From: Bacillota bacterium | Lineage (GTDB): Bacteria > Bacillota > Dethiobacteria > Dethiobacterales > Dethiobacteraceae | Assembly (NCBI GenBank): GCA_012521345.1 | Contig: JAAYMN010000096.1 | Coordinates: 1-64,000 of the forward strand | Length of the DNA: 64,000 bases | Direction of reading: 5' to 3' | Shown: piece after piece, positions 1 to 64,000 of the stretch | Position numbering within the stretch: position 1 is the stretch's first letter | Layout of the letters: the number at the start of each line of letters is the position of its first letter | The notes under the pieces: generated by a model | The model's database searches: none | Seen by the model: the letters and a program-made list of their open reading frames with translations, nothing else | Told to the model about the DNA's origin: nothing | Made by a program: the position numbers and the translations under genes

Positions 1-187
1 AATGCCCGTCAAGCATAAACGGAACTCTCACACCACTCGAATTACTGCAATTCGGTATTCTGCGGCACACCAGGGTGTGTGCCGCAGAATACCCCAATAA
101 ATTCGCAAACAAAAGCCCCGGCCGGGCAGCGGCCTGCGGGCGTTGCAGATAGATTCGGATGCATCCTAAAACGAGGAGGCAGTATGG
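1..187. other. Left-edge non-coding region with a perfect hairpin
   Basis: No gene is supported in this stretch. It holds a perfect 17-bp inverted repeat (54-70 with 77-93, 6-nt loop) without a T-tract on either side, then a GC-rich segment around 114-150, and the ribosome binding site GAGGAGG at 173-179 of the next gene. The hairpin may end or insulate an upstream transcript beyond the window. No riboswitch class could be matched to the GC-rich part. Confidence 0.5.
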
Positions 188-1210
188 ATGAGAACCAGAA
201 AGAAAATGCGAATACTTAGCTCTGTTTCCATGGTGATCGGTACAATCCTGATGTTTTCCGGCCTCTTGATGGCTCTGACCGGGATGACCGGCGCCAATCC
301 TGCCTTTAAGGTCATCGGAGACAGCGAGGGCCTTAAAGTCGAGCCGGTAGGTGCCTCCTGGTTTGAGGATGTGGGAAACCTGAATCCCGGAGACACTAAG
401 GAGTCGTCAGTTGAAATCAAAAACGAGGGCAGCGAGGCATTTAACGTTAAAATGGGCCTGAAGCGCCTTGACACGCCCGAGGGATTCGACCTGCTTGACA
501 AGCTGATCATGACCGTGACCTACCGGGGTGCAGAGCTGCACCGCGGGTCCATGAAGGAATTCCCAATGCTGGATCTGGGGTCCCTTCTGGCCGGCCAGGT
601 GGAAGAAATAGGTTTTGTGGTAGAGTTTCCCGCGGATACAAGCAACGATTACCAGGGAGCTTCGGCGACGGTGCAGCTGGTTTTTGAAGCGACAAAACCC
701 GATTTCGTGGTACCACCGGAACCCCCGGAAGGTGGCAGTGCGGCGCTTGTGTTGAGAAAGCTTGTTATTGACGAAGCAGGCAATGATATCACTGACCAGC
801 ATGAAGATGTCACCTTCATTGTTGACGTGAACGGTACCGAATATGAATTGACGCCGGGTACGCCTTACCGGATTGACGACATCGAGCCGGGTACCTACAA
901 GGTAAGCGAGATTAAAGAAATGCCTGACGGTTACAGTTATGAGAGCGGCGACGGGCAATATACCGTGGCAAGCGGAGAAACAAAGATAGTCACCATAACA
1001 AACCGCTACACGGAAACGGAGTTTGAAGAAGTACCGGAAGAGCCTGAGGGCCCGGGTGATGAAGAAGAGTTTGAAGTGGAACCGGAAGAGCCTAAAGGTC
1101 CGGACCTGCCAAGAACCGATGGCATGGGATTGCTGATGCTGCCGATGGGCTTCGCGCTGCTGCTCTTCGGTCTGCTCCTGGAGCGCCGGGGCAGGGAACA
1201 AAAAGAATAG
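188..1210 (+). CDS. Surface protein with TasA-like and Cna-B-like domains and an LPxTG-like sorting signal
   Basis: Predicted secreted protein of 340 residues anchored to the cell surface. A basic start and hydrophobic stretch (about residues 9-34) form a signal peptide. Residues 37-168 resemble the TasA/camelysin fold: a WF..VGNLNPGD opening, an N-x-YQG motif near the end and a closing VFEA. Residues 187-272 look like a Cna-B/SpaA-type beta domain. An acidic Pro/Glu linker follows, then LPRTDG at 307-312, a hydrophobic segment and a basic tail, which is the plan of a sortase signal although the motif departs from LPxTG. The start at 188 follows GAGGAGG by 8 nt. No sortase or dedicated signal peptidase gene lies in the window. 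The next gene is a BTAD regulator that may control it, which is inferred from position only. Confidence 0.75.
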   Translation: MRTRKKMRILSSVSMVIGTILMFSGLLMALTGMTGANPAFKVIGDSEGLKVEPVGASWFEDVGNLNPGDTKESSVEIKNEGSEAFNVKMGLKRLDTPEGFDLLDKLIMTVTYRGAELHRGSMKEFPMLDLGSLLAGQVEEIGFVVEFPADTSNDYQGASATVQLVFEATKPDFVVPPEPPEGGSAALVLRKLVIDEAGNDITDQHEDVTFIVDVNGTEYELTPGTPYRIDDIEPGTYKVSEIKEMPDGYSYESGDGQYTVASGETKIVTITNRYTETEFEEVPEEPEGPGDEEEFEVEPEEPKGPDLPRTDGMGLLMLPMGFALLLFGLLLERRGREQKE

Positions 1211-1217
1211 TACTTGA

Positions 1218-1252
1218 GAGAAGCACAGGGTAGACAACGCCCTGTGCTTCTT
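1218..1252 (+). terminator. Terminator after the surface protein gene
   Basis: An 11-bp perfect stem (1220-1230 with 1240-1250), extendable by two pairs, starts about 8 nt after the stop codon. The T-tract is short (TT then AAATG), so this is a weak intrinsic terminator or an mRNA 3' end. Confidence 0.6.
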
Positions 1253-1373
1253 AAATGTATTAAGAAAAAATGAATGATATATGAAAAAATTGCAACTTTC
1301 TACGAAGAACTGGCAGGAATGCCAAACCGGACAGAGAATAATTTAAGAAACGGGGCACAGCTTGTCTTGAGAG

Positions 1374-1398
1374 GGGTTTCCATCTGGTGTGGAAACCT
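1374..1398. promoter_or_regulatory. Hairpin or operator upstream of the BTAD regulator
   Basis: GGTTTCCA (1375-1382) pairs perfectly with TGGAAACC (1390-1397) around a 7-nt loop, with a possible extra G-T pair. It lies about 40 nt before the start codon at 1439, so it could be a binding site for the regulator or a leader stem-loop. No T-tract follows, so it is not a terminator. Confidence 0.4.
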
Positions 1399-1438
1399 AT
1401 ATCTGTCTCAATTCAGACAATAACTGGTGGAATGATTA

Positions 1439-2641
1439 ATGAGCCAAGTAATGAAGAAGATAGATGATCGCGAAAATGTCCTCAAGATTTATACCCTGGG
1501 GCGCTTTCTGGTCAAGCGGGGCGATACCGTGTTGTCTGACCAGTCACACCGTTCCTACCGCCTGTGGGAGCTTTTCCAGTACCTGGTGACGAACCGGAAC
1601 AAGAGCTTTTTGCCGGAAAGCATCGCGGAAAACCTGTGGCCCGACAATGATTACAGCGAACCGCGCCAGGCCGTGCGGACGCAGATTTGCAGGCTTAGGA
1701 AGCTGCTGAAGGATGAAGAGGACGATTCTGAATATATATCCTTTGTGCAAGGCTGCTACCAGTGGAACAACAAGCAGAAAATCTGGCTGGATGTGGATGA
1801 ATTTGAACGCTTGTACCACCTGGCCAAGGCAAAGGAAGACGACAATTACCTCCAGGCCATTGAATTGTATTATGAGGCAGTGTCTTTATACCAGGGGGAA
1901 TACCTGCCCGGGGCCATGTTTAACGAGTGGGTGATTCCCGTCCGCAATTATTACCGGAACCTGTTCCTGCAGTGCGTGGTGGATTTTGCCAACCTGCTGA
2001 AAAAACATGAACGGTATGCGGAGATAGTGGATTTATGCGAAAAAGCAGTCTTAATTGAACCGTACGAGGAAGAACTGCACACAAAGTTCCTGGAGGCGCT
2101 GCTTGCGACGGGCAAAATTAAAAAAGCGCGAGTTCATTATGAATACATAACATCCCTGCTCTACCGTGAGTTCGGTGTAAAGCCGTCGCAGGAACTGCTC
2201 AACATTTACAAGCGGATACAGGCAAAGTCAATTGCCGCCAGTGAGGAAATGGCGGCTCTGCAGCAGGATCTGGCGGAAGAAAAAGACGACGGCGCGTTTA
2301 TTTGCAGCAAAGAAGTTTTCCGCAGCATTTACAAGCTGGAGCGCCGCAGGAGCGACAGGACGAAGCAGGCTGTCTACATCGGCAGCATCTCGCCTGCAGT
2401 TGCCGAGAAGCAGGGTTTGCGCAGGAACAAGGTGATGGACGATCTGGAGGCTGTTTTGTCAAAAACCCTGCGCAAGGGCGATGTGGTGACCAGATGGGAT
2501 GAGGCGCAGTTTGCCCTGATCCTGCCGGGAGTGGACGAAAAGCAGGCACAGACCGTCCTGGACAGAATTGCGAAGCAGTTTAAAGCTTTTCACGACATCA
2601 AACTGAAAATGAAAGCTTTACCCATACTGCCGGACGAATAA
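1439..2641 (+). CDS. BTAD-family transcriptional regulator with degenerate GGDEF-like C-terminus
   Basis: Cytoplasmic transcription factor of 400 residues. Residues 15-105 form an OmpR-type winged helix as in SARP/AfsR regulators. Residues 115-265 are a bacterial transcriptional activator (BTAD) repeat region ending in the usual REFGVKPSQELLNIYKRI. Residues 285-395 resemble a diguanylate cyclase fold: RGDVVTRWDEAQFALILPG sits where a GGDEF signature would be, but reads WDEAQF (353-358), so enzymatic activity is unlikely. The start has a weak TGGTGG element 8 nt upstream. The gene follows the surface protein gene behind a terminator, with its own leader holding an inverted repeat at 1374-1398. 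The DNA-binding and BTAD assignments are firm; the GGDEF relationship rests on the spacing of the RWDE and LILPG motifs. Confidence 0.82.
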   Translation: MSQVMKKIDDRENVLKIYTLGRFLVKRGDTVLSDQSHRSYRLWELFQYLVTNRNKSFLPESIAENLWPDNDYSEPRQAVRTQICRLRKLLKDEEDDSEYISFVQGCYQWNNKQKIWLDVDEFERLYHLAKAKEDDNYLQAIELYYEAVSLYQGEYLPGAMFNEWVIPVRNYYRNLFLQCVVDFANLLKKHERYAEIVDLCEKAVLIEPYEEELHTKFLEALLATGKIKKARVHYEYITSLLYREFGVKPSQELLNIYKRIQAKSIAASEEMAALQQDLAEEKDDGAFICSKEVFRSIYKLERRRSDRTKQAVYIGSISPAVAEKQGLRRNKVMDDLEAVLSKTLRKGDVVTRWDEAQFALILPGVDEKQAQTVLDRIAKQFKAFHDIKLKMKALPILPDE

Positions 2642-2660
2642 GTGGACGTTTGGGAAGGCA

Positions 2661-2690
2661 AAAGCAGCTGCCAGGGCGGCTGCTTTTTTG
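2661..2690 (+). terminator. Intrinsic terminator after the BTAD regulator
   Basis: A strong stem pairs AAAGCAGCTGCC (2661-2672) with GGCGGCTGCTTT, with one G-T pair, and runs into six T residues about 20 nt after the stop codon. Confidence 0.85.
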
Positions 2691-2839
2691 AGTTGCACCT
2701 CCTTCAGCCGCAAGGCGCCTAAATCAACGGCCAGGCCGTCAAAATGAGGACCCACCGGAATGCCCGGCGCCTGTCAGAAAAGGAATAAAAAGGCAGTTGC
2801 AAGAAATAAGCGAAAAAAATATGTTTGGAGGTGGACGCC

Positions 2840-3307
2840 ATGCCGCTGCACATTGTTCAGAATGATATTACCAAAATGCAGGTGGATGCCATTGTTAATG
2901 CTGCAAACACTGCCCTGAAGATGGGAGGGGGAGTATGCGGCGCCATTTTCAGGGCTGCCGGAGCGGAGCAGATGCAGGCCGCCTGTGATGCCATCGGCGG
3001 CTGCCGTACCGGCGAGGCGGTAATTACCCCGGGCTTCAGGCTGCCTGCCAAATACGTCATCCATACACCGGGACCCGTCTGGCAGGGCGGCAATAAGGGG
3101 GAGGAAGAGCTCCTGCGCAGCTGCTATCTTTCTTCACTGGAGCTTGCCCAAAAGCACGGCTGCCAATCGGTAGCCTTCCCGCTCATCTCCGCGGGCATCT
3201 ACGGCTACCCGAAAGACCAGGCCATGGAAGTGGCAACCACCGCCATCGAGGATTTCCTGCGTGAAAATAACAGCGAGATGGATGTCTACCTGGTTTTATT
3301 CGGCTAA
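2840..3307 (+). CDS. Macrodomain protein (MacroD/YmdB type), short C-terminus
   Basis: Predicted ADP-ribose-binding macrodomain that would remove ADP-ribose from proteins or hydrolyse O-acetyl-ADP-ribose. It has 155 residues from the ATG at 2840, chosen because GGAGGT (2827-2832) sits 7 nt upstream; an in-frame TTG at 2825 overlaps that site. The ADP-ribose motifs are intact: NAAN at residues 20-23, GGGVCGAI at 29-36, the HTPGPVW strand and the [10 protein letters not shown] loop. The protein stops right after the last beta strand (VYLVLFG), whereas relatives usually carry a further helix of about ten residues. It is followed after 24 nt by a DUF362 ferredoxin gene, so the two are probably one operon. 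A second, zinc-type macrodomain lies nearby on the other strand. Confidence 0.85.
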
Positions 3308-3331
3308 CTGCCGCTGGTGGGGTGATAGTCA

Positions 3332-4513
3332 ATGGCTGATGTTATTATTAAAGAATGCCGGGAATATGACGCGGAGATCATCAAGGCGCAAATTAATGCC
3401 GGGATGGAGTTGCTTGGCGGCTGGGGGCGCTTTGTTGCGCCGGGGATGAAAGTCCTGCTGAAAGTTAATCTGATTGGTCCGAAAAAAGCGGATTCGGCAG
3501 CGGTTACGCATGCCGAATTTGTGCGGGCGCTGGTGCAGATTCTGAAAAATCTTGGCTGCGAGGTCTGGATTGGCGACAGCTCGGGCGGCGCTATTGCCGG
3601 AATTGCTCCTACTGCCCAGAGTTTTAAGGTCTCCGGCCTTGCCCGGGTAGCCGAGGAAGAGGGGGCTGTTATTAAGAATTTTGACAGGGAAGGGGCAGTG
3701 GAAGTTAAAGCGGAAAGCGGCTTAGTAGAGGGCATGTACCTGGCCGGGCCCATGTTTGATGCTGATTTTGTCATCAACGTACCGAAGCTGAAGACGCATT
3801 CGGCCACATTGTATACGGGGGCAGTGAAAAACCTGTTTGGCTGCATCCCGGGTCTGAAAAAAGCCGGCTATCACCGCCTGGCTCCCGACCCAAAAGATTT
3901 GGGTACCGTTCTTTACGATATCCACCGGGCGGTGAAAGCCGGCCTGCATATAATGGACGGCATTGTTGCCATGCAGGGCGAAGGGCCTACGGCAGGGCAG
4001 GCCTACCCGGCCGGTAAAATCCTTATCAGCACCGACCCGCTGGCGCTGGATACGGTAGCTGCAGCCATGCTGGGTATGGATATCGCTGAGATACCTATGC
4101 TGCAGACAGTAAAAGAGCGGGGGCTGGGAACGGCAGACTTGGACAAAATCAGGCTTGCAGGCGATTTTGTGCAGCCGCCTGTCCTGCGGGGGTTTAAGCT
4201 GCCGAAGCGCTACCGCCGCAGTGGCAATTGGAACCCTGCCATAGTGGTGAAGTTCATAGATTTTATGCGGGCACGGCCGTATATTGACAGCAAACTTTGC
4301 AAAAACTGCAACATGTGCGTGGAAAGCTGCCCGGTACAGGCTATTGAGCAGCAGACAAAACGGATTGACTACAAGGCATGTATTGAATGTATGTGCTGTC
4401 ATGAACTTTGCCTGCATAAGGCGGTAACTTTGCGTTGGGACAACCGGCTGGCGGCTTTTTTCATGAAACTTTACAACAAGGCAATAGCAGCTGGGGCTGC
4501 CAAAAGCAAATAG
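3332..4513 (+). CDS. DUF362 domain protein with two C-terminal 4Fe-4S clusters
   Basis: Cytoplasmic iron-sulfur protein of 393 residues. Residues 1-290 carry the DUF362 fold: KVNLIGPKK, the IGDSSGG loop, VPKLKTHSATLYTGAVKNLFG and the DPLALDTVAA segment. Residues 318-366 hold two ferredoxin motifs (CKNCNMCVESCP, then CIECMCCHELC), so it probably passes electrons, but no substrate is known for the family. The start follows GGTGGGGTGA closely. It sits 24 nt behind the macrodomain gene and converges on the Zn-macrodomain gene, leaving only 24 nt with no visible terminator. A link to ADP-ribose metabolism is suggested only by position. Confidence 0.85.
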   Translation: MADVIIKECREYDAEIIKAQINAGMELLGGWGRFVAPGMKVLLKVNLIGPKKADSAAVTHAEFVRALVQILKNLGCEVWIGDSSGGAIAGIAPTAQSFKVSGLARVAEEEGAVIKNFDREGAVEVKAESGLVEGMYLAGPMFDADFVINVPKLKTHSATLYTGAVKNLFGCIPGLKKAGYHRLAPDPKDLGTVLYDIHRAVKAGLHIMDGIVAMQGEGPTAGQAYPAGKILISTDPLALDTVAAAMLGMDIAEIPMLQTVKERGLGTADLDKIRLAGDFVQPPVLRGFKLPKRYRRSGNWNPAIVVKFIDFMRARPYIDSKLCKNCNMCVESCPVQAIEQQTKRIDYKACIECMCCHELCLHKAVTLRWDNRLAAFFMKLYNKAIAAGAAKSK

Positions 4514-4537
4514 TTACGGCTGCGCGGCTGTGGCCGC

Positions 4538-5317
4538 TCATCCCAGAAGTTTTCGGTAAATAGCCTCGTCCGCGGCAGTGAATACGTTGAAAACGACGTA
4601 TTCAGGTGAAGGGTTTTGGGCGGGGAATTTTTTTACCTGTTCGATGGCAATTGCTGCCGCTTTTTCTTTGGGGAAGCGGAAGACGCCGGTTGAGATGCAG
4701 CAAAAGGCAATGCTGCGGCAGCCGTTTGCAGCTGCCAGCTCTAAACAGGACCGGTAGCAGGAGGCCAGGAGGTCGCAGTCCTGCTGCGTCAGCGGGTGGT
4801 CAATAACGGGGCCTACGGTGTGCAGGATATATTTGGCCGGAAGGTTGAAAGCGGGGGTGATTTTGGCCCGGCCGGTTGGTTCCGGGCGCCCCTGTTTGAC
4901 CATCAGCTCATGGCAGTACAGCCTGAGCTGGATGCCGCTGTAGGTGTGAATGCAGTTGTCAATGCAGTCGTGGCAGGGCTGCCAGCATCCTTCCAGTCCG
5001 CTGTTGGCGGCGTTCACGATGGCGTCTATTTTCAGCCTGGTAATGTCGCCCTTCCAGACGGCAAGGCGGGGGTCGGCAGCCGTTCTTTCCAGTTTGTCCG
5101 CATCAACAATTCCCCGCCTGGCAAGCAGCTCCTGCAAATAAGCGTCCTGGATTTGCAGGAATTCCTTGCTTGCAGGCAGGGGAGGCCGGACATTCATCAG
5201 GGAGCGCAAAAGCCGCCACTGCAGCCCTGGGTCGGCCGGTATTTCTATGTCCTTGTACTTTGGGTTTTCTTTTAACAATTCTTGAATCAGGTAAATTCTT
5301 TTTTCAGCGTGTGTCAT
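4538..5317 (-). CDS. Zinc-dependent macrodomain, protein-ADP-ribose hydrolase linked to SirTM
   Basis: Predicted hydrolase that removes ADP-ribose placed on a target protein by the adjacent class M sirtuin. It has 259 residues. A helical N-terminal part (1-80) precedes the macrodomain. NAAN is at 102-105. The zinc signature specific to this family follows (C111, C115, H116 and C118 in CWQPCHDCIDN, then IHTYSGIQLR), and the ISTGVFRFP loop and a full C-terminal helix are present. The start codon overlaps the sirtuin stop by 4 nt (ATGA), indicating translational coupling. In known SirTM operons this enzyme reverses modification of a lipoylated GcvH-like protein; no such gene is found here. The family assignment is strong and the substrate is open. 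Confidence 0.9.
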   Translation of the reverse strand: MTHAEKRIYLIQELLKENPKYKDIEIPADPGLQWRLLRSLMNVRPPLPASKEFLQIQDAYLQELLARRGIVDADKLERTAADPRLAVWKGDITRLKIDAIVNAANSGLEGCWQPCHDCIDNCIHTYSGIQLRLYCHELMVKQGRPEPTGRAKITPAFNLPAKYILHTVGPVIDHPLTQQDCDLLASCYRSCLELAAANGCRSIAFCCISTGVFRFPKEKAAAIAIEQVKKFPAQNPSPEYVVFNVFTAADEAIYRKLLG

Positions 5318-6225
5318 GATTCTTGCCCTTTTCCTTGCATTTGATAAAGGTGCTCAATGACATCCGCGGCATCGTAGGGCATTTCAGTCGCGGCATGCTT
5401 TATGGCGTCCGGGACCATAGGATAGCCGCCGTGGCCGGGCCATTCCTTGTATTCCTTGTTGACCCGGAACAGGTGGGCATTGCTATGATAATAGGTCAGG
5501 CGTTCAAAGGGCCAGCGAATGACTACAGGCGTGTTGAAGCCCACTCCCAGTTCAAGAAGGCAGAGCTTTTTCCCGGCAGTGCTTTCCACAAAGTCATAGT
5601 AGCGCTGTCGTTCTTTTTTGTAGCCTTCGAAGGCTCGGAAGGCCAGGTTGAGCGGCGCGCCGCAGTACGGGCAGCGGGGGATGGCGTTTTCATCGGCGAT
5701 CATGAAGGTTTCCGGGTCAATCAGGGGCAGCAGCTTGTCAATGTAAGGCTTGATTTCCCAGGTTTCCCTTGTGCACCCGGCCATGCAGCGCACCCTGTCG
5801 TAGCTGCCCTGGGCTTCAAAGACGCGGTCCATGGGGAAGCCCGTCCGCAGGAATTGCCGGTCGCAGTTGGAGGTAATGACAAAAAAGTCTTTGCCCTCCA
5901 CAATGCTAAGCAGTTTTTTGTAGAGTTCGGAGGGAGGGAACACATAGCGGACGAAATGGACATGCCTGACCAGGTAAGCCCATTCCCTTGCCTGCGGCCA
6001 TTCTTCATGCTGGAAAAGCTCATACGGGTAGCGATAGCCCCTGGCTGCCATCTCCGGCTGGAACTGCTTGAAGAGTTCCTCGTCCAGGTAGCTTAAGCCG
6101 GCGGCAGCCGTCAGCCCGGCGCCTGCACCGATCAGGATTTTGTCTGCAGTCTGCAGCCAGTGGTTCAGCTTTTCCAGGTCGGCAGTGAATTTTTTCTTTT
6201 CGTCACTGTTAAGCTGGTTTTGCAT
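5314..6225 (-). CDS. Class M sirtuin (SirTM), predicted protein ADP-ribosyltransferase
   Basis: NAD-dependent sirtuin of 303 residues. GAGAGLTAAAGLS (33-45) is the NAD-binding loop and TSNCDRQFLRTGF (118-130) replaces the usual TQNIDxLH segment, keeping N120 and D122. In canonical deacylases the catalytic His lies in an HG motif; here it is Gln (Q139 in EAQGSY), as in SirTM enzymes known to ADP-ribosylate rather than deacetylate. Cys residues for the structural zinc follow (CMAGC, CPYCG). The start at 6225 was chosen because GGAGG sits 5 nt upstream; the frame is open further, but that part overlaps the upstream gene. It lies between a UroD-family gene and the Zn-macrodomain gene in one minus-strand unit. 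GcvH-L and LplA2 partners are absent from the window. Confidence 0.9.
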   Translation of the reverse strand: MQNQLNSDEKKKFTADLEKLNHWLQTADKILIGAGAGLTAAAGLSYLDEELFKQFQPEMAARGYRYPYELFQHEEWPQAREWAYLVRHVHFVRYVFPPSELYKKLLSIVEGKDFFVITSNCDRQFLRTGFPMDRVFEAQGSYDRVRCMAGCTRETWEIKPYIDKLLPLIDPETFMIADENAIPRCPYCGAPLNLAFRAFEGYKKERQRYYDFVESTAGKKLCLLELGVGFNTPVVIRWPFERLTYYHSNAHLFRVNKEYKEWPGHGGYPMVPDAIKHAATEMPYDAADVIEHLYQMQGKGQES

Positions 6226-6256
6226 ACAATCCTCCGGCAAGGCAGCATCCGTTGCG

Positions 6257-7336
6257 TTACTTTCTGCCGTAGAGCTTGTTGTAGTATGCCAGGGAATAAT
6301 GGTAAAGCTCGTCCCTGGCGATTTTTTCCTGCTCGGCATTGTTGTTCTCGGTCATAATCCAGCACATGACGCGGCCGGTCTCGCCATAACGGTCCACAAA
6401 ATCACGGACTGCTTTGCGTATTTCACCTTCCTGCCAGTCTGGCTTCAGGATAAGGGGAAAGGCGAAGGTCATGTCCTTGCCATAGTGGGTGTACAGGTAG
6501 TCAAGATCGTTGGCGTTGTACTGCGGTGTCCACATGTCAATGCCCATTTCAATCATCATGGGAACATACTGGATGTTCTTGCCGCAGGAATGGAGTTCGA
6601 TAAACTTGCCCTGGCTCTTGACGAAATCAAGGAAGCGCTTCGTCGCCGGCATAATCTGCTTGCGGAACATTTCGTTGGAAAAGAACCCTGCGCGCTGCGT
6701 TCCCCAGTCGTCGTGGTACAGTACACCGTCCACGCGGCCGTAATACTTGAAAACATACTGGCAGCATTCAATCTTGTAGTCTGCCATCTTCTGAAAGAAT
6801 TCTTCCAGCAGTTCCGGTTCCTCGTAGAAAGCCAGCAAGGTTTCATCGAAGGGGATTAGTTCATGCAGGCGCTCAAAAATGCCTTCCACGCATTCATAAA
6901 TATGCGGCCTGTCCGGGTCCAGCATCTTTTGCAGTTTTTCGCCGTCTGTTTTGAAATCGACCAGCGACAAATCGGGCCACTCCAGTTCTTCTTTCCATTT
7001 TGAGAATTCGGATATTGTCCTGGTGCCCGGCTTGGTAATCATGCCGCCGACCGATTCCACCATGGTCCAGTAGACACCCCACCAGTCATAGCCGTCAACC
7101 TCCGGCACGGGGTGTTCTTCAATGGCGTCCGGCCAGATAATATTTGCTTCGTAAAAGTATGCCGGCATCCAGTAAGGCTGGTTGCCCTTGACGCAGCGTA
7201 GATAGTTGTCTCTGACACTGATTACCCGCTTGGGGATTGGTTCCTTCGGCCTCTGCATAATCCAGGGAAAGCTTCCCGGAGTCTGCCATTCCTTTGAATA
7301 ATCGCGGTTGGCTGCTCTTTCCATAAATCTGCCCAT
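6257..7336 (-). CDS. UroD/MtaA-family methyltransferase-like protein
   Basis: A 359-residue member of the uroporphyrinogen decarboxylase superfamily, of the kind that acts as a corrinoid- or cobalamin-dependent methyltransferase. HSCG at 249-252 matches the zinc-ligand motif of MtaA/MtbA-like enzymes, and D209-D210 lie in the HDDWGTQ segment typical of the family. It lacks the N-terminal Arg-rich signature of true heme-pathway HemE, and no heme genes are nearby. The start has AAGGAG 6-7 nt upstream. It is the first gene of the UroD, sirtuin and Zn-macrodomain unit, 31 nt before the sirtuin. An intrinsic terminator separates it from the ABC importer upstream. No corrinoid protein gene is visible in the window, so the methyl donor and acceptor are unknown. 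Confidence 0.8.
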   Translation of the reverse strand: MGRFMERAANRDYSKEWQTPGSFPWIMQRPKEPIPKRVISVRDNYLRCVKGNQPYWMPAYFYEANIIWPDAIEEHPVPEVDGYDWWGVYWTMVESVGGMITKPGTRTISEFSKWKEELEWPDLSLVDFKTDGEKLQKMLDPDRPHIYECVEGIFERLHELIPFDETLLAFYEEPELLEEFFQKMADYKIECCQYVFKYYGRVDGVLYHDDWGTQRAGFFSNEMFRKQIMPATKRFLDFVKSQGKFIELHSCGKNIQYVPMMIEMGIDMWTPQYNANDLDYLYTHYGKDMTFAFPLILKPDWQEGEIRKAVRDFVDRYGETGRVMCWIMTENNNAEQEKIARDELYHYSLAYYNKLYGRK

Positions 7337-7507
7337 CCTAATACTCCTTTCTGTCTGTTGTCACGGCTTTATATTTTTGTCGGCGGAATAATCCTTAAAA
7401 ACATTATATCATACCACGGCAGGAACAGTTTTGACAAAAGCAGGTCTGCGCGCCGGGAAAACCGCAGAGGGCAACAGGATTTGGGGAACAAAAAGCGGTG
7501 CAGACAT

Positions 7508-7542
7508 AAAACCGGGCTACAGGCACTATGCCTGCAACCCGG
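7508..7542 (-). terminator. Intrinsic terminator after the ABC importer operon
   Basis: On the minus strand a 14-bp stem (7529-7542 with 7512-7525, 3-nt loop) pairs fully if two G-U pairs are allowed, and runs into TTTT. On the plus strand the same two positions become A-C mismatches, so the structure is tuned for minus-strand RNA. It lies about 40 nt after the last permease gene. Confidence 0.8.
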
Positions 7543-7583
7543 CTGGTGGTGAAAGAAGAGAAGGCAGAGTGTTGCATGTGCTG

Positions 7584-8651
7584 TTAAGCCGCTACCGTTT
7601 TTGCAGCTTCCGCGGACTCTAATTCCGCACGCAACATTGCCTTGCGCCGGCGCTCTTCGTTAATGTAGTCTATGACCAGCGCCACGGCGAGCAGAAAGCC
7701 TTGGGCGAAGACGTTCCAGTAGGACTGCACGCCTATGACAACCAGCATATTGTCAAAAACACCCAGCAGCAGCAGGGCGACAAGCGCGCCGCCAAGATTG
7801 CCGGCGCCGCCCATAAATGATATTCCACCGAGGATACAGGCTGAAATGACGCTCATATCCGGGGCCGAAGAAATAATTGCCGACGGGCTGGCAAGCTTAA
7901 TCTGTGCCGTCCACAGCAGGCCGCCGATTGCGGCGAGGATACTGTTGTTGATGAAGAGTATCATGCGAATCTTGTCCGGGTTAAGTCCCGAGAGTCGTGC
8001 CGCAATCGGATTGCCGCCGGACATGTAGACGCTGCGCCCGAAAGTTGTTCTTGAGAGGATAAACTGATAGACAACCACCAGCGCAAGGGCAAACAGGAAA
8101 GTTGCCGGCAGGTAACCCCCAATGTTGGCAGTACCTAATTTCAGGAAGCTTTGATTGCCTACCTGGATGTTGTTGCCCATTGTCATCACGCTGCACAAGC
8201 CCCTGTAAATCGAAGCCATGCCGATGGTGGCGATGAATGACGGGAACTTCAGAACGTTAACCAGAAAGGTATTGGCAAGCCCGAAGACAACAGCCAAGAG
8301 CATAACAATTAGAAATGCTATGCCCCACGACATGTTTGGATAAGTCTTGAGAAACCAGGCAAAAATCATCGTTGCCAAATTAGCCTGCCCGGCAACGGAA
8401 AGATCAATGTTGCCGCTGATCAGGACAAGCCCAATCCCGCACATCATCAGGCACTGAACGACAAGGTTGTAGAAGACGAAGATCAGGTTGCCGCTGGATA
8501 TAAAACCCTTGGTGAACAAGGCGGAAAGCGGTTCGCCATCCAGTACACCGCTGCTGAGGACCATGGTGACAAAGGTTAAAATGATCAGAAGGATCAGCAA
8601 AAGCGCGGTTCTACCCCGCAGGAAGCGCTTGAATGCGGATGTGTTTTGCAT
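7584..8651 (-). CDS. ABC importer permease, simple-sugar (RbsC) type
   Basis: Inner-membrane permease of 355 residues in the CUT2/BPD_transp_2 family. It has about eight to ten hydrophobic segments; GLVLISGNIDLSVAGQANLA is the family signature near residues 73-92, followed by FPSFIATIGMASIYRGL, GGNPIAARLSG (the ATPase-contacting loop) and ILGGISFMGGAGNLGG. The start is preceded by GGGGAGGG. It is the last gene of the importer operon, 18 nt behind the sister permease, and is followed by a strong terminator. Its C-terminal tail is unusually Ala/Glu-rich. The substrate cannot be read from the sequence. Confidence 0.88.
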   Translation of the reverse strand: MQNTSAFKRFLRGRTALLLILLIILTFVTMVLSSGVLDGEPLSALFTKGFISSGNLIFVFYNLVVQCLMMCGIGLVLISGNIDLSVAGQANLATMIFAWFLKTYPNMSWGIAFLIVMLLAVVFGLANTFLVNVLKFPSFIATIGMASIYRGLCSVMTMGNNIQVGNQSFLKLGTANIGGYLPATFLFALALVVVYQFILSRTTFGRSVYMSGGNPIAARLSGLNPDKIRMILFINNSILAAIGGLLWTAQIKLASPSAIISSAPDMSVISACILGGISFMGGAGNLGGALVALLLLGVFDNMLVVIGVQSYWNVFAQGFLLAVALVIDYINEERRRKAMLRAELESAEAAKTVAA

Positions 8652-8669
8652 ACTTTTCCCTCCCCGTAA

Positions 8670-9686
8670 TTATGGTAGCGCGTGCGCTTTGCGGGCGCGC
8701 ATCTGTGAGAGAAAGTCCAACGCCAGTGCGACGAGCAGAAGTAAGCCTGTGAAAACGTTTACCCAGAACGGGTTGACACCGACGACACCCATGCCAATCT
8801 GGAAGGTGTTGAGTATGAGCAAGCCGACAAAGGCACCGCCCATCCCGCCGACACCGCCGCCAAAGGAGATGCCGCCCAGGACGGCTGCAGTGATGCCTGT
8901 AAACTGGTTGGTCTGCAGCGCGATCAGGGAGCCCTGCATCAGGCGGGCTGTGTTGAAGATCCCGGCAATACCGCCCAGAACGGCACTGTTGATGAAAAGA
9001 ATATAAGTGATTGCGGTGGAGTTGATCCCTGCCAGATGTGCTGCTACCGGGTTGCCGCCGATCAGCGTCACTTTCATCCCGAATCCGGATTTGGAGAGGA
9101 TGATCCCGTAGACAATGAAGAAGATCAGCATGACAATGATGCCAAACGGTATTGGACCGATAGTCCCGGCACCGATAAATTTGATTACATCATCCTGAAA
9201 GGCAATGTGGGACGCCAGCCCTTTATTGCCGATGGAGCTGAAAAGATACATCGCACCGCGTGCCATCAGAGACATGGCCAGAGTCGCGATAAAGGCCGGG
9301 AATTTATATTTAGTGACCAGTAGTGCGTTTAATGCACCAAAGACGGCGCAAAGCAGCAGGCAAAGAATAATACCTACATACCATGGCAGTCCCAGGCCTT
9401 TGATAGAAGCCGCAAGGACTAAGCCGCCGAAGGCGCCGATTGCTGACTGGGACAGGTCAATGTGGCCGCCAATCAGCAAAAAGCCTGCACCAATTGTTAA
9501 AAATGACGTAAGCACCAGGGAATTTAAAATATTCCTGAAGGTGGTGAACTTAAAAAAATTGTTGCCAACACGTACTGACCAGATTGAAAAGACAATTACC
9601 ATTACAATATACAGCACGATGAGGGTAAATATTTTAGAATGGGTAAACGGGCGAATATACTTGTCATAGAAGTTAACTTTTTCCAC
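8670..9686 (-). CDS. ABC importer permease, simple-sugar (RbsC) type
   Basis: Second membrane subunit of the importer, 338 residues. The family signature GFLLIGGHIDLSQSAIGAFG, the FPAFIATLAMSLMARG helix, the GGNPVAAHLAG loop and the VLGGISFGGGVGGMGG segment are present. The GTG at 9686 is chosen because AGGAGG (9695-9700) sits 8 nt upstream; an ATG at 9719 is in frame but has no ribosome binding site. The two permeases are related but distinct, so the channel is probably a heterodimer. It lies about 50 nt after the ATPase gene. Confidence 0.87.
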   Translation of the reverse strand: MEKVNFYDKYIRPFTHSKIFTLIVLYIVMVIVFSIWSVRVGNNFFKFTTFRNILNSLVLTSFLTIGAGFLLIGGHIDLSQSAIGAFGGLVLAASIKGLGLPWYVGIILCLLLCAVFGALNALLVTKYKFPAFIATLAMSLMARGAMYLFSSIGNKGLASHIAFQDDVIKFIGAGTIGPIPFGIIVMLIFFIVYGIILSKSGFGMKVTLIGGNPVAAHLAGINSTAITYILFINSAVLGGIAGIFNTARLMQGSLIALQTNQFTGITAAVLGGISFGGGVGGMGGAFVGLLILNTFQIGMGVVGVNPFWVNVFTGLLLLVALALDFLSQMRARKAHALP

Positions 9687-9736
9687 TCTCCCCGCCTCCT
9701 TGTAAAAAATGTTAACCAATTTGACACCGGTTTGTT

Positions 9737-11245
9737 TTATGCAGTGCGGGTTTCCTCAAGCATGGCGAGTGACAGGACTTTTTCTTCCGTGGCTTCTTCG
9801 CGAGTCAGAACGCCTGTGACGTGCCCATTGCGCATGACAACTATCCTGTCGGACAGGTTGATAACTTCGGGAAGTTCGCTGGAGATGAACAGAACAGCGA
9901 TGCCTTGCTTGGCCAGATCGCAGATTGTCTGGTATATTTCCCTCTTGGTGCCAACGTCAATACCTTTGGTGGGTTCGTCAAGAATGAGCAGTTTTGTTTC
10001 CACCTTCTCACTTGTCCAGCGCCCGAGAATAACTTTCTGCTGGTTGCCGCCGGACAATTCGTAGATGATTTTCTCAATGGTAGGTGTTTTGATCGAATAC
10101 TTTTCAACAGCTTTTTTGGCCAGGTTGATTAATTCATCCCTGTCAACAAATATTCGTCTCAAAAGCTTATCAACAACAGGCATTGCCACGTTGTCCTTAA
10201 TGGGGCGGAACATGACAAGACCCTGTTCTTTGCGGTCTTCGGGGCACAAGGCAACGCCGTAATTGATAGCGTCCCTCGGTGACTTAAAAACAACTTTTTT
10301 CCCATCAAGTATGATTTCGCCCCCTGTCACAGGGTCGGCACCAAACAGGGCGCGTGCCACTTCTGTGCGTCCGGAACCGACAAGTCCGGCAAGTCCCACA
10401 ATTTCACCCTTGCGAATATCAAAGCTGACATTGTTGATATACTGTGTTTTGAGATTCTTGACTTCGAGCAGGACATCGCCGATATTTTCATTGCGGCTCA
10501 AAGTGGCGTAAGTGTCGCCGATGTCACGGCCCACCATCAATCTGATCAGTTCGTTTTCGTCAGTTTCAGCAGTTTTTAAAACTTTGACTAATTTGCCGTC
10601 CTTCAGCACAACAATATCATCGGAAACCTCGAAGATCTCGGCCAGGCGGTGGGAAACGTAAATGATTACTTTACCTTCTTCTTTCAGTTTTTGGATGAGT
10701 TTAAAAAGGACAGATATTTCAGAGTCTGTCAGGGGAGCAGTAGGTTCGTCAAAAGCTATGATATCGGAATTGCGGCGGTAAGCCTTCATGATCTCAACCA
10801 TTTGCTGATAGGCCACGTTCAGCCGCCCCACCAGTTCCGTCGGGTCAATGGGCAGGCCGAATTTATCTATAATTTCCTTTGCTTCTTTGTAAAGCTTGCT
10901 CCTGTCAAAAAAGCCCATCTTTGTTTTGGGCAGGCTGCCAGGGAAGAGGTTTTCCATGACAGTCATGCTGGGAAACAACTGGCGTTCCTGATAGATAACA
11001 CTGATGCCTGCTGCGAGGGCCGATTCGGGATTGGGGAATTTAACAGGCTGCCCGTCAATCAAGATTTCGCCTTCATCTGCCTGCTGGTCGCCGCTTAATA
11101 TTTTCAGCAAGGTGCTTTTGCCGGCGCCGTTCTCACCGAGCAGGGCAAGCACTTTCCCGCCTTCCGCCACAAAGCTGATGTCATCAAGGGCGCGGACACC
11201 GGGGTATGATTTGCCAATGCCGCGAAACTCCAGTGTTTTTGTCAT
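9737..11245 (-). CDS. ABC importer ATPase with two nucleotide-binding domains (RbsA/MglA type)
   Basis: Cytoplasmic ATPase of 502 residues with two fused ABC domains, as in sugar importers of the RbsA/MglA group. Domain 1 has Walker A GENGAGKSTLLK (about 37-48), a degenerate signature around RLNVAYQQMVEI and Walker B IIAFDEPTAPL. Domain 2 has a loosened P-loop (GLVGSGRTEVAR), the signature LSGGNQQKV and Walker B LLILDEPTKGID. The asymmetric P-loop is normal for this group. A CAGGTGG element precedes the ATG. It lies 170 nt downstream of the binding-protein gene, separated by a perfect 15-bp hairpin that probably lowers expression relative to the binding protein. Confidence 0.9.
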   Translation of the reverse strand: MTKTLEFRGIGKSYPGVRALDDISFVAEGGKVLALLGENGAGKSTLLKILSGDQQADEGEILIDGQPVKFPNPESALAAGISVIYQERQLFPSMTVMENLFPGSLPKTKMGFFDRSKLYKEAKEIIDKFGLPIDPTELVGRLNVAYQQMVEIMKAYRRNSDIIAFDEPTAPLTDSEISVLFKLIQKLKEEGKVIIYVSHRLAEIFEVSDDIVVLKDGKLVKVLKTAETDENELIRLMVGRDIGDTYATLSRNENIGDVLLEVKNLKTQYINNVSFDIRKGEIVGLAGLVGSGRTEVARALFGADPVTGGEIILDGKKVVFKSPRDAINYGVALCPEDRKEQGLVMFRPIKDNVAMPVVDKLLRRIFVDRDELINLAKKAVEKYSIKTPTIEKIIYELSGGNQQKVILGRWTSEKVETKLLILDEPTKGIDVGTKREIYQTICDLAKQGIAVLFISSELPEVINLSDRIVVMRNGHVTGVLTREEATEEKVLSLAMLEETRTA

Positions 11246-11308
11246 ACGTCCACCTGCCTAACATTGTTTACTTATATTGACTATTTATGCCAAAACGCCG
11301 GAGCAAAT

Positions 11309-11344
11309 ACTGAACATGGGCGGGTAAAGCCGCCCATGTTCAGT
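11309..11344 (-). terminator. Intra-operon hairpin between binding protein and ATPase genes
   Basis: A perfect 15-bp inverted repeat (11309-11323 with 11330-11344, 6-nt loop) lies between the stop of the lipoprotein gene and the start of the ATPase gene. There is no run of T residues on the minus strand, only ATTTG. It probably acts as a partial terminator or a 3'-end stabiliser that keeps the binding protein in excess. Confidence 0.65.
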
Positions 11345-11415
11345 TATAACTATTGGGTGATTTTAAGCCCGCCAGGTAGATATATTATATGTTGTACGCC
11401 AGCTTGTTTGACCTA

Positions 11416-12777
11416 TTAATTTTTCGCAGAGCACCACTGGCAGGTACACGGCACGTATTCTTCGGGGACTTCTAAGAAGGGCGAGTAGTCATCCAGGGAG
11501 ATTCCTTCCTGGCTGTAGGGATAAGCATCAGCTTTGGCGTACATATCGCTCCACTCAAGGTAATGCTTGTAGTTATCATAATCGAGCCAGACGGTGGGGA
11601 GCCTCAGCTGAGAGTACGTATGGCCGTCGGCACCATGGTCAAACGGATATACCCAGCTGGGCCAGATGCTGTCGGGTGTTGCCCAGCCGTTCAGGTAGGC
11701 ATACACGGCACCAATGATGGGTTCGGCATACAGGTTTTGCGCTGTAAAGAGAGCGTAGCGGAAAGCGTCTTGCTGGCCGGCATCCCATTGCATCTGGAGA
11801 CCGGAACCGCCAAATGTAACAACGCAGGAAGTCTCAGTCAGACCCTGCTGGTCGATAACGGACGCCGCCGCTTGGGCGAAGTCGTCGATCAGGCCCATTA
11901 CCAGCCAATGTTTGTATTGGGTGTTGGTGGAAATGATCGGCGCAACGGCATCGATGCCGCCCTGCAGGTTGAGACCAAAGGAAGCAGCGTCAGCTACGAA
12001 GAAGTTGTGAGTGCTGCCGGTTTTTTCTTTCCAAGCTTCTTCAGCACCAATGACGCGCTCTTGCAGCGGAGGCGAGGTGGAGAACGCCATGGCAACGAAG
12101 CCCCATTGATCCCACGGTACATCGGGGAAGTTCTCTTCCTTCCACTCAATCAGTCTGAGGGTTTGCAGTACGCCGGCATCGTAGTGGTCGTGACCGACAT
12201 AAGAGTTGATCAAGTGACCGCCGATGGGAATACCTTCGCCGGAGCTGCCGTCACGCGGAGGAGCCATCTGGGTCATCCACTTAACATCCGGATATTGCTC
12301 GACCAGTGCCTTAACGGCGGGGAAAATTGTTGCGTCAGGGTCGAGAATAAAACCTTGCACCCCTTGGTCGATCATGTTCTGCAGGTTTGTCATGAACATG
12401 TCGGAGTCACCGCTTGATGCCAGGAAGCCCGCAAACTCGCAGTTGAAAAGCGGAGCCCAGTGCTCATACGCGTCTGCGGACTGCTGATACAGAGCACTGT
12501 TTTCTGTTGCAAGGTAAGCTACTTTGTACCTGGGGTTTTGTGTGTAGTCGTAATCATGGTCATAGTGCGCTATCTTGTCCAGGTTGATGCTGCCATCAGG
12601 GTTGGCGTTGGGATAAGGCTTGCCGGTTTTTTGCTCGTCACCGTTGCCTCCACCACCGTTGCCTCCCGAAGATGGCGGCGGTTGATTGCTGTCTTTGTTC
12701 TTGTTGCCGCCACCGCCGCAGGCAATTAGTGCGACTGCCAATACGAGTACGAGCAAGATTGTCAGTGCCTTCTTCAT
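11416..12777 (-). CDS. ABC importer substrate-binding lipoprotein
   Basis: Extracellular solute receptor of 453 residues, longer than typical sugar-binding RbsB proteins of about 300. A lipoprotein signal ends in LIAC with the lipidated Cys at 20. A Gly/Asn/Pro linker (21-50) follows, then a type 1 periplasmic-binding fold: YKVAYLATENSALYQQSADAYEHW, MIDQGVQGFILDPDA and a central FVAMAFSTSPPLQERVIGAEEAW segment. The last 11 residues contain a Cys cluster, CTCQWC (444-449), which is unusual for a receptor and could bind metal or form a disulfide. GGAGG precedes the ATG and a good promoter lies at 12845-12873. The ligand cannot be deduced. It heads the importer operon. Confidence 0.88.
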   Translation of the reverse strand: MKKALTILLVLVLAVALIACGGGGNKNKDSNQPPPSSGGNGGGGNGDEQKTGKPYPNANPDGSINLDKIAHYDHDYDYTQNPRYKVAYLATENSALYQQSADAYEHWAPLFNCEFAGFLASSGDSDMFMTNLQNMIDQGVQGFILDPDATIFPAVKALVEQYPDVKWMTQMAPPRDGSSGEGIPIGGHLINSYVGHDHYDAGVLQTLRLIEWKEENFPDVPWDQWGFVAMAFSTSPPLQERVIGAEEAWKEKTGSTHNFFVADAASFGLNLQGGIDAVAPIISTNTQYKHWLVMGLIDDFAQAAASVIDQQGLTETSCVVTFGGSGLQMQWDAGQQDAFRYALFTAQNLYAEPIIGAVYAYLNGWATPDSIWPSWVYPFDHGADGHTYSQLRLPTVWLDYDNYKHYLEWSDMYAKADAYPYSQEGISLDDYSPFLEVPEEYVPCTCQWCSAKN

Positions 12778-12844
12778 GTTAGTCCTCCTCTTTAATTTTA
12801 ATTAATTAATCTCCGCGCCTTGGAGGGCGGAAATTTATACTCTC

Positions 12845-12873
12845 ATTGTAGGTGTATAATGTTACTTTGTCAA
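12845..12873 (-). promoter_or_regulatory. Sigma-A-type promoter of the importer operon
   Basis: On the minus strand TTGACA (12868-12873) is followed after exactly 17 nt by TACAAT (12845-12850). Transcription would start near 12838, giving a leader of about 60 nt that contains a small GC-rich stem. Confidence 0.75.
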
Positions 12874-12904
12874 GGAATTCAAAGTTATGCAAAGACTCAA
12901 AATT

Positions 12905-12918
12905 TCTGATAATTCAGA
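12905..12918. promoter_or_regulatory. Inverted repeat, possible operator of the importer promoter
   Basis: TCTGA and TCAGA are separated by TAAT, forming a 14-bp palindrome about 32 bp upstream of the -35 element. The position would suit an activator. This rests on symmetry alone. Confidence 0.3.
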
Positions 12919-13238
12919 GGCAACTGGCAAATTTTTGTTCTAAAGGCACAGACGGAGCTCTTATCAGATTGTTCTCAGAGGACAGAATACGGTTGTGGTT
13001 TTGTGGTTTATAATCTTTAGGAATACTAATTCAATATGTTTAGAAATTATTCCTGCAGGAAAATTTTTGTATCTGTCAAAATTCACAAAAATAAGTTAAT
13101 ATTATTTAAATTATTACTGAATAATTCAAGGAAGATGCGGTTTACCGTTATAAATTATTTTTATGCAGGAATTGCTTCCCATGTGTAGAAAAGTACAGCA
13201 ATAGCGAATATTTTCAAAATGTACGTAGGAGGATGATT

Positions 13239-14093
13239 ATGGAAGTCAGGACTATTGATCATTGGGTAGATTCGCTCAAAACCACCGTTTTTTTTAGTGA
13301 TGAAAAGCAAGGTTTTGAGGTGGCTTCTGTCATTATAACCGGGAAAGAGGACGCTGTCCTCATTGACACGCAGTGGTCCCTGGCCAATGGGCACCGGGTT
13401 GCCGCGCTGATTCTGGAAACTGGCAAACGCTTGACAGACATTTATATAACACATGCCCATCCTGACCACTACTTTGGCCTGCAGCCGATCAAAGAGGCTT
13501 TCCCTGAAGCCCGTGTCATTGCTCTGCCGTCTGTAGCCAGGGTTATCAACAAGCAGTTTATTGACAAAATAGAGCACTGGGAGAGCCAGATCGGCAAGGG
13601 CAACGTTCCCACCAAGGGCATTCCCCTGGAGCCAATGCAAGAAAACTATTTTGAACTGGAAGGGCACCGCATTGAAGTTATACCGGATATCATGGGCGAC
13701 CTGAGATTCAACACGGTGGTATGGGTTCCTTCCATCAAGCTGCTCTACGGCAGCGACGTCCTTTTCAACCAGGCACACCCCTTTACCTGCGAAGTAACGG
13801 CTGAAGAACGCAAGCAGTGGATTGAAGACATTGAAAAACTGGAAAAACTGGGGGCGGAAGTAATAATTCCCGGACACCAGAAGCCCGGCATGCCCTTTGA
13901 TAAAAGCTCCATGATTTTCACCAAGGAATATATCATAGCCACTGAGGAAGAGCTGGCAAGACAAAAGACGGTGGGCGACTTCTACTATGCCATGTGCCAG
14001 CGTTTTCCGGAAGCCAACCTGTTCATCAGCAATGAAATGAACGCCAACGTTTTCAAGGGCGGCAGAGAATGGGATTGGCGGGAGGACGAATAA
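13239..14093 (+). CDS. Metallo-beta-lactamase-fold hydrolase
   Basis: Cytoplasmic metal-dependent hydrolase of 284 residues. THAHPDH (residues 71-77) is the HxHxDH metal site. GSDVLF supplies the bridging Asp and PGHQ near residue 215 a further His. The substrate-recognition part after the core is not of a class I can name; lactonase, glyoxalase II-like or phosphodiesterase activity are all possible. The ATG at 13239 is preferred over the in-frame ATG at 13233 because AGGAGG (13227-13232) abuts the earlier one and is 6 nt from the later. It is divergent from the importer operon and 71 nt upstream of the dehydrogenase gene, so it is probably part of the same catabolic locus. Confidence 0.85.
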   Translation: MEVRTIDHWVDSLKTTVFFSDEKQGFEVASVIITGKEDAVLIDTQWSLANGHRVAALILETGKRLTDIYITHAHPDHYFGLQPIKEAFPEARVIALPSVARVINKQFIDKIEHWESQIGKGNVPTKGIPLEPMQENYFELEGHRIEVIPDIMGDLRFNTVVWVPSIKLLYGSDVLFNQAHPFTCEVTAEERKQWIEDIEKLEKLGAEVIIPGHQKPGMPFDKSSMIFTKEYIIATEEELARQKTVGDFYYAMCQRFPEANLFISNEMNANVFKGGREWDWREDE

Positions 14094-14164
14094 TAAACTG
14101 AGGCATTAGTTTTCGAGTATCTACCCTGGAATAATTTTAGTACCCGGAAAGAAGGAGGTTTACA

Positions 14165-14989
14165 ATGGGAGGACGTTTGGAAGGTAAGGTTGCCCTGATT
14201 ACCGGTGGCGGTGCCGGACTGGGAGCCGATTTTACCAAAAGATTTGTAGCTGAAGGTGCCAAAGTTGTGATTTCCGGCCGACGGAAAAACGTACTGGAGG
14301 AAATGGCAGCCCAGCTGCCGAAAGGTTCCGTTGCTGTCTTTGCCGGCGATGTATCCAAGCAGGAAGATGCCGAGGCCATGGTTAAGGCTACCATTGATTT
14401 CGGCGGCAAAATAGATGTTCTGGTAAACAACGCCGGAATTGACCCTGCCGGAACCGTGGTCGACATTCCCGTTGAACAGTGGCAGAGGATCATCAACACC
14501 AACCTGAACGGCCCGTTCTATCTGATGAAAGCGGCTATTCCCCATATGATTAAAAACGGCGGCGGCTCCATTGTCAATATTGCTTCCCTGGCCGCCCTGC
14601 GGTGCATTCCTGCCATGCCCGCCTATACTGCTTCCAAAGCCGGCCTGATCGGCCTGTCCAATGCAGTGGCCCTGGATTATGGCCGCTACAATATCCGCAG
14701 CAATGTAATTTGCCCGGGGCCGATCAGAACGGAAATGCTGGAGCATTCCATGGGCTCCCTGGCCAAAGCCCAAAATACCGATGTCACCGGTGCCCTGAAC
14801 ATACTGACCAAGTTTTTGCCGCTGCCGCGGCCAGGTATGCCTGAAGAGATTTCAGGTGCTGTGGTCTTTTTGGCAAGCGACGAATCCTCGTTCATGACCG
14901 GCAGTGTCATTGTCATTGACGGTGGTGCCTGTGTTGTTGATCCGTGCGGTTCCGCCGTGTCCAGCGCCGGTACACAATGGGGCGCCTAA
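14165..14989 (+). CDS. Short-chain dehydrogenase/reductase
   Basis: NAD(P)-dependent oxidoreductase of 274 residues, classical SDR type. TGGGAGLG (13-20) is the dinucleotide-binding loop and NNAG is at 88-91. The catalytic set is S141, Y154 and K158 in YTASK, with N113 in the supporting helix. FMTGSVIVIDGG near the C-terminus is the usual end, followed by an extra tail rich in Ser/Gly. GAAGGAGG lies 7 nt before the ATG. It follows the metallo-hydrolase gene and is closed by a strong terminator. Many relatives act on sugars, sterols or 3-oxoacyl groups; the substrate here is unknown but may be what the divergent importer brings in. Confidence 0.88.
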   Translation: MGGRLEGKVALITGGGAGLGADFTKRFVAEGAKVVISGRRKNVLEEMAAQLPKGSVAVFAGDVSKQEDAEAMVKATIDFGGKIDVLVNNAGIDPAGTVVDIPVEQWQRIINTNLNGPFYLMKAAIPHMIKNGGGSIVNIASLAALRCIPAMPAYTASKAGLIGLSNAVALDYGRYNIRSNVICPGPIRTEMLEHSMGSLAKAQNTDVTGALNILTKFLPLPRPGMPEEISGAVVFLASDESSFMTGSVIVIDGGACVVDPCGSAVSSAGTQWGA

Positions 14990-15006
14990 ACCCGATTGCA
15001 ACGAAG

Positions 15007-15048
15007 AACCCCCTCATATCACTCGTGATATAAGGGGGTTTTGTTTTT
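15007..15048. terminator. Bidirectional terminator between dehydrogenase and DUF3786 genes
   Basis: A long stem pairs AACCCCCT (15007-15014) with AGGGGGTT (15033-15040), with an inner ATATCAC/GTGATAT stem, followed by TTGTTTTT. The convergent DUF3786 gene ends at 15047, so the structure probably serves both directions. Confidence 0.85.
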
Positions 15049-15664
15049 ACTCCGCCTTGAGCCTGAGCAGGGTATAGACCGTCTGGCCGGCCAGCTGGGC
15101 GCAGTCTTCGGTGGCTAGGTAGGCATTGACATGGCGGTTGAAAAGAATGTTGGCATCGGGGGGAAATTCATCATCACCGTACCAGAGAATTAAAAGCAAC
15201 GGCACGCGCGGCAGCACGGGAATAATGTAGGAAAGGTCGCCATAGGCGGCCTTTTTCCCTCCCAGGCGTTCCGCGGCTCTGGACAAGGCTTGCGGCCTGG
15301 TGCCGAAACCTTTGAGCAGGGGGATGACGGCCCGTTTCCGGAAAGGGCCGATATAGATGGCGCCGCTTTGCAGTTCCTGAAAGGAGATCCAGCTGTCGGA
15401 CGTTTCAGCCCCGCCGGCGCCGCTTAAATAATGCAGCAGCAATATGGCGGTGACAAAATCGGCCTTGTCCTCATTCTCCGCATAAACATTGCCTTCAGGA
15501 TAGCTGACTGTAAAAGCCCTTCCCAGATACGGCACGGTAAAGCACTGACGGACGGGGTCGTACGGACAGCCGCTCTGCTCTGCCATGAAAAGCGGCTCCC
15601 GGCCGGCAAATTTTTCCTGTGCCAGCTGCAGGGTGTAAGACAAGTTATAAGGGCTTCTTTCCAT
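15047..15664 (-). CDS. DUF3786 family protein
   Basis: Conserved protein of 205 residues without known function, frequent in anaerobes that use corrinoid enzymes. Family features are visible: LLLHYLSGAGG, the WISFQELQSGAIY segment, FRKRAVIPLL, a GDLSYIIPVLPRVPLLLILWYGDDEFPPDANILF core and the EDCAQLAGQ end. There is no signal peptide and no cofactor motif. A GAGG element lies about 8 nt before the start. It is convergent with the dehydrogenase gene and divergent from the ArsR gene, so it seems to be a single-gene unit. Confidence 0.8.
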   Translation of the reverse strand: MERSPYNLSYTLQLAQEKFAGREPLFMAEQSGCPYDPVRQCFTVPYLGRAFTVSYPEGNVYAENEDKADFVTAILLLHYLSGAGGAETSDSWISFQELQSGAIYIGPFRKRAVIPLLKGFGTRPQALSRAAERLGGKKAAYGDLSYIIPVLPRVPLLLILWYGDDEFPPDANILFNRHVNAYLATEDCAQLAGQTVYTLLRLKAE

Positions 15665-15761
15665 CTCGCCGCCTCGTTTCCTACCGTCTTTTTTCCATTA
15701 TAACATAACAGCGTATGCACAAAAAGAGCACAGTGCAGCACAACCTGGCTTGCCTTTCAGA

Positions 15762-15790
15762 TTGAATATTTTCAATATGTATGTTAAACT
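15762..15790 (+). promoter_or_regulatory. Promoter of the ArsR operon with overlapping operator
   Basis: TTGAAT (15762-15767) and TAAACT (15785-15790) are 17 nt apart. A perfect inverted repeat ATTGAA-N4-TTCAAT (15761-15776) covers the -35 element, where an ArsR-type repressor would block RNA polymerase. The repeat contains the TTGAA/TTCAA half-sites often seen for this family. Confidence 0.6.
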
Positions 15791-15830
15791 TTCATATATT
15801 GCTTAAACTTTGGCAAAGAAGGGAGATTGG

Positions 15831-16232
15831 ATGATAAACGAGTATCTCCGCGTCTTCCGTGCCTTTACGGACGAAAACCGTGTCCGCATCCTCGAGCTGC
15901 TCAGCGGGGGAGAGCAATGCGCCTGCATTTTGCTTGAAGAGCTGAAAATCAGTCAGCCGACACTTTCCTATCATATGAAAATACTCTGTGATTCCGGCCT
16001 TGTTAAAAGCCGCCGGGCGGGCAAATGGAACTACTACTCTATTAATCAGGACGGCTGCGAGTACGCCGGCCGCTTGCTGCAGGCAATCGGCAAACGCAAG
16101 AGGGAAAGCATGCTCCGCATCATGGGGCATATGTACCGTTTCCTGCGGCGCATCGGGGCCCTGCTGGAGCAAAAGGCTGCGCTCGAAAAGAACAGCGCTT
16201 GTGCCTGCTGTTCTCTGCAAAACACTTGGTAA
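15831..16232 (+). CDS. ArsR/SmtB-family metal- or metalloid-sensing repressor
   Basis: DNA-binding repressor of 133 residues with a winged-helix core (MINEYLRVFRAFTDENRVRILELL, then SQPTLSYHMKILCDSGLVKSRRAGKWNYYSI). C30 and C32 (CAC) lie in the helix that carries the CxC sensor site of arsenic-responsive ArsR proteins. A second Cys group, CACC, closes the C-terminus. Both could bind a soft metal or metalloid. The ATG at 15831 follows AAGGGAGA closely; an upstream TTG overlaps that site. The promoter carries an inverted repeat, so autoregulation is likely. The operon continues with a G3E GTPase and a radical SAM enzyme; no arsenite pump or reductase is present. Confidence 0.88.
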   Translation: MINEYLRVFRAFTDENRVRILELLSGGEQCACILLEELKISQPTLSYHMKILCDSGLVKSRRAGKWNYYSINQDGCEYAGRLLQAIGKRKRESMLRIMGHMYRFLRRIGALLEQKAALEKNSACACCSLQNTW

Positions 16233-16248
16233 AAAGGAGTTGGGCGCT

Positions 16249-17340
16249 GTGAAAAAATTCATGGTTGTCAGCGGTTTTTTGGGGGCCGGCAAGACAACAT
16301 TTATGGCTGCGCTGGCGGACTATATCAATGCAAATTCCGGCAAGGCAAGTGTGATTGTCAACGACCTTGGCGCCAAAAACCTTGTGGATTTCAAATATTC
16401 TCAGGCCTGCGGCTGCAATGTTACGGAACTGGCCGGCCAGTGCATCTGCTATCAGATGGAAAATCTGGTAGACAGGCTCAGACGCCTCCTGAACTTTGAA
16501 CATAATGATCTTGTCATGTCGGATATCCCCGGCTGCGGCGTCGGCGCGCTCGAGCATGTCTACCATAAACTTGACAGGGAATACCACGGCGAGTTCAACT
16601 TAGCGCCTTTTACCGTGGTGGCCGACCCGGAACGGCTGCGTGCCATCATGCCGGATGAGGCCGATATCAACCTGCCGGAGGAAATGAAGTACTTGTTCAG
16701 AGCGCAGTTGCAGGAAGCGGATGTTGTACTGCTGAACAAAATTGATCTCCTAACCGGCGAAAAAATTGAGGCCTGCCTGAAATTCCTGAGAGATTTCTGT
16801 CCCGATGCGGCGGTCTTTGCCGTCTCCGCGAAAAACAAAACGAATATTGAGCAAGTGGCGGACTACATAATGACCCATGACGCACGGCTGAAAGAAGTTG
16901 ACATCGGCTACGGCGGGCCCGAGTTCGTGGCCGCAGAACAAAAGTTGAGCTGGTACAACCGCCAGTTCTATGTAAAAGTCTGCTGCGGTACTTTTGACGG
17001 GGATGCTTTTCTGGGCGACCTGGTGGAAGCAATTCGCCTGAAACTGCTGCGCAGCCGCCGCAACGTCCCTCACCTGAAGGTTTTTGCCGAAGGTGAAGAC
17101 GGGACTTTCTGCAAAATCTCGCTTTTGGGCGTTGATTATGAGCCTCAGTACGACAGCAGGCTCGGCCGGCCCTGCACTGACTTGCCCGTGATCATCAACG
17201 CCAGGGCCGCCTGCGAATCCCGGCTGCTTGCCGGGATCATGGATGAAGCTTTGGCTGAAACGACAAAAAAATATAACCTTGACACCGTTGTATTCTTTAC
17301 CGAGTGCTTCGGTATTATAGACGAGGGTCGTCTCAGTTAG
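16249..17340 (+). CDS. G3E-family (CobW-like) GTPase, putative metallochaperone
   Basis: P-loop GTPase of 363 residues in the HypB/UreG/CobW group, which inserts metals or cofactors into enzymes. GFLGAGKTT (9-17) is Walker A, VNDLG and DIPGCGVG stand in for the switch segments and LLNKID gives nucleotide specificity. The usual CxCC metal motif is replaced by CGC (54-56) and CIC (65-67). The C-terminal part differs from CobW_C. The GTG at 16249 has AAGGAG about 9 nt upstream. It starts 16 nt after the ArsR stop and is followed after 60 nt by a radical SAM gene. A role in maturing or metallating that enzyme is an inference from position. Confidence 0.85.
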   Translation: MKKFMVVSGFLGAGKTTFMAALADYINANSGKASVIVNDLGAKNLVDFKYSQACGCNVTELAGQCICYQMENLVDRLRRLLNFEHNDLVMSDIPGCGVGALEHVYHKLDREYHGEFNLAPFTVVADPERLRAIMPDEADINLPEEMKYLFRAQLQEADVVLLNKIDLLTGEKIEACLKFLRDFCPDAAVFAVSAKNKTNIEQVADYIMTHDARLKEVDIGYGGPEFVAAEQKLSWYNRQFYVKVCCGTFDGDAFLGDLVEAIRLKLLRSRRNVPHLKVFAEGEDGTFCKISLLGVDYEPQYDSRLGRPCTDLPVIINARAACESRLLAGIMDEALAETTKKYNLDTVVFFTECFGIIDEGRLS

Positions 17341-17400
17341 TTAACTATTACATTGCCGGCTGCCTTCCGGCTGCCCGGCTTTGGTTTACGGAGGATAAGC

Positions 17401-18720
17401 ATGGGCAAAATTTTACGACACACTTACAGCGTATGCCCCGCCTGCTTAAAAAGAATCCCGGCGGTCCATGTAACCTACGGCCAAGAGATCTACCTGGAAA
17501 AAAAATGCCCGGAGCACGGTGCTTTTTCCGCAGTCGTCTGGCGCGGGCTGCTTGACAGGGAGGAATGGACGGGAGACTTGCCACCCATTGCGGAAGGTGA
17601 AAATGCAAACTGCCCGCAGGCATGCGGCTTGTGCCCTGAACATAGGCAGGATACCTGCTGTGTTTTACTGGAAGTTACAAAACGCTGCAACCTGCATTGC
17701 CCCTTTTGTTTTGCCGCAGGCGGGGCAGGCGAAGATATTCCCCTGGCAATAGTAAAAGAGCGTCTGCAGGCACTTGCCGTGCCGAACCAAACGCTTGTCC
17801 AGCTGAGCGGCGGGGAGCCCACTGTCCGTGACGACCTGCCGGAAATTGTTGCCGCCGCCAGGGAAGCGGGCTGCCGATACGTGCAGTTGAACACAAACGG
17901 CCTCAGGCTTGCAGAAGATGAAAGTTATGTCCGCAGCCTGGCGGAAGCCGGCCTGTCTTTTGTCTTCATGCAGTTTGACGGTATGGACGACAAGATCTAC
18001 CGCACCCTGCGCGGCAGAGACCTGCTTGACATAAAAAGGAGGGCCATTGACAACTGTGCCCGCCACAACCTTGGCGTTACACTTGTGCCCACCCTTGTGC
18101 CGCAGGTCAATACGCAGGATATCGGCAAGATCATCCGCTTTGCCGTTTCTCAGTCGCCGGCGGTGCGCGGCGTGCATTTTCAGCCTGTCAGTTATTTCGG
18201 GCGTTTCCCGGTGCTACCGACGGATGACAAGCGCTTTACCCTTGATGAATTGCTGACAGCCATTGCAGAACAGGCCGGTTCGCTTGTTCCGCAGGATTCG
18301 CTTTTGCCGTCGCGCTGCGACCACCCGCTGTGCGGCTTCCATGGCGACTATATTGTCATGCCCGATCAATCCTTATACCCGCTGCACAGAAGACAGATCA
18401 ACTGCTGCGGGACGACAACGGCGGACCAGAACCGCTCCTTTATCGCGCGCAGGTGGCAGCGGCAAAAAACCGGGGCTGCTGCCGAGCCGGAAGCAAGCTC
18501 CGATTTTGCTTCCTTTGACGGTTTTCTCCGCCGCCTCCGCACACACAGCTTTACCTTGACAGCCATGCTGTTCCAGGATGCCGGCAATCTTGATTTGGAA
18601 CGCCTCAGGAGGTGCAGCCTGCATGTCTTTGACGACGGGCGGTTTGTGCCGTTTTGCGCCTATTATCTGACAAGCCATAAAGCAGCACCGGCCTGGGCGA
18701 ACATGGTTCATAACGGTTAA
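17401..18720 (+). CDS. Radical SAM enzyme of the Tes/MJ0619-like group
   Basis: Radical SAM protein of 439 residues. C96, C100 and C103 (CNLHCPFC) bind the catalytic 4Fe-4S cluster. LSGGEPTVRDDLPEIV, VQLNTNGLRL, FMQFDGMDDKIYRTLRG and FQPVSYFGR follow in order. The N-terminus has CPAC (12-15), CPEHG (36-40) and CPQACGLCPEH (71-81), which with the later motifs is the layout of archaeal tetraether lipid synthase (MJ0619) and related bacterial proteins of the TrsS type. Such enzymes couple or modify unactivated carbons. The substrate here is unknown; a membrane lipid or a cofactor are options. The start follows ACGGAGG by 5 nt. It is the last gene of the ArsR operon and is closed by a nested terminator. 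Confidence 0.82.
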   Translation: MGKILRHTYSVCPACLKRIPAVHVTYGQEIYLEKKCPEHGAFSAVVWRGLLDREEWTGDLPPIAEGENANCPQACGLCPEHRQDTCCVLLEVTKRCNLHCPFCFAAGGAGEDIPLAIVKERLQALAVPNQTLVQLSGGEPTVRDDLPEIVAAAREAGCRYVQLNTNGLRLAEDESYVRSLAEAGLSFVFMQFDGMDDKIYRTLRGRDLLDIKRRAIDNCARHNLGVTLVPTLVPQVNTQDIGKIIRFAVSQSPAVRGVHFQPVSYFGRFPVLPTDDKRFTLDELLTAIAEQAGSLVPQDSLLPSRCDHPLCGFHGDYIVMPDQSLYPLHRRQINCCGTTTADQNRSFIARRWQRQKTGAAAEPEASSDFASFDGFLRRLRTHSFTLTAMLFQDAGNLDLERLRRCSLHVFDDGRFVPFCAYYLTSHKAAPAWANMVHNG

Positions 18721-18825
18721 AAACCGGCTGAATGTCGCACAGGCAGCCTGTTTGCCTCCAGGGTATGCATTTTATGGGAAAATATTGGCGCAATTTGTCG
18801 TATATTGTCAAAAAGTGGCAGAAAT

Positions 18826-18888
18826 ACGGGCGGCAACAGAGAATTTATCTCTGTCTTATTTGCCGCTTTTTATTTTTTACCGCCCGTC
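18826..18888. terminator. Nested terminator with alternative pairings
   Basis: GCGGCAA (18830-18836) pairs with TTGCCGC (18860-18866) around an inner CAGAGA/TCTCTG stem and runs into TTTTTATTTTTT. A wider ACGGGCGG can instead pair with CCGCCCGT just downstream of the T-tract. The convergent exporter operon ends at 18960, so both strands may use it. Confidence 0.75.
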
Positions 18889-18959
18889 TTGTTGCCGGCC
18901 GGTGCTCCACTTTGGGCAGCCTTTGTGTGTACCCGGCAGGGGTGAGGTCCAGCGCAGCT

Positions 18960-20126
18960 TTATTCCAGCCGGCGTTTTTTTGCAGCCACCAGGGCGAGGG
19001 CAAAGAAGGCCAGGGCAAAGCCGATTTGCATCAGCATTCCGTTAAAAACAGGCTGCAGGGTAGCGCGGGTAAACTGTTGCAGACCGGCAAGATGGTTGTT
19101 GGCGGCGACAAACCAGTAGGCGGGGGTAAAGCCGGCTATTTTCAGGACGGTGTCGCCCAGCAGTTCGGCAGGGACGAAAACACCGCTGATAAAGGACTGC
19201 CCCAAAGTAACCACATTGCAGATGGCCGGAATTGCTTTGGCGTTGGTAACCAAATTGCCGATAAGAAAGCTGAGGCCGGCGCTGCAGACGGCAAAGGCCA
19301 AGGAGTTAAGGATGAAAAAGACAGTACTTGGGCTCTGGATGTTTTTGCTGTTGAAGAGGAGGCAGAGGATGATAAAAAGCAGCCAGACAAGACCAGTGAA
19401 GGTTAAAATGGCCAGGCCGAACTGACGGTTGAAACTGGCTGCACTGAGCGGTGAACAGGCATTTCTGCGCTGCAGGTCCTTGTTGTGATAGCTTAGCATT
19501 AAGACTGACATGCCCAGAATGATGACAGACAGAAGGGAATAAGCAAGATAATTAAAGTAGAGGTTGGCGGACAACTGCATGTCCGGAGCGGCGCCGCCTG
19601 GCAGAAGCTTGACTTCCGCCTCGGCGGCCAAAGCGTCGGCGACATGCTTTGCCAGGGCTTCCTGGGTCGGGTTTTCCAGGTGCAAAAGATACAGCCTGGC
19701 AAGATTAAGATACTGGTCAATGCTTAAGTCCAGGTAAGCGCTGCTGTAGGAATCCGGCACGGTTGTCTTTTCCAGGCGCACCTGCTCGCCCTGCATAAAC
19801 TTTTCCGTAAAACCTTTGGGCACACGCAGGATATAGGATACATTGCGGAAATAAAGGGCATCCTGCAATGCTTCCTTTTCATCCGGAAGCTCAACGAAGT
19901 TGGCAACCTTGGCAAGTTCCGCCTTTAAGCCTGCAACCAGCGGGGTGTTTTCTTCCGTAAGAAAAGCGATGTTGGTTTTGCTGCGGGTAAAGGCGAGAGT
20001 GCCTGCCTGCTCGTTGACGGAAGAAAAAGTCATGATGACGGCCACACCGATAAAGACAAAGATATAAATGGCAAGGGAAGGGACATTCTTCCTGAGGATT
20101 TTGAGGCATAGCTTAAAGACTGGCAT
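18960..20126 (-). CDS. ABC-2 type exporter permease (LnrN-like)
   Basis: Membrane subunit of 388 residues. One N-terminal helix (about 18-37) is followed by a large extracytoplasmic domain (40-200) and a block of five or six helices in the C-terminal half, which is the ABC-2_3 layout. It overlaps the preceding permease gene by 14 nt, so the two are coupled. With the ATPase and the divergent NarL-type two-component system the set matches the LnrLMN/LnrJK arrangement of Bacillus, which exports membrane-active antibiotics. The exported compound is unknown. Confidence 0.85.
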   Translation of the reverse strand: MPVFKLCLKILRKNVPSLAIYIFVFIGVAVIMTFSSVNEQAGTLAFTRSKTNIAFLTEENTPLVAGLKAELAKVANFVELPDEKEALQDALYFRNVSYILRVPKGFTEKFMQGEQVRLEKTTVPDSYSSAYLDLSIDQYLNLARLYLLHLENPTQEALAKHVADALAAEAEVKLLPGGAAPDMQLSANLYFNYLAYSLLSVIILGMSVLMLSYHNKDLQRRNACSPLSAASFNRQFGLAILTFTGLVWLLFIILCLLFNSKNIQSPSTVFFILNSLAFAVCSAGLSFLIGNLVTNAKAIPAICNVVTLGQSFISGVFVPAELLGDTVLKIAGFTPAYWFVAANNHLAGLQQFTRATLQPVFNGMLMQIGFALAFFALALVAAKKRRLE

Positions 20127-21249
20127 ATTTTCGCCTCCTGATGATGAGGTACGTGCCTGTGCAGAAGATAATAATGAAAATGCACAGCATGCCCATATTC
20201 AGCGCATACCTGGTGAAGGTGTCATAGTAGTACAGGCTGTAGAAAGCATCTGTCAGGAGATTTACCGGGTTCAGGCAGGAAAGCAGGGGAAAATGCCGGC
20301 TTACTATATATTTCATGTTATGATACATCATGCCGGCCAGGAAGGAGCCGGTCATGGTTACGCCGAGTAAGATGGCGATTTTGATATTCTCCGCTTTTTT
20401 TGCCAGGGCGCTGACAAAGGCGCCGAAGGAGACGCCGGCCACGGAGCCCAGGATTGTCGTAAGCACGACGTAAAAGCTTTTGTCCCCGAAGGCAACCTGC
20501 AGGACAAAGCGCAGGAAAAGAAGCAGGATGAAGATTTCCGCCAGGTGGATCAGGAGGGCGGCGCAAAGACTTGCGAGAAAGGCTTTCAGCTTGTGCACGG
20601 GTGAAACGTTAATGCGGGCGGCAAGCGGCGAAATGTTCGCTTCAATGTCGGTGATTTCGCGCATGCCCAGAAATCCGCCGTAAAGGCAGGCCATGGCAAT
20701 GAGAGTGTAAAAGTAATTCAGGACAGTGTCGGGTTCTGCCGCCGTCCCTGAAACTTCCGCGAGGTAATGCCGCCGGCCGGCAAGGTCCCGGAACAGTTCT
20801 GCCACGCGGGCAGGATTCTGCTGCAGGATGTCACCCGCTGCAGCGGCTGTCTGCAGGTAAATGTCCAAAAAGCTTTTGCTGATATTCTGGGCGATGCCGG
20901 AGCGGCTGACAAAAAGCGTGGGCTCTTCAGCCACGACAATGTAACCGTCCACTGCATTTGTCTGCAGCAGCTGCTCCGCCTGCTCCGCCGTGGTCAGGGT
21001 GACGTTGAACAGCCTGTCATCGCCTGTGGATGCTTCTGCCAGTGCCTGCCGGAGAAACTGATCATTCCGGTATGCGGCATTGTCAACCACGGCCAGGTCT
21101 ATAACCTGAAAAATTTCGTTTTTGTCAATATTCCTGAGGGCAAGCTGAAAGAATACTGCCAGAAGCAGGGGAAAAAGCAGCGTCCAGAAAATTGTTTCCC
21201 TGTCGTGTAGCAGGCATTTCAACCGGTAAGAAAAAATATGGGCAAACAT
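20113..21249 (-). CDS. ABC-2 type exporter permease (LnrM-like)
   Basis: Membrane subunit of 378 residues with the same plan as its neighbour: an N-terminal helix (about 20-38, FPLLLAVFFQLAL), an extracytoplasmic domain (45-175) and a C-terminal membrane block with GGFLGMREITDIEANISPLAARINVSP as the coupling segment. It lies 14 nt after the ATPase gene and overlaps the second permease. The pair would form a heterodimeric channel. Its start is preceded by GGAG in the gap. Confidence 0.86.
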   Translation of the reverse strand: MFAHIFSYRLKCLLHDRETIFWTLLFPLLLAVFFQLALRNIDKNEIFQVIDLAVVDNAAYRNDQFLRQALAEASTGDDRLFNVTLTTAEQAEQLLQTNAVDGYIVVAEEPTLFVSRSGIAQNISKSFLDIYLQTAAAAGDILQQNPARVAELFRDLAGRRHYLAEVSGTAAEPDTVLNYFYTLIAMACLYGGFLGMREITDIEANISPLAARINVSPVHKLKAFLASLCAALLIHLAEIFILLLFLRFVLQVAFGDKSFYVVLTTILGSVAGVSFGAFVSALAKKAENIKIAILLGVTMTGSFLAGMMYHNMKYIVSRHFPLLSCLNPVNLLTDAFYSLYYYDTFTRYALNMGMLCIFIIIFCTGTYLIIRRRKYASL

Positions 21250-21263
21250 GAAAGTTTCTCCTT

Positions 21264-22196
21264 TCAGTCTCTTAAGTGTTTGCCTGTGATTTCCAAAAAG
21301 ACGTCATTTAATGTGGGCAGCTCCGAATAGATTTTGCCGCATTGAATTTTTTCTTTCCTAATAAAGCTGAGCACTGTTTCTAGATTATGGCCGCCCCTGC
21401 CTGATTTCACAACAAGCAGGCCATTTTGGTATTCAGCGGAAAGGATGTGGGGCAGGGCACGCAGCCTGGCCAGCTGCTCCGGGGTGAGCTGTTGTGTTTC
21501 CACAGTGATTTTTTCTTCCATGGTGATCATGGCCTTCAGTTCCTCTTTTGTGCCTGTGGCTATGGGTTTCCCCTTGTCAATAATCAGAATGCGGGTGCAG
21601 ATCCGCTCCACTTCCTCCATATAGTGGGAGGTGTAAATGACGGTTGCCCCCTGCCTGTTCAGCGCCAGAATTCCTTCCAAAATCTTGTTGCGGCTCTGCG
21701 GGTCCACGGCCACCGTCGGTTCATCCATAATAATGAGTTTGGGCTTATGGGCAATGCCGCAGGCAATATTCAGCCTGCGCAACAGCCCGCCGCTTAGTTT
21801 CTGCGGGTAGAAGTCCGCAAAATCAGCGAGGCCGACGAAGTCAATCGCTTCGTCCACCAGTTCTTTTCTGCTTTTTTTGTCCGGGACATACAGCCCGCAG
21901 AAGTAGTCAATATTCTCGCGCACGGTAAGTTCGTTGTAGACGGCGACATTTTGCATGACAATGCCGATCTCGCGCTTGATGTGGTAGGCATCGGGCGCCA
22001 TGGGCTGCCCGAAAATTTCAATTTCGCCCTTGTCATACTCCAGCAGGGAAAGCAGGCAGTTGATGGCGGTCGTTTTGCCGGAGCCGTTTGGTCCGAGCAG
22101 GCCGAAAATTTCCCCGTCGTTGACGGAAAATGACAGGTGATCCAGGGCCAGCAGGTCACCGTAGCGTTTAACCAGGTTTTTTATCCGGACGACCAT
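21264..22196 (-). CDS. ABC exporter ATPase (LnrL-like)
   Basis: Nucleotide-binding subunit of 310 residues. Walker A GPNGSGKTT (about 35-43), the Q-loop in IGIVMQN, the signature LSGGLLRRLNIA and Walker B LIIMDEPTVAVDP with the switch His in TSHYMEE are all intact. A C-terminal extension of about 90 residues is typical of drug-export ATPases. GAAGGAGG lies 7 nt before the ATG. It is the first gene of the three-gene export operon and is divergent from the kinase gene, sharing a 161-nt control region. Confidence 0.9.
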   Translation of the reverse strand: MVVRIKNLVKRYGDLLALDHLSFSVNDGEIFGLLGPNGSGKTTAINCLLSLLEYDKGEIEIFGQPMAPDAYHIKREIGIVMQNVAVYNELTVRENIDYFCGLYVPDKKSRKELVDEAIDFVGLADFADFYPQKLSGGLLRRLNIACGIAHKPKLIIMDEPTVAVDPQSRNKILEGILALNRQGATVIYTSHYMEEVERICTRILIIDKGKPIATGTKEELKAMITMEEKITVETQQLTPEQLARLRALPHILSAEYQNGLLVVKSGRGGHNLETVLSFIRKEKIQCGKIYSELPTLNDVFLEITGKHLRD

Positions 22197-22273
22197 TTGT
22201 TGAAACCTCCTTCCACCTACAGCTTACACTGACCGGAGCATGCGTATAAGTGCCGGTTTTCACTTTTTTCCCG

Positions 22274-22285
22274 TGACATTTGTCA
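22274..22285. promoter_or_regulatory. Inverted repeat in the divergent control region, possible response-regulator site
   Basis: TGACA-TT-TGTCA is a perfect 12-bp palindrome, 12 bp upstream of the kinase promoter -35 element and about 80 bp from the exporter start. The location fits a LuxR/NarL-type regulator serving both directions. Confidence 0.4.
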
Positions 22286-22297
22286 TGAAAAAAGCAA

Positions 22298-22326
22298 TTG
22301 TCGTTTGGGATAGGAAATGATAAGAT
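22298..22326 (+). promoter_or_regulatory. Promoter of the two-component genes
   Basis: TTGTCG (22298-22303) is followed after 17 nt by TAAGAT (22321-22326). Transcription would start near 22333, about 25 nt before the chosen kinase start at 22358. Confidence 0.6.
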
Positions 22327-22357
22327 GCGTTTAAGCAGGGCAGCAAGGGGAGGTATT

Positions 22358-23455
22358 ATGAGCGATTTTGCCGATGTAACCGACAGGGCGGTTATTTTTC
22401 TTGCCTGTGTGCTGTTCTTTTTTACCCAGGAGAACTATCCTGCCGGCGTTGCCTCTGTACTTGTGACCGTCATCTTTGGTGGGTTTTTATGCTACTTTGC
22501 CGCTGAGCGGCTAAAAGTACTGCTTGTTGCAGGTTTTGTGCTGCTTGCTTTTTTCTCCCCCGGACTCGTTGTTTTCCTGCCTGTTATTGCCTGTGACATG
22601 CTTTTCTTCAGCCGTCCGTATCTGTATATTTTACTGCTTGTCCCATATATCCATCACCTGCAATCCGGTTTCAGCCAGGGCATGCTTTTAAGCCTGGCAC
22701 TGCTTGTAATCTCGGTTTATCTCACCTGCCGCGGCGGGTTGTATGCAGCTTTGCGGGAGAAACATTACAAGCTGCTTGATGAGGCCAGGGAAATGTCGCT
22801 GCGGCTGGAAAAGCAGAACAGGGAGCTGATGGAAAAACAGGATAACGAGCTGACCATGGCCAAGCTGCAGGAACGCAACCGCATTGCCCGTGAGATTCAT
22901 GACAATGTGGGGCACCTGTTGTCCAGCGCCATCCTGCAAACAGGGGCGTTGCGCACCGTCGCCCGGGACGGGGACATCAAAGCGCGCCTGAACGCTCTCC
23001 ACGATACCTTGGCCCAGGCCATGGACAGCACAAGAAAGAGCGTGCATGCCCTGTATGACGAGGCGATTGATCTCAGGGCGCAGCTGGAAGAATTAATTGC
23101 GCAGTTTGCCTTTTGTGAAATCCGCTTTGAATACGGTTTGGCCGGCAACCCGCCGCTGAAGGTGAAGACTGCTTTCCTTGCCATAATTAAAGAAGCTTTG
23201 GCCAACATGATCAAGCATTCCGACGCTACAAGCGCCTCCGTTGTCTTGCGCGAACATCCCGCGCTTTACCAGTTAATTATCAAAGACAACGGCAGGGTGA
23301 AAAATTATGACCCGGACAGTGGTATGGGGCTGAAAAACATGGTCGACCGCGTCCATTCCCTGCAGGGAATAATCAATATCACGACGGAAGACGGTTTTGC
23401 CATTTTTGTTTCCGTACCGAAGGAGGGAATACAGCTTGAGGGTGCTTATCATTGA
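22358..23455 (+). CDS. NarL-family sensor histidine kinase (LnrJ-like)
   Basis: Membrane sensor kinase of 365 residues. Residues 10-125 contain about five or six short helices with almost no extracytoplasmic loop, as in intramembrane-sensing kinases. A coiled coil (135-170) leads to the HisKA_3 motif RNRIAREIHDNVGHLLSSA with H181. The ATP-binding domain shows KEALANMIKHSDA (N-box), IKDNGRVKN and GMGLKNMVDRV. The start is fixed by GGGGAGG and by the promoter at 22298-22326. The response regulator starts within its last codons. Its divergent partner is an ABC-2 exporter that it probably induces. Confidence 0.87.
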   Translation: MSDFADVTDRAVIFLACVLFFFTQENYPAGVASVLVTVIFGGFLCYFAAERLKVLLVAGFVLLAFFSPGLVVFLPVIACDMLFFSRPYLYILLLVPYIHHLQSGFSQGMLLSLALLVISVYLTCRGGLYAALREKHYKLLDEAREMSLRLEKQNRELMEKQDNELTMAKLQERNRIAREIHDNVGHLLSSAILQTGALRTVARDGDIKARLNALHDTLAQAMDSTRKSVHALYDEAIDLRAQLEELIAQFAFCEIRFEYGLAGNPPLKVKTAFLAIIKEALANMIKHSDATSASVVLREHPALYQLIIKDNGRVKNYDPDSGMGLKNMVDRVHSLQGIINITTEDGFAIFVSVPKEGIQLEGAYH

Positions 23456-24059
23456 CGACGACCGGCTGGTTGTGGCGGCTTTGCAAACAATCCTGGAAGC
23501 GGATGAGGAAATTGAAGTGGCGGGCGCCGGTTACAGCGGCCGAGAGGCGGTGGAGCTTTACCGGGAAATCAAGCCGGATATCCTGCTTTTGGATATCAGG
23601 ATGGAAGGCATGACGGGGCTTGAGGCGGCGGAAAGCATCCTCAGGGAGGACCCGGAGGCCAAAATTCTTTTTCTGACCACCTTTTCCGATGACGAGTATA
23701 TTGTCCGGGCTTTGCAGATAGGCGCCAAGGGATATCTTTTGAAACAAAACTACGAAAGCATCATCCCGTCGCTGAAAGCAGTCCACCTGGGGCAGCGCGT
23801 TTTCGGCGAGGAGATAATTGCCAAGATCCCGTTTTCCCTGACTGCAGGCCGCCAGCATGCAGGTCTTGGAAGTTTCGGCCTGACCGAGCGGGAAATTGAA
23901 ATTGTGACAGAGGTGGCAAACGGCTTGTCCAACAAGGAAATTGCGGAAAAACTGTATTTAAGCGAGGGGACAGTCCGCAATTATTTGAGTGTTATTTTGG
24001 AGAAACTGTCTCTGAGGGACAGGACCCAGCTGGCAATCTTCTATTATAAACATCGCTGA
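23436..24059 (+). CDS. LuxR-type response regulator (LnrK-like)
   Basis: Transcription factor of 207 residues. The receiver domain (1-120) has the acidic pair in IIDDD, the phosphorylated D53 in LLLDIRMEG and K103 in KGYLLK. The HTH domain reads LTEREIEIVTEVANGLSNKEIAEKLYLSEGTVRNYLS. The start is a TTG at 23436 with AAGGAGGG 8 nt upstream, overlapping the kinase gene by 20 nt, so the two are translationally coupled. It likely controls the divergent exporter operon, possibly through the palindrome at 22274-22285. Confidence 0.9.
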   Translation: MRVLIIDDDRLVVAALQTILEADEEIEVAGAGYSGREAVELYREIKPDILLLDIRMEGMTGLEAAESILREDPEAKILFLTTFSDDEYIVRALQIGAKGYLLKQNYESIIPSLKAVHLGQRVFGEEIIAKIPFSLTAGRQHAGLGSFGLTEREIEIVTEVANGLSNKEIAEKLYLSEGTVRNYLSVILEKLSLRDRTQLAIFYYKHR

Positions 24060-24121
24060 TTTAGCACTTGCGGCAAAGGCTTTTGGGGCAGACTGCGCTC
24101 ATGCCTGAAATAACTTTTTTT

Positions 24122-24154
24122 AACCGGAAAACCGGGGCAGGTTTTACGGTTTTT
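24122..24154 (+). terminator. Probable terminator after the response regulator gene
   Basis: AACCG and AAAACC (24122-24133) pair with GGTTTT and CGGTT (24140-24151) with one internal mismatch, followed by TTT. A weak promoter-like pair (TTTACG 24143-24148, TATAAG 24166-24171, 17 nt apart) overlaps it and could serve the rubrerythrin gene. Confidence 0.5.
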
Positions 24155-24215
24155 AGGCAGAAAAATATAAGAGCAGGCAGCTCAAGCCTGGAAAAAACAA
24201 GGAAAGGAGATTGCT

Positions 24216-24776
24216 ATGTCAGTCAAAAATGCAATGACAGCAGACTTTTTGCGGTCAGCCTATGGCGGCGAGAGCATGGCGCATATGCGTTACCTGATTT
24301 GGGCCGAGATGGCGGAAAAAGAGCAGCTGCCCAACATCGGCAGGCTTTTCCGGGCCATTGCCTGCGCGGAATGGGCACATGCCAACAACCATTTCCGCGT
24401 GCTGAAGGAACAAGTCGGCGATGCCACTGTTGCGGCGGGTGCCGTTTTCGGCGCCGGCAAAACTGTTGACAACCTGCAGGGCGCCATTAACGGTGAACTG
24501 CATGAAGTCGAGCAGATGTATCCCGTTTACCTGGAAGCCGCCCGCTACCAAAACGAAAAGGCTGCAGAGAGAGCTTTTCATTATGCCCTGGAAGCGGAGA
24601 AAATACATGCCAAGCTGTTTCAGGAAGCGCAGGAAGCGGCAAAACAAGGAAAGGACATGGAACTGGGGCCGGTTTATGTCTGCCCCATCTGCGGACATAC
24701 CGTAAAGGACGAACTGCCTGACTGCTGCCCGGTGTGCGGCGCCGATAAAAGCAAATACAGGCACTTCACGGCATAA
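24216..24776 (+). CDS. Rubrerythrin
   Basis: Cytoplasmic peroxide-scavenging non-heme iron protein of 186 residues. A ferritin-like four-helix domain (1-145) carries the diiron ligands in repeated E-x-x-H and single Glu positions (for example GES, EWAHANNH, GELHEVE, EAEKIHA). A C-terminal rubredoxin-like domain has CPICG and CCPVCG for one iron. AAAGGAG precedes the ATG. It is a single-gene unit. The family reduces hydrogen peroxide in anaerobes using electrons from rubredoxin or an NADH oxidoreductase; neither partner is encoded here. Confidence 0.93.
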   Translation: MSVKNAMTADFLRSAYGGESMAHMRYLIWAEMAEKEQLPNIGRLFRAIACAEWAHANNHFRVLKEQVGDATVAAGAVFGAGKTVDNLQGAINGELHEVEQMYPVYLEAARYQNEKAAERAFHYALEAEKIHAKLFQEAQEAAKQGKDMELGPVYVCPICGHTVKDELPDCCPVCGADKSKYRHFTA

Positions 24777-24815
24777 CTTTTAAGACTGCCATACTGCACG
24801 GTTTAACAGGGACGG

Positions 24816-24861
24816 AATAAAAAAGCACCTCTTTGGAAGGCTACTTCTGAAGAGGTGCTTT
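24816..24861 (-). terminator. Hairpin oriented as a minus-strand terminator between rubrerythrin and ligD
   Basis: A perfect 12-bp stem (24822-24833 with 24850-24861, 16-nt loop) is followed by TTTTTT on the minus strand only. On the plus strand it is preceded by A residues and followed by GCTATAG. It may still end rubrerythrin transcripts weakly. No minus-strand gene reads into it. Confidence 0.6.
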
Positions 24862-24890
24862 GCTATAGGGACGAAAAACCAAGGCGTGTG

Positions 24891-27356
24891 ATGGCAGTGG
24901 CACTGAACGAATATCGGGAAAAAAGGGACTTTGCGCGCTCGCCCGAGCCAGCCGGCGGGGCGGGACAAGAAACTGCCAGACCGGGGCTGCGGTTTGTGGT
25001 GCAAAAGCATTATGCCACGCGGCTGCATTACGACTTGCGCCTGGAGCTGGGCGGCGTCCTCAAAAGCTGGGCAATTCCCAAGGGGCCGACACTGGACCCT
25101 GACGAAAAAAGGCTGGCGGTCTTGGTGGAGGACCATCCTTACGACTATCTTTTTTTTGAAGGGCAAATTCCAGCCGGTGAATACGGGGCCGGGGCGGTTC
25201 TGATCTGGGACGAGGGCACCTACCGGGCAGAAGGCAGTGAGGAGCCAAAGCAGTCTGCCGCCCTGCTCCGGGAAGGGCTGGCCCGGGGCGAGCTGGCCTT
25301 CATCCTGGAAGGCGGCAAATTAAAAGGAAAGTTTGCCTTGGTCAGGATGCAGGACGGCGGCAACAACTGGCTGCTGATAAAAAGGAAAGACGCTTTCGCC
25401 GTAAAAGGATTTTACCCGGAAATGCTGGACGACCCCTTTCCACGGAAAGTAAAACCCATGCTGGCGACGCCCGTTGCCGAACCGTTCAACCACCCCGATT
25501 GGCTTTTTGAAATTAAATTTGACGGCTACAGAACCATTGCCGCCTGCCGCAAAGGCAAGGTTGAGCTTTTTTCCCGCAACCTGCAATCTTTTACCCGGCT
25601 GTTTGCGCCTGTGGCCGAAGCGCTTGCCGGCAGCGTGGATGCCGTTTATGACGGTGAAATTGTGGTCCTGGATGAGGATGGGCGCTCGCGGTTTCAGCTG
25701 CTGCAAAACTACACCCAGGGTGTACCCGGCGAACTGGTTTACTATGTGTTTGATCTTTTATACCTGGAAGGGAGAGACCTGCGCAGCCTCCCCCTGGTGG
25801 CGCGCAAGGAAAAACTGCAGAAATTCCTGCCGCAGCATCCCCGTCTGCAGTATGTCTCCCACCTGGAGGAGGCGGGCAGGGAATTTTTTGCGGCTGCCGC
25901 GGCACATGAGCTGGAAGGTATAATGGCCAAGCAGAAAAACAGCCGCTACCATGAGGGAAAAAGGGTAAAGGAGTGGCTGAAAATTAAAGCTGCCTTGCGG
26001 CAGGAAGCTATTATTTGCGGCTTTACCCGACCCAGGGGCGAAAGGCGCCGTTTCGGGGCGCTTGTTTTGGGCGCCTGCCGGGACGGAGAGCTTGTGCACA
26101 TCGGCAACTGCGGCACCGGGTTTTCCGCGGCCGCGCTGGAGCAGATTTATGCGCTGCTGCAGCCGCTTGTCAGGAAAAAATCGCCTTTTGCCGGCAGGAT
26201 TAAGGGGGAGGATCATATTACCTGGGTCGAACCTGTCTATGTTTGCGAGGTTAAGTTTACCGAGAAAACAAGCGAGGGGCTGCTCAGGCATCCTGTCTTT
26301 CTGGGCATCAAGGAGGGAAAAGCCTGCGCAGCATGCGGTAAGGGGGAAGAATCAATGCACCAAAAAACAGGAAAAGGTGATAAAAAGCTGCATCCGGGCA
26401 AAACCGCCGGACTTGTTGCGGCCGCAGGCAGCAAGGACAGGGAAGTCAGCGTCAACGGCCGGCTGCTGCGGCTGACGAACCTGGACAAAATCTACTGGCC
26501 CGAAGAAGGGTACACCAAGGGTGATGTGATCAATTACTACCACCAGGTCGCACCCTACATCCTGCCCTACCTAAAAGACCGCCCGCAGTCGCTTTACCGG
26601 ACGCCGGACGGCATCTCCGGCGGCGGGTTCTACCAGAAAGACGTCTCCTCCTTTGCGCCGGACTGGGTGGAGACATATGCGGCGCCTGCCCCGGAGGGAG
26701 AAAAAGAAAAGCTATATCTTTTGTGCCAGAATGAACAGACACTGCTTTATATGGCAAACCTGGGCTGCATTGAAATCAACCCCTGGCTTTCCCGCATCCA
26801 AAACCCGGAGCGCCCCGACTACCTGGTACTTGACCTGGATCCGGAGGATATCGGTTTTGACAAGGTAATTGAAGCGGCCCGGGCGGTCCGCGAAGTGCTG
26901 GCATTTGCCGGCATTGCAAGCTTTCCCAAAACCTCGGGAGCGACAGGGCTGCATATTTACCTGCCGCTGGGCGCCAGGTACAACTATGATATTGTCCGGG
27001 AATTTGCCCGCCTGCTGGCTATGCTTGTCCACCGTATGGTGCCTGATTTTACCAGCCTGGAGCGCAGCCCGAAAAAAAGACAGAGAAAGGTTTACCTGGA
27101 CTTTTTGCAAAACCGTCCCGGGCAGACCCTGGCCTCTGTTTACAGTCTCCGCCCCAGGCGCGGCGCCACTGTTTCCACCCCGCTGCTCTGGGAAGAGGTC
27201 AAACCGGGCCTGGACCCGCAAGACTTTACTATTAAAACTGTCCGGAAGCGCCTGCAGCAAAAAGGCGATCTTTTCCGGGGGGTGCTTGGCCCCGGCGTGG
27301 ATATTGCCCAAAGCATTGACAAGCTTAAGGACAACTTGCCCGGGCAGACAGTGTGA
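24891..27356 (+). CDS. ligD: Multidomain ATP-dependent DNA ligase D (phosphoesterase, ligase, polymerase)
   Basis: DNA repair enzyme of 821 residues from the chosen ATG; a GTG at 24855 inside the upstream hairpin is the alternative. Residues 35-160 are the 3'-phosphoesterase domain (KHYATRLHYDLRLELGGVLKSWAIPKGP). Residues 185-475 are the ATP ligase with the adenylated lysine in FEIKFDGYR (K209), VYDGEIVVLDE and EWLKIK. A linker with CAACG leads to the primase-like polymerase domain (about 525-800) with YWPEEGYTKGDVINYY, DLDPED and KTSGATGLHIY. This order matches Pseudomonas LigD rather than Bacillus LigD, which lacks the phosphoesterase. The usual partner Ku is not encoded in the window. Expected role: non-homologous end joining. 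Confidence 0.92.
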   Translation: MAVALNEYREKRDFARSPEPAGGAGQETARPGLRFVVQKHYATRLHYDLRLELGGVLKSWAIPKGPTLDPDEKRLAVLVEDHPYDYLFFEGQIPAGEYGAGAVLIWDEGTYRAEGSEEPKQSAALLREGLARGELAFILEGGKLKGKFALVRMQDGGNNWLLIKRKDAFAVKGFYPEMLDDPFPRKVKPMLATPVAEPFNHPDWLFEIKFDGYRTIAACRKGKVELFSRNLQSFTRLFAPVAEALAGSVDAVYDGEIVVLDEDGRSRFQLLQNYTQGVPGELVYYVFDLLYLEGRDLRSLPLVARKEKLQKFLPQHPRLQYVSHLEEAGREFFAAAAAHELEGIMAKQKNSRYHEGKRVKEWLKIKAALRQEAIICGFTRPRGERRRFGALVLGACRDGELVHIGNCGTGFSAAALEQIYALLQPLVRKKSPFAGRIKGEDHITWVEPVYVCEVKFTEKTSEGLLRHPVFLGIKEGKACAACGKGEESMHQKTGKGDKKLHPGKTAGLVAAAGSKDREVSVNGRLLRLTNLDKIYWPEEGYTKGDVINYYHQVAPYILPYLKDRPQSLYRTPDGISGGGFYQKDVSSFAPDWVETYAAPAPEGEKEKLYLLCQNEQTLLYMANLGCIEINPWLSRIQNPERPDYLVLDLDPEDIGFDKVIEAARAVREVLAFAGIASFPKTSGATGLHIYLPLGARYNYDIVREFARLLAMLVHRMVPDFTSLERSPKKRQRKVYLDFLQNRPGQTLASVYSLRPRRGATVSTPLLWEEVKPGLDPQDFTIKTVRKRLQQKGDLFRGVLGPGVDIAQSIDKLKDNLPGQTV

Positions 27357-27475
27357 AAGCTGCGCACAACAAAAAAGTTTTCGGGGCGGGTTTGCTTTAG
27401 TGTGCAGCAGGGGAGACGGTTCAGGCAATCCATAAAAAATACTGATATATTTTTACCAGCCAAGTGTTGACAATT

Positions 27476-28842
27476 ATGGAGGATTTTTGTGCGGCAGGTG
27501 GAATTAATCAATTTATTTTAGATAAAGAAATTGCCCGGGGGAGGAGTTTCGAAGAAAAAATGAAAGCGGTCATAGGCGACGACTTGACGTTTCCTGCCGG
27601 ATCACAGTTAGAATCATTCAGAAAATCCGGTATACCATTTATTCGTGATATTCCATGGGGAACTCATCTTAGCGTTTTTTATGAGAGTGATGACGATTTG
27701 CCGGCGCTTGCCATTCCCTTTCTTGCGACCGGACTGGAAAACAATGAATTTTGTATCTGGATTGTTGATGATTCTTTGTCACCCTCTGCAGCTTTGCAAT
27801 TGCTGCAAAAAAATGTGCCTGCTTTAAAGCGGACACAAATCGAAGTCATGACGCCTGCTGACTGGTATTTGCAATATGGAGGCTTTCGGGGTGACAGAAT
27901 TATTGCCGGCTGGATTGAAAAAATAGAAGCCGCGCTTGCCCAGGGATATGAAGGGATAAGGGTGTGCGGCAGTACTGCATGGCTGAGAGAAAAACACTGG
28001 AAAAAGTTTCTGGCTTATGAGCAGGAAATACAGAAAGCAATCGGTTTCCTTAAGTTAATCGCCTTGTGCCCGTATCAGTTGAGTAAATGTGAATTGCCGG
28101 ACATTCTGGATATAGTGCGGAACCATCACTTTTCTTTTTTAAAAAATAATATTGACTGGAAATACCTAAACAGTACAACCAGCTATGAGCATGTTAATCT
28201 TATGGGAAAAATGGCGGCCAACGTGGCACATGAAATCAGAAACCCTCTGACTACTGTGAGAGGGTTTATCCAGCTGTTGGGAAAAAAATACGAGCTGTCT
28301 CTTTATCGAGATTATTTTACATTAATGCTTGAAGAGCTGGACCGCGCCAACGTCACTATTGCCGAGTATCTCTCCCTGACAAAAGAGCTGGAAAAAGACA
28401 TCAAACTGCATGATTTGAATGAAATTGTTCATACCATCCTGCCTTTACTGCAGGCAGATGCTGTAACGGAAGGCAAAGACGTGGTTTTTCCGCCGGAGAA
28501 ACTGCGGAGATTGCTGTGGATGCCAGGGATCTCAGGCAGGTAATATATAATCTTGTGCGCAACGGCCTGGAAGCAATGAAAAAAGGCGGGCGCGTCAGTA
28601 TCCGGACATATCAGTGCGGTAAAGCCGTTCTCCTGGAGATAGCGGACACGGGAGGCGGGATCCCGAGAGAAGTTATGGATGATTTGGGCGAACCTTTTGT
28701 TACCACAAAAAAATTTGCCGCGGGATTGGGGCTGGCTGTCAGTATAAGAATTTTGCAGCGTTATCACGCCGGGATAACAGTCCAGTCTTCCCCGCACGGG
28801 ACGACCTTTACTATTGCTTTTCCCCTGCCGGACAATAACTAG
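27476..28842 (+). pseudogene. MEDS-domain sensor histidine kinase split by a frameshift
   Basis: Soluble sensor kinase interrupted by a one-base shift. The first frame (to a stop at 28543) encodes a MEDS domain (IPWGTHLSVFYES, AIPFLATGLENNEFCIWIVDD, YGGFRGDRIIAGW) followed by a HisKA motif, MAANVAHEIRNPLTTVRGF. The ATPase domain continues in another frame, readable from about 28489, as VDARDLRQVIYNLVRNGLEAM, DTGGGIP and GLGLAVSI, ending at 28842. The switch lies near TTTTT at 28485-28489, where one missing T would explain it. Sequencing error, a recent mutation or slippage are possible. The start is uncertain (ATG 27476 or GTG 27464). MEDS domains were described in sensors of one-carbon and methanogenic metabolism. 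Confidence 0.8.
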
Positions 28843-29729
28843 GACTTGTGCTTTGCCGTCTGCAGGCCGGAGAAGCTGCCTGCCAAACCGAGCAGGGCAC
28901 TCAGAAGGATGACAAAGACAGCCAGCTTCAGCACCAGGCTGCCAAGCGGCGGCAGGGGAAGAAAGGGAAGAGGCCCCTCGATTCTGAGAAAAAGATAACG
29001 CAGGGCAAAACCGGCCAAAACGGCGGCCAGCATGCCGCCCCCCACGCTCAAAAACAAGCCTGTTAGCAGGAAGGGGAAGGCGATAAAACTGTCCGGCGCA
29101 CCCAAAAGGAGCAGGGTGTTGATTTGTTCTCTGTTGTTCTCAATGCCGGTCCTGATCAGGTGCGAAATGATCACCAGCGTGGAAACGCCGACAGCGGTGA
29201 TAATGAGATAACCCAGCAATCTTACCGCTCCCGCCAGCTGTCTCAGGCGCTCCAGAACTTCCCGGTTGTCGCGCACGTATTCAATGCCATCCGTCTGCTG
29301 CACTGCCTGCAGCACCTGTTCCATTGCGGCAAGGTCGATCCTGATTTCAAGAAACGGGCTGAAGGGGTTGTCGTCAAAGTATGTCAGCACGCGTGCCTCT
29401 TTGCCCAGTATTTCTTCCATTCTTTTGTAGGCTTCCTCGGCACTGACCGGCAATACTTCCTTCACACCGGCAATGTTTTGTATCTCTTCCGCCAGGCGGA
29501 GGACAGCGTTGCCGGGCATGTCTTCCGCATAATACGCGCTTATTTCCGCTTCATTTTCGATTGCGGCAATTGCATGATTGCCGACCCACCAGCCGGCCAG
29601 CACCATAGCTAAAAGCAAAAAAATCAGGGCCATACTGAAAAAAGAGGTTAAGTGGGACAGCAGGTTCATGCGCATGATGACGCCCGCCTCACGGAGAAAG
29701 TAGCCAAAATTATACCGCAGTTGTTTCAT
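28839..29729 (-). CDS. ftsX: Cell division protein FtsX
   Basis: Membrane subunit of the FtsEX complex, 296 residues. One N-terminal helix (about 21-45) is followed by an extracytoplasmic domain (50-165) with the family-typical VKEVLPVSAEEAYKRMEEILG, then three C-terminal helices (170-200, 220-250, 260-290). Its ATG follows the FtsE stop directly. The complex uses ATP in the cytoplasm to control a cell-wall enzyme or its activator outside; here the likely partner is encoded just upstream of ftsE. It converges on the frameshifted kinase gene, with stop regions nearly touching. Confidence 0.92.
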   Translation of the reverse strand: MKQLRYNFGYFLREAGVIMRMNLLSHLTSFFSMALIFLLLAMVLAGWWVGNHAIAAIENEAEISAYYAEDMPGNAVLRLAEEIQNIAGVKEVLPVSAEEAYKRMEEILGKEARVLTYFDDNPFSPFLEIRIDLAAMEQVLQAVQQTDGIEYVRDNREVLERLRQLAGAVRLLGYLIITAVGVSTLVIISHLIRTGIENNREQINTLLLLGAPDSFIAFPFLLTGLFLSVGGGMLAAVLAGFALRYLFLRIEGPLPFLPLPPLGSLVLKLAVFVILLSALLGLAGSFSGLQTAKHKS

Positions 29730-30392
29730 TTATGCTCCCGCCTCCTCCAGCACACCTTCTTTGAGGCGAATGATTCTGTTTTGGTTTTCGGGTATTAAAT
29801 GCGTGGCATGAGTCGTGATAAGAACGGCGGTCTGCTCGTCTTTGCTGCCGACAAGCAGCTCCAGGATATTCAGGGCGTTTTCCCGGTCCAGGTTTCCCGT
29901 GGGCTCATCCGCCAGGATGAGGGCCGGTTTTCTGGCCAGCGCCCGCGCAATCGAAATTCTTTGGCATTCGCCCCAGGACAGGTTTTCTACTGGCGTATTG
30001 GCTTTATTGGCAAGACCCACTTTGGCCAGGGCTTCGGCGGCATTTTTTTTCATCTCGGCAGCCGGGATACCCAGAAAGCGCATGCCCAGCATAATGTTTT
30101 CCAGTGCAGTCCTGCCTTTTATCAGCTTAAAATCCTGAAAAACAGGCCCCAGCATTCTACGCAGCTGCCGGATGGGCCCGGCCTGGCCCCTGCTGTAGGA
30201 GCGGCCCATAATTTCCAGGGTGCCTGCAGTGGGGAATTCCACCGCCATCAAAAGCTTCAGGAGGCTGGTTTTTCCCGAGCCGCTGGGGCCGGTAATATAA
30301 ATTACTTCGCCCGGCTTCACGGACAGGTTGATATTTTTCAGGGCAACGGTTCCGTCAGGATATTGCAAAGTGACGTTTTTTGCCGCAATCAT
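29730..30392 (-). CDS. ftsE: Cell division ATPase FtsE
   Basis: Cytoplasmic ATPase of 220 residues. Walker A GPSGSGKTSLLK (35-46), the Q-loop in GPVFQDFKL, the signature LSWGECQRISIARALA (with W-G in place of the second G-G) and Walker B LILADEPTGNLD are visible, and TTHATHL carries the switch His. AAAGGAG lies about 8 nt before the ATG. It sits 26 nt after the coiled-coil gene and directly before ftsX, forming a three-gene operon. Confidence 0.92.
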   Translation of the reverse strand: MIAAKNVTLQYPDGTVALKNINLSVKPGEVIYITGPSGSGKTSLLKLLMAVEFPTAGTLEIMGRSYSRGQAGPIRQLRRMLGPVFQDFKLIKGRTALENIMLGMRFLGIPAAEMKKNAAEALAKVGLANKANTPVENLSWGECQRISIARALARKPALILADEPTGNLDRENALNILELLVGSKDEQTAVLITTHATHLIPENQNRIIRLKEGVLEEAGA

Positions 30393-30418
30393 TCGTTCAG
30401 CTCCTTTCCCCGCTTATG

Positions 30419-31534
30419 CTATTTGAAAACCGGATTAATCATTAAATCCAGGCAGTGGTCTGTAACGTTAATGCCTGTAATCTTGCTGTCTCCTAAAATG
30501 CCGCTTAAATCCAGATATAGTTCTTCTTCGGCAAACAGTGCTTTCAGGTGGCCGGCGTTAAGCGGCACCCCGTAGAAAGTTCCTTCCTCCGCGGCAAATC
30601 TCAGTGTATTGTCTTCCAGGACAAAGACGCCGCTGACGGCAAGTTGACGGGGGGCAACCATCAGCCCGACTTTGCCGTCGGAGAAGACAAAAGCCAGCTC
30701 CGGCAAGCCGTACTCTGCCAAAATGCCGTTGAGGATTTCATCCGCAAGCGACGCTTTTATCCCCGAGGCGGAAAATTCTATTTTCACGGCATCCGCCGGC
30801 AAATCTGCCTCTTTCAGCAGGCGGGAAAAACTTCTTGTCACTTCCGGGAAGAATTTTATAAGCTCGTTCCAGGCCCCCTGCATGGCCGACAACCTGGTTT
30901 CATAGTGCTCCCTTTCCTCCGCCAGGGAGGCCAGGTATGCCTCCAGGTCTTCCTTGGCGGCAACAGTTTTGGCGATCGATTCTTCAAGGTTTTTCCGTGT
31001 CTGCTCCAGCGAAGCGAGTTTTTCCTCCAGCTCCGCTTTCCGGGCGGCAAGCCTGTTGCGGCTTTCCTGCAAAAGATCCAGCAGCCCGCCCGTGTTGCGG
31101 GCAAGATCCTGCAGGGTGCTTATTCTGTGGAGAAAATCTGCCAGGCTGTTTGCCGACAAAAGTCTTTCCAGGAAAGAAGCGGGACCCAGCCGCTGGTAGC
31201 TTTTTAAAACTTGCTGCAGTGCCTGCCGGTTCTGCCCAAAGCGTTCTTCTTCCGCGGCAATTGCCTCCTGGATGGTGCCGGCATCATGCTCCAGGGCGGC
31301 AATTTCCGCTGCCAGCGCCCGCTCCTCAGCTTCCAGTTCCGCTATGGTCTGGGTGAGGGCGAAAAGTTCTTCCAGCACTTTTTTTTCTTCATCGGACAGG
31401 AGGCTAAGCTTTTCTTCCACTTCGCCCGTCACTGCGGACTGCCCCGAGGCTATGCCGCCCGCCAGGCTGATCAGCATAAGCGCTGCCGCCAGGATGCAGC
31501 AGGAAATAAGTTTTATTTTGCCTGACTTGAACAT
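30419..31534 (-). CDS. Secreted coiled-coil protein, probable FtsEX partner without hydrolase domain
   Basis: Exported or membrane-anchored protein of 371 residues. A signal or anchor helix spans about 7-30. Residues 45-225 are a long two-part coiled coil; its centre (SYQRLGPASFLERLLSANSLADFLHRISTLQDLAR) matches the hinge of PcsB/CwlO-type FtsEX partners. Where those proteins carry a CHAP, NlpC/P60 or M23 hydrolase, this one has about 130 residues of mixed strands (LADEILNGILAEYG, LAVSGVFVL, TGINVTDHCLDLMI) that recall DUF2993/YpmS-like lipid-binding domains rather than an enzyme. The ATG at 31534 follows GGGAGGGG closely. It is the first gene of the ftsEX operon, so it is probably the outside partner, possibly activating a separate amidase. 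Confidence 0.78.
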   Translation of the reverse strand: MFKSGKIKLISCCILAAALMLISLAGGIASGQSAVTGEVEEKLSLLSDEEKKVLEELFALTQTIAELEAEERALAAEIAALEHDAGTIQEAIAAEEERFGQNRQALQQVLKSYQRLGPASFLERLLSANSLADFLHRISTLQDLARNTGGLLDLLQESRNRLAARKAELEEKLASLEQTRKNLEESIAKTVAAKEDLEAYLASLAEEREHYETRLSAMQGAWNELIKFFPEVTRSFSRLLKEADLPADAVKIEFSASGIKASLADEILNGILAEYGLPELAFVFSDGKVGLMVAPRQLAVSGVFVLEDNTLRFAAEEGTFYGVPLNAGHLKALFAEEELYLDLSGILGDSKITGINVTDHCLDLMINPVFK

Positions 31535-31644
31535 TTTTCCCCTCCCGCTGTCGCCGACTGTTGGCAATTGTCTTAAAATAACAAAAATAGCTCCGATATT
31601 AGTTATACGCTGGGAGAAGAAAATCCTGCCTGCCTGACGTCGTC

Positions 31645-32577
31645 CTAATCACCTAAAAAATTCGTTCCCAGCACTCCCGCAACAATCAGCAGGGAGCCGA
31701 GAAAATGGTAGTAAAACAGCTTTTCTTCCAGGAAGACAATCCCGGCCAGGACTGTAATCAGTGTGCCGAGATTGGCAAAGACGCTCATTTTGGCGGCTTT
31801 GAGATGGGTTAAAACATAGTTTGTCAAAAGTGAAGTAAGGGCTGTGGACAAGACGCCCAGGTAGAGGATGGCAAAAAGGAAAGGCAGGCTCTTGAGCGGG
31901 GCAAGAAAGGCGGGAAGAGTGCCGCCCTGCAAATGTTGACCGAGAGCAAGCAGGTTAAAGCTGATAAAACCGAGAAAAATCATCAGACAGCTTAATTCCA
32001 GGTTGCTGAATTCCCTTGTGAGCACTCTGGCCAGTACGTTATAGCCGGCAATGGACAGGGCGGAAAGCAGGATGAGGATGATGCCTTTCACATTATGCAT
32101 GCTCGGGCCGGAGCCGCTTTGCACAAGGATAAAAATAACACCTCCCACCGACAAGAAAACAGACAGCATCTGGCGGGAATTGGTTTTTTCCCTGATAAAC
32201 AGGGAAGCTAAGAGTAGGGTGAAAATGGGGGAAACCGCCAGGAGGATCCCGGCTTCCGAGGAGAGGACGTACTGAAGGCCGTATGTCTGGAAGCCAAAAA
32301 ACAGCAAGGGATAAAAAAGGGCCAGCGGCAGGATTCTGCTTACTTTTTTCCTGTCATAGGTGAGTTTGACTTTTTGCAGCAGGGCGGGCAGGAGCAGGGC
32401 TGCAAAAGCGGCCGTGAAGCGATGGGCCAGGATATCTACCGGACCGGTAACCTGCAGGGCAATTTTATTAAACAGAAAAGAGAAGCCGATAATGACAGAA
32501 TAAGCAACTGCCGCCCCGTAGACTTTCCAGGCGGCTGTACGCCCGGCTGCAGTTGCTGCTTGCGCCCTCTCGTCCAT
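31645..32577 (-). CDS. DMT-superfamily EamA transporter
   Basis: Inner-membrane transporter of 310 residues with ten predicted helices in two EamA repeats (about 20-150 and 165-305). Typical segments are ILAHRFTAAFAALLLPALL, the SSEAGILLAVSPIFTLLLASLF end of repeat one, and TNYVLTHLKAAKMSVFANLGTLITVLAGIVFLEEKL in repeat two. The ATG at 32577 is chosen since a G-rich element lies 8-9 nt upstream; an in-frame GTG at 32586 overlaps it. It stands alone between the ftsEX operon and a divergent pseudouridine synthase gene. Relatives export amino acids, nucleosides or metabolites; the substrate is unknown. Confidence 0.87.
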   Translation of the reverse strand: MDERAQAATAAGRTAAWKVYGAAVAYSVIIGFSFLFNKIALQVTGPVDILAHRFTAAFAALLLPALLQKVKLTYDRKKVSRILPLALFYPLLFFGFQTYGLQYVLSSEAGILLAVSPIFTLLLASLFIREKTNSRQMLSVFLSVGGVIFILVQSGSGPSMHNVKGIILILLSALSIAGYNVLARVLTREFSNLELSCLMIFLGFISFNLLALGQHLQGGTLPAFLAPLKSLPFLFAILYLGVLSTALTSLLTNYVLTHLKAAKMSVFANLGTLITVLAGIVFLEEKLFYYHFLGSLLIVAGVLGTNFLGD

Positions 32578-32742
32578 AAGAAGCACCCCCGTGTTGTTTT
32601 TGCTTTAGTGTTCCCGTGCCTGCAGCAACTTCCTTCTGCACCGGCACAGGAAATACCTTCATTAGTAGCTTAACCGAAAATAAAATTTAACGGAGCGGCG
32701 CTTGCGGGAAGCCGCCGCTTGCGGCATGCAGGGAGACGGACA

Positions 32743-33462
32743 ATGCCGGATAAAGTGCGCTTTCTTTATGAGGACAACCACTTGCTGGTTGTGGAAAAAC
32801 CGGTTAACATGCTTTCCCAGGGCGACATCACGGGCGAGCCCGACCTTTTAAGCATTGTGAAAGCCATACTGAAAAGAAAATACAACAAGCCGGGCAATGT
32901 CTTCCTGGGACTTGTGCACCGCCTGGACCGGCCCACAGGGGGAGTCATGGTCTTGGCAAAAACTTCCAAGGCGGCAGCCCGGCTCTCCGCGCAAATCAGG
33001 GAGGGGACCTTCACAAAGCAGTACCTGGCGGTCGTTCATGGCCGCCTGCCGCAGGCGGAGGGAACCCTGCGGCATTATCTCGTTAAAGACAGGAAAACAA
33101 ATTTGGTTGCCGTGGCCGGCAAGGACCAGCCAAAAGCAAAAGCAGCCAGCCTCTCCTACCGGGTCCTGGCCGTGGCGGCCGGCCTGAGCCTGGTGCAGGT
33201 ACAGTTGCATACGGGACGGTCGCATCAAATTCGTGTCCAGTTTGCCGCCTGCGGACATCCTTTATACGGTGACCGGCGCTACGGCAAGGCGGTAAACCGC
33301 CCCGGCCGGCAGCTTGCCTTATGGGCGTACAAGATCGCCTTTACACATCCCGTCTCGCAGAAACGCCTGATTTTTACCAGCTTCCCTGCACATGTGCAGC
33401 CGTGGCTTAAATTTGCTTCCTATTTTCAACAGACGGGGAAAGAAAAGATTAAAGAATTTTAA
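32743..33462 (+). CDS. RluA-family RNA pseudouridine synthase
   Basis: RNA-modifying enzyme of 239 residues that turns uridine into pseudouridine in rRNA or tRNA. HRLDRPTGGVMVLAKTSKAA contains the catalytic Asp, with HTGRSHQIRVQFAACGHPLYGDRRYG as the second conserved block. There is no S4 domain before the catalytic core, unlike RluD. The ATG at 32743 follows AGGGAGA; an open frame further upstream lacks such a site. It is a single-gene unit followed by a terminator near 33557. The exact target base cannot be assigned. Confidence 0.88.
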   Translation: MPDKVRFLYEDNHLLVVEKPVNMLSQGDITGEPDLLSIVKAILKRKYNKPGNVFLGLVHRLDRPTGGVMVLAKTSKAAARLSAQIREGTFTKQYLAVVHGRLPQAEGTLRHYLVKDRKTNLVAVAGKDQPKAKAASLSYRVLAVAAGLSLVQVQLHTGRSHQIRVQFAACGHPLYGDRRYGKAVNRPGRQLALWAYKIAFTHPVSQKRLIFTSFPAHVQPWLKFASYFQQTGKEKIKEF

Positions 33463-33556
33463 CATGAAAATATTTCCTGCGGTGCAGGAGATTACCCTGT
33501 GCTGCTGGAATATGTAACTGCTGGTATTATATCGGACTGCTTTTTGTTTGCCGGAT

Positions 33557-33592
33557 AACCGCTTGCAGGCAGCTGCGGCGGGTTTTATTTTC
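33557..33592 (+). terminator. Terminator after the pseudouridine synthase gene
   Basis: AACCGC (33557-33562) and GCAG pair with CTGC and GCGGGTT (33578-33584) with small bulges, running into TTTTATTTTCTT. The rest of the 301-nt gap from 33463 to the efflux operon holds no gene and no clear promoter. Confidence 0.55.
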
Positions 33593-33763
33593 TTGCGGCA
33601 CAAGTTTTAAGAATACTTAAATGGCGGGCACTGCCGGATTGTAGTAGAATAAAGGCAGTATAAAAAAAAGATGGATATTGAGGGAACATTTTCATCCCCG
33701 CAGACAACTAAAGAATGAGGCGTGCTTTTTGTGCCATACCGGCGGGGAAAGGAGGAGGAACGG

Positions 33764-34510
33764 TTGCCATTATTGCAGTTGCAGAATGTGACACGGCAGT
33801 ATAAATCCGGGCAAATCCGCGTAAATGCCCTTACAGATGTCAGCCTGGCGGTAGAAAAAGGTGAATTTATTTCTATCATGGGCCCTTCTGGTTCGGGCAA
33901 ATCCACGCTGTTGAATATCATCGGCTGCCTGGACAGACCGACTTCCGGGACTTATATCCTGGCAGGGCGGCATGTGGAAAAACTGGGTGATTCCAACCTG
34001 GCTGAAATCCGCAACAAGCTTATCGGGTTTGTTTTTCAGAGTTTTCACCTGCTTCCCGACCTGGATGCCCAGGCCAATGTGGAACTGCCTTTGATTTACA
34101 GGGGCGTCGGCAGAAAGGAACGCCGGCGGAAGGCTTGCGCGGCGCTGGAAGCGGTGGGGCTTTTTGAGCGCCGGCGCCACCTGCCTTCGCAGCTGTCAGG
34201 CGGGGAACAGCAAAGGGTGGCCATTGCCAGGGCGCTGGTGGGCGACCCGGCGGTAATTCTGGCGGATGAGCCCACGGGGGCGCTGGATTCAGCCTCAGGG
34301 GCTGTTATTATGTCTATTTTCCAGTACCTGAACAGGGAACGGGGAATGACAATTGTCCAGGTTACCCACGAAGAAACAATTGCCCGCCATGCCGGCCGTG
34401 TAGTCTTCCTGCGGGACGGCAGGATTGAACGCGAAGAAACGGTGACAGAACCTTTAACTGCGCAGGGGCAGTTCAGAGCGCAGACAGTACAGGAGGTGCA
34501 AGAGGGTTGA
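33764..34510 (+). CDS. ABC efflux ATPase, MacB/LolD type
   Basis: Nucleotide-binding subunit of 248 residues. Walker A GPSGSGKSTLLN, the Q-loop FVFQSFHLLPDL, the signature LSGGEQQRVAIARAL and Walker B VILADEPTGALD are complete and match the LolD/MacB group, which moves substrates out of the membrane with a MacB-type permease. The TTG at 33764 is chosen because GGAGGAGG lies 5 nt upstream. Its stop overlaps the start of the membrane fusion protein gene by 4 nt. It is the first gene of a three-gene efflux operon (ATPase, adaptor, permease). Confidence 0.88.
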   Translation: MPLLQLQNVTRQYKSGQIRVNALTDVSLAVEKGEFISIMGPSGSGKSTLLNIIGCLDRPTSGTYILAGRHVEKLGDSNLAEIRNKLIGFVFQSFHLLPDLDAQANVELPLIYRGVGRKERRRKACAALEAVGLFERRRHLPSQLSGGEQQRVAIARALVGDPAVILADEPTGALDSASGAVIMSIFQYLNRERGMTIVQVTHEETIARHAGRVVFLRDGRIEREETVTEPLTAQGQFRAQTVQEVQEG

Positions 34511-36231
34511 TTCAACGCCTGATAGCAATTATTGTGATTGTGGCAATTGTTTTGGGAGGGGGCTATTATGCCTATAAACAGCTTGTTCCTCCCCCGGCGG
34601 AAGAGGCGACCGGGCCTGTTTATGCCACCAAACCGGTCATCAGAGGGGATATTACCGTGGGAGTAGAAGTGACAGGGCAGTTGAACCCGACATCCGGCGG
34701 CAGCATCCAGGTTCCCGGTTATATGTCACCGGGCGTGTCCACTTCCTTCACCATCAGCGAGTCGTTTGTCAAGGAAGGAGATATTGTCAAAAAGGGGCAG
34801 CTGATGATTACGCTGGAAGCCCCCGACCTTGCACCGCAAATAGAAATGAAGCAGGCGGAACTGGAGGCTGAACTCAAGTCGCTGGCCGAACTGGTGAATG
34901 TACCTGTCGAGCAGGTGGAATATATTGACCCCAGCCGGGGGATTACACTGCAGGCACCCATTGACGGCAGGGTAACGGGACTCACGGTTAAAGAAGGGGA
35001 TACCCTGCAGCAGGGACAGATAGTGGCCAAAATCGTCAATGACGCCAGTTTCAGGCTGACTGCCAAGCTCTTGCCGGGGGAAATGAACGATGTAGAGGTG
35101 GGAGACGAAGTCCTGCTGGCTTTCTCTGAATTTTCAGGTACTGTCCGCGCCAGAATCACCGATATCAATCCCAATGCCGTAACGGAAAGGACCTCAGATT
35201 TGCATGATACGGCTGCCGGCGGCTCCGGCAACCAGTATGTCTTTGTACACTGGGTAACAGTGGAAGGGGATAATCCCGGCCTGGTGCAACCCGGCATGCT
35301 GGCCAGGGTTGGCCTTGCCTCGGACAAAAACAAGAGCCTTGACGAATATAATGCCAGGTGGCTGCGCTTTATGGCGGAAGTTGAAGGCTATGCGCAGGAG
35401 GAAAGAGTGCTCAGCAAGGCGGAAGCCATTATTACCCGCCTTTATGTCCGCGACATGCAGCTGGTGAAGCAGGGGGACCCGCTGGTTTCCCTGGCGGGTG
35501 AGGACGCCCTTAACTTGATCCAGGGCAGGCTGGCCAAAATACGTGACATACGGCAGACAATCCAGCAGCTTTACAGCCAGTACGACCTGCTGAATATTGT
35601 TGCCCCCATGGACGGCATTGTGGCTTACGTGGATGCCATGCCCGGCCGGGTGGTGCAGCCGGGCGAGTGGCTGGGCCATATTTATATCGCCGAAGATATG
35701 CGTCTTACCGCCCAGGTGGACGACATGGATATTTTGCTGGTACAGCAGGGAGCGCCCGTCGATATTACGGTAGACGCCCTGCCGGGCCAGACTTTCCCGG
35801 GTGAGGTGCTCCGCGTCACTTCCATGGGCTGGGACAGGGAAGGCGTGACCCAGTTTTACGTGGAAATCAAGGTGAGCGGCAGCGATGATTTGCGTCCCGG
35901 CATGCAGGCCAAGGCTTTTGTGAAAGCCGGCAGCGCCACAAACGTGCTGCTTGTCCCGGTGGAGGCCGTTTTTGAAGAAGACGGGCAGACCAAGGTGGAA
36001 GTACTGGAAGCGGACGGGACGGTCAGGCTGGTCACAGTCAAGCTGGGGCTGATGGACAGCATGTATGCCGAGGTGAAGGAAGGGTTGAAAGAAGGGGAGA
36101 TGGTCATTACCGGCAGTACCGCCGACCTGCTTCCGAGCCAGAGCATCCAGTCCAATGACAGCATCCTGCCGCAAAAGCCGGATGAGGGCCAGGATAATGC
36201 GGCTCCTGAAGACACAGCCAAGGCCTTCTAA
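34507..36231 (+). CDS. Efflux membrane fusion protein with two tandem adaptor modules
   Basis: Membrane-anchored adaptor of 574 residues, nearly double the length of a normal MacA/HlyD protein. An N-terminal helix (5-20) is followed by two full modules. Module one (about 40-280) has a lipoyl-type domain split by a short hairpin (SFVKEGDIVKKGQLMITLEAPD, then APIDGRVTGLTVKEGDTLQQGQIVAKI) and a beta-barrel with VQPGMLARVGL. Module two (about 290-545) repeats the plan with NIVAPMDGIVAYVDAMPGRVVQPGEWLGHIY and LRPGMQAKAFVKAG, then a membrane-proximal domain. The start is a TTG overlapping the ATPase stop, with AGGAGGTG 8 nt upstream. In a Gram-positive cell it would work between membrane and wall. 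Confidence 0.83.
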   Translation: MIQRLIAIIVIVAIVLGGGYYAYKQLVPPPAEEATGPVYATKPVIRGDITVGVEVTGQLNPTSGGSIQVPGYMSPGVSTSFTISESFVKEGDIVKKGQLMITLEAPDLAPQIEMKQAELEAELKSLAELVNVPVEQVEYIDPSRGITLQAPIDGRVTGLTVKEGDTLQQGQIVAKIVNDASFRLTAKLLPGEMNDVEVGDEVLLAFSEFSGTVRARITDINPNAVTERTSDLHDTAAGGSGNQYVFVHWVTVEGDNPGLVQPGMLARVGLASDKNKSLDEYNARWLRFMAEVEGYAQEERVLSKAEAIITRLYVRDMQLVKQGDPLVSLAGEDALNLIQGRLAKIRDIRQTIQQLYSQYDLLNIVAPMDGIVAYVDAMPGRVVQPGEWLGHIYIAEDMRLTAQVDDMDILLVQQGAPVDITVDALPGQTFPGEVLRVTSMGWDREGVTQFYVEIKVSGSDDLRPGMQAKAFVKAGSATNVLLVPVEAVFEEDGQTKVEVLEADGTVRLVTVKLGLMDSMYAEVKEGLKEGEMVITGSTADLLPSQSIQSNDSILPQKPDEGQDNAAPEDTAKAF

Positions 36232-36243
36232 AGGGGTGATACC

Positions 36244-37557
36244 ATGCTAAGATGGATACGTTCCGGCTGGATCCGTTTCTGGTTCAGTGCGCAGATGGCC
36301 TGGCACGGAATTTTGGCCAATCCCCTGCGCTCGGCGCTGACAATTCTGGGCGTCACTATCGGCGTGGCGGCCGTGGTGAGCCTGATGGGAATCGGCGAGG
36401 GAGCCCGCCAGGCGGTGGTCAACCAGTTTAAGAGCCTGGGCGCCAATGTGATTGTCGTGAAGGCAACAGACCCGGAGGCGGAATTTGCTGCGGACTACGC
36501 CGACCAGATCGCCGAAATGGTCCCGCAGCTGCAGCAGGTAACACCCGTTGTCTACGGGGAAGCGACTGTCCGCTGGCGGCGTGAGCGGGGGCTTGCCCAG
36601 CTTTTGGGCGTCAACAGCGACTTTCCTGAAATCAGGGATCATCCTGTCATCTCCGGGCACTTTCTGTCCGCCCTACACATTGAACAGCGTTCACAAGTGG
36701 TTGTGCTGGGCTACAATATAGCCGTGGGCCTGATGGGAGGGCGCAGCCCGGTCGGGCAGACGCTGACGCTGGACGGCCGCACTTTCCGCATTATTGGCGT
36801 ACTGGCGCCCAAGGGCCCCAACCAGGCCGAAGGGATTGACGATAAATTTGTGATTCCCTATACTACCGCCCTGCAACTGACCAAAAAAAAGACGGTGCCG
36901 GAGATATGGGGCAAGGCGGCGTCCGCCGTTGATGCGGAACTGGCCACGGTACAGCTGGGGCGGATTATCTCGCGGGAACTCGGGCTCGATCCCAAGGCGC
37001 CTGTCCGCACTCCGGGCGAAGACGGCGGCGAGAGCCCGGCTATGCCGGATATGCCCATTGTGGAACCTGTCCCGGAACAGCCTGAGACCGGCAATACTGG
37101 CATTAAAAAAGGCAGGGACCTGGTTACGATTACTAACCTGAACCAGCTTGTCCAGGAAGCCGACAAGGCCAACAGGGTCATGACACTGCTTTTAGGCGGG
37201 ATTGCCGCTGTCAGCCTCTTGGTAGGCGGGCTCGGAATCATGAATATTATGCTGGTGGCAGTGACGGAGAGAACAAAAGAAATCGGCGTCAGGAGGGCGC
37301 TGGGCGCCAAACAGACAGATTTGATTACCCAGTTCATGCTGGAAGCGTTTTATTTAAGCGCAATCGGCGCCATTGCCGGCGTGGCGGCCGGTATCTGGGG
37401 CACCAGTCTCTTTGCCCAGTATGGTTTCGAAACCGCCATCAGCATCCAGGCGATTCAGATTGCCGCCGGGGTCGCCCTGGCCACCGGCCTGCTCTTTGGC
37501 ATTTACCCGGCGATTTCCGCTTCCTCGGTGCCGCCGGTGGAGGCGTTGCGCAGATAA
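36244..37557 (+). CDS. MacB/FtsX-family ABC efflux permease
   Basis: Membrane permease of 437 residues. An N-terminal helix following NPLRSALTILGVTIGVAAVVSL is the MacB signature, a large extracytoplasmic MacB_PCD domain spans about 50-300, and three C-terminal helices include the VTERTKEIGVRRALGAK coupling segment and end in SASSVPPVEALR. AAGGGGTGA precedes the ATG, 12 nt after the adaptor gene. Together with the two upstream genes it forms a MacAB-like exporter for peptides, antibiotics or lipids. A strong terminator closes the operon. Confidence 0.9.
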   Translation: MLRWIRSGWIRFWFSAQMAWHGILANPLRSALTILGVTIGVAAVVSLMGIGEGARQAVVNQFKSLGANVIVVKATDPEAEFAADYADQIAEMVPQLQQVTPVVYGEATVRWRRERGLAQLLGVNSDFPEIRDHPVISGHFLSALHIEQRSQVVVLGYNIAVGLMGGRSPVGQTLTLDGRTFRIIGVLAPKGPNQAEGIDDKFVIPYTTALQLTKKKTVPEIWGKAASAVDAELATVQLGRIISRELGLDPKAPVRTPGEDGGESPAMPDMPIVEPVPEQPETGNTGIKKGRDLVTITNLNQLVQEADKANRVMTLLLGGIAAVSLLVGGLGIMNIMLVAVTERTKEIGVRRALGAKQTDLITQFMLEAFYLSAIGAIAGVAAGIWGTSLFAQYGFETAISIQAIQIAAGVALATGLLFGIYPAISASSVPPVEALRR

Positions 37558-37567
37558 GGAAAAAAAT

Positions 37568-37604
37568 ACCCGGTGAGCTTACCTGCTGCACCGGGTTGTT
37601 TTTT
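37568..37604 (+). terminator. Intrinsic terminator of the efflux operon
   Basis: ACCCGGTG (37568-37575) pairs with CACCGGGT (37589-37596), followed by TGTTTTTT. It starts 11 nt after the permease stop. Confidence 0.88.
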
Positions 37605-37692
37605 CCCCTGCCTTTGTTTTGCCGCCGCCCGGGCAGGGATAAGCGGAGAAGGCGACGAAAGTTACAAGGGGTATGCCGGCCGGCATGCTCCG

Positions 37693-38310
37693 CTATGCTT
37701 TTTTTACCGGCTGGCGCAGGATTGTTTTCAGTTTTTTCGGTTCAGTCCTTGCGGGATCATTGAGGTAAATCTCATGATGCTTGCCGGCAGGCTCGTATCC
37801 TTGCTCCTTAATAAATGCATGCAAGCGCGAGACGGTTTCCTGTTCTTCGCTGTAAGGCCCCCGATGCAAAATCTGGGCGCAGAGGCCTTCATTGTATTGG
37901 CCAAGGCCTATCTCCGCCAGGATGCCGAAAGCTTTTTTCCTTGCCACCTGCTCCTTGGCCGCAAGCAGGAGCTCTTCCGTAACCAAGGTGGGCTGCATGA
38001 TCATGGCAAGCCAATGCAAGTTTTCTTTTTTGTCCGGGGAAAATTCCCGGCTTCCTTCAGTCCACCACAATCCTTCCAGCGGCATTACCTGGTAATCAAT
38101 CTGCAGGGGACCTTTCTTAATCATGAATTTTAAAGTGTAAGAGAGGCTGAAAAGGGCTGCAACTGCTTCCTGATAGCGCTCGCTCGTGTTCGGGTCGCCT
38201 TTGCCCAAAACCATCAGGTAGTTCAGGGCAGGAACAGTGACGAAAGCGGCCCGGGTGGCGGAAGCGCTGTAGAGTACCTTATGCTCTTTGCGATAGTCCA
38301 GTTTAATCAT
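37693..38310 (-). CDS. GyrI-like small-molecule-binding domain protein
   Basis: Soluble protein of 205 residues with the SRPBCC-unrelated GyrI-like fold of the COG4832 type. Visible features are FVTVPALNYLMVLGKGDPN near the start, FSLSYTLKFM, PLEGLWW and ILHRGPYSEEQETVSRLHAFI near the end. These domains bind small drugs or hydrolyse small esters; some are linked to MerR regulators, but here no DNA-binding part is present. The start codon is near the divergent reductase operon, with a 133-nt gap holding a GC-rich inverted repeat. It is the only minus-strand gene between two plus-strand units. Confidence 0.85.
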   Translation of the reverse strand: MIKLDYRKEHKVLYSASATRAAFVTVPALNYLMVLGKGDPNTSERYQEAVAALFSLSYTLKFMIKKGPLQIDYQVMPLEGLWWTEGSREFSPDKKENLHWLAMIMQPTLVTEELLLAAKEQVARKKAFGILAEIGLGQYNEGLCAQILHRGPYSEEQETVSRLHAFIKEQGYEPAGKHHEIYLNDPARTEPKKLKTILRQPVKKA

Positions 38311-38443
38311 TCTTGTCCCTCCGGTCGCCTTATGCCTTGTTTTTCCCGCCTGCCGGCACGGCGGCAGGATTCTGCCCTGGCATTCCGGCAGTCGGCATCA
38401 CGGGGCATAAACCTATAAACTTATATTTTCAGGGGAGATGAGT

Positions 38444-40438
38444 ATGGCCAAATATAAGCATCTTTTTTCACCTATTGTACTGGGCGGGCAGTATTTCCGC
38501 AACAGAATTTTCAATTCTCCCACAGGCGCCTGCCAGGTTCCCTTCGAGAGCTTTGTCAGCTATTATGAAAGGAAGGCTATGGGCGGAGCGGCCGCCGTCT
38601 GCATCGGCGACGCTTGTCCTTCCCCGGACGGCATGGCCCGCCCGGGCCAGATCAGGCTGTGGGATAAAAACACCAGGCCGAACCTGATTGAGGTTGCTTA
38701 TGCCATCAGGCGACACGGCGCGGTGCCGTCCATGGAGATCGTCCATGGCGGAAACTGTTCCTACTATGCCCACGAAAACGGCTACCAGCCCTACGGGCCT
38801 GTCGCCGGCCTGACTCCCTTCGGGCAAGAGATACGGGAGGTGCCGGAAGAGGTGATCCTCCAGTACATAGAGGCTTTTGCCCGGGCGGCGGCGTTTGCCA
38901 AAAGCTGCGGCTACGGCATGGTGACCGTTCACGGCGGCCACGGCTGGCTGCTTACCCAGTTTTTCGCCAAAACAAACAACCGCAGGGACAAGTGGGGCGG
39001 CACCCCGGAAAACAGGGCGCGCCTGGCCGTTGCCATCTGCGACCGCATCCATCAGGTCTGCGGCCGGGACTTTCCGGTAGAAATCAGGATTACCGGCTCC
39101 GAAGTTTATGAAGGCGGCTACGGGATAGAAACAGGCATTGAGCAGGCCGTTTTCCTGGACGGCCATGCGGACCTTATTCATGTTTCCGCCGGCAGCCACG
39201 AAGTTGATGATGTATTTACCGTCACCCATCCCAGCATGTTTCTCCCGGACGGTGTGAATGTCAAGTTTGCGGCGGAAATAAAAAAACATGTCAGGCAGAC
39301 GCCCGTTGCCACCGTCGGCGCCCTTTCCGAGCCGGAACTGCTGGAGGAAATTATTGCTTCCGGCAAGGCCGATGTGGTTGAACTGGCGCGCGGCCTGATT
39401 TGCGACCCGGACCTGCCCGCCAAGCTGCAGGCGGGGAGGGATGACGAAGTCAGGAAGTGTATGCGCTGCCTGTGGTGTTTTTCCCACAGGATGCAGCGGG
39501 AGAAAATAGTCTGCGCCCTCAACCCTGAAATCGGCAATGAAGCGGAGTGCAAAAACAGCGGCGGGCCCGCGGCGGTCCGCAAGAAAGTCTTGATTGTCGG
39601 GGGCGGCGTTGCCGGCATGCAGGCGGCCCTCACCTGTGCGGAAAGAGGCCACAGTGTTATTTTGTGCGAAAAGCAGGACAGGCTCGGCGGCGTCCTGCTG
39701 TGCGAGGAAAAGGTGCCTTTCAAAGAAAAACTTGGCCAGTACCTGGCCTTGCAAGCGAGGCTGATAGAGCGCAACAGGAACATACAACTTTTCCTGGAGA
39801 CGGAAGTCACGCCGGCTGCGGCTTCAAACTTTGCTCCCGATGTAATTGTTGCCGCTCTGGGGTCCCGTCCCGTTGTACCGGGGATTCCCGGCATTGACAG
39901 GGAAAATGTTTTCCCCGCCCAGGCTTTGTTCCGCCGGCCTGAGCTGGCCGGCAAGAGGGTTGTCATTCTGGGCGGCGGGCTGGTGGGCATGGAGCTTGCC
40001 GTTTACCTGTCCATGCTGGGCCGGGAGTGTACCATCCTGGAGCTGCAGCCCGAGTTAAACGACGGCGGCAACAACCTGCACGGCCTTGCCCTCAGCCAGG
40101 AATTCCGGAAATTCGGCATCCGCATCAGCACGGCTACCAAGGCGGTTGAGATTAACGACCGGGGAGTGGTCGGGCAGTTTACAGGCTGCCTGCCGCAAAA
40201 CAGCGACAGGCGTTTTGGCCTTCCCGCCTATTACCCGGAGGCTGCGGCCGGCAGCAAGCTTTTTGCCTGCGATACCGTGGTTTATGCCGTGGGGCAGGTG
40301 CCGCTGCGGGCGGAGGCGGAAGCCCTGCGTGACTGCGCCGGGGAATTTCACCTGCTCGGCGACTGTGTGACGCCGGCAAATATCTGGTACTCCACTACCG
40401 CCGCCTACTTCCTCGGCAGGAATATCGGCCGCTGCTGA
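38444..40438 (+). CDS. Old Yellow Enzyme-type NADH:flavin oxidoreductase with FAD/NAD domain
   Basis: Iron-sulfur flavoenzyme of 664 residues in the 2,4-dienoyl-CoA/2-enoate reductase group. Residues 1-330 form the FMN-binding TIM barrel (HGGHGWLLTQFF, RITGSE, VELARGLICDPDLP). CMRCLWC (about 342-348) with a later Cys binds a 4Fe-4S cluster. Residues 385-660 carry FAD and NAD sites (VLIVGGGVAGMQAA and VVILGGGLVGMELA). The ATG at 38444 is preferred over 38438 because GGGGAG directly abuts the earlier codon. The HG-x-H segment around residue 170 replaces parts of the usual substrate site, so the substrate is open. It is a single-gene unit convergent with a 2-hydroxyacid dehydrogenase gene. Confidence 0.88.
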   Translation: MAKYKHLFSPIVLGGQYFRNRIFNSPTGACQVPFESFVSYYERKAMGGAAAVCIGDACPSPDGMARPGQIRLWDKNTRPNLIEVAYAIRRHGAVPSMEIVHGGNCSYYAHENGYQPYGPVAGLTPFGQEIREVPEEVILQYIEAFARAAAFAKSCGYGMVTVHGGHGWLLTQFFAKTNNRRDKWGGTPENRARLAVAICDRIHQVCGRDFPVEIRITGSEVYEGGYGIETGIEQAVFLDGHADLIHVSAGSHEVDDVFTVTHPSMFLPDGVNVKFAAEIKKHVRQTPVATVGALSEPELLEEIIASGKADVVELARGLICDPDLPAKLQAGRDDEVRKCMRCLWCFSHRMQREKIVCALNPEIGNEAECKNSGGPAAVRKKVLIVGGGVAGMQAALTCAERGHSVILCEKQDRLGGVLLCEEKVPFKEKLGQYLALQARLIERNRNIQLFLETEVTPAAASNFAPDVIVAALGSRPVVPGIPGIDRENVFPAQALFRRPELAGKRVVILGGGLVGMELAVYLSMLGRECTILELQPELNDGGNNLHGLALSQEFRKFGIRISTATKAVEINDRGVVGQFTGCLPQNSDRRFGLPAYYPEAAAGSKLFACDTVVYAVGQVPLRAEAEALRDCAGEFHLLGDCVTPANIWYSTTAAYFLGRNIGRC

Positions 40439-40450
40439 AAGCCTGCTGCC

Positions 40451-40486
40451 GCGGCAGCTGCTTAAATTATCCGGTGCGGCAGCTGC
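40451..40486. repeat. Short direct repeat between convergent genes
   Basis: GCGGCAGCTGC occurs at 40451-40461 and 40476-40486, 25 bp apart, with each copy partly self-complementary. It lies between the stops of two convergent genes. There is no T-tract, so termination by this element is uncertain. Confidence 0.4.
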
Positions 40487-40557
40487 AATGGGCGGCCGCA
40501 GCGGGCTGCGATGGCAGGCGCGCCGGCTTAGGCGGCTTTGCCTTGCCGGCGGGAGCA

Positions 40558-41577
40558 TCAGTGCGGGACGGCCCGTGTGTCGATCAGGTTTTGCGGCCGG
40601 CCGGCCAGAAAAGCGTTGATATTGTCTGCGGTGGTATAGCGGATTCGCAGCACGGCTTCCTGTGAATTAAAGCCGATATGCGGTGTTATGACCACGTCTT
40701 CCCGGTTAAAAAGACGCTGGCTTTTCAGGAATGCGGACAGGGTTTCGTGGGGTACCTCCGGGTCAAACAGTTTTTCTTCCTCCACAAACAATTCTTCACC
40801 TTCCAGGACATCAAGGCCGGCACCGGCAATAATGCCTGCATCCAGGGCTTTCAGAAGCGCTTCCGTTTCCACCAGTTCACCGCGTGCCGTATTGATTAGC
40901 AAGGCTCCCTTTTTTATTAAAGGTATATTGTCTTTGTTGAGCAGATGGTAGGTATTTTGATTCAGGGGAGCGTGGAGGGTGATGATGTCGGCTTTCGCCA
41001 GCACTTCTTCCAGGGGGGCATAACGAAACTGCAGCACTTCCGCCAGGAAGGGATCGGGTTTGGGATCCACTGCCAGGACCTGCATGTCAAAGCCGCGGGC
41101 GATTTTAATCACATGGAGGCCGATGCGGCCTGCACCCACAACGCCGATGGTCTTGTTTTTCAGGTCAAAACCCTTAAGCCCCGCTAGGGAGAAATTTTCC
41201 CGTGCGGTGCGGAAGTAAGCTTTATGGATGTTGCGGGACAGGGAGAGGATCAGGGCAAAGGTGTGTTCCGCCACCGTGTATTCTCCGTAGGCAGGGACGT
41301 AGCAGACAGGGATGTTTCTCTTGGCGGCAGCTGCGAGGTCGATATGGTTAAAGCCTGCCGAGCGGGTGGCAATGAGGCGGAGCTTGGGCAGTTCGTTCAA
41401 AACTTCTTTTGTCACGCGCGAGTGGACAAAGACGGAAAGGATTTCCGTTTCCCTGAAGTCGGCAGCCAGGTCAGCCGTCAGGATTTCCCCGCTGTACAGC
41501 AGTTTGTGCCCCGCAAGGTGCTTGTTGTAAAAAGGGCGGTCTCCTTTCTGGATTTCAAAAAAGGTAATTGTGGCCAT
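40558..41577 (-). CDS. D-isomer-specific 2-hydroxyacid dehydrogenase (D-lactate dehydrogenase-like)
   Basis: NAD-dependent dehydrogenase of 339 residues that interconverts 2-keto acids and D-2-hydroxy acids. GVVGAGRIGLHVIKIARGF (about 152-170) is the dinucleotide site, with Asp in LAVDPKPD specifying NAD. The catalytic Arg lies in NTARGELVET, Glu in DVLEGEELF and His in TPHIGFNS. An N-terminal loop with TRSAGFNHID is typical of the D-lactate dehydrogenase branch. It is transcribed alone, ahead of the PilZ gene region on the other strand. Confidence 0.88.
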   Translation of the reverse strand: MATITFFEIQKGDRPFYNKHLAGHKLLYSGEILTADLAADFRETEILSVFVHSRVTKEVLNELPKLRLIATRSAGFNHIDLAAAAKRNIPVCYVPAYGEYTVAEHTFALILSLSRNIHKAYFRTARENFSLAGLKGFDLKNKTIGVVGAGRIGLHVIKIARGFDMQVLAVDPKPDPFLAEVLQFRYAPLEEVLAKADIITLHAPLNQNTYHLLNKDNIPLIKKGALLINTARGELVETEALLKALDAGIIAGAGLDVLEGEELFVEEEKLFDPEVPHETLSAFLKSQRLFNREDVVITPHIGFNSQEAVLRIRYTTADNINAFLAGRPQNLIDTRAVPH

Positions 41578-41786
41578 GGCAAGCTCCCTGCAAATGTTTT
41601 ACTTGTAATATGCCTCGCTTCCTGCAGTTTTATCAGTGAAAAGCCGCATGATATGCGCAGGAGGCATCTTGCGTGTGGCACGGATTGCCAACCTGCCGCA
41701 AATGATATAATGTATATATACGGAGTCTGCCTGCAAAAAGCGCTGCCCGTGCAGTTTGTGCCGGGTATGGAACCGGAGGGATATTG

Positions 41787-42149
41787 TTGGAAAAAAGGAG
41801 ATTCACACGGGTTCCTTTTCGAACTGAAGTTGAAATTACCGCGGGGGAACTCAAATTTAAGGGTGAAGTAAAAGATCTCAGCCTGAAAGGCATGTGTGTG
41901 CTGACGGAGCATCTCCTGGAAGTGGGGACTCCGGTTGATATTTTGCTCAGCTTGACCGGCAAGCAGTCCAACCTGGTCATCATGCTGCAGGGGAAAGTGC
42001 TCAGAAAGGACACGAACAGTATTGCGGTTTACTTTGATACGGTGGAACTGGACTCTTTTATCCACCTCAAAAACATTGTTGCCTACAACAGCACCGACCC
42101 GGAAAAAATCATGGCCGAATACATCCGGGGGCTGGCCGATGATGCCTGA
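41787..42149 (+). CDS. PilZ domain protein
   Basis: Small single-domain protein of 120 residues predicted to bind cyclic di-GMP. The RxxxR element is read in EKRRFTRVPF near the N-terminus, and the D/NxSxxG element as DLSLKGM, 25 residues later. The rest is a beta-barrel of the usual size. The start is a TTG (41787) placed 6 nt after GGAGGG; a TTG directly before it is possible. A TATAAT with a TTGCCA 15 nt upstream at 41685-41711 could be its promoter. No cyclase, motility or polysaccharide gene is nearby. Confidence 0.83.
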   Translation: MEKRRFTRVPFRTEVEITAGELKFKGEVKDLSLKGMCVLTEHLLEVGTPVDILLSLTGKQSNLVIMLQGKVLRKDTNSIAVYFDTVELDSFIHLKNIVAYNSTDPEKIMAEYIRGLADDA

Positions 42150-42317
42150 TTTGTCACGGTCGCTTTTTCCTCTGGCGGAGAAAGGTTTTATGCCGGGACA
42201 CTGCCGCCGGGAGGCAGCCGGCAGGAATGCCCTTCTGCCTAAATGAAAGGAAATCGGCGCCGCCCGGAGAATTGAGGCATGTAACAGAACTTTCAAGAGG
42301 AGAGAAGGGAGCGGCTT

Positions 42318-43172
42318 ATGGGAAGCAAGCAAAGACCGGACAGGGAAACACTGTTGAAGCTGGCGGAGGCTTTTACCAACCAGTCGGAAAAAAACTATAT
42401 CCAGGCCGAAACAAATTCAGACAAGGCATATCTTGGCATGAAAATTTTTGAAAAGCCTATCCTGGCAGTGGCGGACGCCAACGACCCGCTGTTTCAGGAA
42501 CTGCTTTTGCCGCAGGCGATCGGCCCGCATTTTCTGCCGCCGGAAAAATGGCTGCCGGGAGCAAAAAGTGTGCTTAGTTTCTTTCTCCCGGTGACGGAAA
42601 GAGTAAAAAGATCAAATACTGCCGACAGGGAACTGCCTTCTCTGGAGTGGCTCTATGCCAGAATTGAAGGCCAGCAGTTTATTAACGCCCTCAGCGCTTA
42701 CCTGCGGGATAAAATAAGGGAGGCCGGATACCGGGCGGTTTCTCCGTCGCTGGACGAGCGTTTTCAGTTTAATATTGCTGCGCCGGATGCCCCCATTCCC
42801 CCTTACAGCAGCAACTGGTCGGAACGTCACGTTGCTTATGTCTGCGGGCTCGGCACCTTTGGCCTGCACACCTGCCTGATCACGGAACTGGGAACGGCAG
42901 GCCGCTTCTTCAGCATAGTGACGGACCTGGAGCTGGAACCGACGGGAAGAAAGTACTCCGCACTCCATGAATACTGCATAAAATGCGGTGTCTGCCTGAA
43001 AAATTGCCCGGCGGGCGCGCTGTCTTTTGGCGGCAAATCCAATCTCGCCTGTTCCGCGTTCATGCGGGGGACAAGTCTTTTCTACAAGCCGCGCTACGGC
43101 TGCGGCAAATGCCAGACGGGGCTTCCCTGTGAAAGTCGCATCCCGGCGCAGGACCGGGCCGGAACTGCATAA
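42318..43172 (+). CDS. QueG-like 4Fe-4S protein
   Basis: Cytoplasmic iron-sulfur protein of 284 residues related to epoxyqueuosine reductase. The core has SNWSERHVAYVCGLGTFGLHTCLITELGTAGRF, similar to the cobalamin-binding part of QueG, followed by CIKCGVCLKNCP for a 4Fe-4S cluster and a C-terminal CGKCQTGLPC. QueG itself carries two full clusters and a HEAT domain, so this shorter member belongs to an uncharacterised branch. AAGGGAG lies about 7 nt before the ATG. It precedes a RidA gene by 60 nt; a joint function is not known. Confidence 0.78.
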   Translation: MGSKQRPDRETLLKLAEAFTNQSEKNYIQAETNSDKAYLGMKIFEKPILAVADANDPLFQELLLPQAIGPHFLPPEKWLPGAKSVLSFFLPVTERVKRSNTADRELPSLEWLYARIEGQQFINALSAYLRDKIREAGYRAVSPSLDERFQFNIAAPDAPIPPYSSNWSERHVAYVCGLGTFGLHTCLITELGTAGRFFSIVTDLELEPTGRKYSALHEYCIKCGVCLKNCPAGALSFGGKSNLACSAFMRGTSLFYKPRYGCGKCQTGLPCESRIPAQDRAGTA

Positions 43173-43232
43173 AAAGGTGCGGCAAAAAGCGGGTAATGCT
43201 GCCTTTAAAGCAGGATGAAAAGAGGTGAAAGC

Positions 43233-43628
43233 ATGGAGCGCAGAATAGTCAACCCGTGGGAGTGGCAGAAAGAACTGGGTTTTGTTCAGGCCAACGACCT
43301 GACGGGCGTCAAGCGGATTGTGTTTTGTGCGGGGCAGGTGTCGGTGGACGGCGAGGGGAAGCCGCTGCATCCCGGAGAAATGGTGCCCCAGATCATGCAG
43401 GCGCTGGACAACCTGGAGACTGTTTTGCAGCATGCGGGGGTTAAACTGGCTGATGTAGTCAGAATGAATTATTATACAACGGACATCCCGGCTTTCCGCA
43501 ACGCGGAGCCGTTGCTAAAGGAACGCCTGGAAAAAAGCGGCTGCCGCCCTGTCTCAACGCTGATTGGTGTGGTCGCCCTTTATGACCCGGACATTGTGGT
43601 GGAAATAGAAGCCACGGCGGTCCTATAG
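43233..43628 (+). CDS. RidA-family protein
   Basis: Trimeric enamine/imine deaminase family, 131 residues. The core is ADVVRMNYYTTDI, the Arg of the active site is in SGCRPVSTLIGVVAL, and the Glu is in VVEIEATAV. The GVVALYDPD stretch replaces the LPKGA-like loop of classical RidA, so it may be one of the divergent subfamilies. The ATG at 43233 lies 5 nt after AGAGGTGA; a frame-start further upstream is less supported. It follows the QueG-like gene and is closed by a terminator. Confidence 0.85.
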   Translation: MERRIVNPWEWQKELGFVQANDLTGVKRIVFCAGQVSVDGEGKPLHPGEMVPQIMQALDNLETVLQHAGVKLADVVRMNYYTTDIPAFRNAEPLLKERLEKSGCRPVSTLIGVVALYDPDIVVEIEATAVL

Positions 43629-43635
43629 TAAAAAA

Positions 43636-43668
43636 GGCGTCCTCCCAAAGCGGGGGCGCCTATTTTTA
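43636..43668 (+). terminator. Intrinsic terminator after the RidA gene
   Basis: GGCG and CCTCCC (43636-43646) pair with GGGGG and CGCC (43652-43660), with one bulged T, followed by TATTTTTA, 8 nt after the stop. Confidence 0.8.
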
Positions 43669-43774
43669 TGCATCCAGGCTGCATCTCTTAATTTAGGAAG
43701 GGATTCATGGCAAAAGGGGACGGCGGCGGGGCAGGCGGCATATACTGTGGCAGAAAACTCCAAGGGAGTGTTGT

Positions 43775-44185
43775 TTGGTGGAGCTCCGCGACAAAGCTAT
43801 TGCAATGGCAAAGAAGTTTGCCATTCCTGAAGGCATTTTCCTGGGGCTGATCGGGGCGGAATCGGCCTGGAACCCGCAGGCTGTCAGCCGCACGGGGGCA
43901 ATTGGCCTGACGCAGGTCCTGCCGTCGACAGCCGCAGCCATGGGTTACAACCCCGGTGAGTTGCTGTCTGACCCGGAAATGCAGCTGGAAGCGGGTGCAC
44001 GTTACCTGCGGGAAATGTATGACCTGTTTGGCTGCTGGGACCATGCACTGGCCGCCTATAACGCAGGCCCGCATAATGTGGAAAAATACCAGGGCATCCC
44101 GCCTTTTGCGGAAACAGAGCATTATGTGCAAAAGATACTGACGTATGCCAAAATTTATGAGCAAACAAAAAAGACAGGTCAATGA
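43775..44185 (+). CDS. Small lytic transglycosylase domain protein without a signal peptide
   Basis: SLT-type domain protein of 136 residues predicted to cleave peptidoglycan glycan chains. The catalytic Glu is in IGAESAWNPQAVS, followed by GAIGLTQVLPSTA, the NPGELLSDPEMQLEAGARYL helix and AYNAGPHNV. These are the complete motifs of the soluble lytic transglycosylase family. Unlike the second such gene at 53312 it has no signal sequence or membrane segment, so export is unclear; a missed upstream start cannot supply one because stops intervene. The start is a TTG (or the next GTG) after AAGGGAG. It lies between RidA and shikimate kinase genes. Confidence 0.84.
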   Translation: MVELRDKAIAMAKKFAIPEGIFLGLIGAESAWNPQAVSRTGAIGLTQVLPSTAAAMGYNPGELLSDPEMQLEAGARYLREMYDLFGCWDHALAAYNAGPHNVEKYQGIPPFAETEHYVQKILTYAKIYEQTKKTGQ

Positions 44186-44252
44186 TAACACGTTTTTTTT
44201 TTGCCGTCCCGGCAAAAGACTTTCAGCCGCCCAAAGTCAAAACAGGCAAAAA

Positions 44253-44289
44253 TTTTCCCTGTCCGGGGGCAGGGAAAAAGCCGTTTTTT
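44253..44289 (+). terminator. Hairpin between transglycosylase and shikimate kinase genes
   Basis: TTTTCCCTG (44253-44261) pairs perfectly with CAGGGAAAA (44270-44278). A run of six T residues follows 6 nt later. It may be a weak terminator or a leader stem of the shikimate kinase mRNA. Confidence 0.45.
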
Positions 44290-44326
44290 CTGAATTATAA
44301 AGAGAAAAATACGGGCGGAGGACACA

Positions 44327-44839
44327 ATGCGCAAAAGCAACCTGGTCTTGATCGGCATGCCCGGTGCGGGCAAAAGCACGGCAGGTGTACTGGCTGCCAA
44401 AGCATTGGGAATGAATTTTATTGATACGGATTTGCTGCTGCAGCGGCAAGCAAAAAAGCTCCTGCAAGAGATAATCCGGCAGGAGGGAATTGCTGCCTTT
44501 TTGGCCAGGGAAGAGGAAACAATCCTGGGGCTTGCGGTGGACAATACCGTCATAGCTACCGGGGGCAGCGTAATCTATTCGCCAAAAAGCATGGAGCATT
44601 TGCGGCAAAACGGGTTTATCGTTTATCTCATGCTGCCTTTTGACGAACTGGAGGTCAGAATAAAAAACATGTCTTCCCGGGGCATAGTGATGGCCGCGGG
44701 CCAGGATTTGTACAGTCTTTACCTGGAGCGCAGCCCGCTTTATAAAGCGTATGCCGATCTGGTGCTGGACTGTTCCCGCCAGCATATTGAGGAGACTGTT
44801 GCGGCAATTTGTGCAGCCGCCCCGGCCCGCCTGCGGTGA
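44327..44839 (+). CDS. aroK: Shikimate kinase
   Basis: Cytoplasmic kinase of 170 residues that phosphorylates shikimate in aromatic amino acid synthesis. GMPGAGKST (10-18) is Walker A, with DTD in the shikimate site (FIDTDLLL), and ATGGSVIY the Gly-rich loop. Where typical enzymes have an RPLL lid, this one reads SSRGIVMAAGQ with ERSPLYKAYADLVLD afterwards, so the lid is altered and substrate specificity is somewhat uncertain. The start follows GGCGGAGGACACA. Another aromatic-pathway gene, aroD, lies 3.7 kb downstream, but the two are not in one operon. Confidence 0.8.
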   Translation: MRKSNLVLIGMPGAGKSTAGVLAAKALGMNFIDTDLLLQRQAKKLLQEIIRQEGIAAFLAREEETILGLAVDNTVIATGGSVIYSPKSMEHLRQNGFIVYLMLPFDELEVRIKNMSSRGIVMAAGQDLYSLYLERSPLYKAYADLVLDCSRQHIEETVAAICAAAPARLR

Positions 44840-44891
44840 AGACGTCCTGTCAGTCATACTTTTTCCGCCACGGTCGTGCCTGAGCAAACAA

Positions 44892-44930
44892 AAAACGGTC
44901 GCCGCCGCTTTGGCGTCAACCGTTTTCTTT
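44892..44930. terminator. Bidirectional terminator between convergent genes
   Basis: AAAACGGT (44892-44899) pairs with ACCGTTTT (44919-44926) with an inner GCC/GGC stem. T residues follow on the plus strand and A residues precede, so it can end both shikimate kinase and the convergent secreted-protein mRNA. Confidence 0.75.
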
Positions 44931-45453
44931 ATAAGGCATATGACAGGGGGGAGGCGATTACCCAGCCGCCGTCCCGCGCCACCATTTTCAGCCGGATATA
45001 CTCGCTTGTTGTATAGGAGGTGGGCACTTTAATGTCGGCGACAATTTCTTTGGCGGAGGCGGAAACAATTTTAATTTCTTCAGCATTTTCCGGCTGCCAG
45101 AGAGGAAAGACAAAGCCCATTTCATACCCCCATGCAGAAAGCTGCTCATAATAAAAGCTGCTTAAGTCTCCGTCGAGCAGAGCTGCATCCCAGTAGGGTG
45201 CAAGCTGCGAGCGCACTTCCTGCCATGAGGGTTTGCTGCTGCCGTACAAATCTGCTTCAAAAGCGGCAGTGAAGATCCGGACTGTTTCAGCATGCGCCTC
45301 TGCTCCCAGCCGCAATAATTCATCAGCCGAGAGCACACCGCCGTCTGCCTGGGCTGCTGCCGTTACCCTGGCACTGCCCTGCAGGCATGTGCCCGTCAGG
45401 ATAACCAGGCAAAGCAGCATAAACAAAAGCATCGTCCGCCAACGAATTCTCAT
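44929..45453 (-). CDS. Hypothetical secreted protein
   Basis: Protein of 174 residues that I do not recognise. An N-terminal signal peptide (about 9-35, MLLFMLLCLVILTGTCLQGSARVTAAA) suggests export. A Cys within the hydrophobic part is not in a proper lipobox. The mature part starts with a helix (ADELLRLGAEAHAETVRIFTAAFEADLYG) and ends in strands (IKIVSASAKEIVADIKVPTSYTTSEYIRLKMVARDGGWVIASPL) similar in pattern to NTF2-like or DUF4829-type domains. It converges with shikimate kinase and is divergent from the CPBP protease gene. A role in envelope or lipid binding would be a guess. Confidence 0.65.
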   Translation of the reverse strand: MRIRWRTMLLFMLLCLVILTGTCLQGSARVTAAAQADGGVLSADELLRLGAEAHAETVRIFTAAFEADLYGSSKPSWQEVRSQLAPYWDAALLDGDLSSFYYEQLSAWGYEMGFVFPLWQPENAEEIKIVSASAKEIVADIKVPTSYTTSEYIRLKMVARDGGWVIASPLSYAL

Positions 45454-45681
45454 CGTGACTCCCTCCGTCTGCCGCTGTGCAGGATCTTTACGGTTGCATT
45501 ATACAACGGAACCATTTTCTAATTATGAAAGAATAATTATATCTTCGCAACAAATCTTAAACTGTATTAAAAAATAGCGTCAAAAAATGCAAAAACCGGG
45601 AGAAGGCCGCCCGGCAGGAGATAGGGAAAGGCATATGGAATAATTAAATACTGGCTGTAATTTTTGGCAAAGGAGAAGACC

Positions 45682-46464
45682 GTGAATTCAAGCGCGCGCT
45701 ATCCCGCTTTTAAGCAGGGAGTATTCCTGCTCTTCCTGTTTCTCGTGCTGCAAATAGGCCTGATGATTATTTCTTTAACCCTGGAATTTTTTCTGCCCGG
45801 GCCGTTTCCGCCTTTTGTCAGAAACCTGATTCCGTTCATAGCCATTGTCATCATTCTTGCCCACGGCTGCAGGCAAAACGGTGAATCGTTCCGGCAGGCC
45901 TTTCCCGTCCGCCCCTTTCGCGCTGTCCTGCTGCCGCCCATGTTATTCGCATTGCTTGGCCTCAACATCATCGTCTCGGAGCTTGACAACCTGCTGCAAC
46001 GGGTTCTGCCTGTCCCTGAGTGGTTTGCCAAGTTTTTTGCCGAGGGAGGGCCCGAGCTCCTGTTCATGCTGGTAGTCCTGGCTCCCGTACTGGAAGAATT
46101 GTTTTTCCGGGGGCTCATGCTGCGCGGCTTCTTGTCCCGTTACGGAGCGGCAAGGGCCATATTGGGATCGGCTTTGCTTTTTGCCGTGGCGCATTTCAAT
46201 CCGTGGCAGTTTGCGGCCGCTTTCTGTGCCGGCCTGCTTTTCGGCTGGTGGTTTCTGCGCACCGGGTCGCTTTTGCCTTGCATGCTCGGGCATGCTGTCC
46301 ACAACGGCCTGCCTTTTTTGCTGTCGCTGCTTCAGCTTAAGATACCTGGCTATACTGAACCCGGCTCTTCCCAACCGTACTGGTTCGATTTGCTTGGCGT
46401 ACTGCTGCTTTTGGCCGGCATTCTGCTGCTGCGCAGGAAACTGGCGGAAAGTAACAGCACATAA
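45682..46464 (+). CDS. CPBP-family intramembrane metalloprotease
   Basis: Polytopic membrane protein of 260 residues with about seven helices. The glutamate pair and Arg in APVLEELFFRGLML and the two His sites, LLFAVAHFNPWQF and CMLGHAVHNGL, are the catalytic set of CAAX-like proteases of the ABI/CPBP family. In bacteria they often confer bacteriocin immunity or process membrane proteins. The GTG at 45682 is chosen because AAAGGAG lies 6-7 nt upstream. No bacteriocin gene is visible around it. It is a single-gene unit ending in a strong terminator. Confidence 0.87.
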   Translation: MNSSARYPAFKQGVFLLFLFLVLQIGLMIISLTLEFFLPGPFPPFVRNLIPFIAIVIILAHGCRQNGESFRQAFPVRPFRAVLLPPMLFALLGLNIIVSELDNLLQRVLPVPEWFAKFFAEGGPELLFMLVVLAPVLEELFFRGLMLRGFLSRYGAARAILGSALLFAVAHFNPWQFAAAFCAGLLFGWWFLRTGSLLPCMLGHAVHNGLPFLLSLLQLKIPGYTEPGSSQPYWFDLLGVLLLLAGILLLRRKLAESNST

Positions 46465-46499
46465 AAAGCCGGTCCCGGCAAAAGGGACTGGCTTTTTTC
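46463..46499. terminator. Bidirectional terminator between protease and esterase genes
   Basis: AAAAAGCCGGTCCC pairs with GGGACTGGCTTTTTT across a 7-nt loop, with one G-T pair. T-tracts are present on both strands, fitting the convergent gene ends at 46464 and 46513. Confidence 0.88.
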
Positions 46500-46512
46500 G
46501 GAAAACACCGTT

Positions 46513-47457
46513 TCAGCCGCGCAGGAAGCGATCCAGGAAAGCAAGATTTTTCTCCAGGTTCTCGCGGGTGAAAAAGACCGGGTCCGCATGTGCCGCTCCC
46601 TCCAGGATTTCAAGGAACACCTTGTCCCTGCCGATGGCATTTGCCAGCTTGGCTGCCAAAGCAACCGACTGCTCGCAGGGAACCACAAGGTCTTTTTTGC
46701 CATGCTGGATGAAAAAGGGCGGCGCTTCTTTGGTAATATATGTTTCCGGATTAGCCGCACGGGCCGCATCCGGCGCATCTGTCACTCTGGCGCCGAGGAA
46801 GAGCTCTTCCAGGCTGCAGAGGCCGGGGGGCAGCGGTGCAACTCCCAAATCCTTAACCTGCCTGCTCATGGTCAGGAAATCGCAGGGGCCGTACCAGTCC
46901 ACCACGGCCTGAACGGCTGCAGAATAGCCGGGGGAGCCTAGGGCTTCATCATTAAGCTGCCCTGCGGCTGCTGAGGTGGCTGCCAGGGCGGCCAGGTGAC
47001 CGCCGGCCGAATCTCCCCAGAGGGCGATGCGCTCCGGCAGCAGGTTATACTGCTTTGCCTGCCGTCGCAGCCAGCGGATGGCCGTTTTGACTTCATAAAC
47101 CTGCAAGGGGAATTCCGCCTTGTCGCTTAATGTATAGTCCACGGCGACAAGGGCATACCCCCGCTCCAGTACATAAAACAACGGTTCCATGGTGATTGAC
47201 CGTTTATGTCCCATAAACCAGCCGCCGCCATGGATGTAAACAATGACGGGAAACGGGCCGCTTCCTGTTTCCGGCAGGTAAATGTCCAGCGTCTGCCCGC
47301 CCGCTTTGTCGGTGTAAGGCACATCCAGCCATTTGCGGCTGAATCTGTCTACTTTCACTGCAGGGGGCACGATAAAATCGCCCAAAAGCTTCCGCCATTG
47401 CGCCACGTGCTGCGCTTTCGGCACTCCCCCGATCATGATTTCCTGCCTTGTGTCCAT
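46513..47457 (-). CDS. Alpha/beta-hydrolase, acetyl-esterase/HSL-like
   Basis: Cytoplasmic esterase of 314 residues. HGGGW forms the oxyanion hole, GDSAGG carries the nucleophile Ser, the Asp lies in HGKKDLVVP and the catalytic His in EGAAHADP. The order of motifs matches the BD-FAE/HSL group, which removes acyl groups from small esters or polysaccharides. It lacks a signal peptide. The ATG at 47457 has GGGGGG 5 nt upstream, with a TTG just before it as an alternative. It is a single-gene unit convergent with the protease gene and divergent from pyrB. Confidence 0.88.
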   Translation of the reverse strand: MDTRQEIMIGGVPKAQHVAQWRKLLGDFIVPPAVKVDRFSRKWLDVPYTDKAGGQTLDIYLPETGSGPFPVIVYIHGGGWFMGHKRSITMEPLFYVLERGYALVAVDYTLSDKAEFPLQVYEVKTAIRWLRRQAKQYNLLPERIALWGDSAGGHLAALAATSAAAGQLNDEALGSPGYSAAVQAVVDWYGPCDFLTMSRQVKDLGVAPLPPGLCSLEELFLGARVTDAPDAARAANPETYITKEAPPFFIQHGKKDLVVPCEQSVALAAKLANAIGRDKVFLEILEGAAHADPVFFTRENLEKNLAFLDRFLRG

Positions 47458-47580
47458 CAAATCCCCCCAATGAATGGTTTTTCCTCTCCTGGATAATTAT
47501 ACCTTAGGGGCAGTGGAAAAACAACCTGCACAGGCGCAGAACAAAAAGGAGAATATGGCGCCGGCTTGTCCAGGTGCATA

Positions 47581-47609
47581 TTGACCGGGAGGGGAAAGGA
47601 CCATACAAT
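47581..47609 (+). promoter_or_regulatory. Promoter of the pyrB-aroD unit
   Basis: TTGACC (47581-47586) and TACAAT (47604-47609) are separated by 17 nt. The leader of about 60 nt holds a 7-bp stem (47624-47630 with 47643-47649), with a competing GGCGG/CCGCC pairing that could regulate the mRNA. No PyrR-binding signature was recognised. Confidence 0.65.
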
Positions 47610-47674
47610 GAAAGCAGAAAAAAGCAGCCGGCGGCAAAAGATCGGCTGCAATCCGCCTAGTATGGAGGAGTATT

Positions 47675-48586
47675 ATGTATCATGTTATAAGCTGTGACCA
47701 GTTCAGCAGGGACGACCTGGAAAGCATTTTCCGGCTGACGGACGCCATCCGAGCGCAGCCAAAGGCTTTTCAGGCGGCCCTGGCCGGGAAAATTGTCGCC
47801 ACTGTTTTTTACGAGCCCAGTACCAGGACAAGGCTTTCTTTTGAGGCAGCGGTCCTGCGCCTGGGCGGGAACGTGATCAGTACGGAAAATGCCAAGGAAA
47901 TGTCTTCGGCCATTAAAGGCGAGAGCCTGCCGGACACAATCCGCGTCATCGGCGGCTATTGCGACGCCATTGTCCTGCGGCATCCCGACATCAGGTCGGC
48001 GGAAGATGCGGCCCGGGTGTCACAGGTGCCCGTTATCAATGCGGGCAGCGGCAGCGGGGAACATCCCACGCAGGCTATACTGGATGTTTATACCATTTAC
48101 CAGTACAGGAAAAAAATCGACGGGCTGGCGATTGCTGTTATGGGCGATCTGCTTTTCGGCCGGACAGTCCACTCCCTGGTAAAGCTGCTCGCTTTATACG
48201 AAGACATAACCATTTATGGCCTAAGCCGTGACGTTTTAAGCCTGCCGGATGATTATGCCACCTACCTGGCGGCCAGGGGCGTCCGCTACATACCCTGCCG
48301 CTCTCTCCGTGAGATTCCGCCGGAAGTTGATGTGCTCTACCATACGCGCACGCAAACGGAACGGTTTGCCAACACCGACCTGCAAATTGAAGAATTTGTC
48401 ATCGACAAGAAAGCGCTGGATTATTTTTCTCCCCGTACCATCCTGATGCACCCCCTGCCCCGCAGGCATGAAATTGCGCCGGATGTGGACGGGGACAAGC
48501 GGGCGGTGTTTTTCGCCCAGTCGCATTACGGCATGTATGTGCGCATGAGCCTGTTGCACAGCATCTTGGCGGGCAATGAGGGCTGA
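47675..48586 (+). CDS. pyrB: Aspartate carbamoyltransferase catalytic chain
   Basis: Pyrimidine synthesis enzyme of 303 residues that joins carbamoyl phosphate and aspartate. The carbamoyl phosphate site STRTR, the SSAIKGES loop, VLRHPD, HPTQ, GDLLFGRTVHS, the aspartate-site HTRTQTERF and HPLPR are all intact. TATGGAGGAG precedes the ATG. It lies apart from any other pyrimidine gene, directly before aroD, and no regulatory chain (pyrI) follows. The complete active site argues against a related ornithine- or putrescine-type transferase. Confidence 0.92.
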   Translation: MYHVISCDQFSRDDLESIFRLTDAIRAQPKAFQAALAGKIVATVFYEPSTRTRLSFEAAVLRLGGNVISTENAKEMSSAIKGESLPDTIRVIGGYCDAIVLRHPDIRSAEDAARVSQVPVINAGSGSGEHPTQAILDVYTIYQYRKKIDGLAIAVMGDLLFGRTVHSLVKLLALYEDITIYGLSRDVLSLPDDYATYLAARGVRYIPCRSLREIPPEVDVLYHTRTQTERFANTDLQIEEFVIDKKALDYFSPRTILMHPLPRRHEIAPDVDGDKRAVFFAQSHYGMYVRMSLLHSILAGNEG

Positions 48587-48588
48587 AA

Positions 48589-49338
48589 ATGAAAGTGGTG
48601 CAGGTAAGGGATTGTACAATTGGCGGAGGCAGGGCTAAAATCTGCGTTCCTCTCACCGGAGGGACACTGCCAGGCCTGCTGGCGGAGGCCCGTGAGGTGG
48701 CGGCCCTGCAACCTGATCTGGTCGAATGGCGGGCCGACTTTTTCCAAGCTGTTCATGACTGTCGGCAGGTACTGGCGGTACTCCGCCGGCTGCGTGCCGC
48801 TGTGGGGAACCTGCCGCTTATTTTTACCTGCCGCGATCAGCAGGAAGGCGGCCTCCAGGAAATGGCAACGGCAGCCAGGGTAGAGCTGCTGCTGGCTGCC
48901 GTCGAAAGCGGTGATACCGACCTGGTGGATATTGAACTGCTTTCCGGCAAGGACAACGTTCGCGACGTTGTGGACCTGGCCCGAAAGCATGGCGTGCACG
49001 TTATTGTTTCCTGTCATGACTTTGTCAAAACGCCGCCGGTGGAGGAAATGGTCGGTATTCTGCGCCGTGAGCAGGACCTTGGGGCGGATCTTGTCAAGCT
49101 GGCCGTCATGCCCGGGACTTCCCGGGATGTGCTGCACCTGTTAGAGACTACGCTTCTTTTTAAGGAAAAATACGCGCAGGTGCCCGTCATTACCATGGCC
49201 ATGTCCGGCCTGGGACTGATCAGCCGCCTGGCCGGCGCCGCATTCGGGTCGGATATAACTTTTGCCTCCTGCCGCAGGCAATCGGCCCCGGGGCAGGTTC
49301 CCCTGGAACTGCTGCGGGAAATACAGCTTTTAACTTAA
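48589..49338 (+). CDS. aroD: Type I 3-dehydroquinate dehydratase
   Basis: Class I enzyme of the shikimate pathway, 249 residues. It dehydrates 3-dehydroquinate through a Schiff base on Lys. The lysine is in ADLVKLAVMP and the assisting His in VSCHDF; EWRADFF, FTCRDQQEGG and the SAPGQVPLELLR end are family motifs. The ATG is separated by 2 nt from the pyrB stop, so the pair is probably cotranscribed, an unusual combination. No other aromatic-pathway gene adjoins. Confidence 0.92.
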   Translation: MKVVQVRDCTIGGGRAKICVPLTGGTLPGLLAEAREVAALQPDLVEWRADFFQAVHDCRQVLAVLRRLRAAVGNLPLIFTCRDQQEGGLQEMATAARVELLLAAVESGDTDLVDIELLSGKDNVRDVVDLARKHGVHVIVSCHDFVKTPPVEEMVGILRREQDLGADLVKLAVMPGTSRDVLHLLETTLLFKEKYAQVPVITMAMSGLGLISRLAGAAFGSDITFASCRRQSAPGQVPLELLREIQLLT

Positions 49339-49406
49339 AAGGCAGGCACATTATTGTACCTACCTTGCTCCTGCCGCAATTTGCGCGACAGCCTGGCCTG
49401 TTCTTT

Positions 49407-49850
49407 CTAGGACAAAATTTTTCCCATCAGGCTGATAATGGTATTGCATGCATGGAAAAACTGCTCCCGCTCGGCGGCGGAAAGCACGCTAAACTTGGCG
49501 TCAAAGTATTGCCTGATGGCGGCATCAAGCTCCCTGACGTAGGCTTTCCCTTTGGCCGTTAATTCCAGAATGGTTTTCCGCTTGTCCGCAGCGTCCGGTT
49601 TGCGTATCAGGTAGTCCATTGTTTCCAGCGTATCCACGATATGTGTAAATGAGCCCTTTTCGACGCCGGTAAATTTGCTTAACTCGGTCATGCATTTGTC
49701 GTGATGCATGTTCACTGCGATCAGTGTTCGCTCCTGTGATTTATTGAGCAAGCGGGCGGATTCCTGTTTCCAGAAGCCGTCCAGGAGTTCAAATTTCAAA
49801 CGGGGAATGGCCCACAGCAGCTTGAGCAACTGAGCTTCCGATATTTCCAC
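49407..49850 (-). CDS. MarR-family transcriptional regulator
   Basis: Winged-helix repressor of 147 residues. The N-terminal dimerisation helices are followed by SQERTLIAVNMHHDKCMTELSKFTGVEKGSFTHIVDTLETMDYLIRKPDAADKRKTILELTAKG, the MarR recognition helix and wing (D-x-R-K). The single Cys near the DNA-binding part could sense oxidants. The start is followed upstream by a 221-nt gap with no other gene; no obvious operator was found. It is a single-gene unit, so the controlled gene is unknown. Neighbours are aroD (convergent) and a polysaccharide deacetylase. Confidence 0.88.
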   Translation of the reverse strand: MEISEAQLLKLLWAIPRLKFELLDGFWKQESARLLNKSQERTLIAVNMHHDKCMTELSKFTGVEKGSFTHIVDTLETMDYLIRKPDAADKRKTILELTAKGKAYVRELDAAIRQYFDAKFSVLSAAEREQFFHACNTIISLMGKILS

Positions 49851-50071
49851 ATGCGCACCTCATTTCGCGTGGCAGTTTGCATAACAACCATGCTTTCATA
49901 TTATAGCTGAAATCACGCGCCGGCAACAAGCTTTTTGGCAAATTTCCCGCAGGCAGCCGTTCTGATGGGCGGCTTTTGCGCGCTTGTGGCCCTGCGGCTC
50001 CTGCTTTTGGCCGCTGTAGAGTGCCTCGGCCGGGCAGCTTGCCACGCAGGTGGCATAATCCGGTTGTCAGG

Positions 50072-51178
50072 TCAGGAAAGATTGTTGGCGCTGATAATTT
50101 GCTCAACGCTGACGCCGAAGCGTTTTGCCAGGGAGTAAAGAGTATCGCCGGCCTTTACTGTGACGGTGATGCCGCCTGTTGCGGGCGGCAGCATTTCATT
50201 GACCGGCACCAGGGTGTAGCCTTGCTCCCGCAGGCCGGTGATAATGGCGGGCAGCGCCTCTACCGTGTGGTAGCCGCCGAGATGCATCAGGATAATGCCT
50301 TTGTGGGAAGCATTGTCCAGCACCCTGTCAATCAGGTATTGCGTTGTAACTTCCCGGCCGCCTATTTCTTCCGCCCAGTCGTGGCTGTCAACGGTCCATA
50401 AAACAGTGTAGGGATAGCCTTCCCTGCCTGCAATGTCAAGCAGTGTTTCATTATACTCGCCGTAAGGGGGGCGGAAGAGACAGGGCGTTCTGCCTGTGAC
50501 CCGGGTGATGAGGCGGGTGGATTCCCGCATTTCAGCGACAATTTCCTCTGCGCTCATATTAATTAGATGCCCGTGCGTCAGGGAGTGATTTTCAATCACG
50601 TGGCCGTGGCGGACAATTTCCTCCGCCAGGCGGGGATGGGCTTCCACCCAGCGGGCACGTGCAAAAAAGGTGCATTTTACGTCATATTCAGCCAAAACGG
50701 CAAGTAAATCTTCCGTCTGTTCATATAGCCAGCCGGCATCAAAGGTGAGGGCGATTTGCTTATCCGCCACTTCCGCCAGGCCTTCCCTGATGACCTGTGA
50801 CTTGCCCCGGGCAATGCCGCTTGCCTGCGGGATGATTAGTTCCTGCCCGGCGTAAATAACGGGAACCTGCCTGTCAGGTTCGGGCTCCGGTTCTGTTTCG
50901 TCCCCGGGGATCGGTGTTTCTTCCCCGCCTGGCCCTGGATCATCCCCCGGCTCGGGTGTCTCGCCGGGCCCAGGCTGCGGCTCTTCCGCCGGCCCGGGCG
51001 CATCAGGCTGTGCCGGCGGTGCGGCAGGCGGTTCCGCCTCCGGCCTGCCTGACCAGGCTGCAATGAGTTTTGCCGGCAGCGGCGTGGCAAAAACAATAAT
51101 AATGCCGGCAACAAGCAGCACACAGGCCGCGGAGAGTACCAGCCATTTTTTTCTGTCAATTTTTTTTGCCCGTAACAT
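50072..51178 (-). CDS. Membrane-anchored polysaccharide deacetylase with C-terminal LysM domain
   Basis: Cell-wall enzyme of 368 residues. An N-terminal membrane anchor (11-33) is followed by a linker of about 80 residues made of Pro, Glu and Gly, then a NodB-type deacetylase (about 130-310) and a LysM domain (about 322-366, VKAGDTLYSLAKRFGVSVEQIISANNL). The metal motifs are TFDAGW and HSLTHGHL; RPPYGEYN is the third motif. Asp in the second position of motif one is Ala, as in some clostridial deacetylases, so activity is plausible but not certain. GGAGG lies 7 nt before the chosen ATG at 51178. It is transcribed alone. Confidence 0.87.
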   Translation of the reverse strand: MLRAKKIDRKKWLVLSAACVLLVAGIIIVFATPLPAKLIAAWSGRPEAEPPAAPPAQPDAPGPAEEPQPGPGETPEPGDDPGPGGEETPIPGDETEPEPEPDRQVPVIYAGQELIIPQASGIARGKSQVIREGLAEVADKQIALTFDAGWLYEQTEDLLAVLAEYDVKCTFFARARWVEAHPRLAEEIVRHGHVIENHSLTHGHLINMSAEEIVAEMRESTRLITRVTGRTPCLFRPPYGEYNETLLDIAGREGYPYTVLWTVDSHDWAEEIGGREVTTQYLIDRVLDNASHKGIILMHLGGYHTVEALPAIITGLREQGYTLVPVNEMLPPATGGITVTVKAGDTLYSLAKRFGVSVEQIISANNLS

Positions 51179-51411
51179 GGCGCTTCCTCCTGTTGCTTGT
51201 AAAGTATGCAAGGGGAGCCGTTACTGCCATTGTAGCGGGCAAAAAAGAAGGGCGGCTTAATTATTCATATTTTTTTCTTTATATAAATTAATTTTTACTA
51301 AGATTAAAGGCATTAACTGCTGCCGGAGGAACTTGCTGCCTGCAAGGAGGAAGCGGCTTGCCGGCAGCGAATATTACAATCCTGCCAGTTTTTTCTGCAG
51401 GAGGCCGCAGC

Positions 51412-51957
51412 ATGCGTAAAACTGCTCTGCGCGAATATGTGGCCGGTGCGCTTTTTGCCGCCCTGACGGCGCTTTTGGCTTATGTGGCCATTCCTCTGCC
51501 GGGCGGGCTGCCGCCCGTGACCGGGCAGTCCCTGGCCGTCATGCTGTCCGGCCTGCTTCTGGGTGCCCGCGGCGGCGCCACGAGCCAGCTGGTTTACCTC
51601 CTGCTTGGCGTCAGCGGGCTGCCTGTTTTTGCCGGCGGCAAAAGCGGTCTTCAGGTCCTTGCGGGACCAACAGGCGGTTTTATCTGGGGTTTTGTCCTGG
51701 GCGCCTACCTGACAGGCAGGCTGACGGAAAACCACAAGCAGCCGTCAGTGCTGCGCCTTTTGGGAGCCGCTTTCGCGGGCGGCATCTGCGCCGTCTACGT
51801 GCCGGGCATCATACAGCTGGCCTGGCTTCTGAAACTGTCGCCCGGCAAAGCCCTCCTGGCCATGCTGCCTTACTTGCCGGGCGACCTGCTGAAAGCGGCC
51901 GTCTCCGTTTTTCTGGCGGCAAAGGCCGGACCGGCCGTCCGCCGGGGAAGGCAGTGA
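51412..51957 (+). CDS. bioY: Biotin transporter subunit BioY
   Basis: Substrate-binding membrane subunit of an energy-coupling-factor importer, 181 residues with about six helices. PVTGQSLAVMLSGLLLGARGGATSQLVYLLLGVSGLPVFAGG and GPTGGFIWGFVLGAYLTG are the family motifs for biotin. GCAGGAGGCCGCAGC leads to the ATG at 51412. The ECF ATPase and transmembrane subunits are not next to it, as is common for shared ECF modules. No BirA box was recognised upstream. It is followed closely by thiE. Confidence 0.9.
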   Translation: MRKTALREYVAGALFAALTALLAYVAIPLPGGLPPVTGQSLAVMLSGLLLGARGGATSQLVYLLLGVSGLPVFAGGKSGLQVLAGPTGGFIWGFVLGAYLTGRLTENHKQPSVLRLLGAAFAGGICAVYVPGIIQLAWLLKLSPGKALLAMLPYLPGDLLKAAVSVFLAAKAGPAVRRGRQ

Positions 51958-51999
51958 GTTTTTATTTCATTTGTCCGCAAAAGAAGGTGGTGAAAACCG

Positions 52000-52638
52000 G
52001 TGCGCTCATTGCCGCAGACCGATCTTTACGGTATTACCTGTGAAGCTTTGTCCCGGGGCAGGGACAACCTGACAGTCGTCAGGGAGTTGCTTGCCGCCGG
52101 CGTCAGGATTATTCAATACAGGGAAAAAACGAAAACAAAAAAAGAAAAATATGCCGAATGCTTGGCTCTCAGCCAAATGTGCCGGGAAGCGGGTGCCCTG
52201 TTTGTGGTGAACGATGACGTGGACCTGGCCCTCCTAACCGGAGCCGGCGCCGTGCATGTCGGCCAGGACGACCTGCCGGCCGATGCAGTGAGAAAGCTGG
52301 TGGGGCCGGATGTTATTGTGGGCGTTTCTGCGAGCAGCATGGAAGAAGCGCACGATGCCGTGGCCCGGGGCGCCGATTACCTGGGGGTCGGCCCCATCTA
52401 CCGGACGGCGACCAAGGAAGATGCGGGGGAGGCGGTAGGGCTGGACTTGTTGCAGGAGATAGCCCGCACCTTTACGCTGCCGCTCGTGGCCATTGGCGGC
52501 ATAACACCGGATAATATCAGGGAAGTGATGCGGCGCGGCGCCGCCTGCGCCGCCATGATTTCCGCCCTGGTGGGAGCCGAGGATATCGCGGCCGCCGTGC
52601 AGGCTGCGCGGCGAAACCTGTCCGGCGACGGCCGTTAA
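52000..52638 (+). CDS. thiE: Thiamine-phosphate synthase
   Basis: Cytoplasmic enzyme of 212 residues that couples the thiazole and pyrimidine parts of thiamine. IIQYREKTKTKKE, FVVNDDVDLALL, GAGAVHVGQDDLP, YLGVGPIYRTATKEDAG and LVAIGGITPDNI are the family motifs. The start is a GTG after AAGGTGGTGA. It lies 42 nt after bioY and before coaE, so the three genes may share a transcript of vitamin and cofactor genes. The 42-nt space leaves no room for a TPP riboswitch. Confidence 0.93.
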   Translation: MRSLPQTDLYGITCEALSRGRDNLTVVRELLAAGVRIIQYREKTKTKKEKYAECLALSQMCREAGALFVVNDDVDLALLTGAGAVHVGQDDLPADAVRKLVGPDVIVGVSASSMEEAHDAVARGADYLGVGPIYRTATKEDAGEAVGLDLLQEIARTFTLPLVAIGGITPDNIREVMRRGAACAAMISALVGAEDIAAAVQAARRNLSGDGR

Positions 52639-52707
52639 AGCGGAAGCGCCGGCCTGTGCCGGGGGAATAAGCTCTGTTTGAGGCAATCTTTTGACAAAGG
52701 GATGAAA

Positions 52708-53319
52708 ATGATGCTGGTTGTAGGTTTGACAGGCGGTATTGCCACGGGAAAATCTACGGTGGGAAAAATGTTCGCCCGCCTGGGTGCCAGGCGGATAGAT
52801 ACAGACAGGCTGGCCCGGGAGGTTGTGGAGCCGGGGCAGCCGGGCCTGGCGGCGGTGGCAGGCCGTTTTGGCAGGGAGGTCCTGACTGCCGACGGCCGCC
52901 TGGACAGGAAGGCGCTTGGCAGGATTGTTTTCCATGATGCCGGCCTGCGTAAAGAACTGGAAGCCATCCTCCATCCTCTGATCGGAGAATTGGTAAAAAA
53001 GGGGCTGCGTGCCGCGGAAGCGGCTGGTGAGCGTATTGTTTTGGTGGAAGTTCCGCTGCTTTTTGAAACCGGCTTCCAGCGGCAGACGGACAGGGTTATT
53101 GTGGTAACCGCGGACCGGGAAACGCAGCTGGCGCGGCTTATGGAGCGCGACGGGCTGGATGAAGGGGAGGCGCTGCGGCGAATCGCGTCGCAGATGCCGC
53201 TGAGTGAGAAGGTTGCCCGGGCCGATTACGTCATCGACAACAGCGGTTCCCTGGCCGAGACGGAAAAGCAGGTGGCAGCGGTATGGCAAATTTTGCAACA
53301 GGAGTGCGACAATGGCTAA
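52708..53319 (+). CDS. coaE: Dephospho-CoA kinase
   Basis: Last enzyme of coenzyme A synthesis, 203 residues. GLTGGIATGKSTV is the P-loop, DTDRLAREVV the Asp-rich acceptor site, HPLIG and VEVPLLFETG the CoA-binding and lid segments, and DNSG is near the end. The ATG at 52708 follows AAAGGG by 6 nt; ATG codons at 52702 and 52711 are alternatives. Its end overlaps the start of the next gene, a membrane transglycosylase, by 8 nt. Confidence 0.93.
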   Translation: MMLVVGLTGGIATGKSTVGKMFARLGARRIDTDRLAREVVEPGQPGLAAVAGRFGREVLTADGRLDRKALGRIVFHDAGLRKELEAILHPLIGELVKKGLRAAEAAGERIVLVEVPLLFETGFQRQTDRVIVVTADRETQLARLMERDGLDEGEALRRIASQMPLSEKVARADYVIDNSGSLAETEKQVAAVWQILQQECDNG

Positions 53320-53884
53320 TTTTGTCAGGCGGCTGCGACTGCCACAGCTTTTGCTTTTTTGTGCGCTGGCAGTTTTACTGCTGTTTGCCGTGATGCGGAC
53401 GCCGCATTACTTGCGACGCCTTTACCCGTATCATCACCGGCAGCTGATTGAACTGTACGCCTTCCAGTATGGCGTGGATCCCCTGCTTGTGGTTGCCGTC
53501 ATGCAGGCGGAAAGCAATTTCCGGGCGGATGCCGTTTCCTGGAAGGGAGCGCTTGGCCTGATGCAGGTGATGCCCGAGACGGCGCAATGGATAGCGCGCC
53601 GGCAGGGCTTGGCAGAACTTAAGCGGGAAGAAATCCTGGATCCGGAAATGAATATCCGGCTGGGGACCTGGTATCTTGCTTACCTATTGGAGCAATTTGC
53701 CGGGCGGGTTGATGTGGTTATTGCCGCCTACAATGCCGGACCCGGCCAGGTTTCCGCCTGGCTGGCCGACCAAACCTGGTCCGGCCGCTATGCCGACCGG
53801 CACAAGATTCCTTTTGCCGAGACGCGCCAGTTTCTGGTCAAAGTAAGAAAGGCTTATACGAAATACCAGAAGCTTTACCGTTAA
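53312..53884 (+). CDS. Membrane-anchored lytic transglycosylase
   Basis: SLT-type peptidoglycan lyase of 190 residues. A membrane anchor (about 12-30) places the domain outside. The catalytic Glu is in MQAESNFRADAVS, followed by GALGLMQVMPETA, the NIRLGTWYL helix, AYNAGPGQV and FAETRQFLVKV. The ATG at 53312 has GGAG 7 nt upstream and overlaps coaE by 8 nt. The pairing of coaE with a transglycosylase gene is recurrent in clostridia. It closes the bioY-coaE group; yebC follows after about 200 nt. Confidence 0.9.
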   Translation: MANFVRRLRLPQLLLFCALAVLLLFAVMRTPHYLRRLYPYHHRQLIELYAFQYGVDPLLVVAVMQAESNFRADAVSWKGALGLMQVMPETAQWIARRQGLAELKREEILDPEMNIRLGTWYLAYLLEQFAGRVDVVIAAYNAGPGQVSAWLADQTWSGRYADRHKIPFAETRQFLVKVRKAYTKYQKLYR

Positions 53885-54085
53885 GACGCCAAGGCAGCGA
53901 AGATGCCGCGGCAATGCTTGGGACGGATGCGCCTTTGCCGCTTTTCCTGTGAAAGCTGCGCGGTGCTTTTCCAAAGCAGCTGCAAGGCAATATTGTCGCC
54001 TGCCGCAAATAGTGATACAATAAGGGCGGTAATTTTCAAGGCGCAGCCTGGCTGTCTGAGGCAATTTTTTAGCGGGAGGGATACG

Positions 54086-54841
54086 ATGGCAGGTCATTCA
54101 AAATGGGCTAACATAAAGCACAGGAAGGCACGCATGGATGCGCAGAAAGGGAAAATCTTTACGAAAATTTCCAGGGAAATTATGGCTGCGGTGCGTGCGG
54201 GAGGGCCGGACCCCAACGCCAATTTCCGCCTCCGGCTGGCTCTGCAGAAGGCACGTTCCGTCAATATGCCCAACGATAACATTGCGCGGGCCGTGCAAAA
54301 AGGCAGCGGTGAAGCGGACGGCGTCAGTTACGAAGAAATTGTTTATGAAGGTTACGGGCCTGCCGGGACGGCGGTGATGCTGGAAATTCTCACCGACAAC
54401 CGCAACCGGACAGCCGCCGAAATCCGCCACATTTTCTCCCGACGCGGCGGCAGCCTGGGGGAATCGGGCTGTGTAGCCTGGATGTTCAGCCGCAAGGGTT
54501 ATCTGACGGTCAACAGAAATGAGTGGGATGAAGATGAACTGATGCTTCTGGCCCTGGATGCCGGTGCGGCAGATTTTGAAGTTGAAGACGAGCTTTATAC
54601 CATCTATACCGAACCGGGCGATTTTGAACAGGTAAAGGAAAAACTGGAGACGGCCGGTGTAAAGTTTGCAGATGCCTCCATTACCATGGTGCCGGAAAAT
54701 ACTGTTGAGATTACCGACCTGGAAGAAGCAAGAAAGGCCGTTGAACTCATCGACCTTCTGGAGGACCATGACGATGTGCAGAATGTATATACAAATCTCG
54801 ATCTGCCCCCGGAGATAGCAGCGGCGCTGGAGAACGAGTAG
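54086..54841 (+). CDS. yebC: YebC/PmpR family protein
   Basis: Conserved cytoplasmic protein of 251 residues. MAGHSKWANIKHRKARMDAQKGKIFTKI at the start, NMPNDNIARAVQKG, YEGYGPAGTAVMLEILTDNRNRTAAEIRH and GDFEQVKEKLE are typical. Family members act as transcription factors or, as shown for some, relieve ribosome stalling at poly-proline. The ATG at 54086 follows GCGGGAGGG. The long open frame upstream lacks conserved sequence. It is a single-gene unit. Confidence 0.93.
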   Translation: MAGHSKWANIKHRKARMDAQKGKIFTKISREIMAAVRAGGPDPNANFRLRLALQKARSVNMPNDNIARAVQKGSGEADGVSYEEIVYEGYGPAGTAVMLEILTDNRNRTAAEIRHIFSRRGGSLGESGCVAWMFSRKGYLTVNRNEWDEDELMLLALDAGAADFEVEDELYTIYTEPGDFEQVKEKLETAGVKFADASITMVPENTVEITDLEEARKAVELIDLLEDHDDVQNVYTNLDLPPEIAAALENE

Positions 54842-54846
54842 TGGCA

Positions 54847-54896
54847 CGGGTATAAACCCGCCGTTCACGGGGAATTTATTTAGTATAAACCGTGAA
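54847..54896 (+). promoter_or_regulatory. Two inverted repeats upstream of the BofC-like gene
   Basis: CGGG-TATAAA-CCCG (54847-54860) and TTCACGG (54864-54870) with CCGTGAA (54890-54896, 19-nt spacer) lie between yebC and the next gene. The second right arm is next to the ribosome binding site, so a hairpin would affect translation, or the arms could be an operator. Confidence 0.35.
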
Positions 54897-54910
54897 AGGT
54901 GGGGTTTTTT

Positions 54911-55285
54911 ATGTTCCCGCGAAAACGCCTTGCCCCCGCCTGTATCTTTCTGATCGGCCTGGTCCTTGGCCTTTTGGCAGGCGGCGGGATGGCGGTTTTG
55001 TGCCTCAGGGGCATACAGCCCGGGCCGGCCGTGGCTGAAGGTGCGAGTCTTGCCGCAGAAGGCACGGTTCACGCACCGGAAGCGGGCGGGAGAGTTTACC
55101 AGGGGTACCTGGGGGTATACGAAAACCATCTTGCCATCTATGATGCAGTCCCTCCGGACGGAATGCTGCAGTATGTTCTGACCGACTACGAAGCAAGGGA
55201 AGACTTGCGGCCGCAGCTGGAAAAAGGCATACCTTTTACCGACATGTATGACATGCTGCGCCTGCTGGAAAACTATACAAGCTGA
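54911..55285 (+). CDS. Small exported protein with BofC C-terminal-like domain
   Basis: Protein of 124 residues. A signal or anchor helix (about 9-33) is followed by a short linker and a domain, YQGYLGVYENHLAIYDAVPPDGMLQYVLTDYEAREDLRPQLEKGIPFTDMYDMLRLLENYTS, which resembles the C-terminal domain of BofC, a forespore regulator of SpoIVB in Bacillus. The N-terminal BofC domain is missing. The ATG at 54911 has AAAGGTGGGG 7 nt upstream. It follows yebC. A role in sporulation signalling is possible, but spore genes are not evident nearby. Confidence 0.72.
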   Translation: MFPRKRLAPACIFLIGLVLGLLAGGGMAVLCLRGIQPGPAVAEGASLAAEGTVHAPEAGGRVYQGYLGVYENHLAIYDAVPPDGMLQYVLTDYEAREDLRPQLEKGIPFTDMYDMLRLLENYTS

Positions 55286-55337
55286 ATAGGGCAGCCTCCC
55301 CGCGGGCATACTATCCTGCATATCTGGAGGTGTCACC

Positions 55338-55814
55338 GTGAAGTTTTCCCGGGAAATGGCCGGTTTTACAGTAATTCATGTGCCCAGCGGCCGGGAAGTG
55401 GGAAAAGTGAGGGAATGGCTGCTGGATGAGCGCTGTGAAACTGTTGTGGGCCTTTTGGTGGAAGGAAGCGGCTGGCTCCCCCAGCGGCGCGTTATTCCTT
55501 TTGCCGAAATAATGAAAATTGGGACTGATACGGTGTTGGTCGCCGGAACAGGGTTGTATGCGACGGGGGATCCGCCCCTGGTGGACGGGCAGCTCACCTG
55601 CCGCGCGTTGGGAAAGCGCATGCTTTCCTCAGGCGGTGACGAACTGGGGATTGTGGAAGATTTTTTGTTTGAGGAAGAAACGGGGCGGGTTGCCGGCTGG
55701 CGCCTTTCTTCGGGCTTGATTGACGACTTGCTGCAGGGCAGGCCGGTTCTGGAGGATCCGCCGCAAATGATCGTGGGGGAAGATGCGCTGATTGTCTGCG
55801 ATGAAGAGGGGTGA
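55338..55814 (+). CDS. Protein with two PRC-barrel domains
   Basis: Soluble protein of 158 residues with two PRC-barrel-like repeats (about 1-80 and 85-155). Each shows a GREVGKVREWLLDE or GGDELGIVEDFLFEE strand pair followed by VVGLLVEG or VAGWRLSSG. Such proteins act in RNA processing and photosynthetic complexes, or as small scaffold modules; the function here is not known. The GTG has GGAGG 7 nt upstream. Together with the zinc-ribbon and AI-2E genes it forms a run of plus-strand genes. Confidence 0.85.
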   Translation: MKFSREMAGFTVIHVPSGREVGKVREWLLDERCETVVGLLVEGSGWLPQRRVIPFAEIMKIGTDTVLVAGTGLYATGDPPLVDGQLTCRALGKRMLSSGGDELGIVEDFLFEEETGRVAGWRLSSGLIDDLLQGRPVLEDPPQMIVGEDALIVCDEEG

Positions 55815-55818
55815 TTTG

Positions 55819-56019
55819 ATGCATTGTCCGCTTTGCAACGGCAATGATACGGGCAAAGTGGGAACGAACCAGTATTATTGCTGGAATTGCCTGGTTGAAT
55901 TTTCCGTGCGGGGAGCCGGCGCTTACACGGCTTATTATGTTGATGAGGAAGGATCGCTGATTGCGCTCAGTGATTTGGTACAAAAGAGCGGCACGCCTGC
56001 GGAAAACTTCCTGGGATAG
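55819..56019 (+). CDS. Small zinc-ribbon protein
   Basis: Protein of 66 residues with CPLC (3-6) and CWNC (about 21-24), a zinc ribbon, and a C-terminal part with YTAYYVDEEGSLIALSDL. The ATG at 55819 is 5 nt after the preceding stop, with GAGGGGTGA overlapping that stop. An in-frame ATG at 55801 lies inside the PRC gene. No function can be assigned. Its close coupling suggests joint expression with the PRC-barrel gene. Confidence 0.7.
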   Translation: MHCPLCNGNDTGKVGTNQYYCWNCLVEFSVRGAGAYTAYYVDEEGSLIALSDLVQKSGTPAENFLG

Positions 56020-56079
56020 CAATGTATGGAGCCCCTTGTACCTGCATATAGATAAACAGACGGACAGGGGGGTGGCCTG

Positions 56080-57147
56080 ATGCTGAAATATGACCGGCAG
56101 AATCTTGGGCGTTATGGCGTGCTTGGCGCAGTTTTGGCTGTGGCTCTGATCCTGCTCCTCTGGCTGTTGCAAATCGGCCGGCAGTTATTTTCTCTTTTTA
56201 TTCCTTTCCTGCTGTCAATCATTCTTGCCTATATCCTCAACCCGCTGGTAGAATTCCTGGAAGACCGCCGCGTGCCGCGTTCTCTGGGGATTTTGCTTAT
56301 TTATGCCGTCTTTTTTTCCTTTGTCTTTTTGTTTGGTGTGACTGCCATTCCCGCCCTCATCAGCGAACTGCAAAAACTTGGAGAAATGCTGCCGCAGTAT
56401 ACAGGCCAGTTTCAGGATTTTTTGTTCAGCCTGCAGACGGACTACCGGCGCATCAATCTGCCGGAGAGCATCAGGATGGCGCTTGACCAGAATCTTCTCA
56501 GCCTGCAGGCTGCCATACAGAATGTCCTGGAACGGGTCACAGGCAGCGTTTTAAGTTTATTTTCCAACCTGCTGGCCATTCTGATTATTCCCCTGATGGT
56601 GTATTATTTTTTGCGGGACATGGATGCTCTCAAACGTTCTCTTGTCCTGCTTTTTCCGAAAAAATACCGCTCCTGGTTTGTCTCCATGGGCAGTGAAATG
56701 GACAGGACTTTGGGCGCCTACTTCCGCGGCATCCTGGTGATCAGCTTTCTCGTTGCTGTGCTGACGTATGTGGGCCTTGCCCTTGTGGGACTGGATTATG
56801 CGCTGATTCTGGGCATCCTGGCAGGGTTGACCAATGTTATTCCTTATTTTGGCCCCATTATCGGTGCCATACCGGCGGTGCTTCTGGCTCTGCTTACTTC
56901 TCCGGCGCTTGCCCTGAAAGCAGGGCTCGTTTATGTCGTTGTCCAGCAGCTGGAGAGCCAAATTATTACCCCGCAGGTCCTGGGCCGCAGCCTGGGGCTC
57001 CATCCCCTGGTTGTCATTTTTGTGCTGATCCTGGGAGGGAAGCTTTACGGCCTGCCCGGCCTGATTTTTGCCGTCCCTTTTACTGCCATCATCCGCATTT
57101 TTCTGAAACATGTCATAGATTTTACCGCCAACCGGAACAGCAGGTAA
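56080..57147 (+). CDS. AI-2E family transporter
   Basis: Membrane protein of 355 residues with about eight helices in the AI-2 exporter/PerM family. Features are SIILAYILNPLVEFLEDRRVPR, the large cytoplasmic or extracellular helix region 100-200, and the C-terminal block GLTNVIPYFGPIIGAIPAVLLALL and QLESQIITPQVLGRSLGLHPLVVIF. It corresponds in position to YrrI of Bacillus, just upstream of alaS. Substrates in this family range from AI-2 to sodium/proton exchange, so none is assigned. The ATG follows GGGGGGTGG closely. Confidence 0.88.
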   Translation: MLKYDRQNLGRYGVLGAVLAVALILLLWLLQIGRQLFSLFIPFLLSIILAYILNPLVEFLEDRRVPRSLGILLIYAVFFSFVFLFGVTAIPALISELQKLGEMLPQYTGQFQDFLFSLQTDYRRINLPESIRMALDQNLLSLQAAIQNVLERVTGSVLSLFSNLLAILIIPLMVYYFLRDMDALKRSLVLLFPKKYRSWFVSMGSEMDRTLGAYFRGILVISFLVAVLTYVGLALVGLDYALILGILAGLTNVIPYFGPIIGAIPAVLLALLTSPALALKAGLVYVVVQQLESQIITPQVLGRSLGLHPLVVIFVLILGGKLYGLPGLIFAVPFTAIIRIFLKHVIDFTANRNSR

Positions 57148-57167
57148 CTGCAGTAATGTTCCTTTTA

Positions 57168-57197
57168 TTGACACCTTTCCTCTCCTTCTTATATAAT
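57168..57197 (+). promoter_or_regulatory. Sigma-A promoter of the alaS operon
   Basis: TTGACA (57168-57173) and TATAAT (57192-57197) match consensus perfectly with an 18-nt spacer. The start of transcription would fall near 57205. The leader to 57229 is too short for a T-box. Confidence 0.8.
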
Positions 57198-57228
57198 GGA
57201 CTGTGATACAATTCAGGGAGGGTTTGGT

Positions 57229-59847
57229 ATGCTGTCCAAGGATATCCGTTCCACTTTTTTAGAATTTTTCCGGGGAAAAGACCACCTAGTCCTCCCCAGT
57301 TTTTCCCTGATTCCGCAAAATGATCCTACACTGCTTTTGATTGGTGCCGGTATGGCACCGTTAAAACCGTTTTTTACCGGAGAAAAAAAACCGCCCCATC
57401 CCCGGGTGGCAACATGCCAGAAATGCTTGCGCACACCGGATATTGACCGTGTGGGGCGCACCTCTCGCCATGCCACATTTTTTGAAATGCTGGGCAATTT
57501 TTCTTTTGGCGATTATTTTAAGGAGGAAGCCATCGAGTGGGCCTGGGAACTGGTAACAACAGGCTATAAACTGCCGGAGGACAGGCTCTACGTCAGCATT
57601 TACCGGGATGACGACGAAGCATTTGAGATCTGGCATAAAAAAATCGGCCTGCCTGCCGGTCGCATTTACCGGCTGGGCAAGGAAGACAACTTCTGGGAGA
57701 TCGGCACCGGGCCGTGCGGGCCCTGTTCGGAGATCTACTACGACCTGGGGCCCGAGCGGGGCTGCGGCCGGCCAAACTGCGATGTAGGCTGCGACTGCGA
57801 CCGCTACCTGGAAATCTGGAACCTGGTGTTTACACAGTTTAACTGCTGCGAGGACGGCACCTACCAGCCGCTGGCCCAGCGCAATATTGACACCGGGGCC
57901 GGGCTGGAGCGCATGGCACTGGTTTTGCAGGGCGTGAACAACCTCTTTGAAATTGACACGGTACGGCCGCTTTTGCAGCATTTTTGCAACGCCACCGGCC
58001 GGGAATACGGCAAAGACGCGCAGGATGACGTATCGCTTAGGATTTTGACGGAACATTTGCGCGGTATCTGTTTTTTGATCGGCGACGGTGTGCTGCCGGG
58101 CAACGAGGGGCGGGGCTATGTCCTGCGCAGGCTTTTGCGGCGCGCTGTCCGCCACGGCAGACTGCTTGGCAGGGACGAGCCCTTCCTTTACCGGGCTGTG
58201 GACCTGGTGGTGGACGAGTACGGAGCCTTTTATCCCGAGCTGCAAAGAGGGCGTGAATATATAACCAAGGTCGTCCGCCTGGAGGAGGAGCGCTTCCACG
58301 AAACCCTGGAGCAGGGGATGAAGATCCTCTCGGAAATGATGGCCGCCACGGGCGGAAACGGCGTTTTTGCCGGGGCGGATGCCTTTAAGCTGTACGATAC
58401 CTACGGCTTTCCCATTGATTTGACGCGGGAAATTGTGGAAGAAAACGGCCTTACCCTGGACGAAGCTGGTTTTCAGGCGGCCCTGGAGGAACAGCGCCTG
58501 CGCGCCCGCAGCGCCCGCAGCGCCGGCGCTTTTGGCGCAGGAGACGCCGCCTACCAGGATATTAAAGGCCTGGAAACAGTTTTTACCGGCTATGATGAAC
58601 TGCAGACAACAGCGGAAGTGCTGGCCATCCTGCAGGACGGCAGGCGCGTGGCACAGGCAAAAGCGGGTGAAGAAGCGGAGGTGGTGCTTGCCGCCACCCC
58701 GTTTTACGGCGAGCGCGGCGGCCAGGTAGGGGACAAGGGTGTATTTGTTTCGGAAAATGCCAGGGCTGAAATTGGCGATGCAAAAGTGGCACCCGACGGC
58801 CAGATCATACACCTGGCCCGGATTACGGAAGGCGTACTGAAGACGGGCGACATGGTGCAGACCGTTGTGGAGGACGGAAGAAGGCGTGCCGTCTGCCGGA
58901 ATCATACGGCCACCCATCTGTTGCACAAGGCGTTGAAAGAAGTGTTGGGCGAGCATGTGCAGCAGGCCGGCTCCCTGGTGGCCCCGGAGAGGCTGCGCTT
59001 TGACTTTACCCATTTACATGCGCTTACAGCCGAGCAGCTGCAGGACGTGGAGGAACGCGTCAATGCCGTTATCTGGGAAAATCCTCCCGTCAATGTTACC
59101 CTGGCCACGCTGGATGAGGCCAAAGCCATGGGCGCCACCGCCCTTTTTGAGGAAAAATACGGCGATAAAGTGCGTGTCATTCGTGTCGGCGACTACAGCA
59201 TGGAACTGTGCGGCGGAACGCATGTCCGGAGTGCGGGAGAGATCGGTCTTTTTAAAATTATTGCCGAGTCCGGCATCGGCGCCGGCCTGCGGCGGATAGA
59301 AGCACTGACAGGCGCCGCCGCTTACGAGTGGTTTGCCGAACGCAGCAGGCTCCTGGAAGAAGCGGCCGCCCGGCTGAAAAGCGAGCCGCTGCAGGTGCCG
59401 GAAAAGATCGCCGGCCTGCAGCAGGAGTTGAAGGAGTTGCAGCGTGAAAACCAGAAACTCCAGCTAAAACTGGCCGGCATGGAAGTTGACGGCCTGCTTG
59501 AGCGGGTTCAGGAGACGGGCGGCGTCCCGGTTTTAAGCGCCAGGGTAAACGCCGGCAATATGGAAACCCTGCGCGAAATGGCAGACCGTCTGAAACAGAA
59601 AATCGGCTCCGGTATTATTGTGCTTGGCGCCGTGGCCGAAGGCAGGGTACTTTTGGTGGGCGCCGCCACGCCCGACCTGGTAAAGGCAGGTTTTCATGCC
59701 GGCAAGCTGATCGGTGAAGTGGCCAAGCTGACGGGCGGCGGCGGCGGCGGGCGGCCGGATATGGCCCAGGCCGGCGGCAAAGAGCCCGGCCGCCTGGATG
59801 AGGCTCTTAAAAGTGTTGCTGATTTGGTGCAAAAGCAGAAACAGTGA
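57229..59847 (+). CDS. alaS: Alanyl-tRNA synthetase
   Basis: Full-length enzyme of 872 residues that charges tRNA-Ala. The class II core (1-250) has motif 1 ([18 protein letters not shown]) and motif 2 ([20 protein letters not shown]), with motif 3 ([13 protein letters not shown]) near 225-237. The editing domain carries [12 protein letters not shown] and CGGTHV (zinc). The C-terminal region is a coiled coil ([19 protein letters not shown]) and DHHA1 domain with [15 protein letters not shown]. The ATG at 57229 follows GGGAGGG; an upstream ATG lacks a site. Expression comes from the promoter at 57168-57197 and no T-box is present. Confidence 0.97.
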
Positions 59848-59909
59848 CAGGAAAATATGGGAAATGGGCGAATAGTATAGTAAGATCCTGCCTTGTGGGG
59901 GTGAGGGGT

Positions 59910-60179
59910 GTGGAAAATTTTGACCAGACAATGAAGTTTAAACGGACCACAGACGAAGAAACATACCAGGCAAAAGACGTCTTCCGCATTGTCTATGGTG
60001 CGCTGAAAGAAAAAGGGTATAATCCCATCAACCAGATTGTCGGCTACCTGCTGTCTGGTGATCCCGCGTATATTACCAGCCACCGGAACGCCAGGGTGCT
60101 GATCCGCAAGCTGGAGCGGGACGAGCTTTTGGAAGAACTGGTGGGATCGTATTTATCAATGTTGGATAAACAGGTGTAA
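59910..60179 (+). CDS. ireB: IreB family regulatory protein (DUF965)
   Basis: Small protein of 89 residues. [72 protein letters not shown] is almost invariant in Bacillota. In Enterococcus IreB is phosphorylated by the Ser/Thr kinase IreK and affects cephalosporin resistance. The start is a GTG with GGGGGTGA 5 nt upstream. The threonine pair near residues 9-10 (the phosphorylated region in relatives) is present. It sits in its conserved place after alaS. Confidence 0.93.
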
Positions 60180-60182
60180 AAA

Positions 60183-61130
60183 ATGGAGTATCGTACCCTG
60201 GGAAAGACGGGAATCCGTGTTTCCCGTCTTTGTTTTGGCACACTGACACTGGGGCCCCTGCAAAGCAACCTCCCTCTGGAACAGGGGGCGGACTTGCTTG
60301 TCCGCGCCATGGACCGGGGAGTTACTTTTTTTGATACGGCGGACTTGTACGGGACCTACCCGTATCTCCGCGTGGCCATGCAAAAGAGCGGCAAAAGGCC
60401 TGTTATTGCCTCTAAGTCGTATGATTATACGCGTGAAGGCATGCAAAAAAGCCTGCGGCGGGCGCTGGCGGAACTGGACTTGCCAAGCATTGACGTTTTT
60501 CTTTTACATGAACAGGAATCGGCCCTGACGCTGGCGGGCCACCGTCCCGCCCTGGAATACCTGCTGGAAGCCAAGGCACAGGGCCTGGTGCGCGCCGTTG
60601 GCTTCTCCACGCATCATATCGCTGCCGTGCGCGCCGCCCTTACCATGCCGGAAATTGATGTTGTCCACCCCCTGCTCAATCTGGACGGCGTCGGTATTGT
60701 GGACGGGACGGTGGCGGAAATGCTGGCCGCCATAAACGATTTGCATGCACAGGGGGTTGGCATCTTTGCCATGAAGCCGCTGGGAGGCGGCCACCTGATC
60801 GGCAAAAGCGAGGAAGCTTTGCGCTTCGTCCTGGCGCAGCCATGCCTGGATGCCATAGCAGTAGGCATGCAAACGGAAGCGGAAATTGATTACAACTGCG
60901 CGCTCTTTGCGGGCGGGCAGCCGCCCCCGGCACAAAAAGAAGCGCTGCGCAAAAGCAAAAGACGCCTGCACGTCCAGGACTGGTGCCGCGGCTGCGGCAA
61001 TTGTACCGGCCACTGCCCGCAGCAGGCGCTGAAGGTCGTGGCAGGCAAGGCTGCGGTTGACGAGGAAGCTTGTGTCCTCTGCGGCTACTGCGGGGCGTAC
61101 TGCCCGGATTTTTGCCTGAAAATCTACTAG
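60183..61130 (+). CDS. Aldo/keto reductase with C-terminal double ferredoxin domain
   Basis: Oxidoreductase of 315 residues. The TIM-barrel (1-255) has GKTGIRVSRLCFGTLTLG, the catalytic DTADLYGTY with Asp and Tyr, Lys in ASKSYD and His in LLHEQ. The barrel is followed by CRGCGNCTGHC and CVLCGYCGAYC, two 4Fe-4S sites. Such fusions belong to the ferredoxin-linked reductases of anaerobes. It starts 3 nt after ireB and so interrupts the usual ireB-ruvX neighbourhood. NADPH-dependence and substrate are unknown. The Fe-S part may allow ferredoxin as electron donor. Confidence 0.9.
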   Translation: MEYRTLGKTGIRVSRLCFGTLTLGPLQSNLPLEQGADLLVRAMDRGVTFFDTADLYGTYPYLRVAMQKSGKRPVIASKSYDYTREGMQKSLRRALAELDLPSIDVFLLHEQESALTLAGHRPALEYLLEAKAQGLVRAVGFSTHHIAAVRAALTMPEIDVVHPLLNLDGVGIVDGTVAEMLAAINDLHAQGVGIFAMKPLGGGHLIGKSEEALRFVLAQPCLDAIAVGMQTEAEIDYNCALFAGGQPPPAQKEALRKSKRRLHVQDWCRGCGNCTGHCPQQALKVVAGKAAVDEEACVLCGYCGAYCPDFCLKIY

Positions 61131-61144
61131 CGCGAGGTTAGGAC

Positions 61145-61579
61145 ATGCGCATTATGGGTTTGGATGTAGGGGACCGCACCATCGGTGTGGCCGTGAGTGA
61201 TGAGCTGGGCTGGACCGCCCAAGGCATAGAAGTTATTCGCCGCACTGACTGGCTGGCAGACCTGCAGCGGCTGAAACAACTTGCCGGGCAGTATCAGGTT
61301 TCCCTCATTGTGGTGGGGTACCCACTGAACATGAACGGCACCGCCGGCCCGCGGGCGGAAATGGCGGCGGAGTTTGCCAACCGGCTGCAGGAAGAACTGG
61401 GCGTGCCTGTCTGCTTGTGGGACGAGCGCCTGACAACACTGGAAGCGGAACGCATGCTGATTGCCGCCGATATCAGCAGGGCAAAGCGGCGGAAAGTAAT
61501 TGACAAAATGGCGGCCGTCCTGATCCTGCAGAATTATCTTCAGGCCCATTCCGGCGCCGGGCCGGATAAAAACCGGTAA
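61145..61579 (+). CDS. ruvX: Holliday junction resolvase-like protein RuvX/YqgF
   Basis: RNase H-fold nuclease of 144 residues. [23 protein letters not shown] near the start holds the first acidic residue, VGYPLNMNG the central segment, and [14 protein letters not shown] with [13 protein letters not shown] the remaining active-site residues. In E. coli YqgF acts in pre-16S rRNA 5' end processing. The start is 14 nt after the aldo/keto reductase. It is in the conserved Bacillota cluster with ireB and DUF1292. Confidence 0.93.
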
Positions 61580-61632
61580 GATTGTAAAGAATATGGGCGT
61601 TTACGCAAAGAAAAAAAGAGGTGTATAATTAA

Positions 61633-61932
61633 ATGACAGAACTGCAAAATGATGTTGTTACGCTGGTGGATGAAGAAGGAGCGGAACATGATTTTATCCT
61701 CCTGGATATCATCATGGTAGATGACAAGGAGTATGCCATTATGATCCCCTCGGAAGCGGCGGAAGAGAAAAACTCGGCGGAAGACGAAGAACAGGAAGCC
61801 GTCATTTTCCGGATTGACGCGGACGAAGACGGCAATGAGACTTTGGTGGTAGTTGAAGACGATGCCGAATGGGAAGCTGTGGCCCAGGCATGGGAAGAAC
61901 AAGTTATGGCGGAGGAAGATGAAGCAGAGTAA
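61633..61932 (+). CDS. DUF1292 domain protein
   Basis: Small acidic protein of 99 residues. DVVTLVDEEGAEHDFILLDIIMVDDKEYAIMIP and the later VIFRIDADEDGNETLVVVEDDAEWE strands are characteristic of DUF1292 (YrzB). It has no known function. AAGAGGTG precedes the ATG. A TATAAT directly before the ATG is part of the spacer sequence. It lies between ruvX and mltG as in many Bacillota. Confidence 0.92.
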   Translation: MTELQNDVVTLVDEEGAEHDFILLDIIMVDDKEYAIMIPSEAAEEKNSAEDEEQEAVIFRIDADEDGNETLVVVEDDAEWEAVAQAWEEQVMAEEDEAE

Positions 61933-61950
61933 GTTGGCGGGGGAGAGAGC

Positions 61951-62994
61951 ATGAGAATGGGGAAACTGCTGCGGCTGCTGGCGGTTTTTGTCATCCTGGC
62001 AGCCGTGGCGCTGGTGGGGCTTGTCGTCCAGATCAAAATCTGGCTGCAGCCTGTACCGGTCCTGGCGCAGGAGCCTGTACTTGTTTCCATTCCGCAGGGG
62101 GCGTCGCTTATCCGTATCGCCGATATTCTTGCCGAACACGGGCTGGTACGCAACGCTACGGTCTTTCGTTATTATGCCAAGTACCGCAGCCTGGACCAGC
62201 GCCTGCAGGCAGGCGACTACATCCTGCACTACGGCATGACCATGGATGAAATCCTGCAGCGCCTTGCACGGGGAGATGTCTACAGGAATACCGTTACAGT
62301 AACCATTCCCGAAGGTTACAACCTTGAGCAGATAGCTGCCGTCTTGGAAGCGGCCGGCCTGGTTCCGGCAGAGGAGTTTTTGACAGCTGCGGCGGCCGTG
62401 GTGCCTGCCTCGGGCCGGGTGACGGAGGGGCAGCGCTACGCTCTGGAAGGCTACCTATTCCCGGACACGTATGAATTTGAACGGGGCGTGTCGGTGGAAC
62501 AGATTATTGCCCGCATGCAGAACCGCCTGGAAGAAATACTGACGGATGAATTGCGCGAACGGGCGGCGGAACTTGGCCTGGATTTGCATACCGTTATAAC
62601 CATGGCTTCCCTGGTGGAAAGGGAAGGCCGGGTGGCCGGCGAGTTCCCGCTCATCGCTTCTGTCATTCACAACAGGCTGGCAAAAGACATGCTCCTGCAG
62701 ATTGATGCCACTGTCATCTACGCCCTGGGGGAGCATAAGCAGACCGTCCTTTTGGAGGACCTGGAAGTGGATTCTCCCTATAATACCTACAAAAATAAGG
62801 GCTTGCCGCCGGGTCCCATCGCCTCTCCCGGGAAAGCCGCCATTCTGGCGGTGCTGTATCCGGAAGAGAGCGACTACCTGTATTACGTGGCCAAAAATGA
62901 CGGCAGCGGGGAGCACTACTTCGGACGGACGCTGGCGGAGCATGAAGCAAACAAGCGACGGGCGCGGGAAAACAGGAAGAAACAGGCTGAGTAG
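61951..62994 (+). CDS. mltG: Endolytic transglycosylase MltG
   Basis: Membrane-anchored enzyme of 347 residues that cleaves nascent peptidoglycan strands. A single anchor (about 7-30) is followed by a LysM-like region (45-110) and the YceG catalytic domain with the Glu in ALEGYLFPDTYEF, then SLVEREGRV, ASVIHNRLAKDMLLQIDATVIYALG and SPYNTYKNKGLPPGPIASPG. GGGGGAGAG lies before the ATG at 61951. It is followed 2 nt later by the U32 peptidase gene. In relatives it limits the length of glycan chains. Confidence 0.95.
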   Translation: MRMGKLLRLLAVFVILAAVALVGLVVQIKIWLQPVPVLAQEPVLVSIPQGASLIRIADILAEHGLVRNATVFRYYAKYRSLDQRLQAGDYILHYGMTMDEILQRLARGDVYRNTVTVTIPEGYNLEQIAAVLEAAGLVPAEEFLTAAAAVVPASGRVTEGQRYALEGYLFPDTYEFERGVSVEQIIARMQNRLEEILTDELRERAAELGLDLHTVITMASLVEREGRVAGEFPLIASVIHNRLAKDMLLQIDATVIYALGEHKQTVLLEDLEVDSPYNTYKNKGLPPGPIASPGKAAILAVLYPEESDYLYYVAKNDGSGEHYFGRTLAEHEANKRRARENRKKQAE

Positions 62995-62996
62995 GC

Positions 62997-64000
62997 ATGA
63001 AAAAACCGGAACTTCTGGCACCTGCCGGTGACCTGGAAAAACTGAAAATGGCTGTCGTCTACGGCGCCGATGCCGTTTACCTGGGCGGGAAAAAATTCGG
63101 TATGCGGGCGGCTGCCGGCAATTTCAGCACGGATGATTTTGAGGAAGGCATCGCCTTTGCCCACCGGCACGGGGCTAAAGTATATGTAACTGTCAATATT
63201 TTCGCCAATAATAAAGACCTGGAGGAATTGCCCGCCTATCTGAAGTCTCTGCAGGAGCTGGGGGTGGATGCCATAATTGTCTCCGACCCCGGCGTCTTGG
63301 CAATAGCCAGGGAAACTGTCCCGGGGCTTTCCTGCCATTTAAGCACCCAGGCCAATACGACCAACTGGCGCAGTGCGCTTTTCTGGCAGGAAGCAGGCAT
63401 AGCACGCATCATCCTGGCACGCGAGCTGTCCCTGGCGGAGATTGCGGAAATCCGCCGCCGTGTCACCGTGGAACTGGAGGTTTTTGTCCACGGTGCCATG
63501 TGCTGGGCGTATTCGGGGCGCTGCTATTTAAGCCTGCACCTGGCGGGCCGCAGCGGCAACAGGGGCGAATGCGCCCAGGCTTGCCGCTGGAAGTACTACC
63601 TGCTGGAGGAGAAGACACCGGGCGTCTACATGCCGGTGGAAGAAGACAGCCGAGGCATGTACATCCTGAATGCCCGCGACCTGTGCCTCATTGATTACCT
63701 GGGCAGGCTGGCCGCGGCCGGGGTAAACAGTTTTAAAATTGAAGGGCGCATGAAAAGCGCCTACTATGTGGCGACAGTGACCCGCGCCTACCGCCGGGCG
63801 CTGGACGCTTACCTGCGCGACCCGGATTATGTTGTGGACCCGGCTCTGCATGCGGAGCTGCAGGCCATCAGCCACCGTCCTTATTCCACCGGTTTCCTGG
63901 AAGGGAACCCGGGCCTTTGGGGGCAGGTTTTTGACAGTGCCCAGCAGGTGACAAGCCATGAATTTGTCGGTGTGGTGCGCAGTTACGACCCGGTAGCCAA
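62997..64000 (+). CDS. U32 family peptidase (partial, cut by window end)
   Basis: The frame is open from the ATG at 62997 to the end of the window (334 codons so far), so the stop lies outside. PELLAPAGDLEKLKMAVVYGADAVYLGG opens the U32 fold, followed by STQANTTNW, ELEVFVHGAMCWAYSGRCYLS and the LAGRSGNRGECAQACRW signature. The last readable residues are EFVGVVRSYDPVA, in the domain after the signature. The Cys residues in the signature may bind a cofactor, as in related RNA-modifying proteins. Relatives include TrhP, needed for hydroxylation of tRNA uridine 34. It is coupled to mltG by a 2-nt gap. Confidence 0.9.
   Translation, partial: MKKPELLAPAGDLEKLKMAVVYGADAVYLGGKKFGMRAAAGNFSTDDFEEGIAFAHRHGAKVYVTVNIFANNKDLEELPAYLKSLQELGVDAIIVSDPGVLAIARETVPGLSCHLSTQANTTNWRSALFWQEAGIARIILARELSLAEIAEIRRRVTVELEVFVHGAMCWAYSGRCYLSLHLAGRSGNRGECAQACRWKYYLLEEKTPGVYMPVEEDSRGMYILNARDLCLIDYLGRLAAAGVNSFKIEGRMKSAYYVATVTRAYRRALDAYLRDPDYVVDPALHAELQAISHRPYSTGFLEGNPGLWGQVFDSAQQVTSHEFVGVVRSYDPVA

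Follow-up and report, generated by a model that had tools for sequence, protein, structure and literature searches.

A predicted lipoate-free minimal SirTM/Zn-macrodomain pair in an apparent operon with a UroD-family gene

Introduction

Class M sirtuins (SirTMs) are defined by a Gln in place of the His of deacylases and have been characterized as protein ADP-ribosyltransferases, with ties to oxidative stress in S. aureus, S. pyogenes, and Candida (PMC4518038). Their operons come in two kinds. GcvH-L together with LplA2 is found in the extended type only, in Lactobacillales and Staphylococcaceae (PMC4518038; PMC11490716). The second described class, the 'minimal' operons, joins SirTM and Zn-Macro and has no GcvH-L; examples are known from Methanobrevibacter oralis (MorMacro; structures 8rsi-8rsk) and, as lone pairs, from Enterococcus faecalis and Treponema pedis (PMC11490716). 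One minimal-operon Zn-Macro, when assayed, cannot demodify GcvH-L, and the targets of pairs outside lipoyl operons are acknowledged as still to be found (PMC11490716).

An initial annotation of the DNA analyzed here had taken a GcvH-L protein and a lipoate ligase to be standard in known SirTM operons and had proposed the locus, which lacks both, as a candidate for an undescribed ADP-ribosylation system. The premise holds for the extended operons but not for the minimal ones: pairs free of GcvH-L are already on record, so the lack of it is nothing new.

Results

Layout of the locus

We analyzed a stretch of 64,000 nucleotides (the window) from a Dethiobacteraceae genome. Reading its open reading frames and searching it with profiles, we recovered all five genes of the initial annotation in place, including two macrodomain genes of different types that face each other:

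2840..3307, plus strand: MacroD-type macrodomain (Pfam Macro), a neighbor judged to lie outside the system
3332..4513, plus strand: DUF362 protein with C-terminal 2x4Fe-4S, a convergent neighbor judged to lie outside the system
4538..5317, minus strand: Zn-macrodomain (Zn-Macro), 259 aa, predicted (ADP-ribosyl)hydrolase by NF003163 and a GC(x)4HxC zinc-motif region
5314..6225, minus strand: class M sirtuin (SirTM), 303 aa, predicted protein ADP-ribosyltransferase by homology and Gln139
6257..7336, minus strand: UroD-superfamily protein (PF01208), 359 aa, encoded at the head of the unit, HSCG motif at residues 249-252
7408..7437, minus strand: inferred promoter-like site upstream of UroD, TTGTCA-18-TATGAT with TG
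7510..7544, minus strand: inferred terminator-like 16-bp hairpin between a sugar ABC transporter and UroD

The order on the minus strand is UroD, SirTM, Zn-Macro. The UroD stop lies 31 bp from the SirTM start in the same orientation, and the SirTM stop overlaps the Zn-Macro start in ATGA, the overlap that had been noted before. Further upstream is a ribose/arabinose-type sugar ABC transporter, from which the unit is parted by the hairpin (7544-7510) and the promoter-like site (7437-7408); the three genes therefore look like a single, co-transcribed unit. ATGA coupling of SirTM and Zn-Macro is also seen at two related loci, L024 and L030. A TATAAT region lies upstream of the UroD gene in a related genome, G009, too.

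Identity of the sirtuin and the macrodomain

The mechanical open reading frame of the sirtuin is too long, opening at 6339; the gene truly begins with the ATG at 6225, which follows a GGAGG site. Counted from this start, residue 139 is the Gln within FEAQGSYD, as the initial annotation had read it, so that the protein carries the QG that marks SirTMs where deacylases carry the catalytic HG. The same column holds Gln in 55/55 aligned SirTMs; Q139 is a defining feature of the class and not special to this locus (PMC4518038). Among solved structures, the sirtuin best matches a Fusarium macrodomain-SirTM fusion (8rsn, 1e-35), followed by 5a3a, a class M sirtuin (6e-27). SirTMs occur in 4/98 genomes of the window's taxonomic class, whose ordinary sirtuins carry HG; distant sirtuins from these genomes were considered as further SirTMs and rejected, those examined being of the HG deacylase type. 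Plasmids yielded distant SirTMs only, at 24-37% identity among the 15 matches listed.

The macrodomain scores 357 bits against the protein-ADP-ribose hydrolase model NF003163 (cut-off 272) and matches S. aureus 5kiv/8rsl and archaeal 8rsi at 1e-70. It aligns with Zn-Macros of S. aureus, S. pyogenes, and archaea, and its GCxxxxHxC region is matched to 5kiv/8rsl. Linkage of SirTM to a macrodomain of this Zn type, found in the window, recurs widely (42/54 loci, plus L030).

Lipoylation in the genome

The genome is a MAG-like assembly of 2.06 Mb in 130 contigs, 97% complete. A search of it for the lipoate ligase/transferase domain (PF21948, LplA-B_cat) gave no match, although 13/14 control genomes did, and no GcvH exceeded the cut-off. 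The one match below it is to a biotinyl decarboxylase subunit, recognizable by its AMKM motif, whose gene adjoins that of a decarboxylase membrane subunit. The locus itself has no GcvH-L, LplA2, OYE, or LLM gene. These searches bear out the claim that lipoyl carrier and lipoate ligase are missing at the locus and extend it to the whole genome. A second SirTM or a GcvH-L/LplA pair elsewhere, which the initial annotation had named as grounds for dropping its proposal, was likewise sought and not found: the genome has a single SirTM.

Because both the ligase domain and an over-cut-off GcvH are lacking, a mechanism based on lipoyl-GcvH-L would be unable to operate, and the target would have to differ. 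Judged from the gene content, the pair therefore probably works without lipoyl-GcvH-L, though an assembly in 130 MAG-like contigs could still hide a lipoylation locus. The LplA-B_cat domain is also missing from 7/11 genomes with near SirTMs. Where genomes keep the pair and have no lipoate ligase, as here, the pair would work without lipoylation, which narrows the search for its target.

Comparison with described operons

Like the minimal operons, the window has adjacent SirTM and Zn-Macro genes and neither GcvH-L nor LplA; it differs in that SirTM precedes Zn-Macro, UroD leads the unit, and the genome appears free of lipoylation (PMC11490716). The extra UroD gene does not contradict a minimal arrangement. 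With the extended operons, whose genes are SirTM, Zn-Macro, GcvH-L, LplA2, OYE, and LLM, the locus shares a SirTM with Gln for His and its Zn-Macro partner (PMC4518038). In contrast to these operons, GcvH-L and LplA2 are found neither at the locus nor in the genome. By its genes, the locus reads as a lipoate-free minimal SirTM/Zn-Macro pair, a kind already known.

The UroD-family protein

The first gene of the unit encodes a member of the UroD superfamily (PF01208, 38.9 bits; gathering cut-off 23.9). Its match to the MtaA/CmuA model TIGR01463 is weak (22.8 bits against a cut-off of 235.4) and falls short of membership. An AlphaFold2 model (pLDDT 88) is nearest in the PDB, by Foldseek, to the M. 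mazei methyltransferase 4ay8 (MtaA), then to HemE; with a TM-score of 0.60-0.63 to 4ay8, and about 0.6 to both, the fold does not decide the reaction. The protein thus resembles the corrinoid methyltransferases MtaA, MtbA, and CmuA in its fold and its H-x-C motif, but it has neither an over-cut-off score nor an adjoining corrinoid protein (PMC10418091). With 10 members of the UroD family and 8 corrinoid proteins, the genome as a whole does have methyl metabolism.

UroD linkage in relatives

The initial annotation had named conserved linkage to UroD-family genes as a check on its proposal. We compared a near clade (13 loci from a genome scan plus that of genome G330) and a wider set from Oscillospirales. 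In the closest assembled relatives, G010 and G016 (SirTM identity 81-82%), a HAD hydrolase and not a UroD stands before the pair. G008 has an 81% UroD ortholog yet no SirTM. Among the wider Oscillospirales SirTMs, 0/39 loci have a UroD within about 6 kb, and UroD as a conserved partner is rejected for the wider family.

A few near-clade genomes do show a UroD, or signs of one, near SirTM. In G009, contig C65 breaks off within a UroD 89% identical to that of the window, leaving residues 1-129, and contig C56 breaks off within a SirTM, of which the C-terminus (from residue 294) remains ahead of ZnMacro. The fragments are in complementary orientation and the missing parts are nowhere else in the assembly, a pattern that a gap in the assembly of such an operon would produce; no shared end words joining the two contigs were found. 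We infer that G009 probably shares the UroD-SirTM-ZnMacro operon. At L030 the order is UroD, catalase, SirTM, ZnMacro, and at L033 it is MtrH-like gene, corrinoid protein, UroD, SirTM, the contig stopping within SirTM. These UroDs are 30% (L030) and 25% (L033) identical to the window's; the three are mutually 25-30% identical, which is no more than for UroDs picked at random from the genomes concerned, and the H-x-C motif is missing from that of L033. The gaps upstream of SirTM are 175 bp in L030 and 155 bp in L033, with hairpins between. L033 was considered as a further operonic UroD-SirTM case and rejected on account of its gap and hairpin.

Counted by lineage, some UroD lies no more than two genes upstream in 3/8 near-clade lineages, which is above chance, although UroDs are common in these genomes (10-32 per genome, 0.3-0.9% of genes). 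The nominal chance of two such cases among the seven other lineages, the window excluded, is 0.0003-0.001; this figure was computed after seeing the cases and is a hint only. There is, then, a weak excess of UroD neighbors within the near SirTM clade, where UroD may matter. The UroD gene is a lineage-specific member of the operon, not a constitutive partner of the pair, and the collection of papers searched for SirTM with uroporphyrinogen decarboxylase yielded nothing.

Redox neighbors in the wider clade

Oscillospirales SirTM loci show a recurrent order, ZnMacro then SirTM. A PNPOx-4Fe-4S fusion lies directly upstream of the pair at 11 of these loci; other neighbors are a divergent HxlR regulator (16 loci), radical SAM genes (7), and nitroreductases (5). 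In the near clade, L030 alone has a redox gene nearby, its catalase, and in the tree the loci with redox neighbors lie well apart from the clade of the window. No paper in the collection searched joins HxlR, macrodomain, and sirtuin. These Oscillospirales neighbors recall the oxidoreductases OYE and LLM of the lipoyl operons. By analogy, this points to redox stress as a theme that Oscillospirales SirTM loci and lipoyl operons may have in common.

Discussion

We put at roughly three in four the probability that the locus encodes a lipoyl-independent minimal pair acting as a reversible switch, with a housekeeping or redox protein encoded outside the operon as substrate and UroD not a constitutive partner. 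By analogy with characterized relatives, from which the chemistry of the pair is drawn, SirTM, with its Gln139, would transfer ADP-ribose from NAD+ to a cellular protein, at a side chain that is acidic or a cysteine, and the zinc site of the Zn-macrodomain would serve to take it off again. The switch would most likely serve stress or redox control of a protein encoded elsewhere. Among candidate targets are the co-transcribed UroD of the window and, more strongly by recurrence, the PNPOx-ferredoxins and nitroreductases of Oscillospirales.

The initial annotation was right to look beyond lipoyl-GcvH-L, given the genome-wide lack of lipoylation, but its choice of a UroD or methyl target fares less well, since the linkage is not conserved. 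In that model, SirTM would act on the UroD-family protein, or on the methyl/corrinoid pathway to which it belongs, a methyltransferase having replaced GcvH-L/LplA in the operon. The lead position of UroD in a tight three-gene unit fits, as do the G009 fragments, the UroDs upstream at L033 and L030 with their low nominal chance, and the many UroD-family and corrinoid proteins of the genome. Yet the UroDs of the window, L033, and L030 are no more alike than random ones, and in L033 and L030 SirTM starts well downstream, behind hairpins; UroDs are common, the G008 ortholog does without SirTM, and the Oscillospirales loci do without UroD. We consider the model rather improbable, and UroD itself as the target possible but unlikely. 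Equally doubtful is a version limited to the window's SirTM clade, where the pair would control one-carbon (methyl/corrinoid) metabolism through ADP-ribosylation of UroD-type methyltransferases whose subfamilies differ by lineage; we found no report of such enzymes as SirTM targets.

Somewhat unlikely, though the least so of the alternatives, is that the pair modifies a redox carrier encoded elsewhere, of the PNPOx-ferredoxin or nitroreductase-like kind, much as the lipoyl-GcvH-L/OYE/LLM cassette serves in extended operons. The recurrent fusion, HxlR, and nitroreductase genes of Oscillospirales argue for this, together with the oxidative-stress link of SirTM (PMC4518038), but none of these genes stands beside the window's pair, and the clades are well separated. 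The patchy distribution of SirTM in the window's class would suit a toxin or anti-phage defense unit that consumes NAD and modifies no protein, and other, distant sirtuin-fold proteins do act by NAD depletion. Such a role is highly improbable here: the sirtuin has the class M motif, Zn-Macro is co-encoded in nearly all loci, no defense genes were recognized nearby, and the SirTM family transfers ADP-ribose to proteins (PMC4518038). The reversible switch on a protein encoded outside the operon remains our preferred reading.

The two genes that face the unit had been counted as members of the cluster, an assignment that the relatives do not uphold. The MacroD-type gene scores 155 bits against Pfam Macro and 186 bits against its best NCBIfam model, O-acetyl-ADP-ribose deacetylase, slightly below the cut-off of 200. 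Its homologs in G002 (88%) and G009 (82%) adjoin neither DUF362 nor SirTM. MacroD and DUF362 were thus rejected as part of the system, being linked in relatives neither to SirTM nor to each other, and the facing of the two macrodomain genes is a coincidence of place.

Other SirTM loci

In the Oscillospirales genomes (L099-L134), a PNPOx-like/2x4Fe-4S fusion gene lies ahead of the ZnMacro-SirTM pair at 11 loci, and such pairs have a divergent HxlR regulator nearby at 16 loci, radical SAM genes at seven and nitroreductase genes at five. This recurrent neighbourhood is possibly an as yet undescribed SirTM operon of an extended, redox type.

Example loci for the Oscillospirales neighbourhood
L099:2133-6500
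L101
L108
L118
L123

Two relatives, G010 and G016, carry an additional SirTM 13 kb away from their SirTM-ZnMacro pair, with no adjoining macrodomain; a lone SirTM of this second type is also found in a third relative, G009, but there the locus (L027) is at a contig end.

SirTM genes of the lone type
L029:2648-3568
L031:2875-3846
L027:4250-5155 (G009)

In Sporobacter termitidis bin60 (L026:2774-5390), overlapping genes form a SirTM-SirTM-ZnMacro tandem. A near-clade SirTM (L033; about 67-74% identical), adjoining corrinoid methyltransferase genes, comes from a low-coverage contig of MAG nzgw75, labelled Acidobacteria, and may reflect either horizontal transfer or a misbinned contig.

Other genes in the window

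At 15047-18720, 8-11 kb from the UroD gene, genes for a DUF3786 protein, a CobW-type GTPase and an HMPTM zinc-ribbon protein of the radical SAM type may form a separate methyl/pterin-related cluster. The gene at 1439-2641 encodes an unusual combination, a BTAD/SARP-type regulator with a partial GGDEF domain at its C-terminal end.

Follow-up and report, generated by a model that had tools for sequence, protein, structure and literature searches.

A broken gene for a MEDS-domain histidine kinase lies in the 64,000-nucleotide stretch of a Dethiobacteraceae genome analysed here (the whole stretch is called the window; its own genome is G000). As summarised in Table 1, the MEDS and HisKA domains share one frame, whose ORF ends at 28543, while the HATPase_c domain is encoded in the -1 frame by an ORF that ends at 28842 (ORF calls and domain search). 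An earlier note had described a MEDS histidine kinase broken at a run of T, and the present analysis bears this out. The run TTTTT is read directly at 28485-28489, the halves are one frame apart, and the break falls within 28481-28489. Both flanks of the break can be aligned to the DNA of a congener (G001), and over nearly the whole gene, starting at 27560, the only gap that changes the frame is found at 28481-28489. No other stop codon or frame break was found in the kinase gene. Since both halves match one continuous G001 protein of 428 aa, a chance pairing of ORFs is excluded. The final ~18 residues of the MEDS-HisKA ORF are out of register relative to the ancestral protein.

The MEDS domain scores 128-130 bits against a cut-off of 29.8, and a profile search of the genome returned it as the single match to PF14417. 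The HisKA domain, with its phospho-acceptor histidine, scores 47.6 bits (cut-off 26.9). The HATPase_c domain reaches 80.2 bits, but it belongs to a polypeptide separate from HisKA. The two halves had been called intact in different frames; the frames do differ, and the ATP-binding half is complete yet noncanonical. The canonical G2 box motif is GxGxG. In the window the first glycine of this box is gone (GTGLGL to AAGLGL), and the motif fails the canonical pattern. G001 and all four of the more distant relatives that reach this region in the alignment have GTG at the corresponding places; G056 ends at a contig edge before the region and is outside this count. The change in the G2 box could by itself be a tolerated variant.

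The gene had also been taken to start at 27476. This is 84 bases too far upstream, because the aligned stretch of G001 contains two in-frame stops and the G001 start aligns with the ATG at 27560, the likely start. The sequence from 27464 to 27560, including GTGTTGACAATTATGGA and GGTGGAATTAAT, is well conserved with G001, yet in G001 it does not form a single open frame. Judged from the sequence, it may possibly contain a conserved leader or promoter.

Table 1. Features of the kinase locus and its two neighbours (positions in the window)
Feature	Position	Strand	Detail	Basis
LigD (DNA ligase D), left neighbour	24855..27356	+	flank kept in G001 and G002	Pfam on G002 orthologue
Probable ribosome-binding site GGGGGAGGAG	27537..27546	+	13 bases 5′ of ATG 27560	direct reading, inference
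MEDS-HisKA open frame	27560..28543	+	likely start ATG 27560, stop TAA 28541-28543; 327 residues	ORFs, G001 alignment
MEDS sensory domain PF14417	27662..28126	+	E 6.6e-38	
HisKA PF00512, H-box AHEIRNP	28202..28384	+	phospho-acceptor His codon 28229-28231	domain search, direct reading
Frame break GTGGTTTTT	28481..28489	+	net -1 base relative to intact orthologue	direct reading, G001 alignment
GGAG-N6-GTG, possible restart site for the HATPase_c fragment	28506..28518	+		direct reading, inference
HATPase_c PF02518	28519..28830	+	-1 frame, ORF 28516-28842	domain search
ATP lid / G2 box	28708..28734	+	KKFAAGLGL in the window, KGSGTGLGL in G001	alignment
FtsX-like, right neighbour	28839..29729	-	convergent with the kinase; stop overlaps the kinase stop by 4 bases; flank kept in G001 and G002	

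The locus in congeners and the type of kinase

The unbroken form of the kinase is known from the congener G001 (C125, L003). Its orthologue has the domain order MEDS-HisKA-HATPase_c and is located between ligD and ftsX as in the window. The right neighbour is called FtsX-like by the character of its sequence and by its ATPase neighbour. The G001 orthologue is 75% and 81% identical to the two window halves, and the kinase DNA of the two species differs at 215 of 1284 aligned bases. It is one unbroken frame with the G2 box GTGLGL, in contrast to the broken frame and AAGLGL of the window. In the sister species G002, ligD (L066 4725-7163) adjoins ftsX (L066 3746-4636) with 88 bases between the stops. 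No kinase remnant was found at this G002 junction, and the significant match to the window comes from the flanks alone. Across the three congeners, the ligD-ftsX junction (24855-28839 in the window) thus has the kinase whole, broken or absent. Since the gene is whole in G001 and missing from G002, the break is confined to the window lineage or to its assembly.

Full-length relatives were found in only 4 of the 58 other genomes searched (G001, G008, G011 and G056), 3 of them among the 18 genomes of the same family, and the gene is therefore patchy in distribution. G008 and G011 share a kinase neighbourhood, which is unlike that of the window. The AHEIRNP H-box occurs in two other whole kinases of the window's genome. 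As that genome still has other kinases of this H-box type and the sister species lives without this one, the kinase is expendable. No response-regulator gene was found next to it. The intact gene is best read as an orphan, soluble MEDS-HisKA-HATPase_c histidine kinase.

KinB and KinD of bacilli are sporulation kinases of the HisKA class with an H-box of the AHEIRNP type. The named models closest to the HisKA half include KinD (E 9e-21), and the solved structures closest to the ATPase half include that of KinB, 3d36 (E 3e-16). The window halves score 73.8 and 88.9 bits, far below the cut-off of 775 bits of the KinD equivalog in NCBIfam, and the relation is therefore one of likeness to the sporulation kinases and not of membership. 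The window kinase also differs from KinB and KinD in having MEDS as its sensor and a broken frame. Nevertheless, the H-box, the KinD model and the KinB structure match suggest a catalytic core near those of sporulation-type kinases. Spo0A is encoded in the genome, and the host is probably spore-forming. Anantharaman and Aravind (2005) are said to have predicted that MEDS senses simple hydrocarbon derivatives.

MEDS kinases with the same three-domain order in the alignment were found in Sporotomaculum syntrophicum (L033) and Syntrophomonas sp. UBA9860 (L032). They are unbroken and 42-49% identical, but they have other genomic surroundings with no recognised ligD or ftsX neighbour, the neighbours having been viewed without a family search. 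An orphan cytosolic MEDS histidine kinase, MA2082 of Methanosarcina acetivorans, is reported in passages of PMC11784639 to have time-dependent autokinase activity. As described in those passages, MA2082 resembles the window gene in combining MEDS with a histidine kinase and in being cytosolic and orphan, while it is archaeal and unbroken. In the literature searched on MEDS kinases, sporulation-kinase pseudogenes and split kinases, no title describing the window gene was found.

Constraint on the kinase gene and a census of frame breaks

The dN/dS between the window and G001 is 0.35 for the N-terminal half of the kinase and 0.28 for the C-terminal half. The values of 17 neighbouring genes (0.05-0.21) and of 6 orthologous HisKA kinases (0.06-0.13) are all below these, and the window kinase is the least constrained of the 24 gene pairs compared. 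For the kinase control, seven G001 stretches were fetched, and orthologues of 6 of the 9 other kinases of the window's genome were identified in them; one G001 stretch, L090, was dropped because the motif filter found no kinase in it, and it may hold the orthologue of one of the 3 unmatched.

Codon models were fitted to six sequences, G056 being left out because it is cut by a contig end. With these six, the branch dN/dS was 0.30 for the window and 0.41 for G001, which is no difference. The test is weak and does not assign the relaxation to the window side, in part because the outgroups are distant. Fixing both branches at 0.12 was rejected (lnL -7141.61 versus -7120.76), while fixing the window branch at 1.0 was not (lnL -7121.67). 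Holding the window at 0.12 with G001 free (lnL -7124.29) was worse than holding G001 at 0.12 with the window free (lnL -7122.98). Derived replacements leaned towards the window over G001, 27 to 20 (p 0.38) and 10 to 3 (p 0.09), but neither excess was significant. At sites invariant in 4 outgroups, there were 4 departures on the window side and 3 on the G001 side. The gene is thus relaxed in the pair as a whole, and inactivity of the window copy may extend over part, though not most, of its separate history. In a drift simulation, about 80 neutral substitutions left the gene without a stop with a probability of 0.05. As drift soon yields a stop and no further stop or frame break is present, any inactive period must have been short. 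A long-dead pseudogene was considered and discarded on the same grounds.

A census compared the gene models of G001 and G002 with the window, where matches were obtained for 29 of 35 models (G001:C125), 23 of 25 (G001:C13) and 31 of 40 (G002). The kinase was the sole split gene with domain support. The other split or stop-bearing matches are models that lie opposite Pfam-supported genes or have no Pfam support. Stops upstream of the likely true start explain RuvX (61070-61576), a MarR-like regulator (49413-49958) and the sensor kinase at 22298. A further odd match in the census, with a 118-aa model at 37555-38514, was regarded as spurious. Each of the nine other HisKA kinases in the genome forms one open frame with its HATPase_c domain.

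Some observations were made on the rest of the window. At 22298-23455, a sensor kinase with a response-regulator gene after it occupies a single frame in the window, and its counterpart in G001 (L059/L060) has gaps of -1 and -2; thus, a different kinase looks broken in G001. Likewise, a 313-aa gene at 31645-32586, which by eye resembles a transporter gene, has a single frame in the window and two in G001. A 9-base tandem array of 3.8 copies at 58492-58524 was the only array found in the window. A search of Rfam over the window found no RNA families, and no second copy of the junction was found in viral_contigs (0 matches).

Possible origins of the break

I consider it probable that the inactivation is real and recent and that it hit a dispensable orphan MEDS kinase of the sporulation type. 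The most serious competitor, which is unlikely though far from negligible, is that a base was lost from the homopolymer during sequencing or consensus calling and that the living population carries an unbroken gene. The genome is a draft of 130 contigs, the break is located in a homopolymer, and the remainder of the gene is open with a dN/dS well below 1; in addition, the related draft G001 has frame breaks of its own, and such drafts evidently contain indels, real or not. Against this, the kinase is the only gene model proven split across the window, and three longer A7 runs within the same gene are in frame. Moreover, the break coincides with the G2-box change in the same protein, and the gene that it affects is the least constrained of the 24 compared, where a random assembly error would seldom land, which favours a real loss. 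The earlier note had left sequencing or assembly error, fresh mutation and phase variation side by side; on this evidence a fresh mutation is preferred to an error, and phase variation is disfavoured. Phase variation would make the T-run a reversible switch between the on and off states of the kinase, operated by slippage. A single-base change in the homopolymer would indeed switch the frame, the intact G001 gene has a run of seven T at the same place, and an open frame in Sporotomaculum contains a T5 located two to four codons upstream. However, the tract is only T5, shorter than the A7 runs, and there is no long hypermutable tract at the switch point; a T-run of at least five is absent there in 4 of the 5 more distant relatives, and no other split gene suggests a genome that switches in this way. 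I therefore regard phase variation as very improbable.

Two further possibilities, which would leave the broken gene functional, are both exceedingly doubtful. Programmed -1 frameshifting or transcriptional slippage would fuse the halves into one protein. The sequence GGAAGG is present 9 bases upstream, and the T-run together with the bases after it can fold into a short GC-rich stem (z -1.4), but its stability is unremarkable, as 16 of 200 shuffled sequences fold as well. By reasoning, GTT-TTT would re-pair poorly in the -1 frame, and G001 and the 5 more distant relatives examined are unbroken across the junction. No recoding site is conserved. Neither the downstream RNA fold nor the junction in relatives thus supports a programmed frameshift or slippage. 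Alternatively, the halves might work as a split kinase, in which MEDS-HisKA would serve as a phospho-acceptor or as a phosphate sink in the sporulation relay and HATPase_c, restarted from the GTG at 28516, would cooperate in trans. The start-like GGAG-N6-GTG directly 5′ of HATPase_c fits this idea, but the unsplit G001 gene contains the identical GGAG/GTG sequence. The HATPase_c fragment is short, lacks one glycine of the G2 box and, by the fold of the domain, begins inside its first strand. Split kinases do exist, and CheA3/CheA4 of Rhodobacter sphaeroides are a precedent described in passages of PMC3591291.

Recent inactivation is thus preferred, and the following course of events may be envisaged. 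In the intact kinase, MEDS would sense a small molecule, the H-box histidine would be autophosphorylated, and the phosphate would be passed to a response regulator, which by the H-box type is probably Spo0F or Spo0A. The gene was already weakly constrained in the genus and is expendable. It was probably inactivated, and recently, when a single-base change shifted the frame in the linker that joins the phosphotransfer domain to the ATP-binding domain. The main product of the broken gene would be MEDS-HisKA without the ATPase domain, which would not autophosphorylate by itself. Since automated pipelines may list the two halves as two proteins, caution is needed in annotation.

The locus offers a view of sensor-kinase turnover, with the same gene in three states among three congeners. 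It also adds a minor data point on the sensory inputs that a probable spore-former can afford to lose.
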